A stretch of DNA of 64,000 nucleotides from Sulfitobacter sediminilitoris (lineage in GTDB: Bacteria; Pseudomonadota; Alphaproteobacteria; Rhodobacterales; Rhodobacteraceae), in assembly GCF_010667575.1 (NCBI RefSeq), contig NZ_JAABNT010000003.1, forward strand, positions 372,001 to 436,000, given 5' to 3'. Under the pieces are notes generated by a model that worked only from the letters and a program-made list of their open reading frames with translations, had not been told where the DNA came from and made no database searches. Position numbers and translations under genes: made by a program. This document shows positions 1 to 64,000 of the stretch, piece by piece (position 1 is the first letter of the stretch; every line of letters begins with the position of its first letter).

Positions 1-2
1 GT

Positions 3-770
3 CTGTGTGAGACGGGGGCGGTGCTGGCGGTGGCGGCAGAACTCGACAAGGCTGTCGTCGTGCGTGATATGCCCGGCGGTACATCTGCACGCACAGCAGT
101 TGTTGACGCACCAATTGCTCAGGCCATGGCGCTGAAGGACTGGATTACGCCAGCGAACACGGGACGGATCATACGCTATCATATCACATCGTCTGGACGC
201 AGCGCCCTGACCGGGTTTCTTGACCGCTTCGGCGTGCCACAAGACGCCGCCAGCAAGGCTGTTCAACCGGGCGAGGCCGATGCGGCCGATCGTCTTCTTG
301 GTGATGGCGCGACAAACGCGCGTGCCCGCTACGCTTTGGGGGAAAGCCCGCTCAGCGCGCTTGCACGGCGTCGCGACAGGGATGGCACCCCGTTTCTGGC
401 AGAACAACTTGTCCATGCGGGCGAGCGTCTGCGCGAAGATTTTGAGCTGGCCCAAATGGATGGCAGCGTCACTCAGAACTGGGACCATTTCCTGACGGCA
501 GGCATCCAATCAGGTTCAACCAATGGCGGCACCTGCACCGGCGCACCGGCTGCGGCGCGCGGACGCGTACAGGCGGCACTACAGAACCTTGGTCCTGGGC
601 TTTCCGACGTGGTGTTGCGCTGCTGCTGCTATCTTGAAGGACTGGAAACAGCGGAGAAACGTCTGGGTTGGTCCGCGCGCTCCGGCAAGATCGTCCTGCG
701 CATCGCATTGATACGGCTTAAGCGTCATTATGATGAAACGGTGGGACCAGGCGGGCCGCTGATCGGGTAA
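3..770 (+). CDS. DUF6456 domain protein, 5' partial
   Basis: The frame is open to the left edge, so the true start probably lies outside the window; the GTG at 21 is only the first visible start-like codon. About 255 residues are visible. The C-terminal third (segments LGPGLSDVV, CCCYLEGLE, AEKRLGWSARSGK, LRIALIRLKRHYDE) is the helical DUF6456 domain of Rhodobacteraceae proteins of unknown role. The 'GWSARSGK...L' segment looks like a helix-turn-helix, so DNA binding is possible but is inference. The middle has a 'RY...SPLSALARRRD' segment also typical of this family. It is followed by about 200 nt of AT-richer DNA before the next gene. Confidence 0.72.
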   Translation: MCETGAVLAVAAELDKAVVVRDMPGGTSARTAVVDAPIAQAMALKDWITPANTGRIIRYHITSSGRSALTGFLDRFGVPQDAASKAVQPGEADAADRLLGDGATNARARYALGESPLSALARRRDRDGTPFLAEQLVHAGERLREDFELAQMDGSVTQNWDHFLTAGIQSGSTNGGTCTGAPAAARGRVQAALQNLGPGLSDVVLRCCCYLEGLETAEKRLGWSARSGKIVLRIALIRLKRHYDETVGPGGPLIG

Positions 771-976
771 CCGTGGGCAGAGGTGAAAGCTTTGCCATTG
801 GTCATGGCCAGTTCTTTGCTTGCGGACGATGGTTTCACATTTCTGGTCAACGACTGAGATTTATCAATAAACTTGGATCGGCACATGTAGAATAGTGTTG
901 GAAATAGGTGCCGCTTTGGATTGTATTGCAGAGTAGTGGGTGCCGTGTTCTGTGCGCTATTCTGGAGAAGGTCAAA

Positions 977-1585
977 ATGGTCCAACCTTTTTGCTTTGGT
1001 CGCTATATGCGTGCCTTCTGGATCATGCAGATCAGTGCAATCGCGATACTGCTCAACGTGAGCGCAGCCTCGGCTGAATCGCGGCATCGCTTCTATTTTG
1101 ATACTTTTGCCGGCGTCTTGACCGAAAACCGCTTTTACGAAGTCTTCGACCCGTCAGAACTCAAACTTGCAAGCTCTGGTTTGCTGGGCGTTGGGATCGG
1201 ATGGGAGCGGCAGATATCAGACAGCCGCTTTCATCTTGGTCTCCAATTCCAGGCAGTGGCCCACGCAGGCCGACAGGATCATCTGGAATTCAATCTGCCG
1301 GTGGTTCTGCGCTATGTGCCGCCCCGTCCGGTGCCGCGCTGGCTCAAGAGCGCGTCATTCGGGTTGGGATTATCCCATGCCACCAAGGTGCCCCAAGTTG
1401 AATTGGACAGAACAGGGGAATCGCAGCGCACGTTTGCCTATTGGCTGGCCGAAGTCGAAGTGTCGCTGCCGCGTTCAGACAACAGCATGTTTTTCCGGCT
1501 ACACCACCGGTCAGACGCCTATGGCGGGTTTGAGGCGAACGGCGGATCAACCGCGCTTGCCTTTGGCTGGCGCGTGCCGTTCTGA
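977..1585 (+). CDS. outer-membrane beta-barrel protein, PagL-like (lipid A deacylase candidate)
   Basis: A 202-aa predicted exported protein. I chose the ATG at 977 because GGAGAAG lies 6 nt upstream (964-970); an upstream ATG at 908 has no such site and would add unrelated residues. A hydrophobic stretch ending in a signal-peptidase-like ASA-ES site follows MRAFWIMQ. The mature part alternates polar and hydrophobic residues like beta strands and ends in Phe, the usual outer-membrane-protein C-terminus. Near the end, 'RLHHRSDAYGG...NGG...LAFGW' resembles the PagL/acyloxyacyl hydrolase region in which His and Ser two residues apart are catalytic. The expected acidic partner is not clear. The export and barrel call is fairly safe; the enzyme role is tentative. 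Confidence 0.62.
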   Translation: MVQPFCFGRYMRAFWIMQISAIAILLNVSAASAESRHRFYFDTFAGVLTENRFYEVFDPSELKLASSGLLGVGIGWERQISDSRFHLGLQFQAVAHAGRQDHLEFNLPVVLRYVPPRPVPRWLKSASFGLGLSHATKVPQVELDRTGESQRTFAYWLAEVEVSLPRSDNSMFFRLHHRSDAYGGFEANGGSTALAFGWRVPF

Positions 1586-1699
1586 TTGACAGCGTAGAAC
1601 AGACCCGCGTCCGCATCGCCGCATAGCGGCATTGCGCCGCCCGGGGTTTTGTTGGCTGACTAATGTGTTAGATAAGGCACAGCCAATCGGAGACCCATC

Positions 1700-2653
1700 A
1701 TGCGTGATCTGAAAATACCCGAACAGCGCCACCCGGAAAAGGCGCGCAAGCCCGACAACGCCCAGCCCAAGAAACCCTCTTGGATCAGGGTCAAGGCACC
1801 GGGCGGGAAGGGCTATGCCGATACCGCCAAGATCATGCGCGAGAACAAGTTGGTCACGGTCTGCGAGGAAGCAGGCTGTCCCAATGTCGGCGAATGCTGG
1901 TCACAGGGCCACGCCACCATGATGATCATGGGCGAGGTCTGTACCCGCGCCTGTACCTTCTGCAACATCGCCACTGGCAAGCCGCCAGAGGCACTGGACG
2001 TTTTCGAGCCGGGTCGTGTCGCTGACGCGGTCGCAAAACTGGGGTTGAACCACGTTGTCATCACCTCAGTGGATCGCGACGATATAGAAGACGGTGGGGC
2101 AGAGCATTTTGCCCAGACCATCCGCGCCGTGCGCCACCGCAGTCCCGAGACAACGATTGAAATCCTGACGCCCGACTTCATCCGCTGTGGCCCCGAAGCG
2201 CTTGAAATGGTGGTCGAGGCCCGTCCCGATGTCTTTAACCACAACCTCGAAACCGTCCCCGGTCTCTATCCAGAGGTCCGCCCCGGCGCGCGTTATTTCC
2301 ACTCTTTGCGCTTGCTGCAGCGGGTCAAGGAACTCGACCCTTCGATGTTCACCAAATCCGGCATCATGGTGGGTCTGGGCGAGGACCGTCAGGCGGTCAT
2401 TCAGGTGATGGAGGACATGCGCGCCGCTGACATCGATTTCCTGACCATCGGCCAGTACCTGCAGCCCACGCCCAAGCATCACCGCGTCGACCGCTTTGTG
2501 CATCCTGATGAGTTTGCTGCCTACGAAAAGGCTGCTTATGGCAAGGGGTTCCTGATGGTCTCCGCAACGCCACTCACCCGGTCATCCTACCATGCCGGCG
2601 ATGATTTTGCCCGCTTGCGAGAGGCGCGGAACAAGAAGCTGGGTTTGGCTTAA
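1700..2653 (+). CDS. lipA: lipoyl synthase
   Basis: A 317-aa radical SAM enzyme that inserts two sulfurs into protein-bound octanoyl groups to make the lipoyl cofactor of 2-oxoacid dehydrogenases and the glycine cleavage system. Both iron-sulfur sites are visible. The auxiliary cluster ligands are C55-x4-C60-x5-C66, and the radical SAM cluster is C81-x3-C85-x2-C88 (CTRACTFC). The C-terminal RSSYHA segment supplies the Arg-Ser-Ser-Tyr signature whose Ser ligates the auxiliary cluster. Length is normal. GGAGAC precedes the ATG. Its stop codon overlaps that of the convergent cytochrome gene by 4 nt, sharing a TTAA. Confidence 0.97.
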
Positions 2654-3531
2654 GGGACGGCTGGCACCGCCTTGAGATAGGCCGCAATCGCGGCGCGGTC
2701 GCTTTTGGGCAGCTTTGACAGGTTCGTCACAACGGCCGCCATCGACCCGCCCACGCTGTCGTAGTCTGGTGTGAAACCGCTTTCGAAATAATAGACCAGA
2801 TCGCTTTCCGCCCAATCCAGCTTGCCGGGCGTGATGTTGGGGATCTCACCCTTCCCGGACGGGTTGGGCGCACCTGCCAGCCACATGTCGCGGTCCAGTC
2901 CGCCCAATGCGTTCCGCGGCGTATGACACTCGCCGCAATGGCCTAACGCCTCGACCAGATACCGCCCGCGTTCCAATTGCTCGGACCGATCTCCGGTCAG
3001 CACAGGATCGTCTGTCATGTACATTTGCTTCCAAAGGCCCAGACCCCGACGGATGTTGAAAGGAAAGCCTACGTCATGGGCTTTGCTCGGTACGTCCGAG
3101 ACAGGCAAGGTCTGCATATAGGCGTAAAGATCGCTAACGTCTGGTGCCGTCATCCGCTGGTAGGACGTGTAGGGAAACGCAGGGTAATAGTGGTCTCCAT
3201 CAGGCGATACGCCCTTGGTGACGGCACGGGCAAACTCCGCAAGGCTCCATCCGCCGATGCCTTGCACCCCCGGTGAGATATTGGGGGCATAGAACGTTCC
3301 GAAATCGCTGGCAAAGCTATGGCCGCCCGACAACATCTGCTTGTCTTCCGCACCCGGTGCCGTGTGGCAGGACGCACATCCCGCAGCGGCAAAGACCAGT
3401 GCGCCATTCTCGACATCAGCCGTGTGGCCTGCAGCGAAATCGTCCTCAAGCGGGGCAGGGGCCGTCAGAACCCATGCCCCGACTGCGCCAACGATGACGC
3501 AGATAGCAAGAATGCGAACCGGTGTTTTCAA
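2650..3531 (-). CDS. membrane-anchored diheme cytochrome c
   Basis: A 293-aa protein with an uncleaved N-terminal membrane helix or signal (residues 7-25) and two c-type heme sites, CASCH (52-56) and CGECH (199-203), in two tandem cytochrome c domains. The '[10 protein letters not shown]' and 'IPNITPG' segments are typical of diheme cytochromes in the family of alcohol/aldehyde dehydrogenase cytochrome subunits. It probably carries electrons in the periplasm to the respiratory chain; the donor is not visible here. It starts 3 nt after the stop of the cytochrome c' gene upstream, so the two are almost certainly co-transcribed. Confidence 0.9.
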
Positions 3532-3534
3532 GGC

Positions 3535-4014
3535 CTATTCGTTCTTGGGACCGCGATACTTCTCATGGCAGCCTTTGCAGGATCCGCCAAGGTCACCCAT
3601 ACCGGCACCCACGGCCGCCGCATCGGACGCATCAATCAGCGCAGCCGAGGCATCAGCCAGCGCCTCAAACTTTTCAGCAAAGCCATCTGGATCGCTCCAG
3701 ATTTCCGCCTTGGCGCGCGTACCGGCGGTTGCACCCTGTTCCGTTCCTTCAATCCACAAAGACGCCCGATCCAGCTGCGCCAGTGCGTTCAGGTTCTTGG
3801 CGGCCGATGACACCATCGCGGCATCATATTCCATCTCACCCTTGGCGACCGCGCCAAGTATGCCGATGCTGTAGCCCACGATTTGCATCTGGTGTTGGCG
3901 CGCCGCGACAGCGGGATTCAGTTTTTCCGATGAATGGCTGCCAGCAATGCTGGCCGTTGCGATGACCGCAACCCCAAGGCCCAGGGCCATGGTTGATTTC
4001 ATAAACAAATTCAT
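3535..4014 (-). CDS. class II cytochrome c (c'/c556 type)
   Basis: A 159-aa exported cytochrome. The ATG at 4014 has GGAG 6 nt upstream and is preferred over an in-frame ATG at 4044. It has a signal peptide (cleavage near IAGS, residues 23-27), a four-helix-bundle pattern, and the C-terminal heme site CKGCH (146-150). The 'RQHQM' segment near residue 43 could give the Met axial ligand of the low-spin c556 subgroup rather than a five-coordinate c'. It is followed after 3 nt by the diheme cytochrome, suggesting a two-gene periplasmic electron-transfer unit. Confidence 0.88.
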   Translation of the reverse strand: MNLFMKSTMALGLGVAVIATASIAGSHSSEKLNPAVAARQHQMQIVGYSIGILGAVAKGEMEYDAAMVSSAAKNLNALAQLDRASLWIEGTEQGATAGTRAKAEIWSDPDGFAEKFEALADASAALIDASDAAAVGAGMGDLGGSCKGCHEKYRGPKNE

Positions 4015-4118
4015 AGTGTTCTCCAAATGTTCACGTAGGATCAACGTTGGCTACACCTCAGCCTACACCAGACCAAAAAAACCGCACTCACATTTGTGTG
4101 AACAGGCGGCGGCCTGCC

Positions 4119-4268
4119 TCAGAATTTGCGCGGGATACGTTCTGCAGTGGCCCACTCCGGCCACCAGCCCATCCATTCGATCCCCCAGATTACTGCAGCC
4201 ACGGCGATGATTCCGAACACCAGTTTGACCCGCGCCGCCGAAGGCGGATGACGCGCCCATTTCGACAT
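4119..4268 (-). CDS. small single-pass membrane protein (49 aa)
   Basis: A short frame downstream of hpt on the same strand. The product begins MSKWARHPPSAARVKL, then has one hydrophobic helix (about residues 17-33, VFGIIAVAAVIWGI) and a Trp-rich juxtamembrane stretch (EWMGWWPEW). The start is 20 nt past the hpt stop. No strong Shine-Dalgarno is visible, so translation may depend on the upstream gene. The positive-inside N-terminus and clean transmembrane helix argue for a real protein, and the pattern resembles small unnamed Rhodobacteraceae proteins I have seen. Function is unknown. Confidence 0.68.
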   Translation of the reverse strand: MSKWARHPPSAARVKLVFGIIAVAAVIWGIEWMGWWPEWATAERIPRKF

Positions 4269-4288
4269 TCTAAGCAACCAGATCGGGT

Positions 4289-4825
4289 TCATTCGAAGCG
4301 GACCTTGCCAATGTAGGGCAGGTTGCGATTGCGCTGCGCAAAGTCGATGCCGTAGCCTACGACGAACTCGTCCGGGATTTCGAACCCGGTCCAGTCCGCT
4401 TTCATATCCACCTCACGGCGCGAGGGCTTGTCCAGCAGGGCAATGGTCCGCAGCTTGGCGGGCTCACGGGATTTCAGCAGCGCTGTCACGTGGTGCAGCG
4501 TATGGCCGGTATCCACGATATCTTCCACAACCAGCACATCGCGCCCTTCAATAGCGCCGCGCAAGTCCTTGAGAATGCGCACTTCCCGGCTGCTTTCCAT
4601 CCCGTCACCATAGCTTGAGGCCTCAAGGAAATCGACCTCGATCGGCATGTCCAGTTCGCGGACCAGATCGGCGATGAATACGAAGGACCCACGCAAGAGC
4701 CCGACAACCACAAGTTTATCGGTGCCCGCGAATTCGCGCCGGATCTCACGGCACAAGTCCTCGATGCGCGCGGCAATCGACTTGGCCGAGATCATTTCGT
4801 CTATCACGTAGCGACGATCTGTCAT
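4289..4825 (-). CDS. hpt: hypoxanthine phosphoribosyltransferase
   Basis: A 178-aa purine-salvage enzyme converting hypoxanthine or guanine plus PRPP to IMP or GMP. The PRPP-binding loop [11 protein letters not shown] is clear, as is the early [11 protein letters not shown] segment and the C-terminal '[18 protein letters not shown]' hallmark. I start at the ATG at 4825 (MTDRRYVID); the frame stays open upstream only because it runs antisense through the next gene. It is divergent from the RatA/Coq10-like gene with 78 nt between starts, and is followed by the 49-aa protein. Confidence 0.95.
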
Positions 4826-4903
4826 GAAACTACCCGCCCTTAGCCCTTGAATTCGCGTGTCCAAACGGTGACACAGGGCTACCCTGAGCGCACCTGGAAA
4901 GCA

Positions 4904-5356
4904 ATGCCGACCCATTCCGAAACCAAAGAACTGCCCTATACCGCAGATCAGATGTACGATCTGGTCGCGGATGTGGGCAAGTATCCCGAATTCCTGCCAT
5001 GGACCGCCGCCGCCCGTATCCGGCGCGACGATGACATGGGCGATCACCGGATCATGGATGCCGACTTGGTCATCAGTTTCAAAGTATTCCGCGAACGGTT
5101 CACCAGCCGCGTTGTATTGTGGCCCGAACGGAAAAAGATCGACACTGAATACCTTGATGGTCCTTTTAAATATATGAAATCGGACTGGCACTTTGAGGAC
5201 ATCGATGGAGGGTGCAAGGTGCATTTCCATGTCGATTTCGAATTCAAGAATGCCATTCTGCAAGGCATTATCGGCGTCGTGTTCAACGAGGCAATGCAGC
5301 GCGTGGTGCGCGCCTTCGAAAATCGCGCCCACGCGCTCTATGGAACGGGGGCCTGA
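4904..5356 (+). CDS. RatA/Coq10-like START-domain protein
   Basis: A 150-aa single-domain protein of the SRPBCC superfamily. The signature '[15 protein letters not shown]' near the start and the C-terminal amphipathic helix '[16 protein letters not shown]' match the Coq10 / RatA family. In mitochondria and alphaproteobacteria this family binds ubiquinone and helps respiratory chain function; in E. coli RatA was described as a ribosome-association toxin. The quinone role is more likely here, but that is inference. The ATG at 4904 has GGAAAG just upstream. Its stop lies 5 nt before the MmgE/PrpD start. Confidence 0.88.
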
Positions 5357-5361
5357 AACCT

Positions 5362-6645
5362 ATGGCTGACACGATTACTGACCTCTTACTGCGGTTTCTG
5401 GATGCGGATGTGCCAGACGACGCCGCGCAAATGATGCGACTTTCACTATTTGACTGGGCCGCCTGCGGCATCGCCGGCGCGCGCGAAACGGAATTTGCAG
5501 GCTTCGCACAGATGCAGATGGCGCGCAGCAAAGGGGCGAACTCTGTTCTTGGGGGCGGCACGTCTTCTGCCGCAAGCGCGGCACTGATCAACGGCACGCT
5601 GAGCCACGCACTTGATTATGACGACACCCATTTTGCCCACATCGGACACCCTTCTGTCGCCGTTATCCCCGCCGTTCTGGCCCTGGCGGAAGAAATCGGG
5701 TCTGATCTTGAGACCCTGAATGACGCGGCGACCCTGGGGGTGGAAGCCTCTGTGATGGTTGGCCTATGGCTTGGCCGCGATCACTATCAGGTTGGGTATC
5801 ACCAGACCGCGACAGCCGGTGCATTCGGCGCGACACTTGCCGCCTGCCGCCTGTTAAGCCTTGATAAGGATACCACCCGCAACGCTCTGGGGCTCTGTGC
5901 CAGCATGGCCTCTGGCATCAAGGCGCAGTTCGGGACCATGGCCAAGCCGCTCAACGCCGGACTGGCCGCACGGACCGGGGTCGAGGCAAGCCTTTGGGCG
6001 CAGGCCGGTATGACGGCGGCGCGGGACGGGCTTGCCGGGCCATTGGGGTTTGGGCCGACGCACCACGGCATGGATGCCCCGGTCAGCCTGCCGAAAGGCG
6101 ATTGGCACATCCTCAGCATCAGCCACAAGTTTCACGCCTGCTGCCACGGCCTGCATGCCATGCTGGAGGCGCTGGGTCAGGCAAACGACCTGAATGCAGA
6201 TGACATCGACAGGCTGCACATTCGTACCCATCCGCGCTGGATGTCGGTCTGTAACATCCCAGATCCGCAAACCGGACTGGCCGCGAAGTTCAGCTACCGC
6301 CAAACGGCCGCCATGGCCCTCTTGGGCCACGATACCGGGGGTATCGGGAACTTCACCGACAGCATCACACGCGATGCCGCGATCAAGGCGTTGCGGGAGA
6401 AGGTCAGTGTCAGTGCCGAAGACCGTTTGAGTGAAACAGAGGCAGAAGTGTCCGTCACGCTGAGAAATGGTGACATAGAGCGTCTCAAGCACGATTTGCT
6501 GGCGCCGATGACATTGGATGTGCGTGCCAACAAGCTGCGGCGCAAGGCGGCCGCGCTCCTGACAGAAGAGCGCGCGACCGCCCTGTGGGAGGCCGCGCAA
6601 GGCAGTGCCCTGCGCGGCTTCACCACTCAGCTTGTGATGTCGTAA
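5362..6645 (+). CDS. MmgE/PrpD family protein
   Basis: A 427-aa member of the 2-methylcitrate dehydratase / cis-aconitate decarboxylase fold family. Recognisable segments are 'LFDWAACGIAGA', 'ALINGTLSHALDYDDTHF' (with the DYDDTH motif) and 'HPSVAVIPAVLALAEE'; all are family hallmarks. The true substrate cannot be read from sequence, and no prpC/prpB partners are nearby. I start at the ATG at 5362, because upstream residues in the frame come from the antisense overlap with the preceding gene. Its 3' end overlaps the convergent amtB gene by 19 nt. Confidence 0.88.
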   Translation: MADTITDLLLRFLDADVPDDAAQMMRLSLFDWAACGIAGARETEFAGFAQMQMARSKGANSVLGGGTSSAASAALINGTLSHALDYDDTHFAHIGHPSVAVIPAVLALAEEIGSDLETLNDAATLGVEASVMVGLWLGRDHYQVGYHQTATAGAFGATLAACRLLSLDKDTTRNALGLCASMASGIKAQFGTMAKPLNAGLAARTGVEASLWAQAGMTAARDGLAGPLGFGPTHHGMDAPVSLPKGDWHILSISHKFHACCHGLHAMLEALGQANDLNADDIDRLHIRTHPRWMSVCNIPDPQTGLAAKFSYRQTAAMALLGHDTGGIGNFTDSITRDAAIKALREKVSVSAEDRLSETEAEVSVTLRNGDIERLKHDLLAPMTLDVRANKLRRKAAALLTEERATALWEAAQGSALRGFTTQLVMS

Positions 6646-7808
6646 GCACGCTCACCATGCACGGTCAGGTCCAGACCGTTGGTCTCGGTCTCTACATCTA
6701 CGCGCATCGGAATGATTGCCCGGCAGACGATGGTCAGAACGACCGTCACCACCAAGGTGAACACGCCGACAATCGCCAGCGATCCCAACTGCGCCGCCCA
6801 TGACCCAGCACCGAGTGCTGCGATCATGATCGTGCCAAAGATACCGCCCACGCCGTGTACGGCGAAAACGTCCAGCGTATCGTCAATTCGGAGTTTGTTG
6901 CGCACCATCACCACAGCTTCCTGACACAGGATACCGGCAACCGCACCGATCAGCAGCGCGGCCCACGGACCGACAAAGCCCGATGCCGGGGTAATCGACG
7001 CCAGACCGGCAATTGTGCCTGTCACGATGCCGACAAGGGACGCCTTGCCGAACTTGATCTTTTCCCAAAGCGCCCATGTCAGTGAGGCGGTCGCAGCAGA
7101 AATATGGGTCACGGTTATCGCCATGGCCGCGCCGCCGTCTGCGGCCAGCTGGGAGCCACCGTTAAAGCCAAACCAGCCCACCCAAAGCAGCGCCGCACCG
7201 ATCATCACAAGTCCCGGACTGTGCGGGGGTGTCGTGTTGTTCCTGCGCGCGCCCAGCATCACCGCCAGGACCAGCGCGGCGATCCCGGCTGTCTCGTGCA
7301 CCACGATGCCGCCCGCGAAATCCTTGACGCCTGTCTCACCAAAAATACCGCCATCAGCCAGCATTCCGCCGCCCCAGACCCAATGCACCACGGGCGCATA
7401 GCACAGCAGCATCCAAAGCCCCGAGAACAACAGCATGAACCCAAAGCTGATCCGTTCCACGTATGCACCAACAATCAGCGCAGGGGTGATGATTGCAAAG
7501 GTCATCTGGAAGGCGAAAAACAGGATTTCGGGCAACGTGCCGCTCAGCGTATCAGCGGAGACGCCATTCAATCCCATCTTGCCCAGGCCGCCCCACAATC
7601 CGCTTTCACCGGGGCCAAAGGCAATTGAGTAGCCAACCATGAACCACAGCAGCGACATCAGGCACGCAATTGCGTAGCAATGCATGAAGACGCTCAAGAC
7701 GTTGCGGGCGCGCACAAGGCCCCCGTAGAACAATGCCAGACCCGGCAGGGTCATCAGCAAGACAAGGGCGGTGGCGGTCATGATCCACGCGGTATCGGCG
7801 GCATTCAT
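6627..7808 (-). CDS. amtB: ammonium transporter
   Basis: A 393-aa polytopic inner-membrane protein of the Amt/Mep/Rh family with about eleven helices. Family segments include 'PGLALFYGGLVRARNVLS', 'FQMTFAIITPALIVGAY', 'DFAGGIVVHETAGIAAL' and the late 'VHGVGGIFGT'. It conducts ammonium/ammonia and is normally gated by a GlnK/PII protein, whose gene usually sits directly upstream. None is present in the 137 nt before the next gene. GGAG lies 9 nt before the ATG. NtrC, encoded about 4 kb away, would be the expected regulator. Confidence 0.95.
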   Translation of the reverse strand: MNAADTAWIMTATALVLLMTLPGLALFYGGLVRARNVLSVFMHCYAIACLMSLLWFMVGYSIAFGPGESGLWGGLGKMGLNGVSADTLSGTLPEILFFAFQMTFAIITPALIVGAYVERISFGFMLLFSGLWMLLCYAPVVHWVWGGGMLADGGIFGETGVKDFAGGIVVHETAGIAALVLAVMLGARRNNTTPPHSPGLVMIGAALLWVGWFGFNGGSQLAADGGAAMAITVTHISAATASLTWALWEKIKFGKASLVGIVTGTIAGLASITPASGFVGPWAALLIGAVAGILCQEAVVMVRNKLRIDDTLDVFAVHGVGGIFGTIMIAALGAGSWAAQLGSLAIVGVFTLVVTVVLTIVCRAIIPMRVDVETETNGLDLTVHGERAYDITS

Positions 7809-7945
7809 TGAAGGTTTCTCCAGTCAGGCAGTCAAAAGGTCTTGGCACATTGGTCACAAGCGCCGCATAGGAAAGGGGCGGCCTGCCAATTCAGTGTGCA
7901 TTTGTGAAAGAGACCAAAAAATGGGCGTCCCTGACGGTATCGTGC

Positions 7946-8428
7946 CTATTTTGAGGGCATTTTTTGGACAGCATCGCGCAGCAGACGCAGCGCATGGTCC
8001 CGCGCACTAAGCCGCACCTTGTCCCGACCCAAAGCGCCAAACTCCTGCGTCTCAACCCAAGCGCCATCGCCAACAGCCACGCCAAAACACACACGTCCCT
8101 CAGGCTTGTGTTCGGACCCGCCGGGCCCGGCAATGCCTGTAATGGCAACAGCGACCTGCGCAGCAGAATGCGTCAAGGCGCCTACTGCCATCTCGCGGGC
8201 TACCTCTTCGGAAACCGCGCCATGCGCCTCAAGCGTCGCAGGCAGAACGCCGAGCATGTCTATCTTGGCCTGATTGGTATAGGTGACAAACCCACGCTCC
8301 ATCATGGCCGATGATCCGGGCACATCCGTCAGCGCCGCGGCCACCATGCCCCCTGTACAGCTTTCAGCAGTGGCCACCATGACCCCCTTTTGCGCCGTCA
8401 GCTCAAGGAGTTCCGCCGCAAGGCTCAT
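7946..8428 (-). CDS. pncC: CinA-family nicotinamide-nucleotide amidase
   Basis: A 160-aa stand-alone CinA C-terminal domain protein that deamidates nicotinamide mononucleotide to nicotinate mononucleotide (pyridine nucleotide recycling). The 'ATAESCTGG' segment carries the catalytic Ser, and 'ITGIAGPGG' is the second hallmark. Length matches single-domain PncC proteins. Its ATG follows the pgpA stop immediately (TAG then ATG), so ispF-pgpA-pncC read as one operon. Confidence 0.92.
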   Translation of the reverse strand: MSLAAELLELTAQKGVMVATAESCTGGMVAAALTDVPGSSAMMERGFVTYTNQAKIDMLGVLPATLEAHGAVSEEVAREMAVGALTHSAAQVAVAITGIAGPGGSEHKPEGRVCFGVAVGDGAWVETQEFGALGRDKVRLSARDHALRLLRDAVQKMPSK

Positions 8429-8920
8429 CTAAAGCACTCCATGATAGAGCGCGGCCAGTGCCAAGACGCCGAGGGCTGCAAAAACGCCGGCAATCACATC
8501 GTCAAGCATTACCCCCAACGGGTCGCCGCGCCTGTCAGCCCAGCCCACCGGGCCCAGCTTGGTGATGTCAAAAAACCGAAACAGCACAAACGCCGCGATC
8601 CAGCCGGGCCACATAACAAGGATTGAGATGTCCATCGTCCACGCCGCATAGCTAAGCGGCAAAAGCGCGATCCATTGACCGACAAGTTCATCCACTACGA
8701 TCTCTGACGGGTCGTGATCATCCGATCCGCTGGTCATTTTCGAGGTCGCCCACCAGCCCTTGAGGAACGCGGCCACGATCCCGATCAACAAAAGTGGCAG
8801 CCCCCCGATCACATGCAAAAGCCACGCCCAGGGCAAGGCCACCAGTGATCCCCATGTGCCGGGGGCAGGGCGGATGTATCCAACGCCCAGTACGGTTCCG
8901 ATCAGCTTGGCAAGGGTCAT
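8429..8920 (-). CDS. pgpA: phosphatidylglycerophosphatase A
   Basis: A 163-aa integral membrane phosphatase that converts phosphatidylglycerophosphate to phosphatidylglycerol. The family signature '[15 protein letters not shown]' sits near the N-terminus, '[17 protein letters not shown]' gives the acidic metal-binding segment, and '[18 protein letters not shown]' plus '[10 protein letters not shown]' complete the pattern. The start at 8920 overlaps the ispF stop by ATGA, indicating translational coupling. The longer upstream frame is antisense to or overlaps ispF and is not used. Confidence 0.95.
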
Positions 8921-9396
8921 GGTTTCACCAATGTCGCTGTGGCGATGCAGGCGATGCCCTCGCCGCGCCCGGTAAAGCCCAGCCGCTCCGACGTCGTTGC
9001 TTTGACAGACACCCGGTCCACCTCCAGCCCCATCAATTCCGCCATCTTTTTCCGCATGGCCGGTGCGTGCGGCCCGATCTTGGGGTGCTCGCAAATCAAC
9101 GTGCAATCCACGTTCGAGATGCCAAAGCCCATGTCCTTGGCCATGTTGACCGCATGGCGCAGGAAAACCTCACTTGCGGCCCCTTTCCATTGTAGATCGG
9201 AGGGCGGGAAATGTTGACCGATATCGCCGCGCGCCAATGCGCCATAGATGGCGTCGGTCACCGTGTGCATTGCGACGTCGGCATCTGAATGCCCCACCAG
9301 CCCTTGATCATGAGGCACCTGCACGCCGCACAGAACCACGTGATCACCGGGGCCAAATGCATGGACATCAAAGCCATTGCCAGTGCGGACGTCCAT
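8917..9396 (-). CDS. ispF: 2-C-methyl-D-erythritol 2,4-cyclodiphosphate synthase
   Basis: A 159-aa enzyme of the MEP isoprenoid pathway. It shows 'NGFDVHAF' (metal ligands D10 and H12), '[10 protein letters not shown]' (H44), and the C-terminal '[16 protein letters not shown]' hallmark. AAGGAG lies a few bases before the ATG at 9396. Many Rhodobacteraceae carry a fused ispDF here; this copy is the IspF half only, and nothing resembling IspD lies in the 197 nt up to dusB. It heads the ispF-pgpA-pncC operon and is divergent from dusB. Confidence 0.96.
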
Positions 9397-9507
9397 GTGG
9401 TTCTCCTTCACCCAAGACGCAGCTGCGCCAGTCTGCCTCTGTCTAGGCAATGCGGCCCCTGCGCGCAATCGTCCGACCCAAATGCACAAAAAATAGGCAT
9501 CACAGCA

Positions 9508-9536
9508 TTGGGTCACAGGGACTTTACCGTTATATT
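9508..9536 (+). promoter_or_regulatory. candidate promoter for dusB-ntrBC
   Basis: A TTGGGT element (9508-9513) and a TATATT element (9531-9536) are separated by exactly 17 nt and lie about 58 nt before the dusB start, in the intergenic region divergent to ispF. The -10 matches 5 of 6 consensus positions, the -35 only 3 of 6. Confidence 0.42.
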
Positions 9537-9593
9537 GTTGTAGCTTCACAACAGCCTGACTACACCAAGTCACAACGCACAAGGATTAAGCAT

Positions 9594-10580
9594 GTGAGCC
9601 CATTGGCCCTGCCAAATGATCTGAAACCACCGGTCCTGCTGGCCCCCATGGCCGGAATCACCGATCTGCCTTACCGCTCTCTGGTGGCGAGGTTCGGAGC
9701 GGGGCTCGTGGTGTCCGAGATGGTTGCCAGCCAGGAGTTGCTCTCCCGCCGGCCCGGCACCCGCGAAAAGGCGGAACTGGGTCTGGGGGTCGAAGGGACA
9801 GCGGTTCAGATCGCCGGACGCGAGGCCGCACCCATGGCCGAAGCCGCCCGGATCATCGCGGATCAGGGCGCGCGGATCATCGATATCAACATGGGTTGCC
9901 CTGCCAAGAAGGTGACAAATGGCGCTTCCGGTTCTGCCCTGATGAAAACCCCCGACCACGCGCTGCGCCTGATTGAGGCGGTGGTGAATGCGGTCGATGT
10001 TCCGGTGACGCTAAAAACCCGTCTGGGCTGGGACGATGAAATGCTCAACGCGCCAATGATCGCCAAACGTGCAGAGGCGGCGGGGATCAAGATGATCACC
10101 ATCCACGGACGCACCCGCTGTCAATTCTACAAGGGGCGTGCCAACTGGCGTGCCATCGCGCGGGTGAAATCAGCCGTGCAGATCCCCGTGATCGCAAACG
10201 GCGATATCGTTTCCGCTGGTGGCGCACGCACGGCACTGGCCCACTCAGGTGCGGATGGCGTGATGATCGGGCGCGGTGCGCAGGGCAAACCCTGGTTGCT
10301 GGCCGAGATCTCTGCGTCTCTTTACGGCACGTCTGTACCGACAATCCCACATGGCGCGGCCTTTGCAGAGATGGTGTTGGAACACTACGAAGGTATGTTG
10401 CGCTTTTACGGGACCGCGCTTGGCGCGCGCGTCGCGCGCAAACACCTTGGCTGGTACATGGACACTGCGGGAACCCCGTCCGATGTCCGCAAGGCGCTCT
10501 TGACCGCGCCCACACCGCAGGATGCACGCCGTCTGATCGCACATGCCATGCACCTCGGCGCTGACCGGGTGGCCGCATGA
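9594..10580 (+). CDS. dusB: tRNA-dihydrouridine synthase
   Basis: A 328-aa FMN-dependent enzyme reducing uridine in the D-loop of tRNAs; historically called NifR3 in alphaproteobacteria because of its place before ntrB. 'LAPMAGITDLPYRS' is the FMN-binding start and 'INMGCPAKK' carries the catalytic C102. I choose the GTG at 9594: AAGGA lies 8 nt upstream and the product then begins just before the family's conserved LAPMAG segment. Its stop overlaps the ntrB start (ATGA). Confidence 0.95.
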   Translation: MSPLALPNDLKPPVLLAPMAGITDLPYRSLVARFGAGLVVSEMVASQELLSRRPGTREKAELGLGVEGTAVQIAGREAAPMAEAARIIADQGARIIDINMGCPAKKVTNGASGSALMKTPDHALRLIEAVVNAVDVPVTLKTRLGWDDEMLNAPMIAKRAEAAGIKMITIHGRTRCQFYKGRANWRAIARVKSAVQIPVIANGDIVSAGGARTALAHSGADGVMIGRGAQGKPWLLAEISASLYGTSVPTIPHGAAFAEMVLEHYEGMLRFYGTALGARVARKHLGWYMDTAGTPSDVRKALLTAPTPQDARRLIAHAMHLGADRVAA

Positions 10581-11662
10581 AATCTGACCGGCGCATCTGG
10601 GCCTCGCTGCCCATCCCGACCCTCCTGATCGCCCCGGACGACACGATCGAGGATGCAAATCCGGCCGCCGAAGGCTTCTTTAACGCCTCCGCCAAATCCG
10701 TCATCGGTGTGCCTGTCTGGGACATGGTCGCGGTCGATTATCCACTGGAAGATGCCTTTATTCGCGCCCGCGACAGCGAAACCGCGCTGTTCGTGAATGA
10801 CGTCGACGTGGGCTCTGGCCAACGCGCCCCGCAAAAATCTGCGCTGCAGATCGCCCCGCTGTCTGGCATGCCCGGTCACATGCTGATGATGATCTCTGCC
10901 CGCGAACTGTCTGGTCGCATGACCCAGAATCATTCGGTTAAATCAGCAGCGAAATCCGCCATTGGCATGGCCGAAATGCTGGCGCATGAGATCAAGAACC
11001 CGCTCGCGGGCATCACAGGTGCGGCCCAGCTTTTGTCCATGAACCTTGGCGCCGAAGAACTTGAACTCACCGATCTGATCGTCGCCGAATCCCGCCGCAT
11101 TGTGAAATTGCTCGAACAGGTCGAACAGTTTGGCAATCTGACCGAACCAGTCCGAAACGCGGTCAATCTGCATGATGTTCTGGACCGCGCCCGACGGTCT
11201 GCACTTTTGGGCTTTGGCGCGCAAATGAAGATATCCGAAGATTACGACCCATCGCTGCCCTATGCCCTCGGCGACAAGGACCAGCTGCTGCAGGTTGTCC
11301 TGAACCTGCTCAAGAACGCCTCCGAGGCCGCGGGCGAAGGCGGCGGCACGATCCGTCTGCACACCTATTTCGAACATTCCTTCCGTATGCGCCGCGCCGA
11401 TGGCTCTGGCCAATCGCTGCCGTTGCAGATCGAGATTATCGACGACGGCCCCGGCCTGCCCGAAAACATCAAGGGGGACATTTTCGATCCCTTTGTGTCC
11501 GGTCGCGAGAACGGCACAGGTCTCGGCCTGGCACTCGTCTCCAAAATCATTTCCGAACATGACGGCTGGATCTCGGTGGACAGCACACCCGGCCACACTG
11601 TTTTCCGCATTTCTTTGCCCCGCGCACCAGAGGCCAAACCAACCCCTACAAAGGAGAACTGA
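10577..11662 (+). CDS. ntrB: nitrogen regulation sensor histidine kinase NtrB
   Basis: A 361-aa cytosolic kinase that phosphorylates NtrC under nitrogen limitation and is controlled by PII. It has an N-terminal PAS domain (about 8-110), a HisKA phosphoacceptor at H137 in 'LAHEIKNPLAGITGAAQLL', and an ATPase domain with 'NLLKNASEA' (N box), 'DDGPGLP' (G1) and 'GTGLGLALV' (G2). No membrane segments. It overlaps dusB by 4 nt and ends 3 nt before ntrC. Confidence 0.96.
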   Translation: MKSDRRIWASLPIPTLLIAPDDTIEDANPAAEGFFNASAKSVIGVPVWDMVAVDYPLEDAFIRARDSETALFVNDVDVGSGQRAPQKSALQIAPLSGMPGHMLMMISARELSGRMTQNHSVKSAAKSAIGMAEMLAHEIKNPLAGITGAAQLLSMNLGAEELELTDLIVAESRRIVKLLEQVEQFGNLTEPVRNAVNLHDVLDRARRSALLGFGAQMKISEDYDPSLPYALGDKDQLLQVVLNLLKNASEAAGEGGGTIRLHTYFEHSFRMRRADGSGQSLPLQIEIIDDGPGLPENIKGDIFDPFVSGRENGTGLGLALVSKIISEHDGWISVDSTPGHTVFRISLPRAPEAKPTPTKEN

Positions 11663-11665
11663 TCC

Positions 11666-13039
11666 ATGGATGGCACCGTTCTTGTTGCAGACGATGACCG
11701 CACAATTCGCACTGTCCTGACCCAGGCGCTGACGCGTGCAGGCTGCAAGGTTCACGCGACTTCCAGTCTGACGACCTTGATGCGTTGGGTGGGGGAAGGG
11801 CGAGGGGACGCGGTCATCACGGACGTTGCCATGCCCGACGGGAACGGTCTGGAAATGCTGCCCAAAATTTCGCAAGACCGGCCCGATCTGCCCGTGATCG
11901 TCATTTCCGCACAGAACACCATCATGACCGCGATCAAGGCGGCCGAGGCTGACGCGTTCGACTATTTGCCCAAGCCGTTCGATCTGCCGGACCTGATGAA
12001 GCGCACCGCACGCGCCCTCAACCGCAAGGAAACCGCTGCCCGGGCCGCACCTGCGACACCGACCAGCGATGCCGACCGGGATGATCTGCCGCTTGTAGGC
12101 CGGACCCCGGTCATGCAGGCGCTGTACCGGCTTGTGGCACGGGTGATGAATACAGATCTGCCGGTGCTGATCTGGGGCGAAAGCGGGACCGGCAAGTCCC
12201 TCATCGGCAAGGCCATTCATGACTTCTCTGACCGCCGCACATTGCCGTTTGTCACCGTAACGGGCGCTGATCTTCAGGACATCGAAGGCCCTGCACGCGT
12301 GCTCGCCCGTGTGCGCGGCGGCACGCTGCTGATTGACGAAATCGCGGACATTTCGCTTGAGGTTCAGGCCCGGATCGCCCGTATGATGGACGCGCCGGGG
12401 GACTACACACCGCGTTTTCTTGCCACCAGCCAATCCGATCTGGCCGAAGCGATGAAAAAGGGGGCGCTGCGCCGCGATCTCTTCTACCGCCTCTCTGGGG
12501 CGACAGTGCATGTGCCATCGTTGCGCGACAGGGTCGAGGATATCGAACTGCTCGCGTATCATTTCCTTGAACGGGCCGATAACGGCAATGGCCCGGCACG
12601 CCGCCTGTCCGAAGGGGCCAGCAAGGTCTTCGCGAACTACTCCTGGCCCGGTAACGTCCGCCAGCTTGAGCACGCGATGCGCCAGCTGGCCCTGACCAGC
12701 CGCGCGCCGGAAATCAGCCAGGCTGAAGCCGAACAGGTGCTGGGCGCACAGCCCGCACCCGAACCCGTACACGCGCAGGCCAATACCGAACGCCTTGGCG
12801 CATCGGTCGAACGGCATCTGCGGCGCTATTTCGACCAGCACGGATCCATGCTGCCACCACCGGGCCTTTATGGCCGCATCCTGCGCGAGATCGAGGCACC
12901 GCTGATCGAAATTTCGCTCGCTGCAACTTCGGGGAATCAGGCAAAATGCGCCGATTTGCTGGGCATCAACCGGAATACATTGCGCAAGAAAATCACCGAT
13001 CTTGATATTGAGGTGACAAGGGGTCGCAAAATGATGTAA
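11666..13039 (+). CDS. ntrC: nitrogen regulation response regulator NtrC, lacking the sigma-54 contact loop
   Basis: A 457-aa regulator with a receiver domain (phospho-acceptor D53, Lys in YLPKPF near 103), an AAA+ domain (Walker A GESGTGKS at 171-178, Walker B LLIDEI at 221-226) and a Fis-type HTH at the end ([15 protein letters not shown]). Between VTGADL and the Walker B region, where sigma-54 activators carry GAFTGA, there are only about 20 residues and no such motif. Rhodobacter capsulatus NtrC is known to lack GAFTGA and to activate sigma-70 polymerase, so this copy probably does the same. AAGGAG precedes the ATG. Confidence 0.96.
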
Positions 13040-13151
13040 AAGCGCCACATAACCGTGGCCATCATGTATCAGCCAAGCGCTGAGCCTGATTAGGACCACA
13101 CAATATGGCGGTTGATGCGTGCGGGCATCACATCATCGGTGAGGACAGCGG

Positions 13152-15401
13152 GTGGCAACCCTGTCACGCAGTTTTAGCTTGGAGCGATTGGGCCGTCTGC
13201 GGCGCATTAAACGTGTCCGCAATCTGGCTACGCTCAGCCTTGTTGTCCTCGGCCCCGTGCTGGCCATGGCAACCTATCTAGTGCTGGGCCCGCTGGGGCA
13301 GGGCGCTGATACCTTTTCGCTCCGTCTGATCCTGTTGACCGATCTGGTCTACGTGCTGCTGGTGGCAGCGCTCGTGCTCAGCGAAGTCGCGCGGCTGATA
13401 TCTGCCCGCCGCGCCAAATCCGCAGGCTCGCGGCTGCACCTGCGCTTGACGGGTGTCTTTGCTCTCATGGCCCTGATCCCCACTGTAACGGTTGCCGTCT
13501 TCGCGGGCCTTACCGTGAATGTGGGGCTTGAAGGCTGGTTTTCGGACAGGGTGCGCAGCGTTGTCGGTACCTCCCTTGCCGCCGCACAAGCCTATGAAGC
13601 AGAACAACGCACGGACCTGATCTCGGATGCCCGTACCCTTGCCCGCAGCATCGACAATGCCCGCAATCAGGGTATCGTTCTGTCAGACAGCGAACTTCTT
13701 GGCGAAGGCCAGCGCCAGATCCAGCGCGGCTTGCGCGAAGCTTATCTGATTGATGGCACGGGCCAAATCCGCGCGCGAGGTGACCGGTCCTATCTGTTTG
13801 ACTTCGAAAAACCGACCGCCGAACAAATCGACCAGTCCAACATCGACGGTCTGATGGTAATCGAGGATTGGCCTAACAACGAATTCCGCGCCTTGGTGCC
13901 GATGCAGTCTTTCGTGGATCGGTATCTCTACGTCAGCCGTGATGTGGACGGGGATATCCTGTCCCTGCTGGACGAAACGACAGAAACGGTGCGGCTTTAT
14001 CAACAACTGGAATCCGAACGCGGCAGGCTCTTGTTCGAATTCGGACTGCTTTATCTGGGCTTTGCCGTGATCCTGATCCTTGCCGCTGTGTGGCTGGGCC
14101 TTTGGTTCGCTGAACGGCTTTCTGGCCCTGTCGGGCGACTGACCGGCGCCGCGCAGCAAGTGGGGGCAGGCAACCTCAACGTGCAGGTCCGCGAAGAGGA
14201 AGGCGACGATGAAATCGCCATGCTCAGCCGGTATTTCAACCAGATGACCAAACAGTTGCAGGGACAGCGCGAAACCCTGCTCGACAACACCCGCCAGATC
14301 GAACGCCGCCGCCGGCTGTTTGACTCCGTGCTCAGCTCCGTCACCTCAGGCGTCGTGGGGCTCGACCCCGAAGGCCGCGTGACCTTTGTCAATCGCTCCG
14401 CGATGCGCCTGCTGGACTGGTCCGAGGACCAGCAATCGGTGGCGCTGGCGGTCGCAATCCCGGAATTTGGCCCCTTGTTCGAAACCGTCTCCTCCGGTCC
14501 CGGAGAGGTCGCACAGGGCGAGGTTAAGGTGTCGCGCCAGGGGGCGATGGAAAATCTGCTGGTCCGAATGGCCACCCGCCGCGCAGAGGACGGCAGGCTT
14601 GAAGGCTACGTTGTTGCCTTTGATGACGTCACCGATCTGGTCAGCGCCCAACGGATGGCCGCCTGGGGTGACGTCGCCCGCCGTATCGCGCATGAAATCA
14701 AGAACCCGCTGACCCCAATCCAACTCAGCGCGGAACGTATCAGACGCAAATTCGCGCCGAAGGTGGGCGATGACAGTGACAGCCTTGAGCAGATGACCGG
14801 TGTGATCATCCGCCAGACCGGCGACCTGCGCCGCATCGTCGATGAATTCTCGAAATTCGCCCGGATGCCGGAGCCCGAAACCTCGCAACAGGACCTTACC
14901 CAACTGGTCCATGATGCAGTCCTTTTGCAGCAGACCGGGCAACCGGACGTGAAAATAAAAGCCGACCTGCCTGATGCCCCTCTGATGGCGGATATCGACG
15001 CCACGATGATCTCTCAGGCGCTCACAAATCTGATCAAGAACGCCGGCGAAGCCATTGAAAGCCTGAAGCAAAAAGACCCCCCCGACAACCTTGAGCCAAA
15101 GATCGTGATCACGATGCAGCCGAATGACACGCAGGTCACGATCACCATCGCGGACAACGGCATTGGCCTGCCCGAAGACCGTGCACGCCTGTTTGAACCT
15201 TACGTGACAACCCGCAGCGAAGGCACCGGCCTTGGGCTGCCCATTGTGAAGAAGATTATCGAGGAACATGGCGGCAGCCTCAGCCTCGACAACGCGCCCG
15301 TGTTCGAGGGCCAAGACCATTACGGGGCGATGGCAGTCATGACGCTGCCCATCACCCCTGCAACAAAAACAGAAAAGCGAGTGGAGACAGTACATGAGTG
15401 A
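13152..15401 (+). CDS. ntrY: nitrogen/redox sensor histidine kinase NtrY
   Basis: A 749-aa membrane kinase starting at GTG. Hydrophobic helices near residues 25-45, 55-80, 97-122 and about 300-325 flank a periplasmic sensor segment. HAMP ('LSGPVGRLTGAAQQV'), PAS, HisKA ('ARRIAHEIKNPLTPIQLSAERI') and ATPase ('NLIKNAGEA', 'DNGIGLP', 'GTGLGLPIV') domains follow. NtrY acts on NtrX and can cross-talk with NtrC; in Brucella and Rhodobacter relatives it is linked to redox/oxygen and envelope control. It overlaps ntrX by 8 nt. Confidence 0.95.
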   Translation: MATLSRSFSLERLGRLRRIKRVRNLATLSLVVLGPVLAMATYLVLGPLGQGADTFSLRLILLTDLVYVLLVAALVLSEVARLISARRAKSAGSRLHLRLTGVFALMALIPTVTVAVFAGLTVNVGLEGWFSDRVRSVVGTSLAAAQAYEAEQRTDLISDARTLARSIDNARNQGIVLSDSELLGEGQRQIQRGLREAYLIDGTGQIRARGDRSYLFDFEKPTAEQIDQSNIDGLMVIEDWPNNEFRALVPMQSFVDRYLYVSRDVDGDILSLLDETTETVRLYQQLESERGRLLFEFGLLYLGFAVILILAAVWLGLWFAERLSGPVGRLTGAAQQVGAGNLNVQVREEEGDDEIAMLSRYFNQMTKQLQGQRETLLDNTRQIERRRRLFDSVLSSVTSGVVGLDPEGRVTFVNRSAMRLLDWSEDQQSVALAVAIPEFGPLFETVSSGPGEVAQGEVKVSRQGAMENLLVRMATRRAEDGRLEGYVVAFDDVTDLVSAQRMAAWGDVARRIAHEIKNPLTPIQLSAERIRRKFAPKVGDDSDSLEQMTGVIIRQTGDLRRIVDEFSKFARMPEPETSQQDLTQLVHDAVLLQQTGQPDVKIKADLPDAPLMADIDATMISQALTNLIKNAGEAIESLKQKDPPDNLEPKIVITMQPNDTQVTITIADNGIGLPEDRARLFEPYVTTRSEGTGLGLPIVKKIIEEHGGSLSLDNAPVFEGQDHYGAMAVMTLPITPATKTEKRVETVHE

Positions 15402-16809
15402 TATTCTGATTGTAGATGACGAACGTGATATTCGGGAATTGATTTCGGACATTCTGAAAGACGAGGGGTTTTCAACGCGGCTGGCGGGCAATTCTGATGA
15501 TGCCATGGCCGCGATCAACGCCGAACCACCGGCGCTGATGATCCTAGATATCTGGCTGAAAGACAGCCGGATGGATGGCATCGATATTCTCAAGGCGACC
15601 AAACGTGACAACCCAGACGTTCCCGTGGTCATCATTTCCGGCCATGGCAATATCGAAATCGCCGTCGCGGCCATCAAACAGGGCGCCTACGACTTTATCG
15701 AGAAACCCTTTAACATCGACCAGCTGCTGGTTGTGATCCGCCGCGCCATGGAAACCTCGCGCCTGCGCCGCGAGAACCAAAGCCTCAAGCGCCGCGACGT
15801 GACCAGCGCTGAGATGCTGGGCCAGTCCGCCGCGTTCCGCGCGCTTGTGGGGCAGCTTGACAAAGTTACCAAATCCAACGGCCGCGTCATGCTGACAGGC
15901 CCTGCCGGTTCGGGCAAGGAAGTCGCCGCACGTTACATCCACGCCAACTCCAGCCGGTCCTCCGCTCCATTCATCACCGTGAATTGCGCAGGAGTCGAAC
16001 CTGACCGGATGGAAGAGGTCCTCTTTGGCCGCGAAAGCGCAGACCGGGGGATAGAGCCGGGTCTGCTGGAACAGGCGCATGGGGGTGTTGTCTATTTCGA
16101 CGAGGTGGCGGACATGCCCCTTGGGACCCAATCAAAGATCCTGCGCGTGCTTGTCGATCAGCAATTCACCCGCGTGGGCGGCAATGACAAGGTGCGCGTC
16201 GATCTGCGGGTGATCTCATCCACCAACAAGAACCTCGAAGAAGCGATCGAGGCCGAAACATTTCGGCAGGAACTCTACCACCGTCTCAATGTCGTCCCCA
16301 TCGCAGTCCCGTCCCTTGAGGACCGGCGCGAGGATATTCCGCTGCTGGCGGAATATTTCATTTCGGAATTCAACACCTCTCAGGGTCTGCCCCAGCGTGA
16401 ATTGACAGATGATGCTATTGCCCTCATGCAAACGATGATCTGGCCTGGCAACGTGCGACAGTTGAAAAACCTGGTAGAGCGTGTGCTGATCCTTGGCGAT
16501 GGCAGCGACCCGATTGAGGCCCGCGAATTGCCCGGCGAAGAAGACCGCGCCGAAGAGGACGGCCGCGTGGTCCTGTCCTCGGCGCTGGCCACGCTGCCCC
16601 TGCGCGAAGCGCGTGAGGCGTTTGAGCGCGAATATTTGCTGACCCAGATCAACCGTTTCGGCGGCAACATTTCCCGCACGGCAAACTTTGTCGGAATGGA
16701 ACGCTCCGCGTTGCACCGCAAACTCAAGTCATTGGGCGTTGTGACGTCGGCCAAGGCTGGCGTGCGCGTCGCACATGTGGATGAAGAGGCGGAGGCGGCC
16801 GAAGGCTAA
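15394..16809 (+). CDS. ntrX: response regulator NtrX, lacking GAFTGA
   Basis: A 471-aa regulator: receiver domain (D52), AAA+ domain (GPAGSGKE at 169-176, Walker B VVYFDEV at 232-238) and Fis-type HTH ('NISRTANFVGMERSALHRKL'). As in NtrC, the loop that normally holds GAFTGA is changed: after LFGRESADRG it goes straight to EPGLLEQAHGG. Direct sigma-54 activation is therefore unlikely. Family members control respiration, cell cycle and envelope genes. A strong GGAGAC lies upstream, inside the ntrY end. Confidence 0.95.
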   Translation: MSDILIVDDERDIRELISDILKDEGFSTRLAGNSDDAMAAINAEPPALMILDIWLKDSRMDGIDILKATKRDNPDVPVVIISGHGNIEIAVAAIKQGAYDFIEKPFNIDQLLVVIRRAMETSRLRRENQSLKRRDVTSAEMLGQSAAFRALVGQLDKVTKSNGRVMLTGPAGSGKEVAARYIHANSSRSSAPFITVNCAGVEPDRMEEVLFGRESADRGIEPGLLEQAHGGVVYFDEVADMPLGTQSKILRVLVDQQFTRVGGNDKVRVDLRVISSTNKNLEEAIEAETFRQELYHRLNVVPIAVPSLEDRREDIPLLAEYFISEFNTSQGLPQRELTDDAIALMQTMIWPGNVRQLKNLVERVLILGDGSDPIEARELPGEEDRAEEDGRVVLSSALATLPLREAREAFEREYLLTQINRFGGNISRTANFVGMERSALHRKLKSLGVVTSAKAGVRVAHVDEEAEAAEG

Positions 16810-16896
16810 AGGCGGCATAGGCCAACGCCGACTGTGTTCCCCGTCATGGGGCGCTGGCGTGCCAATTCTGGTTTCAATCCCGGCGGCTTTTGCCCC

Positions 16897-17370
16897 TTAC
16901 CCCCGCGTGACGATCTGGAAGGTGCCGTCTGGATTCCGGATCACGCAGGACCGCTCTGTCAGATCAGGCATCCGCGTGGTGGCGCGGGCATGTGCGGCTC
17001 TGGCCACACTATCGGGGCAGACCGGTATCGACACCGGGGCATAGCCCTTGTCCGCCATGCACTGCCGCTCTACCCGCAGCCGCAGACCGACATTGGGATC
17101 ATAGGTCTCGAAACCGCCGGGAACGTAATAACCGTAGTGGCCGACGCAATTGCCCTCAGCATCGCAGGTGCGATTGCCCGGCACATAAATCGGTGGCCTG
17201 CGCCGCATCAGCGTTGTCACCGGCACGTCGCGCAAGGCCTTCACCTCACAGGCGGTGGTGTCGCGGTTGAGCTGCGCAACGGGTACACCGGGCTTGTAGT
17301 AGGTCTCAAGCGGAGCGCAGGCCGCAAGCAGTACGATCGCGGCGAATAAGGCGTAGGACGCGCGTTTCAT
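16897..17370 (-). CDS. probable lipoprotein, unknown function
   Basis: A 157-aa exported protein. The start at 17370 gives MKRASYALFAAIVLLAAC, a lipoprotein signal with lipobox LAAC (Cys near residue 18). The mature part contains six further cysteines in pairs ('TCDAEGNCVG', 'RQCMADKG', 'PVCPD', 'RSCVIRN'), suggesting disulfides, and a 'GYYVPGGFETYDPN' segment. I do not recognise a named family. It lies on the minus strand between ntrX and trkA, breaking the otherwise collinear block. Confidence 0.8.
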   Translation of the reverse strand: MKRASYALFAAIVLLAACAPLETYYKPGVPVAQLNRDTTACEVKALRDVPVTTLMRRRPPIYVPGNRTCDAEGNCVGHYGYYVPGGFETYDPNVGLRLRVERQCMADKGYAPVSIPVCPDSVARAAHARATTRMPDLTERSCVIRNPDGTFQIVTRG

Positions 17371-17512
17371 ATCCCGATCTTGCCCCCAATCAGACGTCGA
17401 GGCAACGCATTTCACCCTTGCCTTGGGCCGCATCATGGCCTCTAACCATGCTTGACCTGCGGGGTCGGCCCTTGGCCTGAACGCCCGCGAAAGGCTGCGT
17501 GAAGGGGCGCGG

Positions 17513-18889
17513 ATGAAAGTAATCATTTGTGGTGCAGGACAGGTGGGCTGGCAAATCGCCCGGCACCTGAGCGGTGAGCGTAACGACGTGACCGTCGTGG
17601 ACAGCAACGCCGATCTGGTGCGTTCTGCGACCGAAACACTGGATGTGCAGGGTATTGCGGGCTTTGCCAGCTATCCCGATGTCCTTGAAAGGGCAGGGGC
17701 GCGCGATGCCGAGATGATCATCGCCGCGACCTATTCGGACGAGGTCAACATGGTGACCTGTCAGGTCGCGCATTCGGTCTTTGGCATCAACCGCAAGATC
17801 GCGCGGTTGCGCAGCCAGTCCTATCTCGACGCGATTTATTCAGACCTCTACCGCCGCGATCACATGCCCATCGATGTGGTGATCAGCCCTGAAAAAGAGG
17901 TCGCCGCCGCTGCACTGCAACGGCTTTCGGCACCGGCGTCCTTCGACACCGAAGTCTTCATGGAAGGCAAGGCACACCTGCTGGGCATCACCATCGAAGA
18001 CGAATGCCCGGTGGTGAACACACCATTGCGGCAGCTGACCGACCTTTTCTCAACCCTGCGCGCGGTTGTTGTTGGCGTCCGCCGCGACGGTACGCTGTTT
18101 GCCCCCGAAGCAAAGGACCAGCTTTTCGTCGGTGATGACTGCTATGTCTTTACCCACCGCGACGATATCGCCCGCACCATGGAAATCTTTGGCAAGAAAG
18201 CGTCGAAACAGGAACGTGTTGTCTTGGTGGGGGGCGGCAACGTGGGCCTTGCCGTGGCGAAACATCTGGAAAGCGACGCCCGCCGTATCCGAACCAAGGT
18301 GATCGAGAAAAACCGCAAATGTGCCGAACGCGCCGCCGAAGCGCTGGAGCGCACAATTGTTCTGAACGGTGACGGTCTTGACGCGGCCCTTCTGGCGGAG
18401 GCGGGGATCGCCCGCGCCGACGCGATGCTGGCCATCACCGACGACGACAAAACCAACATGCTGGCCTGCGTCCGTGCCAAGGCTGAAGGCTGCCCCTATG
18501 TCATTGCGCTGATCAACGATCCGACACTGGTGCCCTTGATGACGCCGCTTGGCATTGACGCCTATATCAACCCGCGTGCCACCACCGTGTCCTCCATCTT
18601 GCGCCACATCCGGCACGGCCGCGTGCGCGCGGTCTATTCCATTGGCGATGCCGAGGCCGAGGTGATCGAGGCCGAGGTGCTCTCGACCTCGCCCATCGCG
18701 GGCAAGATGGTCTCTGAGATCGACTTTCCCGAAGGTGCGCTGATCGGAATGATCCGCAAGGGCGACAAGGTCATCCGCCCCATGGGCAAGACCCGCATCG
18801 ACGAGGGCGATGTCATCGCCGTTTTTGCACTGGCCGAGGACGTGCCGGAGGTGGAGCAGCTTTTGCAGGTCTCCATCGACTTTTTCTAA
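17513..18889 (+). CDS. trkA: Trk potassium uptake system peripheral protein TrkA
   Basis: A 458-aa NAD-binding regulator of the TrkH potassium channel, bound to the cytoplasmic face of the membrane. Two Rossmann (RCK_N) domains are visible by 'GAGQVGWQIARHL' at the N-terminus and 'GGGNVGLAVAKHLE' near residue 240, each followed by a TrkA_C domain. GAAGGGG lies upstream of the ATG. It is followed after 15 nt by trkH, and the pair sits between ntrX and hfq as in many alphaproteobacteria. Confidence 0.96.
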   Translation: MKVIICGAGQVGWQIARHLSGERNDVTVVDSNADLVRSATETLDVQGIAGFASYPDVLERAGARDAEMIIAATYSDEVNMVTCQVAHSVFGINRKIARLRSQSYLDAIYSDLYRRDHMPIDVVISPEKEVAAAALQRLSAPASFDTEVFMEGKAHLLGITIEDECPVVNTPLRQLTDLFSTLRAVVVGVRRDGTLFAPEAKDQLFVGDDCYVFTHRDDIARTMEIFGKKASKQERVVLVGGGNVGLAVAKHLESDARRIRTKVIEKNRKCAERAAEALERTIVLNGDGLDAALLAEAGIARADAMLAITDDDKTNMLACVRAKAEGCPYVIALINDPTLVPLMTPLGIDAYINPRATTVSSILRHIRHGRVRAVYSIGDAEAEVIEAEVLSTSPIAGKMVSEIDFPEGALIGMIRKGDKVIRPMGKTRIDEGDVIAVFALAEDVPEVEQLLQVSIDFF

Positions 18890-18904
18890 GCGAAGGGGCC
18901 GGGG

Positions 18905-20443
18905 TTGAGGCGCAAAAGCTACATCCGTGCAGAACTTGTGCAGCTGCCGCTGTTCCTGTTGCTGTTCGGCATCTCTTCGCTCTCGATGCTGGTCCCGGCG
19001 CTGCACGGGCTGATCGTGCGCGATCACGAGGCCGCACGCGCCTTTTTCTACGCCGGGCTCCTGGGCGGCATCTTTTTTCTGATGCTGGCGGTCGTGCATC
19101 ATGGCCGCAGATCGCAGCAAGGCGCACTGGGACCACTGCTGTCTCTTTTTTCGGCGTTTATTATCCTGCCGGTTTTCTTTGCCATCCCCTTTGTCGAAAC
19201 GCTTCCGACCACCCGCTTTCTGAATGCGTATTTTGAGATGGTCAGCGCGCTGACCACCACCGGGGCCGCGATGTTTCAGGACCCCGAGCGCCTCAGCGGC
19301 ACGTTGCATTTGTGGCGCGCACAAGTGGGCTGGATGGGTGGTCTTCTGATGTGGGTGGCGGCATCGGCCATTCTGGCCCCGTTGCATCTGGGCGGTTTCG
19401 AAGTCACGGCACAGGCAGAACCGGGCAGGCGGGATACAGGGGTCGCCAGCCGCAGCGCCGCTGTTGATCCCCGGCAAAAACTGCTGCGGTCCTTCAATGC
19501 GCTCTTTCCGATCTACGGGGGCCTGACGCTGCTTTTATGGTTGCTGCTGTTGGGCGGTGGTGAAGTGCCGCTGGTGGCCCTGTGTCACGCCATGTCAATC
19601 CTCGCGACCTCTGGCATATCGCCAATCGGAGGGGTGCAGGAATCAAGCATCGGCATCACCGGAGAAGCGGTGATGGTCCTGTTCATGCTTTTCGCGCTGT
19701 CCCGGCTGACGTTTTCAAAGGATACGGTCACCGCCACTCAAGGCGGTCTGATGACCGACCCGGAATTTCGCATCGGGGTCTTCATCGTCATTGCGGTGCC
19801 ACTTTTGATCTTTGGCAGGCATTTTCTGGGCGCCTATGACGTCGCCGCGATGGAGCGTCTTTCGGATGCAGGCTACGCTCTTTGGGGGTCAGTCTTTACC
19901 GTTATGTCCTTTCTGACGACCACCGGTTTCGTGTCCGAACACTGGGTCGATGCACAGGACTGGTCGGGGCTTGGCACGCCGGGGCTGACCCTGATGGGGC
20001 TCGCATTGGTCGGGGGCGGGGTCGCGACAACAGCAGGTGGTGTCAAATTGCTGCGGGTCTTTGCGCTGTACCAGAACGGCACCCGCGAGATGGAACGTCT
20101 GGTCCACCCAAGTTCGGTCAGTGGGGCGGGCGCAGTGGGCCGCCGCCTGCAAAGCAACGGTGCATTTATCGCATGGATTTTCTTCATGCTTTTCGCCATC
20201 TCGCTGGCAGGAATCACATTGGCCCTGACCCTTACCGGCAGCAGCTTTGATCAGGCAATGGTGCTGTCGGTGGCAAGCCTGTCGACCACGGGTCCGCTGA
20301 CCGAATTCGGCGCCGATGCTCCTATTCGTCTTATCGAACTCACCCCCATGGCCAAGCTGATCCTATGTGGCGCAATGGTGCTGGGACGCCTTGAAACACT
20401 GGCGATTATAGCCCTTGTCACACCCGATCTTTGGCGTTCATAG
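18905..20443 (+). CDS. trkH: Trk potassium transporter membrane subunit TrkH
   Basis: A 512-aa polytopic channel subunit. The repeated selectivity-filter segments are visible as 'SALTTTGAAM', 'SILATSGISP', 'SFLTTTGFV' and 'ASLSTTGPL', one per M-P-M repeat. GTATGG-like gating segments and 'GGGVATTAGGVKLLRV' agree with the family. Translation appears to start at a TTG (18905) just after an AGGGGCCGGGG stretch; the first in-frame ATG would cut into the first helix. Confidence 0.93.
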   Translation: MRRKSYIRAELVQLPLFLLLFGISSLSMLVPALHGLIVRDHEAARAFFYAGLLGGIFFLMLAVVHHGRRSQQGALGPLLSLFSAFIILPVFFAIPFVETLPTTRFLNAYFEMVSALTTTGAAMFQDPERLSGTLHLWRAQVGWMGGLLMWVAASAILAPLHLGGFEVTAQAEPGRRDTGVASRSAAVDPRQKLLRSFNALFPIYGGLTLLLWLLLLGGGEVPLVALCHAMSILATSGISPIGGVQESSIGITGEAVMVLFMLFALSRLTFSKDTVTATQGGLMTDPEFRIGVFIVIAVPLLIFGRHFLGAYDVAAMERLSDAGYALWGSVFTVMSFLTTTGFVSEHWVDAQDWSGLGTPGLTLMGLALVGGGVATTAGGVKLLRVFALYQNGTREMERLVHPSSVSGAGAVGRRLQSNGAFIAWIFFMLFAISLAGITLALTLTGSSFDQAMVLSVASLSTTGPLTEFGADAPIRLIELTPMAKLILCGAMVLGRLETLAIIALVTPDLWRS

Positions 20444-20494
20444 GAAACGCGCTGTTGCGTACCTGTCACTGATTAGCGTCAATTATCACGGAGC

Positions 20495-20509
20495 GCCCAA
20501 TATTTGGGC
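20495..20509 (+). repeat. hairpin in the hfq leader
   Basis: A perfect inverted repeat, GCCCAA then TAT then TTGGGC, in the 156-nt gap between trkH and hfq. A second hairpin (GTCCG, five bases, CGGAC) follows near 20554-20568. No T-run follows the first, so it is not a convincing terminator; it may be part of a structured hfq 5' untranslated region. Confidence 0.45.
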
Positions 20510-20599
20510 TGGAAACTCGCAGCACTCCAAGACATAGTTAGCCCGACGGGGGGGTCCGATACGCGGACGCCAGCAAGAATAAATGAAGTGAGAACACCG

Positions 20600-20839
20600 A
20601 TGGCGTCTGACAGACAGAACCTTCAGGATGCGTTCCTGAACCATGTACGCAAGACCAAGGTACCGGTCACAATCTTCCTGATCAACGGCGTCAAACTTCA
20701 AGGTGTGATCACCTGGTTTGACAACTTCTGCGTCCTGCTGCGCCGCGATGGACAATCACAGCTTGTCTACAAGCATGCCATTTCGACCATCATGCCAAGC
20801 CAGCCGATCAGCCTTTATGAGGGCGAAGACGCTTCTTGA
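20600..20839 (+). CDS. hfq: RNA chaperone Hfq
   Basis: A 79-aa Sm-like hexameric RNA chaperone that pairs small RNAs with mRNAs. Starting at the ATG at 20600 gives [14 protein letters not shown], the standard Hfq N-terminus; the Sm1 region ([16 protein letters not shown]) and Sm2 motif ('VYKHAIST') are intact. The Shine-Dalgarno is weak (GAAGTGAGA), so leader structure may matter for its translation. Its stop TGA overlaps the TTG start of hflX. Confidence 0.98.
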
Positions 20840-22134
20840 GCAAAGCGCCATTCCAAATTGATGACACCGAAGGCCCCCGCGTGACGCGCGCGTGGGTGCT
20901 GCATCCTGACATCCGTTCCAATCCTGACCGCCGCGACCCCGGACCTGCGCTTGAAGAAGCGGTGGCACTTGCCCGTGCGCTGCCTGCGCTTGAGGTCATC
21001 GGGTCCGAAGTTGTGCAACTGCGCAGCGTCGATGCGGGTAAGCTCTTTGGCAAGGGCAAGATCGCTGATCTGCATGAGAGGTTGGAACAGAACGAAATTG
21101 AACTCGTCCTGGTCGATGGCCCCGTCACGCCAGTTCAGCAACGCAATCTTGAGAAGGCCTGGGGCGTCAAACTGCTCGATCGGACCGGGTTGATCCTTGA
21201 AATATTCTCGGATCGTGCCGCGACCCGCGAGGGTGTATTGCAGGTCGAAATGGCCGCGCTGAATTACCAGCGCACCCGCCTTGTCCGCGCCTGGACCCAC
21301 CTTGAACGGCAACGTGGTGGTCTGGGGTTCGTCGGTGGCCCGGGTGAAACACAGATCGAGGCCGACCGGCGTGCGATTGACGAACAATTGGTGCGCCTGC
21401 GCCGCCAGTTGGAAAAGGTGGTGAAAACCCGTGCCCTGCACCGCGCCGCACGGGCCAAGGTTCCCTATCCGATTGTTGCCCTCGTGGGCTACACGAACGC
21501 CGGGAAATCCACGCTTTTCAATCGGTTGACGGGGGCCGAAGTGATGGCAAAGGATATGCTCTTTGCCACGCTCGACCCCACAATGCGCAGTCTTGCGCTG
21601 CCTGACGGCCCCGAGATCATCCTGTCAGACACGGTGGGTTTCATTTCCGACCTGCCAACCGAATTGGTCGCCGCATTCCGCGCCACCCTCGAAGAAGTAC
21701 TGGCCGCAGATATCATTCTGCATGTGCGCGACATCTCTCATGCGGAGACTGAAGAACAGGCAGCGGATGTGCGCGACATCCTCGTGTCGCTGGGCGTGCT
21801 CGAAGATACCCGCACCTTTGAGGTTTGGAACAAGATTGACCTGTTGCCGGCGGAGGCCGCTGACGCGGTCCGCGCCCGCGCCGAACGTGGCGATGATGTT
21901 CTGGCCATTTCGGCCATCACGGGCGAAGGGCTGGACCATCTCCAGAAGGTGATCGCAGAAGCGCTTCAGGGTGCGGTGCGTGAAGCGGATCTGCATCTTG
22001 GATATGCAGACGGCAAGAAACGCGCGTGGCTCTATGATCAGGATGTCGTTGTGCGCGAAAACCAGACGGAGGACGGCTTTGATCTGACCGTTCGCTGGTC
22101 GGCCAAGCAGGAAGCGCAGTTCCAACGGCTGTGA
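20836..22134 (+). CDS. hflX: ribosome-associated GTPase HflX
   Basis: A 432-aa GTPase that splits or rescues stalled ribosomes. The N-terminal HflX domain contains '[12 protein letters not shown]' and '[18 protein letters not shown]'; the G domain has 'GYTNAGKS' (G1), '[10 protein letters not shown]' (G3) and 'NKIDLL' (G4). Translation seems to start at TTG 20836, overlapping the hfq stop as TTGA, which fits the conserved hfq-hflX coupling. A weak terminator-like hairpin follows at 22156-22179. Confidence 0.95.
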
Positions 22135-22155
22135 TTGGCAGCGCAAGCAAGCGTC

Positions 22156-22179
22156 AAAGCGCTGAATAATTCGCTTTTT
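22156..22179 (+). terminator. weak intrinsic terminator after hflX
   Basis: AAAGCG (22156-22161) pairs with CGCTTT (22172-22177) across a 10-nt loop and runs into five Ts. The stem is short, so efficiency is uncertain. It would close the hfq-hflX transcript. Confidence 0.4.
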
Positions 22180-22229
22180 CGGTTCGGCGCTACATCTGTT
22201 GTGTCACCCAACAAGCGCCGGAGCCTTCC

Positions 22230-22631
22230 ATGACCTTGATCATCCTCTACGTTGCGACCTTCGTCATCTTCCTTGCGATCGACTATGTCGGTCTCAGCTA
22301 CATCATCAAGCCGATCTTTGAGGCCAATATTGGCCACCTGATGCTGGAAGAGTTCCGCGTGCTGCCTGCCTTTGCTTTTTATGCCTTTCTGGTCGGGATA
22401 ATCCTGTGGTTTGTGTCATGGCCTGCGCTGCAACACGACAAGAGCGTATGGTGGGTGCTGGGCAACGCTGCCCTTATTGGTGCGGCAGGATATGGCACCT
22501 ATGAGTTTACGTCCCTTGCGATCATGAAAGACTGGTCATGGGGCATGGCATTGACGGATTTCGTCTGGGGGACCTGCCTGACTGCCGTTGCGGCGACAGG
22601 TGGTGTTCTGATCACCCGCGCTTTGACGTAG
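22230..22631 (+). CDS. DUF2177 family membrane protein
   Basis: A 133-aa protein with four hydrophobic helices (about residues 3-22, 45-65, 75-95 and 108-130). The start 'LYVATFVIFLAIDYVGLSYI' and the later 'YGTYEFTSLAIMKDWSW' and 'DFVWGTCLTA' segments match the DUF2177 family of unknown function. It has its own upstream region (95 nt) after hflX and is convergent with rluE, with 8 nt between the stops. Confidence 0.9.
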   Translation: MTLIILYVATFVIFLAIDYVGLSYIIKPIFEANIGHLMLEEFRVLPAFAFYAFLVGIILWFVSWPALQHDKSVWWVLGNAALIGAAGYGTYEFTSLAIMKDWSWGMALTDFVWGTCLTAVAATGGVLITRALT

Positions 22632-22639
22632 GTTTCGTC

Positions 22640-23203
22640 CTATGCCCCCGTCTCGGATGCCCACCGCCACGCGCCGGGGCGCAGGTCGTTCAGGTGCCAG
22701 TCGCCGATACTCTCGCGGATCAGGCGCAGTGTGGGCAGCCCGACATGGGCCGTCATGCGGCGGACCTGTCTGTTACGGCCCTCTCGGATCGTGATGCGCA
22801 ACCATGCATCGGGTACCGTCTTGCGAAACCTGACCGGCGGGTCGCGTTCCCAAAGGTTCGTGGGCGGATCGACCTGTGAGACTTCCGCCGGTTTGGTCGG
22901 ACCATCCTTAAGATCGACGCCCTTTCGCAATGCCTCAAGAGCGGCGGGATCGGGCGTTCCTTCGACCTGCACAAGATAGGTCTTGGGGCGCTTGTATTTC
23001 GGATGCGCGATGCGCGCCTGCAGCGCGCCGTTGTCGGTCAATACCATCAGCCCTTCGCTATCCTTGTCGAGCCGCCCGGCCGGGTAGAACCCCGGCTGAT
23101 CGATATAGGCCGACAGTGTCGGCCGGGCTGACCCTTCGGTGCCCTTGTCGGTGAATTGCGACAATACGCCGTAAGGCTTGTTGAACAGGATGACCCGGTT
23201 CAT
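22640..23203 (-). CDS. rluE: 23S rRNA pseudouridine synthase, RluE type
   Basis: A 187-aa RsuA-family pseudouridine synthase without an S4 domain, the arrangement of RluE, which modifies U2457 of 23S rRNA in E. coli. The catalytic Asp lies in '[16 protein letters not shown]', and '[23 protein letters not shown]' is very close to the E. coli RluE sequence as I remember it. The ATG at 23203 overlaps the stop of the acylase gene (ATGA), so it is translated as the second gene of that operon. Confidence 0.92.
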
Positions 23204-25668
23204 TCCGACGCAGGCGTCAAAGTTGTCACGCCCACGGAGGCCGCGCGGGCAAGGTCGGCATCCAGCGACATCGGGATATACTCGCCGCGCCGCCACAGCT
23301 GTGCCATGTCGTCATAATGACGCGACAGGAAATGCCCAGACTGGCCGGTCGATGTCACAAAGACCGAGGAATCCGGGTCCGCAAAGTCATAGACACCGCG
23401 ATATCCGGCACCGTGCACATTGTGGAACGGATCGGGCATCGCTCCCTTGGTTTTGCCGCGCTGAAGCGTGTTGTCGCCGCCTGACGTCGATTGCCTGATG
23501 TTAACGAAATAACGCAGCACCGGCACTTCACCCAATACCTGATGATCGTGCGTTGCCTGATGCGCGTCGCCCCAGCGCAGCGACTCCAGCTGGTCGCCCC
23601 AGGTCTCGTTGATCCACAAAATCGCGTCATCCAGCGCCAGACGGGCCATCTCGGGGCAGGTCTCGACCCGTGTGGATTGGAGCACGTCACACCAGATGCC
23701 AGCACCGTCCACGTCGCGGAACACCCGCTCGATGAACAAGGGTTGGACATGGTCAAACTCGTCTGCCAACGGCCCCAGTTCGTCCTGAATAAGCCGGGCC
23801 TGCAAACTGCGCAGCCAAGCCGCATAGATCAAAGGTTCCGGCAGATGTTCGTTCATCTCCCCCGACCAGCCCGCCAGCAGGATCAGCGCGCGTTGCCGTT
23901 GCCGCTCAGGCGTCCCGTCCGGCGCGGCCTCACCGGTAAACCAAAGCTCTGCCCCGATCAGCGGGAGCAGCGACCGTGCGGTAAAGCTGACGGTATCAAG
24001 CTGTGCTTCGATGAAACTGTCGCGGGTATGGACCTCGCGGTTCTGCATAAGACGCTGCCAACGCTGAACCCGCTGGGTGTCACCCCAAAGGAACGACACG
24101 TGGTTTGGGAACGGGCGATCCACGGTCTTGTTGTTGGTATTTCCAAGGATGCCACCTGTCGGCGCGACGAACGATGGATTTGCCGCATAGGGCAGGGTGC
24201 CTTGCCAGCGGTTCGCGGCGATCCAGCCCGGCGACGGTAGTCGCCCCTGACTTTGGTGTCCGGCGTCCCGGCGGGGCATCGCGCCAATCGTCGTCATCGC
24301 GATGTTCTCGCGGTCCACCAGCGTCAGGTTTTGCGCAGGCGCAATATAAGCCTCTGCCGCAGCCAGCCCTTCTTGGACGGATTTTGCCTCCATCAGACGC
24401 ATCGCGGCAGCAATTGAGGTGTCACGGGCGCTGAGGTTGGTCCAACTGAGTGTGGTCACATGCCCAGGCGGGGTGATGCTGGCAAGATTGTAGTGGCTGC
24501 CGGGAAGCACGGGGCCATTGTCTGTCCAACGCAGGGTCAGTGTTACAGGATCGGCGTCCTTCACCGTGATGATAGAGGCGCGCGTTTCAAATGCTTTGAA
24601 CCCGTCAGGCGTGCGGTATTCCTCGGAGTTTTCCGGGTTAATCTCTTCGATAAACAGGTCCTGATCGTCAAGGTAGGCCGACGTCAGCCCCCAACCAAGG
24701 GCCGCGCTGCGCCCTGTCAGGACAACCGGCATGCCGGGGATTGTGCCGCCGATCACGCCGCCGGTCTGCAGTTCAAGCCGGGCCAGATACCAGATCGCGG
24801 GAGCGGTGAAGCCCAGATGCGGATCATTGGCCAGAAGCGTGCCACCGGACGCGGAACGGGACGGGGCAGCGGCCCATGCGTTGGAGGCACCTGCCAGCGC
24901 GGTTGGTTTGAAGGGTGACAAGGGGTGCGGGTCAAGCGGCATGTTCTGTGCATGGCGCCGGACCCCCGGTGCCAAAGCCGCATACTCCGGTAGTGCAGCC
25001 ACGCCACTGCCCGGACTGTCAGGCAGGATATCCAGCAGCCGCGCCTGATCGGTCAGCGCAAGCGAAGTACGGGCACGGATCACCTCGGCCTCCAGATGAC
25101 CGGACAGTTGCACGCCCATCAGCTTGGTGATCGCAATTGAATCCGCGGGCCGCCATGGTGCCATGGGCGCGTTGAACAACAGCATCTCAGGAGCGCCACG
25201 ACCCAGCGCCTCTGTATTGATCTGCGCAAGCCGTGCGTTCACGCCTGCGGCATAGGCCTCAAGCGCAAGCTTGGTCTTGGGATCAAGGGCTTCGGCGGAT
25301 TGGACAGACAGCGTGTAGATATCAAACCGGCGCATGACCTTGTCGATGTTCAGGGTCGGGGCGCCAAATACTTCGCTCAGCCTGCCTTGGGCGGTGCGGC
25401 GCAGCATGATCATCTGCCACATCCGGTCTTGCGCATGGGCAAAGCCCAGTCCGAAATAGACATCGCGGTCCGATTGCCCGAAGATATGCGGCACGTTCGC
25501 ATTGTCGCGGACGATCTCGACCGGGGCTGTGATGCCGCGCACGGTCACGTCGTCGGTGTAATCAGGCAATGAACGCGACGCGAGCCAATAGACGGTGCTC
25601 ACGGTCACCACGATGAGGACAATCAGCGCGGCGGCAATGCGGATAAGCCAGCGAAAAATCAGGGCCAT
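23200..25668 (-). CDS. penicillin acylase family protein (Ntn hydrolase)
   Basis: An 822-aa exported or membrane-anchored precursor. The ATG at 25668 has GGAG 6 nt upstream and gives a membrane/signal helix at about residues 4-28. The alpha-chain region contains '[17 protein letters not shown]' and '[15 protein letters not shown]', hallmarks of the family. The autocatalytic cleavage Ser, expected to be the first residue of the beta chain, is S261 in 'GASNAWAA'; 'NDPHLGF' follows. The family cleaves penicillins, acyl-homoserine lactones or other amides; the true substrate is not readable here. Confidence 0.92.
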
Positions 25669-25772
25669 AGGGCGCTCCGGACGGTCCCGCAACCTGCAGC
25701 GCCAGTTTGACCGCCCGGTGAAGGATGTTAGTTAAATCGGGCATAGCGTAACTCAGCAGCAAGGAAAAGCAG

Positions 25773-26645
25773 ATGGCAAAGCTCGCATTTTTGGGACTAG
25801 GGGTGATGGGCGGACCGATGGCAGGGCATCTGCAAAAGTCGGGTCATGAGGTCACGGTCTATAACCGCACGGCGTTGAAGGCCGAGGATTGGGTCAAGGC
25901 CTACGGTGGTGCATCGGCAAGCACGCCCCGCGCCGCCTCTGAGGGTGCCGATTTCGTGATGGCCTGCGTCGGCAACGACGATGATTTACGTTCGGTCTGT
26001 CTGGGCGATGATGGCGCTTTTGCCGGCATGCAGGCGGGTGCGATATTCGTGGACCACACCACGGTGTCTGCCGCCGTGACTCGCGAGCTTTATGCCGCTG
26101 CAGATCATGCGCAGATCAGCTTTGTCGATGCGCCGATTTCAGGTGGTCAGGCGGGGGCTGAAAATGCCCAGCTGTCGATCATGTGCGGCGGGGATCAGGG
26201 CGCCTTTGACCGCGCGCTGCCAGTGATGGAGGTTTATTCAAAGATCTGCCGCCGGATCGGAGACAGCGGCGCAGGCCAGATGACCAAGATGTGCAACCAG
26301 ATCGCGATTGCCGGGCTGGTGCAGGGCCTGTCCGAGGCATTGCATTTCGCCGAGAAGGCAGGCCTTGATGGCCGCGCGGTCGTCGAGGTGATCAGTCAGG
26401 GTGCGGCAGGCTCCTGGCAGATGGCCAATCGGTATGAGACAATGTTGGACGATGAATTCGACCACGGTTTTGCGGTCGACTGGATGCGCAAGGATCTGGG
26501 TATTTGCCTTGGCACCAGCGATGAGATCGGGGCGAGCCTGCCGGTCACGGCGCTGGTCGATCAGTTCTACAAGGATGTGCAGAAGCTGGGTGGCGGGCGT
26601 TGGGACACGTCGAGCCTGATCAAGCGTTTGCGTGCCATGGGCTAG
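25773..26645 (+). CDS. NAD(P)-dependent beta-hydroxyacid dehydrogenase
   Basis: A 290-aa enzyme of the 3-hydroxyisobutyrate / tartronate semialdehyde dehydrogenase family. It has the Rossmann start 'FLGLGVMGGPMAGHLQKSG', the substrate-binding 'VDAPISGGQAGAENAQLSIMCGG' and the catalytic-Lys segment 'GAGQMTKMCNQ'. The usual NN of this last motif is NQ here. The physiological substrate cannot be assigned without neighbours of a pathway. AAGGAAAAG lies before the ATG. It is divergent from the acylase gene (104 nt between starts). Confidence 0.9.
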   Translation: MAKLAFLGLGVMGGPMAGHLQKSGHEVTVYNRTALKAEDWVKAYGGASASTPRAASEGADFVMACVGNDDDLRSVCLGDDGAFAGMQAGAIFVDHTTVSAAVTRELYAAADHAQISFVDAPISGGQAGAENAQLSIMCGGDQGAFDRALPVMEVYSKICRRIGDSGAGQMTKMCNQIAIAGLVQGLSEALHFAEKAGLDGRAVVEVISQGAAGSWQMANRYETMLDDEFDHGFAVDWMRKDLGICLGTSDEIGASLPVTALVDQFYKDVQKLGGGRWDTSSLIKRLRAMG

Positions 26646-26670
26646 GCCTTTTTGGCAAGGACCGAGCTTT

Positions 26671-26686
26671 TGTCCCCGCGGGGACA
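26671..26686. repeat. perfect 16-bp palindrome
   Basis: TGTCCCCGCGGGGACA lies just past the dehydrogenase stop. As RNA it could fold as a 6-bp stem with a CGCG loop. It lacks a following T-run on either strand, so it is not a standard terminator. Confidence 0.6.
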
Positions 26687-26704
26687 GCCATTTACCAAAA
26701 ATTA

Positions 26705-26735
26705 AACGCGCCATATCAGATAGATGTGGCGCGTT
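26705..26735 (-). terminator. intrinsic terminator of the YSC84-like gene
   Basis: AACGCGCCA (26705-26713) and TGGCGCGTT (26727-26735) form a strong stem, extended by AT and GT pairs to about 12 bp. Read on the minus strand it is followed by TAATTTTTGG, a fair T-tract, 35 nt past the stop of the minus-strand gene. Confidence 0.7.
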
Positions 26736-26769
26736 CTTCACTTTCGGCGGTTAATGAAAGATTACCAGA

Positions 26770-27336
26770 TCAGGGGATGATCCGGGTGTATTTCGTGCCT
26801 TCCAGTGTGGCGCCCACCCGCAAGCCCGCACGCCCAAAGACCGCTGCCAGAACCGGGGCCAGCACAGTTGTCGTATCCGCAGCGACGCTGTCGCCCCGGT
26901 CCGAGATCACGTATTCAAGGTCCGCACCTGCGGCCCATCCCGGAGAGCGCCGGAAATCCATCAATGCGTCTTCGGTCATGAAAAACAGCACATGCGCATA
27001 TTGCTGCGCGCCGATCTGCAATCCGCCCGATGCCTTGGTGACAGAGTAGTAATCGACCGTGATGTCGTTGACCAACAGCGCGCCGCGCCCGTAGGCACCG
27101 CCAAAGCCAAGGCCCGCTTCGGTCACCAGCGGCATGACAAGCATGCCGTTGGACTTCTGCGCCAGTTGTACCGTGTTGGGATAGCTACGGTACATCTCGT
27201 TCAAGGTCGCGTTGACCCGCGCATCGATAAGTTGAGAGCCGCGCCCGCCGACTCCGTTGCCACATGCGGCAAGGGTTGATGTTGCAGCCAAGGCACCGAG
27301 GCCAAAGGCCCGGCGAGAGAGTATTGAGGTTTTCAT
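26770..27336 (-). CDS. YSC84-related lipoprotein, possible Tat substrate
   Basis: A 188-aa exported protein. The N-terminus has 'SRRAFGLG' (a twin-arginine-like motif) followed by a hydrophobic core and a lipobox ending LAAC (Cys near residue 25), so it may be a Tat-exported lipoprotein. The body contains the Ysc84/SYLF domain pattern: 'GMLVMPLVTEAGLGFGGAYGRGALLV', 'GGLQIGAQQYAHVLFFMT' and a C-terminal 'GLRVGATLEGTKYTRI'. The SYLF domain binds phosphoinositides or actin in eukaryotes; the bacterial role is unknown. A strong terminator follows. Confidence 0.88.
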   Translation of the reverse strand: MKTSILSRRAFGLGALAATSTLAACGNGVGGRGSQLIDARVNATLNEMYRSYPNTVQLAQKSNGMLVMPLVTEAGLGFGGAYGRGALLVNDITVDYYSVTKASGGLQIGAQQYAHVLFFMTEDALMDFRRSPGWAAGADLEYVISDRGDSVAADTTTVLAPVLAAVFGRAGLRVGATLEGTKYTRIIP

Positions 27337-27470
27337 GGTTTCTGCCCGTCAAAGTTGCCTGATGCCGGTTTGCCCGACTTGCGCGTCAGCATAGGCGGTT
27401 TCTCGCGTCTTGTCATGAGGATTGAACGCTTGGGCGAAATTGTGCTTGGACTGGGCCTGAGACCGCGCGG

Positions 27471-28469
27471 CTACCCGTTCATCAGCCGCGCAACATCCGG
27501 CGCGAAATACGTCAGTACACCATCACAACTCGCCCGCTTGAACGCCATCAGGCTTTCCAGCATCACGCGTTCTTCGTCGATCCAGCCGTTCTGGGCGGCG
27601 GCCTTGATCATCGCGAATTCGCCTGACACCTGATAGGCAAAGGTCGGTGCGCCAAAGGCGTCTTTGACGCGGCGGCAGATGTCGAGGTAGGGCAGGCCGG
27701 GTTTGACCATGACCATATCCGCTCCTTCAGACAGATCACGGGCCACCAGCCGCAGTGCCTCGTCCGAATTGGCCGGGTCCATCTGGTAGGTCTTCTTGTC
27801 CCCGGTCAGCGCACCGGATGCGCCCACCGCGTCGCGGAAGGGGCCGTAGAAGGCCGATGCGTATTTTGCCGCATAGCTGAGGATCATCACGTCCTGATGC
27901 CCCGCGCCCTCAAGACCTGCCCGAATGGCCCCGATGCGCCCGTCCATCATGTCGGAGGGGCCGATGATGTCACATCCGTTCTCGGCCTGTGCCAGCGCCA
28001 TCTTGACCAAGGCCTCGACCGTACGGTCATTCACGATGATCCCGTCCTCGACGAACCCGTCGTGGCCGTTGATGTTATAGGTATCAAGGGCCACGTCGCT
28101 CATCACCGCCATATCGGGAAACTTGGCCTTGATCGCCGCAATCGCGCGATTGGCGTGGTTCTTGGGGTCCCAGGCCCCGGCGCAATCCTCGGTACGTTCT
28201 TCGATGCCGGTGTAGGGAAAGATGCACATGGCCTGCAGCCCCAGCGCATGGGCCTCAGTCGCGGCCTCGACCACCTTGTCCACGGAGCGGCGCATGACGC
28301 CTGGCATGGACGGGACCGGCTCCTCGATGCCCTCGCCGGAGCGTACGAAAACGGGCCAGATCAGATCACCAACCTCGAGCGCGTTTTCGCGCACAAGGGC
28401 GCGGACCGCAGGTGTGACCCGCGTGCGGCGCAGACGGGTGGCGGGATAGGGGGCTTGGACCGGATTCAT
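27471..28469 (-). CDS. hemB: porphobilinogen synthase (delta-aminolevulinate dehydratase)
   Basis: A 332-aa enzyme joining two 5-aminolevulinate molecules in heme, B12 and bacteriochlorophyll synthesis. The catalytic lysines are in 'YAAKYASAFYGPFRDA' and 'VKPGLPYLDI'. The metal-site segment reads 'SDVALDTYNINGHDG', with Asp where zinc enzymes have Cys, so this is the magnesium/potassium type expected in alphaproteobacteria. The ATG at 28469 is preceded by GAGG 8 nt away. The 'RLRRTR' segment is the usual N-terminal arm. Confidence 0.97.
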   Translation of the reverse strand: MNPVQAPYPATRLRRTRVTPAVRALVRENALEVGDLIWPVFVRSGEGIEEPVPSMPGVMRRSVDKVVEAATEAHALGLQAMCIFPYTGIEERTEDCAGAWDPKNHANRAIAAIKAKFPDMAVMSDVALDTYNINGHDGFVEDGIIVNDRTVEALVKMALAQAENGCDIIGPSDMMDGRIGAIRAGLEGAGHQDVMILSYAAKYASAFYGPFRDAVGASGALTGDKKTYQMDPANSDEALRLVARDLSEGADMVMVKPGLPYLDICRRVKDAFGAPTFAYQVSGEFAMIKAAAQNGWIDEERVMLESLMAFKRASCDGVLTYFAPDVARLMNG

Positions 28470-28588
28470 GCAAAAATACCTCACTAGCGAACGCCCTTGT
28501 CTTCCCATGAAAAATCTATGCGCTCAAGGGTAGGAATTCTGCGCTACCTTGGGTATGTGCAGCGCAAACCACACGGCAAGGCATCACG

Positions 28589-29116
28589 TTGGACTGGTAT
28601 CAGACGCTTTTTGAACTGATCGACATGCGATCCTTTTCGAACCTGTGGTTCTGGATCGTGCTGGCGGTGGTGTGGTCCACGGCAAGTCATTGGGTGCTGG
28701 GCGTTCCTTACGACATGGTGCTGCGGGCCAAGCGACAGGGCGGTCAGGCCGAGGTTGATCTGGAAGACATGGTACGGATCAACGTGAACCGGTTGTTGTA
28801 CATCGGTCAGGTTTCTGGCCTTTGGCTGGCCGGCTTCGCTTGCTTTTTCCTGACCTTGCTGGGGCTCACCGGATTTGTCTACGGCATGGAATTTGCCCAG
28901 GCAGTGTTTTTGCTGGCTTTCCCCTTGTCGCTGGTGGGCATGCTGGGCCTGTCAACCGCCCGTCTGATCCAGGCAGAGGGGGCAACAGGCGAGCTTCTTT
29001 ACAAGCGGTTGAACCGGCAAAGGCTCTACACGCAGCTGATCGGCATGGTGTCGATCTTTGTGACGGCGCTTTGGGGGATGTACCAGAACGTCACCCTTGG
29101 GCCGCTTGGTGGTTGA
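28589..29116 (+). CDS. membrane protein, 'component of SufBCD complex' family
   Basis: A 175-aa protein with four hydrophobic helices (about 19-40, 74-97, 103-125 and 148-168). It starts at TTG 28589; no ATG lies upstream in frame. In Rhodobacteraceae this protein is often labelled a component of the SufBCD complex, but nothing in the sequence indicates iron-sulfur assembly and no suf genes are near. It lies between hemB (divergent) and mfd (31 nt downstream). I regard its function as unknown. Confidence 0.8.
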   Translation: MDWYQTLFELIDMRSFSNLWFWIVLAVVWSTASHWVLGVPYDMVLRAKRQGGQAEVDLEDMVRINVNRLLYIGQVSGLWLAGFACFFLTLLGLTGFVYGMEFAQAVFLLAFPLSLVGMLGLSTARLIQAEGATGELLYKRLNRQRLYTQLIGMVSIFVTALWGMYQNVTLGPLGG

Positions 29117-29147
29117 CAGCGCAGGTTGAAGCCCCAATTGAGGCCTC

Positions 29148-32100
29148 ATGGTAGAGCAGAGCAAGATTACCCTTTCCGGCGTTCCTGAGGGATACGACGC
29201 CCGCGCGATACTGGACGAGGTCGCGCGCGGTGGGCCGGTGTGCCACGTGGCCCGCGATGACAAGCGCATGGCGGCGATGCAGGCCGCCCTTGCCTTCTTT
29301 GCCCCCGATATGCCTGTGGTCACCTTTCCGGGGTGGGATTGCCTGCCGTATGACCGTGTATCGCCGAATGCCGATATTTCCGCACAGCGCATGGCAACAC
29401 TGGCCGCACTTGTCCACGGGATGCCAGAGAAGTTTGTTCTGCTGACCACGCTGAATGCGGCCACTCAGCGGGTTCCGGCACGCTCGGTCCTGAAGGACGC
29501 GGCCTTTGTCGCCAAGGTCGGCAACAGGATCGATGAGGCCGCCTTGCGGGCTTTTCTGGTGCGCATGGGCTTTGTGCAAAGCCCCACAGTGATGGAACCG
29601 GGCGACTATGCGATCCGCGGCGGGATCATCGACATCTATCCGCCGGGCGATCTGGGCCCTGTGCGGCTGGATCTGTTCGGTGATGTGCTGGACGGGGCAC
29701 GCCGCTTTGATCCTGTCACCCAGCGCACGACGGAAAAGCTGGACATGGTGGAACTGGCGCCGGTGTCCGAGATCATTCTCGACGAGGCGTCGATCACGCG
29801 GTTCCGGCAGAATTACCGGATTGAGTTTGGCGCGGCAGGTACGGATGATCCGCTATATGAAGCCATTAGTGCAGGGCGCAAGCATCAAGGGGCGGAACAC
29901 TGGATCGCGTTTTTCCATGAAGAGATGGAAACGCTGTTTGATTATCTTCCCAAGGCGACGGTCACATTAGACGATCAGTTGACCCCGGCGCGGCTGGCCC
30001 GGTGGGACAGCATCGTCGATCAATACGAGACGCGCAAGATCGCCATGGCGAACCGGTCCAAGATGGACAGCGTCTACAAGCCTGCGCCGCCCGAAGGCAA
30101 ATATCTGGATGACGAGGCGTGGTTGCTGGCAACGGCGGAGAAGCGCGTTGTGCAGTTCACGCTATTGCCGCAGCCGACCGGGCCGGGGGTGCTGGATGCG
30201 GGCGCGCGGATCGGGCGCAACTTCGCGCCGGAGCGCCAGCAGGAATCCATAAGTCTTTTCGGTGCGTTGGCATCACATGTGAAAGCAAAGCTTGAAGAGG
30301 GGCCCGTCCTGATCGCGAGCTATTCCGAAGGGGCGCGAGAGCGGCTGACGGGGCTGATCGAGGACGAGGGGCTGGCCGAGGCGATACCGGTGCCCAATGC
30401 GAAACGCATTGGCAAGCGCGGGCTGCATCTGGCGGTCTGGGCGCTGGAGCACGGGTTCGAGGCACCTTACGGCGAGGGGCGTCTGACGGTTATATCCGAG
30501 CAGGACGTGCTGGGCGACCGGTTGATCCGGGCACCCAAGCGCAAGCGCCGGGCGGAGAATTTCCTCACCGAAACCCAAAGCCTGACGCCCGGCGATCTGG
30601 TGGTGCATGTGGATCACGGCATCGGGCGGTATCACGGCATGGAGGTCGTGACCGCCGCCGGGGCCGCGCATGAATGTCTGGTGCTGGAGTATGCCGAGAA
30701 CGCCAAGCTGTATCTGCCGGTCGAGAATATCGAACTGCTGTCGAGATACGGCCACGAGGAAGGGCTGCTGGACAAGCTGGGCGGTGGCGCGTGGCAGTCC
30801 AAGAAAGCCAAGCTGAAAGAGCGCATCCGCGAGATAGCGGACAAGCTTATCCGCATCGCGGCGGAACGCGCCTTGCGCAAGGCACCTGTGCTTGAGCCGC
30901 CACCGGGGATGTGGGACGCGTTTTCAGCGCGCTTTCCTTATCAGGAGACTGATGATCAGCTGCGTGCGATTTCGGACGTGATCGACGATATGACCTCCGG
31001 CAACCCGATGGATCGTCTGATCTGCGGCGACGTCGGCTTTGGCAAGACCGAGGTCGCGATGCGGGCGGCCTTTATCGCGGCCATGTCAGGCGTGCAGGTG
31101 GCGGTGATCGCACCCACGACACTGCTGGCGCGGCAGCACTACAAAAGCTTTGCTGAGCGCTTCAGAGGCTTTCCGATCAATGTCCGCCAGCTTAGCCGCT
31201 TTGTCAGCTCAAAGGATGCCGCCCTGACCAAGGACGGGATGGCCAAGGGCACAGTGGATATTGTCATTGGCACCCATGCGCTACTGGCCAAGGGGATCAG
31301 GTTTCAGAACCTTGGGCTGCTGGTCATTGACGAAGAGCAGCATTTCGGCGTGCAACACAAGGAACGCCTGAAAGCGCTGCGCACAGACATCCACGTGCTG
31401 ACCCTGACGGCCACGCCAATTCCCCGGACATTGCAATTGAGCCTGACCGGTGTGCGTGACCTGTCGATCATCGGCACCCCGCCCGTTGACCGCCTTTCGA
31501 TCCGCACCTACGTGAGCGAATTCGACACCGTGACCCTGCGCGAGGCGCTTTTGCGAGAGCATTACCGGGGTGGACAGTCGTTTTATGTGGTACCGCGCAT
31601 CAGTGACCTGCCAGAGATCGAGGCGTTTCTGAAAGACCAACTGCCAGAGCTAACCTATGTTGTGGCTCACGGGCAGATGCCGGCAGGAGAGCTGGATGAC
31701 CGGATGAACGCCTTTTACGATGGCAAGTTCGATGTCCTGCTGGCCACGACGATCGTGGAATCCGGTCTGGATATTCCCACGGCCAACACGATGATAGTGC
31801 ACCGTGCTGACATGTTTGGATTGGCACAGCTTTATCAGATCAGGGGACGGGTCGGGCGTAGCAAGACGCGGGCCTATGCCTATCTGACAACCAAACCACG
31901 CGCGAAACTGACGCCATTGGCTGAAAAACGGCTGCGCGTGCTGGGGTCACTCGACACGCTCGGTGCGGGCTTTACGCTGGCCTCTCAGGATCTGGATATT
32001 CGCGGGGCAGGGAACCTGCTGGGCGAAGAGCAGTCGGGCCAGATGCGTGATGTGGGCTTTGAACTTTATCAGTCGATGCTGGAAGAGGCGATTGCCAAGA

Positions 32101-32624
32101 TCAAGGCTGGCGAGATGGAAGGTCTGTCAGAGGCGGACGATCAATGGGCACCGCAGATCAATCTGGGCGTGCCCGTGCTGATCCCCGAAGACTATGTGCC
32201 GGACCTTGATGTTCGGCTGGGGCTATACCGCAGGCTGTCGGGTCTGAGCACCAAGGTCGAGTTGGAAGGCTTTGCGGCCGAACTGATCGACAGGTTTGGC
32301 AAGCTGCCGAAAGAGGTGAACACGCTGATGTTGGTCGTGCGGATCAAGGCGATGTGTAAACGCGCTGGCATCGCCAAGCTGGACGGCGGGCCCAAGGGGG
32401 CCACGATCCAATTCCACAACGACAAATTCGCCTCACCCGAAGGGCTTGTGCAGTTCATTCAGGACCAGCGTGGGCTGGCCAAGGTAAAGGACAACAAGAT
32501 CGTCGTGCGCCGGGACTGGAAGAGCGACGCGGACAAGATCAAGGGGGCCTTTGCCATTGCCCGGGATCTGGCGGAGCATGTGATTGCCAAGGAAAAAGAG
32601 AAGCGCAAGAAATTAGCGTCGTGA
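29148..32624 (+). CDS. mfd: transcription-repair coupling factor Mfd
   Basis: A 1158-aa ATPase that displaces RNA polymerase stalled at DNA lesions and recruits UvrA. The N-terminal UvrB-homology region includes '[14 protein letters not shown]'; the polymerase-interaction domain includes '[16 protein letters not shown]'; the RecG-like motor has '[16 protein letters not shown]' (motif I), '[15 protein letters not shown]' (II), '[10 protein letters not shown]' (III) and '[17 protein letters not shown]' (VI). The C-terminal regulatory domain is complete. Length is usual. GAGG lies 4 nt before the ATG. Confidence 0.97.
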
Positions 32625-32703
32625 TACCAGTGGATTGGGTTGCCTCGCAGATGGTTGAAGCAACCGGTCCTTTATCTGATTGCAGTCATCCGGAGCTGAA
32701 CGC

Positions 32704-33933
32704 CTATTGCGCAAGCGCGATGCGTTGTTCCACCCGCGACAGATACCGCATCAGGAAGAAACCGACAGTTGCCATGATCAGGATCGACGCGACCAGTGGC
32801 CGGATGGTGCCGTCAAACAGCATGCCCACAGGCGAGGCGATGGCAGCGGCCAGAACGGTTGATACGGCGCTGACCACAGAGGCAGCCATACCGGCGATAT
32901 GGCCCATAGGCTCCATCGCGATGGCGTTGAGGTTGCCGAGGGTCAGACCGGCCTGAAAGAACAGACAGGTCTGAAAGATGACGAATGCGGCAAAGCCATA
33001 CGGTTCGCTTAGGCCCCCCAAGTCAAAGATCAGCATCGCGGATGAAAGCAGGATTTGCACCGCAAGGGTCACGGTAACCAGCAAACGCATCCCAAATCGT
33101 CCTACGATAGCCGCGTTCAACAGGCTGGCACTGCCTGCCAGGATCGCAACGGCACCAAACCAATAGGGAAACGTTTCGGCCCGGTCATAGATCTCGTAAT
33201 AGACCTGTTGCACCAGCATGAGCATGCAAAACAGCATCGCCATGGCAAGGGATTGCACAAGGATGGAGATGCGCACGGAAGGGTGCGCGAAGATTTCTTT
33301 TAAGGCAGCCAGCATCAGGGCAAAGCGCAACGGGCGGCGATCTTTTGGCAAGAGTGTTTCAGGCAGACGTAACCCCATCCAAGAGACGGTAAAAATGGCA
33401 AACAGGATGAAGGCGATGAATATGCCACGCCAGCCAAAGCCTGCGATGATAAACGATCCCATCAGAGGGGCCACTGCTGGGATGAGCGCGAAGATCATCA
33501 TGACGATTGAGGTGATCTTGGCCATTTCCCGGCCCGAAAAAAGATCACGCACAACAGCAACCGAAACGATGCGCGGCCCGGATGCGCCAAGGCCCTGAAT
33601 GACACGGGCCACCAGCATCAATTCCAGTGAGGAACTGGCCCAGGCGACAGCAGCAGCGGCGATGTAGAGCGCTGCACCAATGAAAATGATGCGTCTGCGG
33701 CCAAAGGCATCCGATAATGGTCCGGCGATGAACGTGCCTATTCCCATCCCCAGTACAAAAGACGTCAGGATCAGCGGCGCACGGTGTGCAGTCTCGGGGG
33801 ACAATTCATTCGCGATCTCTGGCAGCGCGGGCAACATCGCATCAATGGAAAAGGCGATGGTTGCAAACATCATTGCAATCAGCGCTACAAATTCGGTCCG
33901 GCTCATGGAGAAGGCTGGATTGTTAGACGACAC
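32704..33933 (-). CDS. MFS multidrug efflux transporter, Bcr/CflA type
   Basis: A 409-aa inner-membrane protein with about twelve helices. 'AFSIDAMLPALPEIANEL', 'GPLSDAFGRRRIIFIGAALYI' (the MFS loop 2-3 motif) and 'RVIQGLGASGPRIVSVAVVRDLF' are strong Bcr/CflA signatures. I choose the GTG at 33933 because GGAG lies 6 nt upstream; the internal ATG at 33906 has no such site. It probably exports small drugs or metabolites by proton antiport. An inverted repeat 30 nt upstream (33963-33984) could be an operator. Convergent with mfd. Confidence 0.92.
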   Translation of the reverse strand: MSSNNPAFSMSRTEFVALIAMMFATIAFSIDAMLPALPEIANELSPETAHRAPLILTSFVLGMGIGTFIAGPLSDAFGRRRIIFIGAALYIAAAAVAWASSSLELMLVARVIQGLGASGPRIVSVAVVRDLFSGREMAKITSIVMMIFALIPAVAPLMGSFIIAGFGWRGIFIAFILFAIFTVSWMGLRLPETLLPKDRRPLRFALMLAALKEIFAHPSVRISILVQSLAMAMLFCMLMLVQQVYYEIYDRAETFPYWFGAVAILAGSASLLNAAIVGRFGMRLLVTVTLAVQILLSSAMLIFDLGGLSEPYGFAAFVIFQTCLFFQAGLTLGNLNAIAMEPMGHIAGMAASVVSAVSTVLAAAIASPVGMLFDGTIRPLVASILIMATVGFFLMRYLSRVEQRIALAQ

Positions 33934-33962
33934 TCAATGCTCCGGTAGTACAGCGCCCATTT

Positions 33963-33984
33963 ATTGACGCCCGATAGCGTCAAT
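33963..33984. promoter_or_regulatory. inverted repeat upstream of the MFS gene, candidate operator
   Basis: ATTGACGC (33963-33970) and GCGTCAAT (33977-33984) form a perfect 8-bp inverted repeat around a 6-nt spacer. It lies about 30 nt before the MFS start, where a repressor would block transcription. It has no T-tract, so a terminator is less likely. The half-site TAGCGTCAA recurs directly at 34018-34026. Confidence 0.45.
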
Positions 33985-34031
33985 TGGTAACCGAAGGTTG
34001 TGGAGGCTACAATGCTCTAGCGTCAAAAATG

Positions 34032-34454
34032 TTAGCCAAAAGCAATCTGTTGGATAGGTTTCAGCCTACGGTGATCTTTTGGCATCAGCGTTTCGCGGGA
34101 CAGATAGAGAACTTGTGCAATATCTTGCACATCGTCCATTGCGCCAGCGTGTTCCATCCCCATGGCAAGTGTGCAGACGTTGTAATTGACGATATCGGTG
34201 CGCTTTTGGTTGCCATTGCTATGCGGGATAACGCGGCTGACAAATCGACAGCTTTCCAAAAGCGCGCGACGGGCGTCATAATCCATTGTGCAGGGCTGTC
34301 CCAAAGCTGCGGCATAATCATCCGTAGCGCAGCCCACGATTAACTCGCCCCCAAGTTGCGAGGCCTGCCGCAGGAAACCGACGTGTCCCTGATGAAACAA
34401 ATCGAAGCGACCATAGGTCAGTATCACTCGGGGTGCTTCGGGCCTGATCCGCAT
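34032..34454 (-). CDS. cytidylyltransferase-like nucleotidyltransferase (TagD/GCT1 type), divergent
   Basis: A 140-aa protein with the N-terminal 'ILTYGRFDLFHQGHVGFLRQA' region of glycerol-3-phosphate and ethanolamine-phosphate cytidylyltransferases; the HxGH motif is HQGH. The family's second signature near the C-terminus, normally RTxGISTT, is replaced by 'VLYLSRETLMPKDH', so activity or substrate may differ. The ATG at 34454 overlaps the stop of the small upstream frame (TGATG). Local GC is clearly lower than around it (53 of 120 bases in 34021-34140). No glycosyltransferase or capsule gene is adjacent. Confidence 0.8.
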   Translation of the reverse strand: MRIRPEAPRVILTYGRFDLFHQGHVGFLRQASQLGGELIVGCATDDYAAALGQPCTMDYDARRALLESCRFVSRVIPHSNGNQKRTDIVNYNVCTLAMGMEHAGAMDDVQDIAQVLYLSRETLMPKDHRRLKPIQQIAFG

Positions 34455-34645
34455 CACGATGCCGCCCTTGGGCCTGTTACGGTTGCCTTCCCGATCTCAT
34501 TGCGCCAGATCGCTTTGATGTCGCGGGTCGGATCCGCAACAAAAAGTCGCGGCACGCAGCGCAGGCTACCTGCAACCAAGTCGTATTGAATGCTGGTATT
34601 GCCCGCGGAATGAATCCGCTTTGGGGGTGTCTTGTTGTCTGCCAT
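34454..34645 (-). CDS. hypothetical small protein (63 aa)
   Basis: A short frame beginning MADNKTPPKRIHSAG and ending GPRAAS, coupled by TGATG to the nucleotidyltransferase start. It is basic, has no membrane helix, and contains 'YDLVAGSLRCVPRLFVADPTR'. An in-frame start at 34723 exists but adds unrelated residues. The Shine-Dalgarno (GAGCGGG) is weak. I do not recognise it. The overlap with the next gene is the main argument that it is real. Confidence 0.45.
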   Translation of the reverse strand: MADNKTPPKRIHSAGNTSIQYDLVAGSLRCVPRLFVADPTRDIKAIWRNEIGKATVTGPRAAS

Positions 34646-34768
34646 TTGCCCGCTCATTCTTGTTTTTGTTGAGGTCTTTGCCTCTTGAACGAGAGTCGTA
34701 AGCAAGCGCGGCCCGGTTGGCAAAGCAATGTTGTCGCTAGGTCACGCTATGTGGCGCATCTGCCATAG

Positions 34769-35404
34769 TCAGGCAGCCGCTGAAAGATCAGCGATGACCT
34801 TGGCCCAGAGCTCGGGCGGTTGGGCACCGGGGATGGCGTGCTGGTTGGCCAAGATGAAGGTCGGAACCGATGTCACACCCATCTGGCGGCTGTGCGCATC
34901 CCGATCACGGATCATCTGCGTATCTTCATCCGTTTGCAGCAGGCGTGCCACCACAGAGGCGTCCATTTCAATGCTGTCGGCAATGTCGGCAAGCACTTCG
35001 GCATCTCCGATATCGCGGGCGTCGATGAAATAGGCTTTGAACAGGGCCGAGACGGCAGCGGTTTGCCGACCCTCAATGCCTGCCCAGTGGATTAGGCGAT
35101 GGGCGTCCAGCGTGTTCGGGGTGCGCTGCATTGCTTCGAAATTGATGGTGAGACCCGCTTTTTCCGCATGTTCCACCACGGGGGCATAGGCGCGCACCGC
35201 GCCTTCCTTGCCGCCGAACTTGCCCTCAAGATAGGCGCGGCGGTCCATGCCTTCGCGGGGCATGTCGGGATTGAGTTGAAAGGGATGCCATTCGATCACG
35301 AAGGGATGGTCTGGGTGATCGGCCAGAGCCTTGTCCAGATGGGCCTTGCCGATGTAGCACCACGGGCAGATCGGATCGGAGATAATGTCGAGTTTTACGG
35401 TCAT
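34769..35404 (-). CDS. DsbA-family oxidoreductase (FrnE-like)
   Basis: A 211-aa thioredoxin-fold protein without a signal peptide, so cytoplasmic. The active site is CPWC (13-16) in 'DPICPWCYIGKAHLD', and 'EWHPFQLNPDMP' and 'GVTSVPTFILAN' (cis-Pro loop) are typical of the FrnE / 2-hydroxychromene-2-carboxylate isomerase-like branch. It overlaps the upstream CoA ligase stop by ATGA and so is co-translated with it. Its partner substrate is unknown. Confidence 0.9.
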   Translation of the reverse strand: MTVKLDIISDPICPWCYIGKAHLDKALADHPDHPFVIEWHPFQLNPDMPREGMDRRAYLEGKFGGKEGAVRAYAPVVEHAEKAGLTINFEAMQRTPNTLDAHRLIHWAGIEGRQTAAVSALFKAYFIDARDIGDAEVLADIADSIEMDASVVARLLQTDEDTQMIRDRDAHSRQMGVTSVPTFILANQHAIPGAQPPELWAKVIADLSAAA

Positions 35405-36900
35405 TTTCTGGAGGCCTCGTAGTCGGCGCGCAGCCGGGCGCGCATGAGTTTTCCGTTGGCGCTGGTGGGTAGCGCATCAACGTGGACGTATAGGCGCGGT
35501 TGCTTGTACCGCGCGAGATTGTCCTGGGCATAGTCGGTGAGCGTGTATTCCTTGATCGGCGCGTCGGCGGTGTAGAACGCGGCGATCACTGTCGTGCCCT
35601 TTTTGACCTCGACTTCGGTCACGCCGATGCCGGTGACGCCGGGCGCATGCAGCATGGTTTCCTCAACCTCAAGCGGTGAGACCCGGAACCCGCCTGCGTT
35701 CATCATGTCGTCGCTGCGGCCCAGATAGGTGATCTGGCCGTCTTCATCCATCATGCCCTGATCACCTGTAAGGAACCATTCGCCGTCAAACTTTGCTTTC
35801 CATTGATCCGGCGCGTTGAGATAACCCATCGCCAGCCCCGGATCGGACTGATGTACCGCAATCACACCGGGGGTATTGGGGCGCGCGGCGCCTTTGGGCG
35901 TGAGGATCTCGAGATTTCGGCCCGGCTGTGCGGTGCCAATAGCACCATCCGTGGCGGGGGTGTTGGGCGAGCCGGAGATGAACGTGGAGCATTCGGACAT
36001 GCCAAACGCTTCATAGACGGGGGTGTCCGTGGCCTCGTTCCACGCGTCGCGCACGGCGGCCGCCATCTTTTCACCGGCACTGAGGCCATGGCGAAGATGC
36101 GGCAGATACACCGGGTCGAGGCCCTTGAGCATTTGTCGAAAGACGCCGGGTGCTGCTGCAAAAAGCGTAGCTTTGTGCCTGGCGATCAGGCCGGGCAGAT
36201 CGCTTGCCGCTGTGCCGGGGGCAGGGATCAGGGCGGTGGCCCCGATGGTCCAGGGGTCCATCAGGCCGGTGCCCAGCGTGTAGGTCCAGTTAAAGGCGCC
36301 TGCGTGCAGCATCCGGTCGTCAGACCGCAGTCCGTACCAGCCGTCAAACATCATCCGTCGCGCCCAGATTGCACGATGCGCGTGCATCACGGCAGAGGGT
36401 TTGCCGGAGGTGCCAGAGGTATAGATGATATAGCCAAGGCGGTTCGGATCACCCATGTGATAGTCGGCAGGTGTGAGGTCGCGCATGGCGCGCAGACGTT
36501 CAAGGTTGATGGTGTTTTCTGCCTCGGGGCAGGGCACCCCGGGATCGCGCAGGATCAGCTTGGGGTCGATGGTTGCGATGATTTTTGCGACTTCGGGTTC
36601 GGTGAGGGCCGCAGCGGTCGGCACGGGAACCAGACCAGCGGCAAGCGCGCCCAGATAGGCAAGCGGAAAGTCGGGCGTATTGCCAAGGCGCATCAGAACG
36701 ATATCGCCCGGCACCAGCCCTTCATTCAGCAATCCCGTGGCCGTTCCGCGCACGGCCTGGATCAGTTGGGCATAGGTCCAGTCTTCGGCGTGATCCTCAA
36801 ACAGCAGGGACAGCGCGACCTTGTCAGGGGTCGCGGCACCGGCCTGTAGAACATAGGCGGCCAAGTTGAATGGATCGGGACAGGGGGCAGTGACATCCAT
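35401..36900 (-). CDS. AMP-dependent acyl-CoA synthetase/ligase (benzoate-CoA-ligase-like)
   Basis: A 499-aa adenylate-forming enzyme. The ATP-binding loop is 'YTSGTSGKPSAVMHAH', the A5-like motif is 'EAFGMSECS', the A7-A8 region contains 'LTGDQGMMDEDG' and 'YLGRSDDMMNAGGFRVS', and the C-terminal catalytic Lys lies in 'TSANGKLMRARL'. I start at the ATG at 36900 with GGAGGC upstream; the longer frame runs into the divergent regulator. Overall layout suggests an aromatic or medium-chain acid substrate, but this is not readable. It is coupled to a DsbA-like gene and divergent (65 nt) from a cupin regulator that probably controls it. Confidence 0.9.
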   Translation of the reverse strand: MDVTAPCPDPFNLAAYVLQAGAATPDKVALSLLFEDHAEDWTYAQLIQAVRGTATGLLNEGLVPGDIVLMRLGNTPDFPLAYLGALAAGLVPVPTAAALTEPEVAKIIATIDPKLILRDPGVPCPEAENTINLERLRAMRDLTPADYHMGDPNRLGYIIYTSGTSGKPSAVMHAHRAIWARRMMFDGWYGLRSDDRMLHAGAFNWTYTLGTGLMDPWTIGATALIPAPGTAASDLPGLIARHKATLFAAAPGVFRQMLKGLDPVYLPHLRHGLSAGEKMAAAVRDAWNEATDTPVYEAFGMSECSTFISGSPNTPATDGAIGTAQPGRNLEILTPKGAARPNTPGVIAVHQSDPGLAMGYLNAPDQWKAKFDGEWFLTGDQGMMDEDGQITYLGRSDDMMNAGGFRVSPLEVEETMLHAPGVTGIGVTEVEVKKGTTVIAAFYTADAPIKEYTLTDYAQDNLARYKQPRLYVHVDALPTSANGKLMRARLRADYEASRK

Positions 36901-36965
36901 GCTGCCTCCGCTAGCCCAGTGCGGGCCGCGTTGCAAGGTGCGGACCAGATGGATATACGAACAGA

Positions 36966-37589
36966 ATGAACAAGGATGCGGCACCGAGCATGATCCAGAT
37001 CGCCCGCGAAAGCGGTGAAACCGACGTGGCACCGCCCGTCGATCTGGGCGCACGGGTGCGCGAGTTGCGCAAGGGCCGCAAGTGGACGCTGGAACAGGCT
37101 GCAAAACAGGCCGGGCTGGCTCGTTCGACGTTGTCCAAGATCGAGAACGGACAGATGTCCCCCACCTATGACGCGTTGAAAAAACTGGCTGTGGGGTTGG
37201 AAATCTCAGTCCCGCAGCTGTTTACGCCGCCGGCGGCGGAAAAGATCAACGGGCGCATGGCGGTGACCAAGTCGGGCGAGGGCAAGGCCAAGGCGACGAC
37301 GACCTACGAGCATGAATTGCTGGGCGACAGTCTGCGCAAAAAACAGATGCTGCCCTATCGTGCCCGGATCAGGGCGCGGTCGATGGAAGAGTTTGATGGC
37401 TGGGTCCGGCACGACGGCGAAGAGTTTCTCTATGTGCTGACCGGGGTTATCATGCTGTATACCGAATTCTACGAACCGGTTGAGCTGCGGCGGGGCGACA
37501 GCGCCTATTACGACGCCACGATGGGTCACAACGTGGTGTCCGTCAGCGCGGAGGACGCCACGATCCTGTGGGTGACCTCGCTGGTGTGA
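36966..37589 (+). CDS. XRE-family regulator with C-terminal cupin domain
   Basis: A 207-aa DNA-binding protein. The HTH covers about residues 24-75 ('LGARVRELRKGRKWTLEQAA', 'LARSTLSKIENGQMSP'), followed by a cupin beta-barrel (about 130-205, 'HDGEEFLYVLTGVIMLYTEFYEPVELRRGD'), a ligand-sensing layout seen in PuuR-like regulators. Only 65 nt separate it from the divergent CoA ligase gene, so control of that operon, with a small acid or amine as effector, is a reasonable inference. Confidence 0.9.
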   Translation: MNKDAAPSMIQIARESGETDVAPPVDLGARVRELRKGRKWTLEQAAKQAGLARSTLSKIENGQMSPTYDALKKLAVGLEISVPQLFTPPAAEKINGRMAVTKSGEGKAKATTTYEHELLGDSLRKKQMLPYRARIRARSMEEFDGWVRHDGEEFLYVLTGVIMLYTEFYEPVELRRGDSAYYDATMGHNVVSVSAEDATILWVTSLV

Positions 37590-37597
37590 TCCTCTGT

Positions 37598-38260
37598 TCA
37601 GATGCGCGGCGTGTCTGAAAAAAGCCCTTTCAGGATCGGATGTGCGACCGCTACCGCGACGATCTGCGCGAGTATAAACATCGGGATATGTCCCGGATTG
37701 ATGCCCGCAAAGGTATCGGAAAAGCCGCGCGCGATGGTGACGGCCGGGTTGGCAAAGCTTGTGGATGCCGTGAACCAATACGCCCCGGTGATGTAGAGTG
37801 CGACAAGTGTCGGCACGACCTCGGGGCGCGAGCGGATGCCGCCGAAGATCACGAACAGCAGACCGAATGTGGCAATGCCTTCGGAGAACCACTGTGCGCC
37901 GCCGGTGCGGTGCATGGTTGTGGACCATTGCAGAATAGGCAGGTCGAACATGGCATGGCAGGCCCAGACGCCAAGGACACCGCCGATGACCTGCGCGACC
38001 GGGTATGCCAGCAAAAGTGAGGCGGGCAGGTCGCCGCGCAGAAAGAACGCGAGGCTGACGGCTGGATTGAAATGCGCGCCCGAAATCGGCCCAAGGGTCG
38101 TGATGATCACGTAGAGCATACAGCCCGTTGCGATGGCGTTGGCCAGAAGCGCCAATGCGACATTCCCGTCTGCAAGGTTCACCGCCATGATGCCAGAGCC
38201 GATGACCGAGATCAGCAAGAGCGCGGTGCCAAGCGCTTCGGCAAAGAGTTGGCGGATCAT
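37598..38260 (-). CDS. MIP-family aquaglyceroporin, probable arsenite channel (AqpS-like)
   Basis: A 220-aa membrane channel with six helices and two pore loops, 'AHFNPAVSLAF' and 'SFANPAVTIARGF', both with intact NPA. It overlaps the arsC stop by ATGA. In Sinorhizobium meliloti an aquaglyceroporin (AqpS) encoded beside arsC lets arsenite leave the cell down its gradient; the same gene pairing here suggests the same job. No arsB or ACR3 pump is present. Confidence 0.9.
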   Translation of the reverse strand: MIRQLFAEALGTALLLISVIGSGIMAVNLADGNVALALLANAIATGCMLYVIITTLGPISGAHFNPAVSLAFFLRGDLPASLLLAYPVAQVIGGVLGVWACHAMFDLPILQWSTTMHRTGGAQWFSEGIATFGLLFVIFGGIRSRPEVVPTLVALYITGAYWFTASTSFANPAVTIARGFSDTFAGINPGHIPMFILAQIVAVAVAHPILKGLFSDTPRI

Positions 38261-38733
38261 TGGACGGCCGCGCAGGAGTTGAGGTGGGCTGTGAGCGCCG
38301 CATCGTCCATGGTTTCAACAGGCGCGGCCAGAAAGGATTGGGCCCGTCGTTCCAGAATGGCATAGGCTTCGGCAAAGGCGGCTGGCGGATCCGCCTCAGA
38401 GACCGCAGCGGGGTCTTCGACGCCCCAATGGGCGCGCACAGGCGCACCGGGCCAGATCGGGCAGGTTTCCTCAGCGGCAGAGCCGCAGACCGTGATCACG
38501 GCGGCCATTTGCGGCGCGTCCGGTCCGGCAAATTCATCCCAGCTTTTGGAGCGGAAGCCGCTGGTGTCATGGCCTTTGGCCGACAGCAGCGCGATAGAAT
38601 GCGGGTTCACCTTGCCCGCAGGCTGGCTGCCAGCGGAATAGGCAGTGACACGCCCGTCCCCGAGATGGTTGAGGAGGGATTCCAGCAGGATCGAGCGGGC
38701 GGAGTTACCGGTGCAGAGGACAAGAATATTCAT
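38257..38733 (-). CDS. arsC: arsenate reductase, low-molecular-weight phosphatase type
   Basis: A 158-aa enzyme reducing arsenate to arsenite. The P-loop CX5R (C7 to R13, CTGNSARS) and the second cysteine pair C83 and C91 ('VCGSAAEETCPIW') match the thioredoxin-coupled ArsC of Gram-positive type, with the 'AHWGVEDPAA' segment following. I use the ATG at 38733; the longer frame would overlap the preceding gene. It starts 25 nt after the binding-protein stop and overlaps the aquaporin gene by 4 nt. No arsR is nearby. Confidence 0.93.
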   Translation of the reverse strand: MNILVLCTGNSARSILLESLLNHLGDGRVTAYSAGSQPAGKVNPHSIALLSAKGHDTSGFRSKSWDEFAGPDAPQMAAVITVCGSAAEETCPIWPGAPVRAHWGVEDPAAVSEADPPAAFAEAYAILERRAQSFLAAPVETMDDAALTAHLNSCAAVQ

Positions 38734-38758
38734 GGGATCGCGATATTGCGTTTCTGTT

Positions 38759-40582
38759 TCAGTTTTGTGACGCGTCCCACCACCAGACTTCGGGCATGAA
38801 GTTCGGCCCGTCGCCATAGATTGGCAGGGTGTCGGGGTATTTCATCTCGGCCCGGTGGGCGATCAGGCCCTCGTTGAATTGCCAGAAGGGGATCACGTAG
38901 CGCCCGGCGGTCAAGATGCGGTCAAGTGCGCGGGTCGCGGCAGTGAAATCTTCTGAAGTTTTGGCGGCGAGCATCGCATTGATCATCGAATCCACAGCCG
39001 GGCTTTGAACGCCCATGAGGTTGCGGGATCCTTGCTGCGTCGCGGCCTCTGACCCCCAGTAGAAGCGCTGTTCATTGCCCGGAGACAGAGACAGCGCGCG
39101 CCGGAAATGGGCGATGTCGAAATCGAATGAGTTGATGCGTTCCGTCAACTGCGCCTCGTCCACCGTCTCGACCCGCGCATCGATCCCCAGACGAGTCAGG
39201 GCCTGGACGTAAATCTCTGCTATCTTGCCGTGTTCGGCGTTGCCTTTGGACAGGAGGATGGAAAACGCAACAGGCTTGCCATCTGCATCCCGCATGGCAC
39301 CGCCTTCGGCGGAAAAGCCTGCGGCTTGAAATTGCTTCATTGCCCCCCGGATGCCAGCCCGGTTTCGGGCCGAGCCATCCGCGACAGGCAGATCGTATCC
39401 ATCCAGCGCGCCGGGCGGCAGGGTATCGGCAAAGGGCTCAAGCAAGGCCGCCACAGGGGCGGGGGCGGGCCCGTGGTCCATGGCAAGAATGGAGTTGGAA
39501 AAATACGATGTGATACGGGGCAGGGCGCCGCCGGTCAGCGTCTCGTTGATATATTCGAAGTTGAAGGCGTGGATCAGCGCATCGCGCACGCGCCAATCAT
39601 CGAACGGCGCCCGCCGGGTGTTCATCACAAAGCCCGTCATGCCGGATGGTTTCTGATGCGGGAAGGATGATTTCACGATCTCGCCACGGGTGATGGCCGG
39701 AAAGTCGTATTGTGTGGCCCAGGTTTCGGCGTTGAATTCGCGCACGGCTGAAATCTCGCCTGCCTTGAAGGCTTCAAACAGAACGTTTCCATCGCCGTAA
39801 AAGTCGATCTTGATCTGATCGAAGTTATGCGTGCCCCTGCGGAAGGGCACATTGGCCCCCCAGTAATCGGAGTTGCGTGTCAGCGTCACCTGCCGGCCCG
39901 CATCGAAATCCGAGATCACGTAAGGGCCGGTCCCGAGCGGGATGTCTGCAAGCGCGGCGTTGGCGAAATCGCGGCCTTCCCATTGCGATTTGCTGAGGAT
40001 TGGGCGCATGCCCGCGAGCAGGGCCAGCTCACGATTCTCGGTGTTGAATGTGAACCTAACAGTGCGCGGACCGGTGGCCTCAATACGCTCAATCTGGTTG
40101 TAAAGTCCGTGGTAGCGCGGGTGGCCTTCGGTGCCCAACAGTTCAAACGAAAAGATAGCGTCGTCGACCGTGACGGGTGTTCCGTCGGAAAATCGTGCCT
40201 CTGGCCTGAGGGTGAACGCAACCCAGGCGCGGTCCTCGGGAAGCTCAACCGATTCGGCCAATAGACCGTAAAGGGTGAAGGGTTCGTCCCAGGAACGGCC
40301 CATCAGGCTTTCGTGGGTAAAGTGCCTGAGCTGCCAGGGAACGGTGCCTTTGCGCACGAATGGATTAAGACTGTCATAGCCGCCAGTGTTGCCCAACGTG
40401 ATCTGCCCGCCTTTCGGCGCGTCCGGGTTCACATAGGGCAGGGACACAAAATCCGGTGGCAAAGCAGGTTCCCCATACATAGATAGCCCATGCATCGGCT
40501 CTGCCAGCGCGGCGGCGGCTGAGAGAATCAGTGAAGAAGTCGCCGCAACGCCCCGCAGTCTCTGGAAAAAATCTATCGCCAT
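38759..40582 (-). CDS. extracellular solute-binding protein, YejA/peptide ABC type
   Basis: A 607-aa periplasmic binding protein of family 5. It has a signal peptide (cleavage near ALAEP, residues 25-29), then 'SMYGEPALPPDF' and 'YVNPDAPKGGQITLGNTGGYDSLNPF', which are typical of the YejA / microcin C-like branch. The late 'DFDIAHFRRALSLSPGNEQ' and 'WQFNEGLIAHR' segments agree. The permease and ATPase genes (yejBEF) are not on either side, so this is an orphan binding protein in this window. It may be co-transcribed with arsC and the aquaporin downstream. Confidence 0.9.
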   Translation of the reverse strand: MAIDFFQRLRGVAATSSLILSAAAALAEPMHGLSMYGEPALPPDFVSLPYVNPDAPKGGQITLGNTGGYDSLNPFVRKGTVPWQLRHFTHESLMGRSWDEPFTLYGLLAESVELPEDRAWVAFTLRPEARFSDGTPVTVDDAIFSFELLGTEGHPRYHGLYNQIERIEATGPRTVRFTFNTENRELALLAGMRPILSKSQWEGRDFANAALADIPLGTGPYVISDFDAGRQVTLTRNSDYWGANVPFRRGTHNFDQIKIDFYGDGNVLFEAFKAGEISAVREFNAETWATQYDFPAITRGEIVKSSFPHQKPSGMTGFVMNTRRAPFDDWRVRDALIHAFNFEYINETLTGGALPRITSYFSNSILAMDHGPAPAPVAALLEPFADTLPPGALDGYDLPVADGSARNRAGIRGAMKQFQAAGFSAEGGAMRDADGKPVAFSILLSKGNAEHGKIAEIYVQALTRLGIDARVETVDEAQLTERINSFDFDIAHFRRALSLSPGNEQRFYWGSEAATQQGSRNLMGVQSPAVDSMINAMLAAKTSEDFTAATRALDRILTAGRYVIPFWQFNEGLIAHRAEMKYPDTLPIYGDGPNFMPEVWWWDASQN

Positions 40583-40661
40583 TTCCGCAACAGTCCTGCA
40601 CCGCCCTTGTTTTGTTGGGCCTATGGTTAATTGGGGTTAGCGTCCAGTTCAAACTTTATAC

Positions 40662-40690
40662 TTGGCGTTTGGCCGTTGATCTCTTATAAA
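40662..40690 (+). promoter_or_regulatory. sigma-70-type promoter of a candidate small RNA
   Basis: TTGGCG (40662-40667) and TATAAA (40685-40690) are separated by exactly 17 nt. The -10 matches 5 of 6 and the -35 4 of 6 consensus bases. An A at 40697, seven bases past the -10 box, is a natural start point. No coding frame follows before the terminator at 40745. Confidence 0.6.
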
Positions 40691-40696
40691 GGTGTC

Positions 40697-40773
40697 ACTG
40701 CTCGATAGGTTTCTTGCCTGTATGAAACCTGCCTCAATAACTTAACGCCAGCTTCGTGCTGGCGTTTTTTTTT
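40697..40773 (+). ncRNA. candidate small RNA (about 75 nt, two hairpins)
   Basis: This lies between a good promoter and a near-perfect intrinsic terminator with no open reading frame inside. The 5' part forms a perfect 7-bp stem, AGGTTTC (40707-40713) with GAAACCT (40724-40730), around a 10-nt loop TTGCCTGTAT. A short single-stranded linker (GCCTCAATAACTTA) follows, then the terminator hairpin. This is the layout of an Hfq-dependent trans-acting sRNA, with a long U-tail. I cannot match it to a named family. The next plus-strand gene starts 104 nt later, so it is not simply a leader of that gene. Confidence 0.62.
40745..40773 (+). terminator. strong intrinsic terminator
   Basis: ACGCCAGC (40745-40752) pairs perfectly with GCTGGCGT (40758-40765) around a TTCGT loop, followed by nine Ts. 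No plus-strand protein gene lies upstream within 3 kb, so it must end an RNA that starts in the intergenic region. Confidence 0.9.
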
Positions 40774-40877
40774 GCCCGCGTGGCATGGTCTTGCAACCAA
40801 TGCTGCGTTTCATGCGTTCCCTTCTGCAAAGCAGCACGGCATGATGCGCCTGCAGCAAATACCCAGAGGAGACAGAC

Positions 40878-41663
40878 ATGGCTTTCACGATCGATCTTTC
40901 AGGCAAGACAGCCATCATCACCGGATCAAACTCGGGCATTGGCCTTGGGATCGCATGGGAGCTGGCGCGCGCGGGCGCGGATGTGGTGTTGAACTCATTC
41001 ACCGATGACGACGAAGACCACGCGCTGGCCAAGGAAATCGCGGATGAGACGGGAACCAACGCCCGCTACATCAAGGCGGACATGTCCAAGGGCGATGAGT
41101 GTCGCCAGTTGATCAAGGACGCGGGACGCTGCGATATTCTGGTCAATAATGCGGGCATTCAGCATGTCGCCGCCATTCCGGAGTTCCCGGTTGAAAAATG
41201 GGATGCGATCATTGCGATCAATATGTCTTCGGCATTTCATACGACAGCTGTTGCCTTGCCGATGATGCGCAAGACAGGCTGGGGACGGGTGATCAATATC
41301 TCTTCCGCGCATGGTTTGACCGCGTCGCCCTTCAAAGCGGCCTATATCGCGGCAAAGCACGGGGTTGTCGGGCTGACCAAAACAACGGCGCTGGAAACCG
41401 CCAAAGAGGACATCACGTGCAATGCCATTTGTCCGGGTTACGTGCTGACGCCAATTGTGGAAAAGCAGATCCCCGACACGATGAAGGAATACGATATGAG
41501 CCGTGAGGAAGTCATTGAGAACGTCATGCTCACGCGGCAGCCGTCCAAGGAATTTGCAACCGTTGAACAGATTGGCGGCACGACGACTTTCCTATGCTCT
41601 GATGCGGCAGCCCAGATCACCGGCACCACGATCAGCGTCGATGGCGGCTGGACCGCGCTTTGA
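40878..41663 (+). CDS. bdhA: 3-hydroxybutyrate dehydrogenase (SDR family)
   Basis: A 261-aa short-chain dehydrogenase. It has the 'TGSNSGIGLGIA' cofactor loop, 'NNAGIQHVAAIPEFP', catalytic Ser in 'ISSAHGL' and 'AYIAAKHG' (Tyr-x3-Lys). 'SPFKAAYIAAKHGVVGLTK' and 'PGYVLTPIVEKQIPD' are characteristic of D-3-hydroxybutyrate dehydrogenases, which oxidise the monomer of polyhydroxybutyrate to acetoacetate. AGAGGAGA precedes the ATG. It is followed directly by a patatin gene, a pairing common in relatives. Confidence 0.92.
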   Translation: MAFTIDLSGKTAIITGSNSGIGLGIAWELARAGADVVLNSFTDDDEDHALAKEIADETGTNARYIKADMSKGDECRQLIKDAGRCDILVNNAGIQHVAAIPEFPVEKWDAIIAINMSSAFHTTAVALPMMRKTGWGRVINISSAHGLTASPFKAAYIAAKHGVVGLTKTTALETAKEDITCNAICPGYVLTPIVEKQIPDTMKEYDMSREEVIENVMLTRQPSKEFATVEQIGGTTTFLCSDAAAQITGTTISVDGGWTAL

Positions 41664-41674
41664 GGCGCGGGGCG

Positions 41675-42709
41675 ATGGGGAAGAAAAAGAAGATCAACCT
41701 CGCCTTGCAGGGTGGCGGTGCACATGGCGCGTTTACCTGGGGCGTGCTGGACCGTCTGCTGCAAGAGGATGACATTGAGGTCTGCGGCATTTCCGGGACC
41801 TCGGCAGGGGCGCTGAATGGCGCTGCCCTCAAGGCAGGATGGGTGACGGGCGGGGCCGAAGGTGCCCGTCAGAATCTGGATTGGCTTTGGGAACAGATCG
41901 CGGGGGTCAGTGATCTGCGGATGTCGGCATGGATGGCACCATTTGGCATTGGTGCGTTAAGCCAGGCGATTGAGTACAGCTGGCCTGTCGCCTTTGCTGA
42001 CGCCGTTTCTAATGTGACCTCGCCTTATAATTTCGGTCCGTTCTATCGCAATCCGCTGACTGATATCGTTGACAAGTTCGACTATGACCGGGTTTGCAAC
42101 GGTGTGGCACCGTTGCTCTACATTTGTGCGACGCGGGTTCGAAACGGTAAAATCAAGATCTTTTCAGGAAACGAGATTTCACCCGATGCAATCATGGCCT
42201 CGGCCTGTTTGCCGACGATCTTCAAGGCGGTCGAATTGCACGATCCTGAAACCGGGCGGGCCGAGGCGTTCTGGGACGGCGGTTACACAGGCAACCCCGC
42301 GCTTTTTCCGCTTTTCAACCAAGAGCTGCCTGATGATCTGGTGATCATCAACATCAACCCACTGGAGCGCGACGATCTGCCGATCACCCCAAAACAGATC
42401 CAGAACCGGATTAATGAAATCAGCTTTAACTCAAGCCTGTTGCGCGAATTGCGTGCGATTGAGTTCGTACAACGTCTGCTGGATCAGGGCGCCCTGGAAG
42501 AGGGCCGGATGAGCCGGGTCCGCGTGCATATGATTGCTGACGATGCGCTTATGGAGCAGCTTTCGGTTGCCACCAAGATGGTGCCAAACCCCGTGGTTAT
42601 TGCGACGCTCAAGGACGCCGGGCAGCGTGCGGCAGAGCAGTTCCTCAACGATCACAAATCAAAGATTGGCAAGGAAAGCAGTGTCGATCTGCGCGAGATG
42701 TTCGCATAG
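41675..42709 (+). CDS. patatin-like phospholipase
   Basis: A 344-aa hydrolase with the patatin oxyanion loop 'LQGGGAHGAFTWG', the nucleophile elbow 'GISGTSAGAL' (GxSxG) and the catalytic Asp in 'WDGGYTGNPAL'. I start at the ATG at 41675 with GAGG upstream; a TTG at 41660 overlapping the bdhA stop is the alternative. Given its coupling to 3-hydroxybutyrate dehydrogenase it may act on storage-polymer or membrane lipids, but this is inference. No signal peptide is seen. Confidence 0.9.
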   Translation: MGKKKKINLALQGGGAHGAFTWGVLDRLLQEDDIEVCGISGTSAGALNGAALKAGWVTGGAEGARQNLDWLWEQIAGVSDLRMSAWMAPFGIGALSQAIEYSWPVAFADAVSNVTSPYNFGPFYRNPLTDIVDKFDYDRVCNGVAPLLYICATRVRNGKIKIFSGNEISPDAIMASACLPTIFKAVELHDPETGRAEAFWDGGYTGNPALFPLFNQELPDDLVIININPLERDDLPITPKQIQNRINEISFNSSLLRELRAIEFVQRLLDQGALEEGRMSRVRVHMIADDALMEQLSVATKMVPNPVVIATLKDAGQRAAEQFLNDHKSKIGKESSVDLREMFA

Positions 42710-42723
42710 GCCGTGATGGGGAC

Positions 42724-43491
42724 TCAGCCCTCGAGGCGCTCTTTTTCGGCCTCTGCCACGTTGTCAGCGAGTTCCAGCAGGTCGCTATTCTCGGATTTGG
42801 CGCGTTCCGGCGGGTAGACCAGACCGGCAGAGATCACCAGTTTGGCCGCGTCTTCAACCGACATATCCAGCTCAATCACATCCTTTTTGGGAAAGAACAG
42901 CAAAAATCCGGACGTGGGGTTGGGTGTCGTCGGCAAGAAGATCGATACCATCGCCTCATTCGGGTCTCCGGCTTTCGCGGTGACCTCACCCTTGGCATCT
43001 GTTGAGATAAAGCCAAGCGCCCAAATCCCTTTGCGCGGGTATTCGATCAGGCAGGCCTTTTCGAAGCTGCGCTCGGATTGGGCAAATATGGTTTCGGAAA
43101 TCTGTTTTATTCCAGAGTAGATCGTACGCACCACGGGTGTGCGTTCAACCAGGTTCTCTGCAAAGTGGATCAGAGACCGTCCAATAAAACCTTTGGCCAA
43201 CCAGCCCACGAAGATCGTGAACATCAGGAAAATAACCACGCCAAGGCCGCGCACGTTGATTTGGACGGATGGATCAAGGCCAAAGAAGTCCTGGATCATC
43301 CGGTCCGGATGATAAGCCTGCGGCACCAGCGGCAAAACAAACCCGTCAATCCAGCCGACCACCGACCAGATCAGCCAGATCGTCAGCCCCACCGGGGCAA
43401 TCACGACCAAGCCGGTCAGAAAGGACGCGCGTAGTGACCCCACAAGGCTGCGCCTTGGCTGCGGGGGTTCTATGTCAAAGGGTGTGTTCAT
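42724..43491 (-). CDS. DUF502 family membrane protein
   Basis: A 255-aa protein with two N-terminal membrane helices (about residues 19-42 and 75-100; 'FLTGLVVIAPVGLTIWLIW' and 'GVVIFLMFTIFVGWLAKGF') and a soluble C-terminal part with 'VRTIYSGIKQISETIF' and 'FLPTTPNPTSGFLLFF'. These are DUF502 hallmarks. The function is not established. It is convergent with the patatin gene, with 14 nt between stops. Confidence 0.92.
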   Translation of the reverse strand: MNTPFDIEPPQPRRSLVGSLRASFLTGLVVIAPVGLTIWLIWSVVGWIDGFVLPLVPQAYHPDRMIQDFFGLDPSVQINVRGLGVVIFLMFTIFVGWLAKGFIGRSLIHFAENLVERTPVVRTIYSGIKQISETIFAQSERSFEKACLIEYPRKGIWALGFISTDAKGEVTAKAGDPNEAMVSIFLPTTPNPTSGFLLFFPKKDVIELDMSVEDAAKLVISAGLVYPPERAKSENSDLLELADNVAEAEKERLEG

Positions 43492-43597
43492 TTTCTGTCG
43501 GATCCGGTCATAGACCGTTCTTAGCTATGTGCTTTGCGAAGCGGCGACAATGGCTTCAAGGTGCTCTGGGCACAAAATCCGGGCAAGTGATGAGCAT

Positions 43598-44518
43598 TTA
43601 ATCAACCGCTGTCTCAAGGGCCGCTGCAATCCGGGCTGCAAGGCGGGCATTGTTGCGCACCAATGCGATATTTGCTGTCAGGGAGCGTCCCCCTGTCAGC
43701 TCGAATATACGTTGCAGCAGATAGGGTGTCACGGCCTTGCCGGAGATGCCATGGGCATCCGCATCGCGTTGCGCCTGTACGATGATCGGGGCCAGATCGA
43801 CGGCAGGGATTTCGTCCTCTGCCGGGATCGGATTGGCGACAAGCTGGCCACCGGGCAGCCCCATCGCCGCGCGGGTGCGATGTGCGAGCGCAATCTGAGC
43901 CGGATCATCAAGGCGCAGCGGGGCCCTGAGCGGCGAAGTGGCCGACCAGAATGCGGGGAAGCTGTCTTGCCCCACGGCAATGACTGGGACGCCTTGGGTT
44001 TCAAGCACTTCAAGCGTTTTGGCGACGTCCAGAATGGCCTTGGCCCCTGCGGCCACAACCGTGATGGGGGTTTGGGACAGCTCCATCAGATCGGCGGAGA
44101 TGTCAAAACTGTTCTCGGCCCCTTTGTGCACGCCGCCGATGCCGCCGGTGGCAAAAACCGAGATACCGGCGAGGTGGGCGGCAATCATCGTCGCCGCGAC
44201 AGTTGTGGCACCGGTGCGGCCAGCGGCAATGCAAACCGCCATGTCTGCCCGGCTTAACTTGGCGACGTTCTTGGCCTGTGCAAGTGCGCTAAGCTGATCG
44301 GCATCTAGGCCAATGTGCAGCGTGCCGTTGATAACGGCGATTGTTGCAGGCGTGGCACCGCAAGCGCGTACATCCGCCTCGACCTGCTGGGCAACCTCAA
44401 GATTTTGAGGGTAGGGCATCCCATGGGTGATGATGGTGCTTTCCAGCGCAACGACGGGCGTACCAGCGCGGCGGGCCTCGGCCACTTCGGCGCTGAAGGT
44501 GAGGGGAAAATCGGTCAT
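43598..44518 (-). CDS. psuG: pseudouridine-5'-phosphate glycosidase
   Basis: A 306-aa enzyme that splits pseudouridine 5'-phosphate to uracil and ribose 5-phosphate. The signature 'VALESTIITHGMPYPQN' near the N-terminus (catalytic Glu), 'VFATGGIGGVHKGAE' (with the active-site Lys region) and 'QDSFPAFW' are conserved in the family. The ATG overlaps the stop of the kinase gene (ATGA), giving a kinase-glycosidase operon that recycles pseudouridine from RNA turnover. Confidence 0.96.
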   Translation of the reverse strand: MTDFPLTFSAEVAEARRAGTPVVALESTIITHGMPYPQNLEVAQQVEADVRACGATPATIAVINGTLHIGLDADQLSALAQAKNVAKLSRADMAVCIAAGRTGATTVAATMIAAHLAGISVFATGGIGGVHKGAENSFDISADLMELSQTPITVVAAGAKAILDVAKTLEVLETQGVPVIAVGQDSFPAFWSATSPLRAPLRLDDPAQIALAHRTRAAMGLPGGQLVANPIPAEDEIPAVDLAPIIVQAQRDADAHGISGKAVTPYLLQRIFELTGGRSLTANIALVRNNARLAARIAAALETAVD

Positions 44519-45399
44519 ATCTTGGTCTCTCCAGAGACATAGAGGGCTGCGGCTTCAAGGGCGTCCGACAGTGCTTCTTGCGGGCTGCGCCCTTTGAGTT
44601 CGGCTGAGATGTGGGCGGCCATGAAAGTGTCTCCGGCACCGGTTACGCGGGCGACGTGAACCTCGGGCGGTGTGAGGGTTATGAGGCCCGCGTCGGAACC
44701 GACGGTTGCCGGGTCACCGCCATGCGTGACAACGGCACGCACGGCCCCCCGGACAAGGAGGCCTTCTGCAGCCTGGGCCGAAGTGGTGAAAGAGGTCTGG
44801 CACAGCAGGCCCGCTTCTTCGAGGTTGACGTAGACAGTCCCGCGCCGCGCCTGAATAAACGGGCTGAGGCGCAGTGCCTTGCCGGGAGACGCAGGAGCGA
44901 CGCGCAGATCGGCAGAGGCGAGAAGCGGGCTGTGTGCCATCTCGGCCAGCAGATCGAGGGTGAGATTTCCATCGAGTGCGACGGCACCGGAATAGGGTGC
45001 CGGCAGGCTGCCATTCGTAAACGGCAGAAGGATCTTGTCGCCAGCCGCCTCAAGCGAATGGGCATCCGCGATGGCAGCGATCAGACCGTTCGCGCCCTCG
45101 ACAGCCATGTATTTATCCGTTGGCAGATCTTCAGAACGGTAGATGTGATCGGTGATCAGGCCACGCGCCTCGCAGGCCTTGATCAATTCGTCCCCTTCGG
45201 CATCGCGCCCCACGGCGCTGAGCAATGCAGGCGTCAAACCAAACCGCGCCAGCGCCATCCCGATGTTCATCGCCACACCGCCCGGAAGCTGCGTAATACG
45301 TCCCGGCATGTCAGAGCCTTGCCGCATTTGGTTTTCGGATCGGCCAATCACGTCCCAGAGGACGGAGCCGATGCAAAGGATGTCAGGTGCTCTTGCCAT
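44515..45399 (-). CDS. psuK: PfkB-family carbohydrate kinase, pseudouridine kinase
   Basis: A 294-aa ribokinase-fold kinase. The N-terminal 'LCIGSVLWDVIG' and 'LPGGVAMNIGMALARFG' give the substrate-binding face, and 'VTGAGDTFMAAHI' is the PfkB signature with the catalytic Asp. The overlap with psuG identifies pseudouridine as the likely substrate. I use the ATG at 45399; upstream frame residues look non-coding. Confidence 0.93.
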   Translation of the reverse strand: MARAPDILCIGSVLWDVIGRSENQMRQGSDMPGRITQLPGGVAMNIGMALARFGLTPALLSAVGRDAEGDELIKACEARGLITDHIYRSEDLPTDKYMAVEGANGLIAAIADAHSLEAAGDKILLPFTNGSLPAPYSGAVALDGNLTLDLLAEMAHSPLLASADLRVAPASPGKALRLSPFIQARRGTVYVNLEEAGLLCQTSFTTSAQAAEGLLVRGAVRAVVTHGGDPATVGSDAGLITLTPPEVHVARVTGAGDTFMAAHISAELKGRSPQEALSDALEAAALYVSGETKI

Positions 45400-45441
45400 G
45401 GTCGCGGTGTAGCCGCTTGGTCCGCCGGGAGGCAAGCAGGG

Positions 45442-46254
45442 TTATTCTGGCACCTTGAAGGTAAGCGCCGCCCAGTAGGTTTCCCAGAGTATCGGCAGCT
45501 CTGCTGTGCGCTCATCATCGGCGGGGCGCAGGACCACGGCATCGAAAAGATACTCATGTCCGCGTTGCACCGGGATGGATGCCTGACCCTGTGCATCGGT
45601 CCGGTGAAGCGTCACGGTGACGGTGCCATCTGGTGCACGGTCAAAGACCTCGACCTGTGCATCCGGGCGCGGTGCCCCGTCATAGAGCACTTCGACATTC
45701 ATGTTATTGGCGAATGATGGATCGTAAGGGTTTGTCAAAGCGACGAATTCGGTCTTGAGGCCCATCGCAGCGTCCGCACCGGCCCCGCTACCTACCGCGA
45801 TGAGCGCCTTGGCATGTCGGGTATAGCGTTCGCGGAATTTCTCTTGAGGCCAGCCTGCGGTGATATGGTCTTGTTCAGCAGTCCTGAAATCCTTGTGGGC
45901 GACGAATTTCAGGAATTTCTCCCATTCGCGGTATGTGACGAAAGAGGGTGTGGTCTCGTGTACGACGACGACCAGCCCATCTTTTGTGGGTGCCTCCACG
46001 TTCAGTGCTGGCGAGTCGCCTGCGCGCGGCGTGATGGTTTTGGTCTTGCCATCCGCCATCATCTCGAACCGGGCTGAGCTGCGGTCGAAGAAGGACAGGG
46101 TGCTGCCTTCGAATTCCTGACCGTTCTTGAACTTGGCTTCTAGTCTTTCTCCGGCATCTACTTGATAAAGCTCTGGTTCGATCCAGAATTCATGGGCAGC
46201 AGCGGAAATTGGCAAGGCTGCAATCAAAACGGCAAACAGACGGGACAGATACAT
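45442..46254 (-). CDS. DUF4198 periplasmic protein (metal-uptake associated)
   Basis: A 270-aa exported protein; signal peptide MYLSRLFAVLIAALPISAAAHEF with cleavage before H-E-F. The mature N-terminus 'HEFWIEPELYQVDAG' and the C-terminal 'ILWETYWAALTFKV' are DUF4198 features; family members are often encoded with nickel/cobalt or other metal transporters. The ATG at 46254 overlaps the start codon of the divergent HupE-like gene by 2 nt. An upstream in-frame extension to 46320 is possible but would spoil the signal peptide. Confidence 0.88.
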   Translation of the reverse strand: MYLSRLFAVLIAALPISAAAHEFWIEPELYQVDAGERLEAKFKNGQEFEGSTLSFFDRSSARFEMMADGKTKTITPRAGDSPALNVEAPTKDGLVVVVHETTPSFVTYREWEKFLKFVAHKDFRTAEQDHITAGWPQEKFRERYTRHAKALIAVGSGAGADAAMGLKTEFVALTNPYDPSFANNMNVEVLYDGAPRPDAQVEVFDRAPDGTVTVTLHRTDAQGQASIPVQRGHEYLFDAVVLRPADDERTAELPILWETYWAALTFKVPE

Positions 46255-47443
46255 GCGCGACTCTCTTGTTTTTACCCACTGGAAGCTGGTGCTGCTGGCG
46301 ACATTGTCAACGCTGGTCATGGGCTTTGCAAGCGGCTTGCGTGCACATGAAGTCCAGCCAACGATCGGAGATCTGACGGTTGCGGACGGTCAGGCGGAAC
46401 TTGTGCTGCGGATCAATCTTGAGGCGTTTCTGGCCGGGATCGACCTTGATGCCGTCGATGATACCAATGACGCGGAGAACGCGGGCGATTACGACAGCCT
46501 GCGCGCGTTGTCGGCGTCTGAGATCGCCGCGCGCGCACCAGAGCTGATCGAAGGCTGGAACGCGCTGCCACTGCTGGTCGTGGATGGGCAACCGGTGCCC
46601 CTGTCGAGCACCGAAGTGCAGGTACCAGAGGACATCGATATCGAACTCGCTCGGGTATCAGAGTGGACGTTGACGGGCCTTGTGCCAGAGGACGCGCAAA
46701 CCGTGACCGTGACATGGCCAGACGGCGCGGGCGCAATGGTGTTGCGCCAGCAGGGCGTCGATGAACCCTTCACCGGATACCTGAATGGCAGCGAAACCAG
46801 CCCGGAGATCGCGCTGGCAGGGGGTGATGCGCAAAGCGGCCTTGGCGCCTTTACCAGCTACATTCCCGTGGGGTTCGATCATATTCTGCCGCAGGGATTG
46901 GATCACATCCTTTTTGTGCTTGGGCTGTTTTTCCTGTCCACGCACTTGGGACCACTGCTTTGGCAGGTATCCGCCTTTACGCTGGCCCATACGGTCACTT
47001 TGGCGCTGGGGGCTTTGGGCTTGGTCAACATCCCCGGCGAGATCGTTGAGCCACTGATTGCGGCGTCTATCGTCTATGTCGCGGTCGAAAACATCTTTGT
47101 CTCAGGGCTAAGCCGCTGGCGTCCCTTGGTCGTCTTCGGCTTTGGCCTGTTGCATGGCCTTGGATTCGCGTCCGTTCTGGGAGAATTCGGGTTGCCCGAA
47201 GCGCAATTCATTCCGGCGTTAATTGGGTTCAACGTAGGCGTTGAGCTGGGCCAACTGACGGTCATTGCCATGGCAGCACTGCTGATCTGGCTGGCCGTGC
47301 GCGCGGCGCTGCTGGCAAAGCTGGAAGGGGACGAAGGTGCCGTGCGCGACTATCCGGTGATGTTCCGGGCGGTATCGGTCACCGGGTCGCTCATCATTGC
47401 GATCATCGGCGTCTGGTGGGTGATTGAACGGGTGTTTCTGTAA
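46253..47443 (+). CDS. HupE/UreJ-like membrane protein
   Basis: A 396-aa protein with a signal peptide (hydrophobic residues 11-28, cleavage near LRAHE), a periplasmic domain of about 160 residues rich in Asp/Glu, then the HupE/UreJ_2 membrane domain from about residue 200: 'FDHILPQGLDHILFVLGLFFLSTH', 'FTLAHTVTLALGAL' and 'GFGLLHGLGFASVL' with conserved His residues. HupE relatives import nickel. Here the metal is unknown. It is divergent from the DUF4198 gene with overlapping start codons. Confidence 0.9.
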   Translation: MRDSLVFTHWKLVLLATLSTLVMGFASGLRAHEVQPTIGDLTVADGQAELVLRINLEAFLAGIDLDAVDDTNDAENAGDYDSLRALSASEIAARAPELIEGWNALPLLVVDGQPVPLSSTEVQVPEDIDIELARVSEWTLTGLVPEDAQTVTVTWPDGAGAMVLRQQGVDEPFTGYLNGSETSPEIALAGGDAQSGLGAFTSYIPVGFDHILPQGLDHILFVLGLFFLSTHLGPLLWQVSAFTLAHTVTLALGALGLVNIPGEIVEPLIAASIVYVAVENIFVSGLSRWRPLVVFGFGLLHGLGFASVLGEFGLPEAQFIPALIGFNVGVELGQLTVIAMAALLIWLAVRAALLAKLEGDEGAVRDYPVMFRAVSVTGSLIIAIIGVWWVIERVFL

Positions 47444-47456
47444 ACCTCCGCCAAGC

Positions 47457-48077
47457 TCATCCCATCGCGTTGATCATCTTTTCGAGCGCTGATTTTGGAT
47501 CGTCCTGTGCCCAAATCTCTTCACTGATGCCGAAAAAGTCGGTGAAGGGGGTGAGCGTGCGGATCATCACCTCGTCCAATCCGCCTTCGGCTACGATGGG
47601 AACTTCGATCACCTCGGACCACCACTGAAAGAGATCAAGCTCCGCGAATGACCCATCGCCCAAGGCTCCGGCTTGGACAGGGCCAAAGCTGACGTAGTCA
47701 GCTCCGGCTTCACCTGCTGACATGCCGTCATGTCGTGAGGTGCCGCAGAAACAGCCGACAATCGCGTCTTCGCCCAGTTCCTTGCGCGCATGGCGTACGG
47801 TGCGGGCCCCGTCAGAGAGGTGCACCCCGTCAAGGCCAAGGCGTTCGGCCAGAATAAGGTGGTCGGAAATGACAAGGGCCACATCGCGGGCATGCGTGAT
47901 CTCGCGCAGCGCGTCACCGGCGCGCGACAGGCGGTCTTCGTCTTTGGTTGCAAGCGCCAGACGCACACAAGCGACCTCATGCGCGTCCAGGACAGAGGCC
48001 AGATCGTTGGAAAAGCTGCTCAGCTCGATCTCCGGTGGCGTGATCAGATAAATCTGCGGCTGTTCCGGCGTTTCCAT
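47457..48077 (-). CDS. thiE: thiamine phosphate synthase
   Basis: A 206-aa TIM-barrel enzyme of the ThiE/TenI family that joins the thiazole and pyrimidine phosphates. Visible are 'YLITPPEIE', 'LGLDGVHLSDGARTVR', 'VGCFCGTSRHDGMSAGEAGADYVSFGPV' and 'VPIVAEGGLDE'. The second half of the barrel keeps the phosphate-binding pattern. The common HLGQ is HLSD here, as in other Rhodobacteraceae copies, so a TenI-like or divergent role cannot be excluded. It stands alone, convergent with the HupE gene. Confidence 0.82.
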   Translation of the reverse strand: METPEQPQIYLITPPEIELSSFSNDLASVLDAHEVACVRLALATKDEDRLSRAGDALREITHARDVALVISDHLILAERLGLDGVHLSDGARTVRHARKELGEDAIVGCFCGTSRHDGMSAGEAGADYVSFGPVQAGALGDGSFAELDLFQWWSEVIEVPIVAEGGLDEVMIRTLTPFTDFFGISEEIWAQDDPKSALEKMINAMG

Positions 48078-48181
48078 GGCGACGTCCTTTACTGTGTTGA
48101 ACGCCTGACTAGCCCAAGGTTTCGGAAAAGAAAACTCCCTCCAGCTTGCGGCGGTGCGGGGTGACGGATAAGAGGCGCAGC

Positions 48182-48934
48182 ATGTCTGATCCCGTGCAAA
48201 AGCCTTCTATTCCCTCAATCGTACTGGTGCGGCCCCAGATGGGCGAGAATATAGGCGCCGCCGCGCGGGCCATGTGGAATTTCGGGCTGGACCATATGCG
48301 GGTGGTCGCACCGCGTGACGGCTGGCCCAACCCGGCTGCTGTTGCCATGGCATCGGGCGCGGGGCGGCTGCTGGACGAGGCGCGCCTGTGCGCCGACCTG
48401 CCAGAGGCGCTGGCCGATGCAGATTTCGTCTTTGCCACGACAGCGCGGGATCGCGATCTGACCAAGCCGGTATTCAGCCCTGAAGCTGCAATGGCCGAGG
48501 CCGCCAGCCGTATTGAGGCAGGACAGCGTGTGGCGGTGCTGTTTGGACCGGAGCGGGCAGGGTTGGAGAACGAGGATATTGCACGGGCCAATGCGATTGT
48601 GTCGGTGCCGGTGAACCCGGCCTTTCCGTCTCTGAATCTGGCCCAATGCGTTTTGCTGATGGGTTACGAGTGGATGCGTCAGACCGGAGATGTGACTGCG
48701 CGCGAAGACGCGATGGCGGGAACCGACTGGGCATCGGGCGCCGAGGTTGAACATCTGGCAGCGCATTATGAAGAGCGCATGGAAGAGGCGGGGTTCTTCT
48801 TCCCCGAACACAAGGCGTCTTCGATGAAGGTGAACCTGCGCAACATGTGGTCCCGCATGCCGCTGACACGGGCCGACGTGCAGATGTTGCACGGCATGAT
48901 GCGGCAGATGGTGCGCTGGAAAGACCGGAAGTAA
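48182..48934 (+). CDS. trmJ: TrmJ-like RNA 2'-O-methyltransferase (SPOUT)
   Basis: A 250-aa SpoU-family methyltransferase. 'IVLVRPQMGENIGAAARAMWNFGL' is motif 1, 'LFGPERAGLENEDIARAN' motif 2 and 'NPAFPSLNLAQCVLLMGYEW' motif 3, together forming the knotted SAM site. The family member TrmJ methylates nucleotide 32 of the tRNA anticodon loop. The C-terminal helical extension is also typical. The start at 48182 (MSDPVQKP) excludes the basic upstream residues of the longer frame. Confidence 0.9.
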   Translation: MSDPVQKPSIPSIVLVRPQMGENIGAAARAMWNFGLDHMRVVAPRDGWPNPAAVAMASGAGRLLDEARLCADLPEALADADFVFATTARDRDLTKPVFSPEAAMAEAASRIEAGQRVAVLFGPERAGLENEDIARANAIVSVPVNPAFPSLNLAQCVLLMGYEWMRQTGDVTAREDAMAGTDWASGAEVEHLAAHYEERMEEAGFFFPEHKASSMKVNLRNMWSRMPLTRADVQMLHGMMRQMVRWKDRK

Positions 48935-49098
48935 CGTATGGTTTGCCCGCCAGGACTTGTGCAGGCGGACAATGCTTTGAAGTTTTCGTGAACATTCATG
49001 CTTTGGCGTTGCGACAAATGTGACGGGACGGCTGGCTGCTCTAGACGTTCGGGACTGCTTGCCTTACCTCTCCTTCGACAGCGATTTAGAGGCGAAAC

Positions 49099-50250
49099 AT
49101 GGCTGAGAAACGCAAGCTTTTTGAAGAAGTCGGCAGCGCTGAGGCTGCAAAACCGGTGGCACAGACTGGTGTTATTGATCGGGGCAGACGCAGCGCGCGC
49201 GGGGCGATCCGCGTCTGGCTTATGATCCTTTTTGCGCTGGTCTTTGTGATGATTGCGGTTGGCGGTATGACGCGGCTGACGGACTCTGGTCTGTCGATCA
49301 CCGAATGGCGTCCGCTGACAGGGGCCATACCGCCACTGAACGATGCCGATTGGGCGTCGGAATTCGAGAAATACAAAGCGATCGATGAATTCCAGTTGCA
49401 GAACGCCTGGATGACGCTGGCGGACTTTAAAGTCATCTACTGGTGGGAATGGGGCCATCGCCAATTGGGGCGTGTGATCGGTCTGGTCTGGGCGATTGGG
49501 TTTTTGTGGTTCCTGCTGCGCCGGCAGATCCCGGCAGGCTGGACGGGGCGGCTTTTGTTGCTGGGCGGTCTTGGCGGCCTTCAGGGTGCCATCGGCTGGT
49601 GGATGGTGGCGTCTGGCGTGACCAGCGGCGAAGGCATGCTGGATGTTGCCAGCTACCGGTTGGCGACACACCTTGGTCTGGCCTTTGTGATACTTGGGTT
49701 TATCACCTGGTACATGCTGATGCTGGGCCGCGAAGAGCGCGATTTAATGCAGGCGCGGCGGGCCAAGGAGGCCAAGCAGTTCAGCCTCGCGACCGGGCTT
49801 TTGCACTTCAGCTTTCTGCAAATTTTGCTGGGCGCGCTGGTGGCCGGCATTGATGCGGGCCGATATTTCGTGGACTGGCCGCTGATGCAGGGGCAGTTCT
49901 TTCCCCCCGATGCTTTTGACCTGACGCCCGCATGGCGCAATTTCTTTGAAAACGCAGGATTGGTGCAGTTCATGCACCGGATGAGCGGGTATCTGTTGTT
50001 CATCTTTGGTGTCGTCGTCTGGCTGAGAGGGCGCAAATCGGCGCATCCCGCGACCCGCTTTGCTTTCAACGCGGTGATGGCGGTGCTGAGCCTGCAGATC
50101 GTATGGGGCATCACAACGGTTCTCTATGCGGCACCGGTTCATATCGCACTTGTGCATCAGGCACTGGCCGTGGTTCTGTGGGTGCTGATCCTTCGGGCAC
50201 GGTTCTTGAGCGCATACCCGATTGCCACATCCCTCAGAGGACCTGCCTGA
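49099..50250 (+). CDS. ctaA: heme A synthase
   Basis: A 383-aa membrane enzyme (COX15/CtaA) that oxidises heme O to heme A for cytochrome oxidase. Eight helices are visible, and the heme-ligand histidines occur in 'WWEWGHRQLGR', 'LATHLGLAFV', 'QFMHRMSGYL' and 'ALVHQALAV'. 'VGGMTRLTDSGLSITEWRPLTGAIPP' is the family N-terminal signature. The stop overlaps the next start as TGATG, so it is translationally coupled to an M32 carboxypeptidase. Confidence 0.96.
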   Translation: MAEKRKLFEEVGSAEAAKPVAQTGVIDRGRRSARGAIRVWLMILFALVFVMIAVGGMTRLTDSGLSITEWRPLTGAIPPLNDADWASEFEKYKAIDEFQLQNAWMTLADFKVIYWWEWGHRQLGRVIGLVWAIGFLWFLLRRQIPAGWTGRLLLLGGLGGLQGAIGWWMVASGVTSGEGMLDVASYRLATHLGLAFVILGFITWYMLMLGREERDLMQARRAKEAKQFSLATGLLHFSFLQILLGALVAGIDAGRYFVDWPLMQGQFFPPDAFDLTPAWRNFFENAGLVQFMHRMSGYLLFIFGVVVWLRGRKSAHPATRFAFNAVMAVLSLQIVWGITTVLYAAPVHIALVHQALAVVLWVLILRARFLSAYPIATSLRGPA

Positions 50251-51725
50251 TGACAGCTTATGATGACCTAATGGCGCACCAGCGCGAAACTCAGGCACTT
50301 GCGCAGGTGATGGGGCGACTGGGGTGGGATCAGGAAACCATGATGCCGCGCGGTGCGGCGCCTCAGCGGGGCGAGGAAATGGCGGCGCTGGAAAGTGTGT
50401 TGCACGCACGCCGGACCGATCCAAGGATCGCAGACTGGTTGGGCGCAATTAACGAACCAAAGTTGGACGAGGCCGGCCGGGCGAACCTACGTCACATTCG
50501 CCGAAGTTTTGACCGGGCCAGCAAAGTGCCGGCCGCTCTGGCTGCTCGGATCGCGCGGGTGACGTCCGAAGCGCAGGGCATCTGGGCAGAAGCAAGAGCC
50601 AATGATGATTTCAAGTCCTTTGTGCCGACGCTGAGCGAGGTGCTATCTCTGAAACGTGAGGAAGGGCAGGCGTTGGCCATGGGCGGCGATGTCTATGACG
50701 CAATGCTGGATGACTATGAGCCGGGCACCACGGGCGCGGAACTTGAAGCGATGTTCGGTGCCTTGCGGCCCGAGCTAAGCACCTTGCGTGCTGCTGTGCG
50801 TGAGGCGGAAGCGCCGCCACGATTGACCGGAACATTTGATGAAAATGCGCAGATGAAACTGACGCGCCAACTGGCCCGCAGCTTTGGCTATGACATGAGC
50901 CATGGGCGTGTGGATAAGGCCGTGCATCCGTTCTCTTCCGGTTCGGGACTGGATGTGCGGATCACCACCCGCACGAATGAGACCGATCCCTTCAATTGTT
51001 TCTATTCCACGATCCATGAAGTCGGACATGCTGCTTATGAACAGGGCATAGACCGCAATTACCTGCTGACGCCACTGGGCCAGGGTGTGTCGATGGGTGT
51101 TCACGAAAGCCAGAGCCGGATCTACGAGAATCAAATTGGCCGCAGCCGCGCCTTTACTGGCTGGCTCTTTGGTCAGATGAAGGATGCTTTTGGCGATTTC
51201 GGGGTGTCGGACGCCGAGACATTCTACCGGATTGTCAACCGGGTGTCTGACGGGTTCATTCGTACCGAAGCAGATGAATTGCAATATAATCTGCATGTTT
51301 TGATGCGTTTCGATCTTGAACGGGCGCTGGTGGCGCATGACCTTCAGGTGAATGACCTAGAGGCCGCCTGGAACGATCGTTTCGAGGCGGATTTTGGTTA
51401 TCCCGTTGATAAGGCGTCAAACGGTGTGCTTCAGGACGTTCATTGGTCCGTTGGACTGATTGGGTATTTCCCGACATACAGCCTTGGTAATGTCTACGCC
51501 GGATGTCTGCACGATGCCTTGCGGCGTGATGTTCCGGAACTGGATGCACAGCTGGCGCAGGGCGATACCACGGCTGCGACGGGCTGGCTTAACCAAAATG
51601 TGCAGAAACACGGGGGGCTATACGAACCCAAAGAGGTAATCGAAAAGGCCAGCGGTCAACCTCCGAGCGAGTCGCCGTTGTTGAGTTATCTTAAAGGTAA
51701 ATTCAGCGAATTGTATGCGATTTGA
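50250..51725 (+). CDS. carboxypeptidase M32
   Basis: A 491-aa cytosolic metallocarboxypeptidase of the Taq family. The zinc motif HEVGH is at 256-260 and the third ligand lies in 'GVHESQSRIYEN'. 'HPFSSGSGLDVRITTR', 'DPFNCFYSTIHE' and 'GYFPTYSLGNVYAGCL' are family hallmarks. I start at the ATG at 50250 that overlaps the ctaA stop; the longer frame upstream is inside ctaA. A terminator-like hairpin follows at 51733. Confidence 0.95.
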   Translation: MTAYDDLMAHQRETQALAQVMGRLGWDQETMMPRGAAPQRGEEMAALESVLHARRTDPRIADWLGAINEPKLDEAGRANLRHIRRSFDRASKVPAALAARIARVTSEAQGIWAEARANDDFKSFVPTLSEVLSLKREEGQALAMGGDVYDAMLDDYEPGTTGAELEAMFGALRPELSTLRAAVREAEAPPRLTGTFDENAQMKLTRQLARSFGYDMSHGRVDKAVHPFSSGSGLDVRITTRTNETDPFNCFYSTIHEVGHAAYEQGIDRNYLLTPLGQGVSMGVHESQSRIYENQIGRSRAFTGWLFGQMKDAFGDFGVSDAETFYRIVNRVSDGFIRTEADELQYNLHVLMRFDLERALVAHDLQVNDLEAAWNDRFEADFGYPVDKASNGVLQDVHWSVGLIGYFPTYSLGNVYAGCLHDALRRDVPELDAQLAQGDTTAATGWLNQNVQKHGGLYEPKEVIEKASGQPPSESPLLSYLKGKFSELYAI

Positions 51726-51732
51726 TGGGCTG

Positions 51733-51757
51733 ATACCGCTTTCAACTGCGGTATTTC
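51733..51757 (+). terminator. terminator-like hairpin after the M32 gene
   Basis: ATACCGC (51733-51739) pairs with GCGGTAT (51748-51754) around an 8-nt loop and is followed by TTTCT. The right arm can instead pair with a downstream copy (AAATACCG, 51774-51781), giving two mutually exclusive hairpins. Confidence 0.5.
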
Positions 51758-51883
51758 TGACCAAACCATACTAAAATACCGTAATTCGTAACGAAAACCT
51801 GTGAAATAGAAGTAATTGCTTTTCGTGAGCAAGGTCACATGGCATAAGAAATTCAAGATTTTTCGGCCTACAGGAGAAACAAA

Positions 51884-52189
51884 ATGAAAAAAGTACTTAC
51901 CATCGCCGCAGCGCTCTCTGTGGCTGCATCCGCGACTTTCGCAAATCCGAATTACCCCGTTGAAGTGACAAAAGACGGCGTTGTTTACAACTGCGCATCC
52001 GATCTGGTTGTTGTTGATGGCGTCCAGTCCCGCAAGTGCGTCACGGCTGGCGGCTCCAGCGAAGCGGGCGGTGGTCTGTTTGCGCTTGGCCTTGGCGGTT
52101 TCGGCGCCGTGGGTCTGGGAATTCTGAGCATTATTTTTGTCGGCGTCGCACTTGACGATGACGACGATACAACGAACGGCACCAACTAA
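51884..52189 (+). CDS. small exported membrane protein with acidic tail (101 aa)
   Basis: It has a signal peptide (MKKVLTIAAALSVAASATFA), then a short domain with two cysteines ('VVYNCASDLVVVDGVQSRKCVT') that could form a disulfide, a Gly/Ser linker, one hydrophobic helix (about 68-88, LGGFGAVGLGILSIIFVGVA) and a tail of five aspartates ending DTTNGTN. CAGGAG precedes the ATG and a strong terminator follows. This general layout occurs in unnamed Rhodobacteraceae small proteins; the function is unknown. Confidence 0.85.
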   Translation: MKKVLTIAAALSVAASATFANPNYPVEVTKDGVVYNCASDLVVVDGVQSRKCVTAGGSSEAGGGLFALGLGGFGAVGLGILSIIFVGVALDDDDDTTNGTN

Positions 52190-52212
52190 ACCCAAGTTGG
52201 TTCAGATATTAG

Positions 52213-52243
52213 AAAAGGCTCCCCGGTTGTGGGAGCCTTTTTT
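52213..52243. terminator. bidirectional intrinsic terminator
   Basis: AAAAGGCTCCC (52213-52223) pairs perfectly with GGGAGCCTTTT (52231-52241) around a 7-nt loop. On the plus strand it ends in six Ts after the 101-aa gene; on the minus strand it ends in TTTTCT after gyrA. It can serve both convergent genes. Confidence 0.9.
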
Positions 52244-52292
52244 GTTTATTGATGCAGCAAGACTTACGCGTGCGACGGGATAACAAGGCTGA

Positions 52293-55037
52293 TTATTCTG
52301 CCTCGGTTTCCTCTTCATCGCCCTGATCTGCGATCCATGCGACGCTGACGACTTCTTCGCCCTTGCCTGTATCGAAGACCTTCACACCACCAGCGCTACG
52401 TGATCTGAAGGAGATGCCTTCGACCGGCACGCGGATCGACTGTCCCTTGGATGTGGCGAGCATGATCTGATCGTCCATCTCGACCGGGAAGCTGGCCACG
52501 ATATTGCCGCCCCGCATGGCCTTGTCCATCGCGGTCACACCCAGGCCGCCGCGCCCGCGCACAGGGTAGTCGTGGCTTGAGCTGAGTTTACCGGAGCCTT
52601 TGGCGGTGATTGTCAGAATCAGGTTTTCCGCCGCCGACATCTCGGCATAGCGTGCCTGATCAATTGTCGCGTTTGGATCGACTTCTTCATCTTCATCCTC
52701 TGTGCCGTCGTCCGCAATACCGGCCATTGCGCGGCGCATCTTCAGGTACGCGGTACGTTCCTCTGAAGTGGCATCGAAGTGGCGAATGATCGACATTGAG
52801 ACAACCTTGTCATCGCCGCCCAGTTTAATACCCCGCACACCGACCGAAGAACGCGAGTTGAACACGCGTACATCGGTTGCCGGAAAACGGATTGCGCGAC
52901 CGGAATTGGTGACCAGCATCACATCGTCGTCATTCGAGGCGATGCGTGCGTTGATCAGCGTCGTGTCGGCATGTTCATCCTCGAACTTCATCGCGATCTT
53001 GCCGTTTCGCATGACATTGGTGAAATCCGACAGCTTATTGCGGCGGACCGTGCCAGCGGAGGTGGCAAAGACCACCTGCAGATCATCCCATTCTTCCTCA
53101 TCCCGGTCCACCGGCATGATCGCCGCGATGGAAACGCCCGTCGGGATCGGCAAGATGTTCACGATCGCCTTGCCTTTGGCCGTGCGTCCCCCTTGCGGCA
53201 GACGCCAGGTCTTGAGCTTGTAGACCATGCCATCTGTGGTGAAGAACAGCAGTTGGGTATGGGTATTGGCAACAAAGAGGGTGGTAACAACATCCTCTTC
53301 CTTGGTCGCCATGCCGGACACACCCTTGCCGCCGCGCCGCTGACTTCGGAAATCGGCCAACGGTGTCCGCTTGATATAGCCAGCCGAAGTGACGGTCACG
53401 ACCATATCCTCACGCGCGATCAGATCTTCATCTTCCATGTCGCCGGACCAGTCGACGATCTCGGTGCGGCGCGGCACGGCAAAGAGTTCACGGACCTCTT
53501 TCATCTCATCCGAGATGATGCCCATGATCCGTTCGCGCGAGCCCAGAATTTCGAGGTATTCCTTGATCTTACCTGCCAGCTCTTCCAGCTCGTCAGTGAC
53601 TTCTTTTACACCGATCTGTGTCAGGCGCTGCAGGCGCAATTCCAGAATGGCACGTGCCTGTGCTTCGGACAGGTTATAGGTCCCATCGTCGTTGGCTGTA
53701 TGGGTCGGATCATCAATCAATGCGATGTAGGGCAGGATGTCTTTGGCCGGCCAGCGGCGGGTCATCAGTTTTTCACGCGCCTCACCTGCATCTGCAGAAG
53801 ATCGGATGGTGGCGACGATTTCATCAATGTTGGTGACGGCAACGGCCAAGCCACACAAGATGTGACTGCGGTCGCGTGCTTTGCGCAGCAGGTGCGCCGT
53901 ACGTCGGGCGACGACCTCTTCGCGGAAATCGAGGAAGGCTGTAAGGAACCGGCGTAGTGTCAGCGTTTCCGGGCGGCCACCATTCAACGCCAACATGTTG
54001 CAGCCAAAGTACGTCTGCAGCGGCGTGAAGCGGAAAAGCTGATTCAGCACCACCTCTGCGGTTGCGTCACGCTTCAGCTCCACCACGACGCGGACGCCGT
54101 TGCGGTCGGATTCGTCCTGAACATGGGCGATGCCTTCGATCTTTTTCTCGCGTGCCTGTTCGGCGATGCGTTCGATCATCGTGGCCTTGTTCACCTGATA
54201 GGGGATCTCATCGATGACGATGGCCCAGCGGTCCTTGCGGATCTCCTCGACCCGTGTTTTCGCACGGATGACAACGCTGCCGCGCCCTTCAAGGTACGCT
54301 TTTCGCGCGCCGGACCGGCCCAACATGATGCCGCCAGTCGGAAAATCGGGGCCGGGGACGTATTCAATCAGTTGCTCGGACGTCAGGTCGGGTTCTTCGA
54401 TCAGCGCTAGGCAGGCGTCGATGACTTCGCCAAGGTTATGGGGCGGGATGTTCGTGGCCATGCCGACCGCGATACCGCCTGCGCCGTTGACCAGCATGTT
54501 GGGAAAGCGGGCAGGGAGCACTGTCGGCTCCTTCTGCTTGCCATCGTAGTTGTCCTGAAAATCGACCGTTTCCTTGTCGATGTCAGCCAGCAGATAGGCT
54601 GCGGGTTTGTCCATGCGTACTTCGGTATAGCGCATCGCGGCGGCATTATCGCCGTCCATGGAGCCAAAGTTGCCCTGACCATCCAGCAGCGGCAGAGACA
54701 TCGAGAAATCCTGCGCCATGCGGACAAGCGCATCGTAGATCGCGGAGTCGCCATGCGGGTGGTACTGGCCCATTACGTCACCGACGGGCCGTGCCGATTT
54801 GCGGTAGGCCTTGTCGTGCGTGTTGCCGGTCTCATGCATGGCGAACAGAATACGCCGATGGACCGGCTTTAGACCGTCGCGCAGGTCCGGAATCGCACGG
54901 CTAACGATGACCGACATCGCATAGTCCAGATAGGACGTCCGCATCTCATCTTCGATAGAGACCGTCGGGCCGTCATACACGGGGCGTGCGGGCGGCATTT
55001 CGTCTTCGTTTTCAGGTGTTTCTGGCGTGTCGTTCAC
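52293..55037 (-). CDS. gyrA: DNA gyrase subunit A
   Basis: A 914-aa breakage-reunion subunit. The catalytic Tyr is Y137 in 'AAAMRYTEV'. The quinolone-resistance region reads '[13 protein letters not shown]', with Ser98 and Asp102 matching the sensitive E. coli S83/D87 state. The C-terminal wrapping domain carries the GyrA box '[11 protein letters not shown]', which separates GyrA from ParC. An acidic insert (EDEDEE, near residues 780-786) lies between blades, and the tail is also acidic. A terminator lies past the stop. Confidence 0.97.
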
Positions 55038-55079
55038 GTTCTCTGCCTAGATAAGTTCGCACTCTATATCTTGGGGCGA

Positions 55080-55109
55080 TTTATAGCACCCTGCGCATAT
55101 AAGGTGCAA
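55080..55109 (-). promoter_or_regulatory. candidate gyrA promoter
   Basis: On the minus strand TTGCAC (55109-55104) and TATAAA (55085-55080) are 18 nt apart, about 43 nt before the gyrA start. The -10 is good; the -35 matches only at TTG. Confidence 0.35.
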
Positions 55110-55237
55110 TGGCTGTGGCCGCCCTGCATCGGTTTCTTGGGGGTGCCAATCACAAGATGCTGTTTTCATTGAAAAGTAATTGAAATGTAAATGATTTGTG
55201 GCAGGCTGAATGGGCAGCAACAAGAAAGGAGGTCTGA

Positions 55238-55507
55238 ATGACCCCATCTGAGACTGAGCTGATGCTCAAGGGTTATGGGCTGACCACGGCAGAGATTTTC
55301 TATCGCATGCCGGACTATACCCATGTTTTGAACAGCTATATCTGGCAGGAATACGATCTGGCGCCTGACCATCCGAAGCTGTTCGAGTTCGTTGAATTCT
55401 GGCAGGCCAAGATCGAAGGGCCGCTTCATTCCGTTCGCTTTACGCACCGCAAGATGATTTCTCCGGGTGAATGGCAGAACCAAGTAGGTGAGTTCACACT
55501 CCACTAA
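55238..55507 (+). CDS. usg: Usg family protein
   Basis: An 89-aa protein beginning MTPSETELMLKGYGLTTAEI, then 'YRMPDYTHVLNSYIWQEYDLAPDHPKL'; these match the alphaproteobacterial Usg proteins, first noted upstream of trpF in Caulobacter. The function is unknown. It has a very strong ribosome site (AAAGGAGGT) and is divergent from gyrA. No trp genes are near. Confidence 0.93.
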   Translation: MTPSETELMLKGYGLTTAEIFYRMPDYTHVLNSYIWQEYDLAPDHPKLFEFVEFWQAKIEGPLHSVRFTHRKMISPGEWQNQVGEFTLH

Positions 55508-55587
55508 GAGACGCCACGTCGCATCTTTTTCGCTACGCGCTGTAACGCGTTGCGGGATAGGCTGTGCTTAACCTTGGGAGAGAGCAC

Positions 55588-56654
55588 ATGCACAGAATTC
55601 TGGTTGATCAAAAGAAAATCACGCAAACCCAGACTGACGATATCGCCGACCCGGTGCTGGCACCGGGCGAGGCGCGGCTTCAACTGGAAAGTTTTGCACT
55701 TACCGCGAACAACGTGACCTATGCCGCTTCCGGTTTTGCCATTGGTTACTGGAAGTTCTTCCTAACAGGCGTTGAGGGACAGGGGCTGGTGCCGGTCTGA
55801 GCATTGCCAAGGTGGTTGAGAGCCGCGCAGACAACCTGCCCGAAGGCACCCGGCTTTATGGTTTCTATCCGATGGCAGAACGACTGGTTATCCAGCCTGA
55901 AGTATCGTCACGCGGGAACGTGACGGATGTGGCACCGCACCGCAGAGACTTGCCAGCGGTGTACAATTCCTATGTGCCGGTCGGCGAGACAGACCCACAT
56001 CAGGACCATCTGCGCGCGCTTTTGCAGCCGCTTCTGGCAACATCCTATCTGCTTGCGGACTGGCTGGAGGACAATGATCACTTTGGCGCAGGACAGATCA
56101 TTATCGGCAGCGCATCCTCAAAGACGGGATTGGGGCTGTGCAAATACTTGGCCGAGAACAAAGATCGGAAATACAGGATCGTGGGTTTGACCTCGGACCG
56201 GAACAAAGCGTTCGTCGAAGGGCTGGGTGCCTGCGACTCTGTCCTGACCTACGATGAGATCGAACAGATCGAAAAGCTCCCCTCGGTCTATGTCGATATG
56301 GCTGGCAATGCACAGGTCAAAGCGGCGTTGCATGCGCACCTGAAAGATCAGATGAAACATTCGGCTGCCGTGGGGATCAGCCACTGGGATCAGTTCAATC
56401 CGGCCGTGGAATTGGAGGGCGTGAAACCTGAATTCTTCTTTGCTCCTGCACAGATTGCCAAGCGCCGCGTGGATTGGGGGCCGGGCGAAATTGATCGCCG
56501 GATCGGTGAGGCTTTCATGCGTCTGGCGTCCGAGGCATCAAGCTGGATGTCCGTTGAGGTTCATCATGGCCTTGACGCCGCGCCAGAGGTCTACGCCGAT
56601 TTGGCCGCAGGTCGTGCCAACCCGCAAGAGGGGCATGTCATCCGGCTGACCTAG
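55588..56654 (+). pseudogene. DUF2855 family protein, frameshifted
   Basis: Two consecutive frames together make one full DUF2855 protein (about 355 aa). The first (55588-55800) ends 'GVEGQGLVPV' at a TGA; the second continues 'IAKVVESRADNLPEGTRLYGFYPMAERLVI' one frame away. The expected join is V-P-V-W-G-I-A, so TGGGGC has become TGAGC: one base is missing near 55798-55801. The rest, including 'GSASSKTGLGL' and 'VYVDMAGN' of the dehydrogenase-like fold, is intact and stop-free. It could be a recent inactivation or a sequencing error. GGGAGAG precedes the ATG. Confidence 0.85.
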
Positions 56655-57610
56655 GCCGAACAACTGGCCCCGCCCAGCACGCAGAACTTGGCGCAATGGG
56701 GATGGTTAAGCGCAACATCACGCTCGGCCTCTTCCAGTGTGCTGCCCAGTTCAAATTCGGCTGAGTAGGGCAGCAGCGTGCAGGAAAGCACGGCAGGCTT
56801 TGCAGCGCCCTTGCGTTTGACAACCATGCGCGAGGACGAACACATCACGGCCGATGGCGATTTATCAAGGGTACCCCAGCAGGCTGTGGTAATCTCGGGG
56901 ACTTCAACGCTTTCATCCATCTCCGGGAAAAGTACTGTCATTGCAGGGTTTTGCGGGTCGATGTCAAAGTTGTGGCGTTCGAAGAATTCAGCATATCCTG
57001 CACGGCTGTCGGCATCACTATCTCCAAAGATGGATCTACCTGCCACTGCCATCGTGAACCCGTTGTCGCGCAGCCATTCCATCCCTTCGAGCGTTCTGAC
57101 AAATGACCCTTCACCGCGTTCGGCATCGTGCAATTCGGGTCGATAATGATCGACTGAAATCCGCAGGGTCAGCTTGCCGGGGTAGGCGGCGTTAAGCCGC
57201 TTAAGCCCTGCCTGCACCGGTTTACGCATCATTGGGCGCATGGCATTGGTCAGGATCAATACGTCGTAACCGCGCTCCAGCGATGCTTCGGTCACGGCAA
57301 TCATTTCAGGGTTCATGAACGGTTCACCCCCTGTAAAGGCAATCTCGCGTACGCCCCAGTTGCGCTGTTCCAATTGGCCAAGATATTCGCGAACCTCCTC
57401 TGCCGTGATATAGACCAGCGCGTCATTGGTGGGGCTGGACGCGATATAGCAGTTGACGCATTCGATGTTGCACAGAGTCCCTGTGTTGAACCACAGCGTC
57501 TGTGGATTGCTCAGCGAAACCGTCGCGCGTTCTTCGCCATTTGCGGTCAGACGAGGATCTTCAAACTTGCCCACATTTGCGTCGGTATTGCGCGCCTCAA
57601 GGTCTTTCAT
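56651..57610 (-). CDS. radical SAM protein with C-terminal cysteine cluster
   Basis: A 319-aa radical SAM enzyme. The SAM-binding cluster is C47-x3-C51-x2-C54 in 'LCNIECVNCYI', and 'FTGGEPFMNPEM' is the GGE motif. The last third carries further cysteines ('TACWGTL', 'VMCSSSRM', 'LSCTLLPY', 'HCAKFCVLGGASC') that could hold an auxiliary SPASM/twitch-like iron-sulfur cluster. The substrate is unknown; no peptide precursor is evident beside it. It overlaps the DUF2855 stop by 4 nt, tail to tail. Confidence 0.88.
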   Translation of the reverse strand: MKDLEARNTDANVGKFEDPRLTANGEERATVSLSNPQTLWFNTGTLCNIECVNCYIASSPTNDALVYITAEEVREYLGQLEQRNWGVREIAFTGGEPFMNPEMIAVTEASLERGYDVLILTNAMRPMMRKPVQAGLKRLNAAYPGKLTLRISVDHYRPELHDAERGEGSFVRTLEGMEWLRDNGFTMAVAGRSIFGDSDADSRAGYAEFFERHNFDIDPQNPAMTVLFPEMDESVEVPEITTACWGTLDKSPSAVMCSSSRMVVKRKGAAKPAVLSCTLLPYSAEFELGSTLEEAERDVALNHPHCAKFCVLGGASCSA

Positions 57611-57739
57611 CTGCGCTCCCGGTAATTGATGCTTGTTCGATTGCTGTGCATAATGTCCAGTGTGCTACGTTATTGCGCGGTCCGTGAAAAGACCCGGAAA
57701 GGGCGCATGCACGGGCTTGTGATGGGCGCTATTATAGCT

Positions 57740-57755
57740 ATGGTAGCGCTAACAT
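57740..57755 (+). promoter_or_regulatory. LacI-type operator before zwf
   Basis: ATGGTAGCGCTAACAT is palindromic apart from one base pair around the AGCGCT centre and closely matches the TGTTAGCGCTAACA operator used by many LacI-family sugar regulators. It lies 20 nt before the zwf start. A further GCGCTA half-site occurs at 57726-57731. Confidence 0.62.
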
Positions 57756-57775
57756 TGAATTGAAGTGAGGGTGAC

Positions 57776-59272
57776 ATGAACAAAGTTCAGGAAGGCATGC
57801 CGCGCCTGACGTCGCGGGTCATTCCAGTTGATCCGTTTGATCTTGTCATTTTCGGCGGCACAGGTGATCTGGCGCGCCGCAAAATTCTGCCGGGCCTGTT
57901 CCGACGTTTTTGTGCAGGACAGATGCCCCCCTCAGCGCGCATCGTCGGCGCGGCGCGCACTGAACTTGATCACGCTGGTTATCGAGAGATGGCAAGCGAG
58001 GCGATCAAGGAATTCGGCGGCACCACCGCCGCAAACTCCGACAAGCTGAATGCCTTTCTCGATACCGTCTATTATGTCGCAATCGACGCGCTTGGGGATG
58101 ACGGCTGGGAAGAACTTCAAGAGCTTTGTAAGGAAAAGAACCGGGTAGAGGCCTATTACTTTTCTGTCACGCCCGCATTGTTCGGCGATCTGGCAGAGCG
58201 TCTGCATTACTGGGGTATGGCCGGGCCAGATTCCCGGATTGTTGTTGAAAAACCATTTGGCAGGAACCTTGCCACTGCCAAGAATTTGAACGCCACTCTG
58301 GCGGCGCATTTTGACGAACATCAGATTTACCGCATTGACCATTATCTTGGCAAAGAGACAGTCCAGAACCTGATGGCCGTACGTTTCGGCAACATGTTGT
58401 TCGAACCTTTGTGGAACGCCCAATACGTGGATCACATTCAGATCACCGTAGCCGAGACAGTGGGCGTCGGCGGGCGCGGCGAATACTACGACAAGGCCGG
58501 GGCCATGCGTGACATGGTACAGAACCACCTGATGCAGCTGTTGTGCTTGATCGCGATGGAGCCGCCCGCGCGCTTTGACCCGGACGCGGTGCGCGACGAA
58601 AAACTCAAGGTGATCCGCGCTCTTGATCCGGTACTGCCGCATCATCTGATGCGCGGTCAGTACGAGGCTGATCACAGCGATGAAAAGGCGCATCCGAGCT
58701 ACCGAGAGGCAGTTGAGGATCCGCGCTCCAAGACCGAGAGCTTTATTGCGCTCAAGACCCATATCAGCAACTGGCGGTGGGCGGGGACGCCGTTCTACCT
58801 GCGGACCGGCAAACGCATGTCGGCGCGCAGTTCAGAGATCACTGTTGTGTTCAAGGAAACCCCGCATTCGATTTTTGGCGAAGACGCAGGGCGGCACCGT
58901 AATGTCCTGTCCATCCGGTTACAGCCAAACGAGGGCATTACGCTGGGTGTAACGATCAAGGAACCGGGGCCAGGCGGCATGCGTCTGATTGACGTGCCGC
59001 TTGACATGACCTTTGCCGAAGCGCTGGGTGCAGACAGCGAACACGTAGATGCCTATGAACGGCTGATCATGGACGTGATACGTGGCAACCAGACACTGTT
59101 CATGCGCGGAGACGAGGTTGAGGCCGCCTGGGCATGGACCGATCCGATCATTCACGGCTGGGAAGAACGCGGCGAGGTCCCCAAACCTTATGAAAGCGGT
59201 ACAGACGGCACCACGGATTCACATGAACTGATGCGGCGTGATGGCCGCAAGTGGCGAGAGGTTTCCCCATGA
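57776..59272 (+). CDS. zwf: glucose-6-phosphate 1-dehydrogenase
   Basis: A 498-aa enzyme oxidising glucose 6-phosphate to 6-phosphogluconolactone with NADP. 'FGGTGDLARRKILPGL' is the cofactor loop, 'YRIDHYLGKETVQNL' the active-site signature, and 'VEKPFGRNLATAKNLN' is also conserved. It is the first gene of zwf-pgl-pgi, each coupled by ATGA. In Rhodobacteraceae this feeds the Entner-Doudoroff route, whose edd/eda genes are not in the window. Regulation by a LacI-type protein is suggested by the upstream operator. Confidence 0.97.
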   Translation: MNKVQEGMPRLTSRVIPVDPFDLVIFGGTGDLARRKILPGLFRRFCAGQMPPSARIVGAARTELDHAGYREMASEAIKEFGGTTAANSDKLNAFLDTVYYVAIDALGDDGWEELQELCKEKNRVEAYYFSVTPALFGDLAERLHYWGMAGPDSRIVVEKPFGRNLATAKNLNATLAAHFDEHQIYRIDHYLGKETVQNLMAVRFGNMLFEPLWNAQYVDHIQITVAETVGVGGRGEYYDKAGAMRDMVQNHLMQLLCLIAMEPPARFDPDAVRDEKLKVIRALDPVLPHHLMRGQYEADHSDEKAHPSYREAVEDPRSKTESFIALKTHISNWRWAGTPFYLRTGKRMSARSSEITVVFKETPHSIFGEDAGRHRNVLSIRLQPNEGITLGVTIKEPGPGGMRLIDVPLDMTFAEALGADSEHVDAYERLIMDVIRGNQTLFMRGDEVEAAWAWTDPIIHGWEERGEVPKPYESGTDGTTDSHELMRRDGRKWREVSP

Positions 59273-59940
59273 ACATCGTTGAATACCCGGACCGGGAAAT
59301 GTTGTCGATCAGGGTCGCCGATGCGCTGGCCAGTGAGCTGCGCAAGTGTTTGCTAAACCACGATTTTGCGTCCTTCGCCGTGCCAGGCGGCACGACGCCG
59401 GGGCCGATCTTTGAGATGATGAGCGACACCGAACTGCACTGGGATCGCGTCCACGTGATGCTGACCGATGAACGCTGGGTCAGCGAGGACAATTCACATT
59501 CCAACGCCCGTCTGGTGAAGCAGCATTTGTTAACCGGGCATGCAGCAGCGGCACAGTTCATTCCATACTATCGTGAGGGCAAGACCGCAGCAGAAGGCTG
59601 TGCAGAAGTGGCCGAAACGCTGACCGGTGAGCTGCCAATTTCGTTGTTGCTATTGGGCATGGGTGCTGACATGCACGCCGCCTCGCTGTTTCCTGGAGCC
59701 GATGGCCTTAAAGCGGCAATGGCCAATCACGCTCCTCTGCTTTGCCCGATAAAGCCTCAAAATCAGGATATGGAACGGGTGACGTTGCCTGCCCATGCGC
59801 TTCGCGGTGCGATGTCCACGCATCTGGTGATCTATGGCGATGAGAAACGCGCCGCCCTTGAGAAAGCGCTTTCCCTGCCACCAGAAGACGCACCGATTGC
59901 TGCTGTCATCGGGTCTGGAACCGTGCATTGGGCCGCATGA
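59269..59940 (+). CDS. pgl: 6-phosphogluconolactonase
   Basis: A 223-aa lactonase of the DevB/Pgl type that hydrolyses 6-phosphogluconolactone to 6-phosphogluconate. '[16 protein letters not shown]', '[23 protein letters not shown]' and '[18 protein letters not shown]' are family signatures; the last is usually GxGxDGHTAS, so Asp-Met replaces Asp-Gly here. The start overlaps the zwf stop (ATGA). Confidence 0.95.
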
Positions 59941-61532
59941 TGGAGATTTGGCAGAGCCTTAAGTCGCGCCACGCAGCCATCGCGGAGCGTCCAATTCTGG
60001 CGCTTTTCGAAGACGAGATGCGGGCTGATGATTTCAGCGTACAGACACAGGATATGCGGCTTGATTATTCCAAGACCAACATTGATCGGGATACACGCGC
60101 TGACCTGATTGCGTTGCTTGAAGCGACAGGCGTGGCCGCGAAACGCGATGCGATGTTCAGGGGCGAAAAGATCAACGAGACCGAGGGCCGCGCGGTCTTG
60201 CACACTGCCCTTCGCAATCTCGATGCTGGGTCTGTTGAGGTGGATGGTCAGGACGTCATGCCCGGCGTCCGTGTAAGCCTCAAACGGATGCGCCAGTTTG
60301 CAAATGAAGTGCGGCAAAGCGGGATCACGGATGTGGTCAATATTGGCATCGGAGGATCAGACCTCGGGCCAGCGATGGCGGTGGCGGCACTTGCGCCGTA
60401 CCACGACGGGCCGCGTTGCCATTTCGTGTCAAATGTAGATGGTGCGCATATCGCGGACACGCTGCGCGGGCTGGACGCCAAGACCACGCTGGTGATCGTT
60501 GCCTCCAAGACCTTCACCACCATTGAAACCATGACCAATGCCCGCACCGCGCGGGCTTGGATGGTTGATCACGGCGGCGACCCGGAAACACAGTTTGTGG
60601 CGCTCAGCACCGCCGAGGACAAGACGACCGCTTTCGGGATCACTCCTGAACGGGTCTTTGGTTTTGAGGACTGGGTCGGCGGTCGCTATTCTGTTTGGGG
60701 GCCAATTGGTCTGTCACTGATGATCGCCATCGGCCCCGATGGCTTTGACGCGTTCCTGCGTGGCGCACAGGCGATGGACCTGCATTTCTGCGCGGCAGAG
60801 CCGCTTGAGAACATGCCGATGATGCTGGCCCTGACGGGCATTTGGCACAACCAGATTTGCGATTTTGCGACGCGGGCGGTGCTGCCCTATGATCAGCGTC
60901 TGTCGCTGTTGCCTGATTATCTCCAGCAGCTTGAGATGGAATCCAACGGCAAGCGGGTGCAGATGGATGGCTCGGACGCGGCGCACCACACGGGGCCGGT
61001 TGTCTGGGGGGCTGCGGGCACCAACGGTCAGCACGCGTTCTACCAGCTGATCCATCAAGGCACGCGCGTCATCCCCTGCGAATTCATGGTGGCGGCAAAC
61101 GGACACGAGCCTGAGTTGGCGCACCATCATCAATTGCTCGTCGCGAATTGTCTGGCGCAATCCGAGGCGCTGATGCGGGGTCGATCCCTGATGCAGGCAC
61201 GGCGGCTGATGGAAGAAAAGGGGCTGGAGGGCGATGAGCTTGAACGGCAGGCGAAGCACCGGGTATTTCCGGGGAACCGGCCATCAACGACCTTGGTCTA
61301 TGAGCGCCTTGATCCTTTCACACTGGGCCAGATCATCGCGCTGTACGAACACCGCGTGTTCGTGGAAGGCGTGATGTTGGGTATCAATTCCTATGATCAG
61401 TGGGGCGTGGAACTGGGCAAGGAGCTTGCGACATCCCTGCAGCCGGTTGTGGAGGGAGAAGCCTCTGCCGAGGGCAAGGATAGCTCAACAGCGGCCTTGG
61501 TGGACTATCTCATTCGGCACCGCGATCGCTGA
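59937..61532 (+). CDS. pgi: glucose-6-phosphate isomerase
   Basis: A 531-aa enzyme interconverting glucose 6-phosphate and fructose 6-phosphate. The signatures '[14 protein letters not shown]', '[15 protein letters not shown]' and '[13 protein letters not shown]' are intact, and '[21 protein letters not shown]' holds the active-site His region. Two adjacent ATGs (59937 and 59940) overlap the pgl stop; I use the first. It lets fructose 6-phosphate from gluconeogenesis be recycled into the zwf-pgl branch. Confidence 0.96.
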
Positions 61533-61573
61533 GCGATGACGGCGCAACGCAAAAGTCTGCACCCCGTGCGGCG

Positions 61574-62020
61574 CTAGACCTTCAAATCGTAGGTGATCCA
61601 CATCGTGCGCGTGGCCAGCTTGTCATAGACGCCGCGCCCGCGGTAATTGTCATCGGCGGTAATCCAGCGCACCACGGGCCAGCCGTTCTGCCGGGCGACC
61701 TCTGCCACGCCGTTGATCAGGGCATCAGCCGCACCAGATCCACGTGCATCAGGGTCAACGAACAGGTCATCCAGAAAGCAATTCGTCACTGCGCGCAGCG
61801 GGCTTGCGAAAGGGCGGTAGTGGGTAAGACCAACCAAGACGCCAAGAGCATTTTCGGCCACCAGACCATTGCTTTCGTGGGTCTCATCCATCAGCCAGCC
61901 AAAGACCGTGTCGCGCATCTCCGGCGTTTGGTCGACTTTGTAGAACTTGGCATAGCCTTGATACAGTTTATCCCATGCGCTGCGGTCGGACGCCTGAACC
62001 GGCCGAATTTTGATGCTCAT
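61574..62020 (-). CDS. GNAT family N-acetyltransferase
   Basis: A 148-aa acetyltransferase. The acetyl-CoA-binding motif A reads 'LDDLFVDPDARGSGAADALI' (the R/Q-x-x-G-x-G/A pattern as ARGSGAA), followed by 'GWPVVRWITADDNYRGRGVYDKLA'. The substrate is unknown. The ATG at 62020 lies 4 nt after the thioesterase stop, so the two form an operon. Confidence 0.9.
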   Translation of the reverse strand: MSIKIRPVQASDRSAWDKLYQGYAKFYKVDQTPEMRDTVFGWLMDETHESNGLVAENALGVLVGLTHYRPFASPLRAVTNCFLDDLFVDPDARGSGAADALINGVAEVARQNGWPVVRWITADDNYRGRGVYDKLATRTMWITYDLKV

Positions 62021-62024
62021 GCTC

Positions 62025-62507
62025 TTATCCTTCTTCGTTTGCGCCATCGACCGACAGGAACCGCGCCCGCAAAATGTCGGACAGCGGACGCTTGGCGCTG
62101 GCGTCGGGTTCAAGATGGACCATCACGCAGTCAAAGGTCGCCCGCAAGATGCCGCTAGACCAAAGCTGCTGAGCGAGCGAATAGGAACTGGTGCGGAACG
62201 CGGTGCAGGCACAGGTGACGATGTAATCTTCGTCCATGCGCATTTCCTGGCGGTAGTGTATCGTGCCTGAACGGATCACGATCCGGGGATTGTCCTGTTC
62301 CTTGCTGTAATCCGAGATACCCCAGTCCTGACAATACCTGATCCGCAGGCGCTCGAACCACTCCATGTAGACCGCGTTGTTGACGTGATTCAGCACGTCC
62401 AGTTCGGAAAACCGTACCTTGTCGGCCATGGCCAGAGGTTGCACCGGATCAATGCCGGCAACCGCCTGTTGTGCAGCACTCAGCGGCGTGTGGTAGACCA
62501 ATTTCAT
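62025..62507 (-). CDS. acyl-CoA thioesterase (4HBT hotdog fold)
   Basis: A 160-aa hotdog-fold thioesterase. 'FSELDVLNHVNNAVYMEWFERLRI' is the 4-hydroxybenzoyl-CoA thioesterase signature, with the catalytic Asp in LDVLNH. AAGGA precedes the ATG at 62507; a TTG codon just before it is less likely. Specificity cannot be read. It is divergent from the acyl-CoA ligase gene, 108 nt between starts, so it may act on related thioesters. Confidence 0.9.
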   Translation of the reverse strand: MKLVYHTPLSAAQQAVAGIDPVQPLAMADKVRFSELDVLNHVNNAVYMEWFERLRIRYCQDWGISDYSKEQDNPRIVIRSGTIHYRQEMRMDEDYIVTCACTAFRTSSYSLAQQLWSSGILRATFDCVMVHLEPDASAKRPLSDILRARFLSVDGANEEG

Positions 62508-62615
62508 CAAAGCTTTCCTTGCAATCGAACAGTGACGTTAGGTCCATCACGGCGCGCTTGCAAGACCGGGCGGCTTTGTCCAAATTGGCGCGAACAGTTC
62601 TGAGGAGGACCCCCG

Positions 62616-64000
62616 ATGCTTGGCCAGATGATGTCGCAACCCCTGCTGATTTCCACCATGATCGTGCATGCCGAACGGTATCATTCCAGCGCCGAAATCT
62701 ATTCGGTCAACACCGGTGGCGGCGTCGAGGAAACAACATGGGGGCAGGTGGGTGAGAACTCACGCCGGCTGGCCTCTGCATTGACCAAATTGGGCCTTGA
62801 GCCGCAGGCCCGCTGCGGCACGATTGCCTGGAACAACCGGCGGCACCTTGAGATTTACTTTGGCGTCTCGGGCGGCGGGTTCGTTTGCCATACCATCAAC
62901 CCGCGCCTGTTTCCCGAACAGCTGGTTTATATCCTGAACCATGCCGAGGATAAGGTTCTGTTCATTGACAAGACCTTCGTGCCGTTGATTGCCGCGATCC
63001 GCGACAAGCTGGAACATCTGGAGCATCTGGTCCTGATGGAGGCCGAGGTTGGCGATGCAGCAGACACGCTGCCGGGCATTGTCGCCTACGATGATCTGAT
63101 TGCCACAGGTAATGAAAACTATGACTGGCCCGAGTTCGATGAGTTCACGGCGTCGAGCCTTTGCTACACCTCCGGGACAACGGGCAATCCCAAGGGCGTC
63201 CTCTATTCCCACCGCTCAACCGTGCTGCATTCATTTGGGGTGAACATGACCGATAGCGTCGGCATTTCGGCCGCAGACGTCGTGCTGCCCGTTGTGCCGA
63301 TGTTCCATGTAAATGCTTGGGGTTCTCCCTATGCCTGCGCAATGAGCGGGGCGCGCATGGTGATGCCGGGGCCGGGCCTTGATGGACCGTCGCTGGTCAA
63401 GCTGATCGACACTTACAAGGTGACAATCGCGCTTGGCGTTCCGACCATCTGGCTGGGCCTGCTGGGCGAGGCTAAAAAGATCGGCAGCAAGCTTGAAAGC
63501 CTCAAGCGCACGGTCGTGGGCGGCTCTGCCTGTCCACCGTCGATGATTACAGCCTTCCGCGAGGAATATGGCGTGGATACTGTTCACGCATGGGGCATGA
63601 CCGAGATGTCACCGCTGGGATCGGTGAACAAGCCACTGGCAAAACACCGGGATCTTCCGATTGAGGAGCAGCAACGCCTGCGCGAAAATCAGGGACGGCC
63701 GGTCTTTGGCGTGGAACTCGAGATCCTTGATGACGAAGGCAATCCATTGCCGCACGATGGCAAGGCGCAGGGTGATCTGGTGACCCGTGGTCACTGGATA
63801 CTTGACAGCTATTTCAAGACAACCCGCGAGGAAACCCTGACGAACGGCTGGTTCGACACAGGGGACGTCGCCACCATGGACCCGGACGGCTATGTGACGA
63901 TCAAGGACCGCTCCAAGGATATCATCAAATCCGGTGGCGAATGGATCAGCTCGGTCGAGCTTGAGAACATCGCGATCGCTCATCCGCAATTGGCCGATGC
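62616..64000 (+). CDS. dmdB: acyl-CoA ligase, DmdB-like (3-methylmercaptopropionyl-CoA ligase), 3' partial
   Basis: At least 461 residues of an adenylate-forming ligase, cut by the window end. A very strong AGGAGG lies before the ATG at 62616. The N-terminus MLGQMMSQPLLIS, 'GTIAWNNRRHLEIYFGVSGGGFVCHTINPRL', the P-loop 'CYTSGTTGNPKGVLYSHRS', 'HAWGMTEMSP' and 'GWFDTGDVA...DRSKDIIKSGG' are all present. From memory it closely resembles Ruegeria DmdB, which activates methylmercaptopropionate in DMSP demethylation. A general medium-chain acyl-CoA synthetase is the alternative; dmdA, dmdC and dmdD are not in view. Confidence 0.85.
   Translation, partial: MLGQMMSQPLLISTMIVHAERYHSSAEIYSVNTGGGVEETTWGQVGENSRRLASALTKLGLEPQARCGTIAWNNRRHLEIYFGVSGGGFVCHTINPRLFPEQLVYILNHAEDKVLFIDKTFVPLIAAIRDKLEHLEHLVLMEAEVGDAADTLPGIVAYDDLIATGNENYDWPEFDEFTASSLCYTSGTTGNPKGVLYSHRSTVLHSFGVNMTDSVGISAADVVLPVVPMFHVNAWGSPYACAMSGARMVMPGPGLDGPSLVKLIDTYKVTIALGVPTIWLGLLGEAKKIGSKLESLKRTVVGGSACPPSMITAFREEYGVDTVHAWGMTEMSPLGSVNKPLAKHRDLPIEEQQRLRENQGRPVFGVELEILDDEGNPLPHDGKAQGDLVTRGHWILDSYFKTTREETLTNGWFDTGDVATMDPDGYVTIKDRSKDIIKSGGEWISSVELENIAIAHPQLAD

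Follow-up and report, generated by a model that had tools for sequence, protein, structure and literature searches.

The 295-nt gap between a minus-strand and a plus-strand gene in the window (the whole stretch of 64,000 nucleotides of Sulfitobacter sediminilitoris DNA that was analysed) raises the question of whether it encodes a small RNA, to which described RNA this would correspond, and with which partners it could interact. Judged from its sequence and its conservation in relatives, the unit in the gap looks like a genuine small-RNA (sRNA) gene.

Architecture of the locus

The features of the locus and of the genes around it, in window coordinates, are the following.

20600-20839, plus strand: hfq, the likely chaperone gene (Pfam Hfq, 115.9 bits)
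38759-40582, minus strand: divergent gene for an ABC-transporter substrate-binding protein (SBP), with oligopeptide/nickel-type SBP matches, each under its own cut-off
40583-40877: gene-free gap of 295 nt, with the minus-strand SBP gene on one side and the plus-strand gene 40878-41663 on the other
40647-40661, plus strand: conserved box just 5' of the -35, family consensus TTTCAAACTTTTAGC, in the window GTTCAAACTTTATAC (column conservation, 156 loci)
40662-40690, plus strand: promoter, TTGGCG (40662-40667), 17 nt, TATAAA (40685-40690), read off the sequence and its conservation
40697-40768, plus strand: probable StsR-type sRNA, predicted at 72 nt from the onset of conservation and the published StsR length, at most 77 nt with the entire T run
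40697-40706, plus strand: single-stranded 5' end ACTGCTCGAT, nearly invariant (98-100% conserved; mostly unpaired in the fold, unpaired in the centroid)
40707-40730, plus strand: hairpin 1, AGGTTTC (40707-40713) and GAAACCT (40724-40730) around the 10-nt loop TTGCCTGTAT, from sequence and fold
40715-40732, plus strand: 18-nt segment (nt 19-36), perfectly complementary to the genome's own mraZ/dcw leader, from the genome self-search
40731-40743, plus strand: 13-nt linker GCCTCAATAACTT, its first five letters invariant (1.00 each) and the remainder varying in base and length
40744-40773, plus strand: Rho-independent terminator from the terminator scan, stem 40744-40752 with 40758-40766, TTCGT loop, T run 40765-40773
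40878-41663, plus strand: 3-hydroxybutyrate dehydrogenase gene, bdhA (TIGR01963, 362 bits vs a cut-off of 307)

Rereading the sequence bore out what the initial annotation had placed here, namely the TTGGCG-17-TATAAA promoter in a gap of 295 nt, the 7-bp hairpin with its 10-nt loop and the linker after it, a terminator with a nine-T tail, and hfq encoded in the same window. The terminator stem, given there as 8 bp, counts nine pairs, or eight if the outer A-T pair is excluded, and two of the nine T also belong to the stem. The fold of 40697-40773 reaches -24.8 kcal/mol (z -4.48), and none of 200 shuffled sequences folded equally well. A pattern scan found no strict sigma-70 promoter at the sRNA locus; the promoter letters are kept in relatives (TT 0.99-1.00, G 0.96, TAT 0.98-0.99; column conservation over 156 loci), and by analogy with StsR we infer a promoter of the RpoH type, from which the predicted sRNA would be transcribed in the source organism. 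The box TTTCAAACTTTTAGC upstream of the -35 is conserved to roughly the same degree as the -10 and may be an activator site or an UP-like element.

Conservation and structure in relatives

Of the 149 family genomes searched by BLAST with 40685-40775, 146 contain the sRNA, among them 131 of the 132 near-complete ones; the three genomes without a match are 73-90% complete. It was likewise found by BLAST in every one of 196 genomes sampled from the order, each of which bears the same family label, and a class-wide covariance-model search of 289 genomes gave five matches, four inside the family and one outside it (G577, 30.2 bits). The latter match, from another family (L412:1501-1594), carries a CCUCCCU linker and has an alphaR8-like look, so that it may be an alphaR8 RNA or may hint at a remote link in layout. 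An exact 22-nt hairpin pattern occurred in at least 118 stretches of named genome contigs, whose titles give genera or groups of the Rhodobacterales and in some cases just Alphaproteobacteria.

For comparison at the level of the locus, 157 loci were assembled, 30 from the 36 genus matches, 125 from the 146 family matches and two from Paracoccus records, the own genome and one genus genome among the family matches being tallied under the genus. The alignment of 156 rows holds all of these except L018, and a further sRNA alignment leaves out one row, from L156. In the 156 loci the commonest base has a mean frequency of 0.997 in 40697-40735, 0.88 in the -10 and 0.85 in the terminator, against 0.34-0.56 in the flanks and the promoter spacer, and the 39 nt of 40697-40735 are identical in 148 of 156. 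The same mean is 0.89 over 40650-40665, which includes the first -35 letters, vs 0.50-0.52 on either side. Because conservation begins abruptly at 40697, 7 nt past the -10, this position is the likely start of the RNA.

The initial annotation had named compensatory changes in both stems as something that would support it. Among 30 diverse sequences this held for the terminator, in which six of nine pairs change on both sides and 95.1% of cells are paired; hairpin 1 is too invariant to give a covariation signal, since six of its seven pairs never vary and a single sequence disrupts the seventh; its helix is compatible with the alignment, not proven by covariation. A coding reading was rejected: a frame of seven codons that opens with the ATG at 40722 is not kept, its last part varying in length and stop.

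Neighbouring genes and independence from bdhA

In 151 of 157 loci the SBP gene lies next to the sRNA on its upstream side, in divergent orientation, and a 3-hydroxybutyrate dehydrogenase gene lies downstream of the sRNA in 132 of 157. The same order of SBP gene, sRNA and bdhA is found on a 1.46-Mb Paracoccus plasmid, and Cereibacter flavus, from the genus in which R. sphaeroides is now placed, has an sRNA whose first 41 nt are identical and which is flanked by the same two genes (74.5% and 54.1% protein identity). Within the window, a frame at 41660-42709 overlaps bdhA at its end and has a very weak phospholipase-type match (19.7 bits vs a cut-off of 400).

Such a constant neighbour raises the possibility that the unit is a 5' leader or attenuator of bdhA, whose terminator would control read-through, given that bdhA follows on the same strand in those 132 loci at a median of 111.5 nt past the aligned segment (range 12-1627). 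Nevertheless, in the other 25 loci no bdhA was found in the downstream sequence retrieved, and 23 of these retain both the SBP neighbour and the RNA; conservation, moreover, drops to 0.34 straight after the terminator, and the target match described below lies in trans, in the mraZ leader. The leader reading was thus rejected as very improbable, and since the RNA persists where bdhA was not found, it is most likely an independent gene.

Complementarity to the mraZ/dcw leader

When the own genome was searched with 40697-40756, the best match after the gene itself was an 18-nt perfect one to nt 19-36 (E 0.02), which sits in the leader of mraZ in the opposite sense, where the mRNA reads GCAGGUUUCAUACAGGCA. 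The MraZ protein of this genome was confirmed by Pfam (66.7 bits), and the predicted duplex of the site with StsR nt 1-47 amounts to -46.3 kcal/mol. The initial annotation had the right class, a trans-acting and probably Hfq-dependent sRNA, and the loop and linker that it had named as candidate seeds both overlap the complementary segment nt 19-36.

The complement is widely kept in the family. The 18-mer has a match within three mismatches in 99 of 100 family genomes, a count that includes the sRNA gene itself. The position relative to mraZ was checked in 36 genomes, that is, the own genome and 35 of the 100 searched for which sites were listed; 26 of the 35 have a second site with at most two mismatches (30 sites), eight have 3-mismatch sites only (11 sites), and G149 has none. 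In 30 of the 36 genomes (24 of 26, 5 of 8 and 0 of 1 in these groups, plus the own genome), the sense strand of mraZ carries a complementary site 183-264 nt ahead of where the MraZ alignment begins, and the remaining six have no mraZ-leader site within three mismatches. By site, 25 of 31 with at most two mismatches are in mraZ leaders and six are away from mraZ; among the 3-mismatch sites of the eight genomes without a better one, 5 of 11 are in mraZ leaders.

A mraZ leader of 268 nt is described as containing UpsM, a 206-nt RNA special to Rhodobacteraceae (PMC5089854). The pattern scan called no UpsM terminator in the own mraZ leader. Besides the StsR site, this leader (L414) contains, closer to mraZ, a long GC hairpin with GTTT after it, as UpsM would have.

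Identity of the RNA

That the RNA could not be assigned to a known family, as the initial annotation had it, is true for Rfam, in which the gap had no match at the gathering threshold, and not for the literature, in which StsR fits it by target, size, range and promoter type. StsR was reportedly defined in a NAR paper of 2021. In R. sphaeroides, StsR, formerly RSs0827, is described as a 72-nt, Hfq-associated RNA that depends on RpoHI/RpoHII and is plentiful in stationary phase, with UpsM, the dcw 5' UTR and rpoE mRNA as partners (PMC8307010), and its binding is described as leading to RNase E cleavage, less dcw mRNA and slower growth (PMC11354728). RSs0827 is also given as rising late in singlet-oxygen stress and rising on iron limitation (PMC3688512, PMC3413700).

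The RNA of the window shares with StsR a length of about 72 nt as predicted here, a Rho-independent terminator, a promoter compatible with RpoH control, the complement of the mraZ/dcw leader and an hfq gene in the genome. Because target, size, range and promoter type agree with those published, we named it StsR, and 40697 to about 40768 is very probably the orthologue of StsR. The two RNAs differ in source, one being from R. sphaeroides and the other from the genus Sulfitobacter, and they were matched by description, not letter by letter with the published sequence. A different, uncharacterised trans-acting sRNA that has the dcw-leader target in common with StsR is for that reason conceivable, and the 5' end of the sRNA is a further nearly invariant part outside the dcw-site complement. 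We nevertheless consider a second such RNA unlikely: size, range and target equal those of StsR, most genomes hold one match, and in the own genome nt 1-60 has, at E<=10, only two sites of 14-22 nt besides the mraZ leader, both inside or overlapping long open frames.

If the RNA is StsR, a route from stress to cell division could be envisaged for Sulfitobacter. The putative RpoH-type promoter would make an RNA of 72-77 nt in stress or stationary phase, as in R. sphaeroides, and this RNA would pair with the mraZ/dcw leader. As published for R. sphaeroides, pairing with the leader and with UpsM, itself an sRNA that ends within the leader, might then lead to cleavage by RNase E and a fall in dcw mRNA, upon which growth and division would slow; Hfq, a published associate of StsR whose gene is in the window, would probably assist. 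RpoH control, Hfq binding, the RNase E step and the effect on division are thus carried over to this organism from the literature.

A member of the alphaR8/MmgR group (Rfam suhB, RF00519), a regulator of PHB granules, could also be imagined beside a PHB-related gene, and RF00519 is indeed the best sub-threshold Rfam match of the gap, covering the full model with 22.2 bits. The layout is similar as well, since alphaR8 RNAs such as MmgR of S. meliloti and SisA-D of Caulobacter are short sRNAs with a 5' hairpin, a single-stranded C-rich stretch and a terminator. The score, however, falls short of the gathering score of 41, and the present sRNA lacks the UUUCCUCCCU core that is said in PMC12559287 to be common to all alphaR8 RNAs. 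A better match exists elsewhere in the same genome, and the alphaR8 identity was rejected as extremely improbable. The better match, a probable alphaR8/MmgR sRNA, lies at G000:C78:6393-6475 (L032:1501-1583, minus strand), with 38.8 bits vs the cut-off of 41 and the core TTTCCTCCCT. SorY (RF02651) scored 16.8 bits in the gap vs a gathering score of 111.

Identification as StsR gives a name to a previously orphan sRNA for which Rfam offered no family at threshold, and it turns an RNA studied in one species in the papers cited into one that nearly all genomes of the family carry in almost unchanged form, with a widely kept site in the dcw leader. In other members of the group, 'Intergenic 134' of P. 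denitrificans (84 nt; PMC5107571) is plausible as the same RNA; the BLAST hits listed for it in that source include Streptomyces. The trans sRNAs described for R. pomeroyi (PMC4809877) provide a further set of candidates for a counterpart. Four forms of the core letters of the sRNA had no occurrence in the literature text searched.

A complementary element in microvirus-type genomes

The link between StsR, the dcw leader and UpsM is already known, and the novel lead of this analysis is an element in phage genomes. A search of annotated phages with the sRNA gave one weak match (E 0.02), in MH572320 (L287), deposited as Microviridae. Among 2.9 million viral contigs, 21 contained the pattern GTTATTGAACAGG-N(6-24)-CCTATCGAGCAG and six contained TTTCATATAGGT-N(2-8)-TTCCTATYGRGCAG. 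Together with MH572320 and L343 these make 29 element genomes of 3.7-6.0 kb, 28 of them from IMG/VR. Examples of the StsR-complementary element, in coordinates of each genome, are the following.

L301:321-363, longest-ORF strand
L302:836-878, longest-ORF strand
L314:4257-4299, longest-ORF strand
L336:2791-2820, longest-ORF strand

The element spans 30-46 nt and complements StsR starting at the 5' end of the RNA, in two blocks that a mismatched middle part separates. In all 29 genomes the complement is obtained when the element is read on the strand with the longest ORF; L319 and L479 are among the few genomes with long ORFs also on the other strand. Complementarity extends to StsR nt 2, and the next phage base is T, which pairs with nt 1, in 18 of 29 genomes, A in nine and C in two; the edge at nt 2 is partly set by the search, because the patterns ended there. 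By eye, a GC-rich hairpin directly follows the element in many genomes, and the gene in front of it differs.

As to the nature of these genomes, the capsid protein is PHROG 514 in L301 (767.6 bits) and in L314 (74.6 bits); a replication-initiation match was obtained for L302 and a weak match to a pilot protein for L316, and the largest ORFs of L302 and L305 had no match in PHROGs or Pfam. The remaining genomes were classed as microvirus-type from their size and their protein links. Two groups, of 24 and 5 genomes, can be distinguished among the 29, with no protein link between them at the level used, and identity reaches 97.5% in the closest pair.

Duplexes with StsR nt 1-47, computed for 20 of the 29 genomes, were predicted at -44.3 to -58.7 kcal/mol. 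In the same 20 genomes, the best competing site on the strand of the element gave -26.8 to -43.1 and the best site on the opposite strand -30.6 to -39.8 kcal/mol, and shuffled sequences had means of -13.1 to -17.9, with -35.4 kcal/mol as the lowest single shuffle. The fixed orientation and the repeated occurrence of the element speak for pairing as such. Some changes in the phage elements preserve wobble pairs; they are too few, and the pattern was fitted to them, so that they constitute no proof.

The element is not a general feature of microviruses, since 66 of the 74 capsid relatives of L301 that were examined (80 kept of 546 found) do not carry it; a fuzzy scan marked seven, L301 included, and L343 was added by eye. 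Host range would be a natural reason for this patchy distribution.

The DNA packaged by microviruses is the coding strand, and on balance we lean towards the view that microviruses of Rhodobacterales evolved a docking site for the StsR of their hosts on this strand, hence in both mRNA and packaged DNA. Such a site could act as a sponge that lifts the brake of StsR on division and growth in starved hosts, or it could recruit StsR and RNase E to phage mRNA. Retroviral DNA synthesis is primed by a tRNA, and the element could similarly be a primer-binding site, at which a host RNA starts the synthesis of the second DNA strand. Pressure from many partners would help to explain why nt 1-39 of StsR are nearly frozen. 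A model for the sponge is CrfA of Caulobacter, described as an RNA that sequesters a host sRNA by pairing with it (PMC12559287), whereas the microvirus element sits in a phage genome and would pair in two blocks. If the element acts by pairing, single-stranded DNA phages would make use of a host sRNA through which stress is coupled to cell division, and this would be a new kind of RNA contact between phage and host; in the open-licence literature, no report of a StsR-complementary microvirus element was found.

Copies of the sRNA in the sense orientation occur on other viral contigs, namely L294:1052-1137 (minus strand, 68.7 bits), L295:2784-2857 (minus strand, 68.3 bits) and L311:780-879 (plus strand, 48.7 bits). 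On L294 the copy immediately follows a tRNA-Met gene (1140-1216), and L311 carries a terminase gene.
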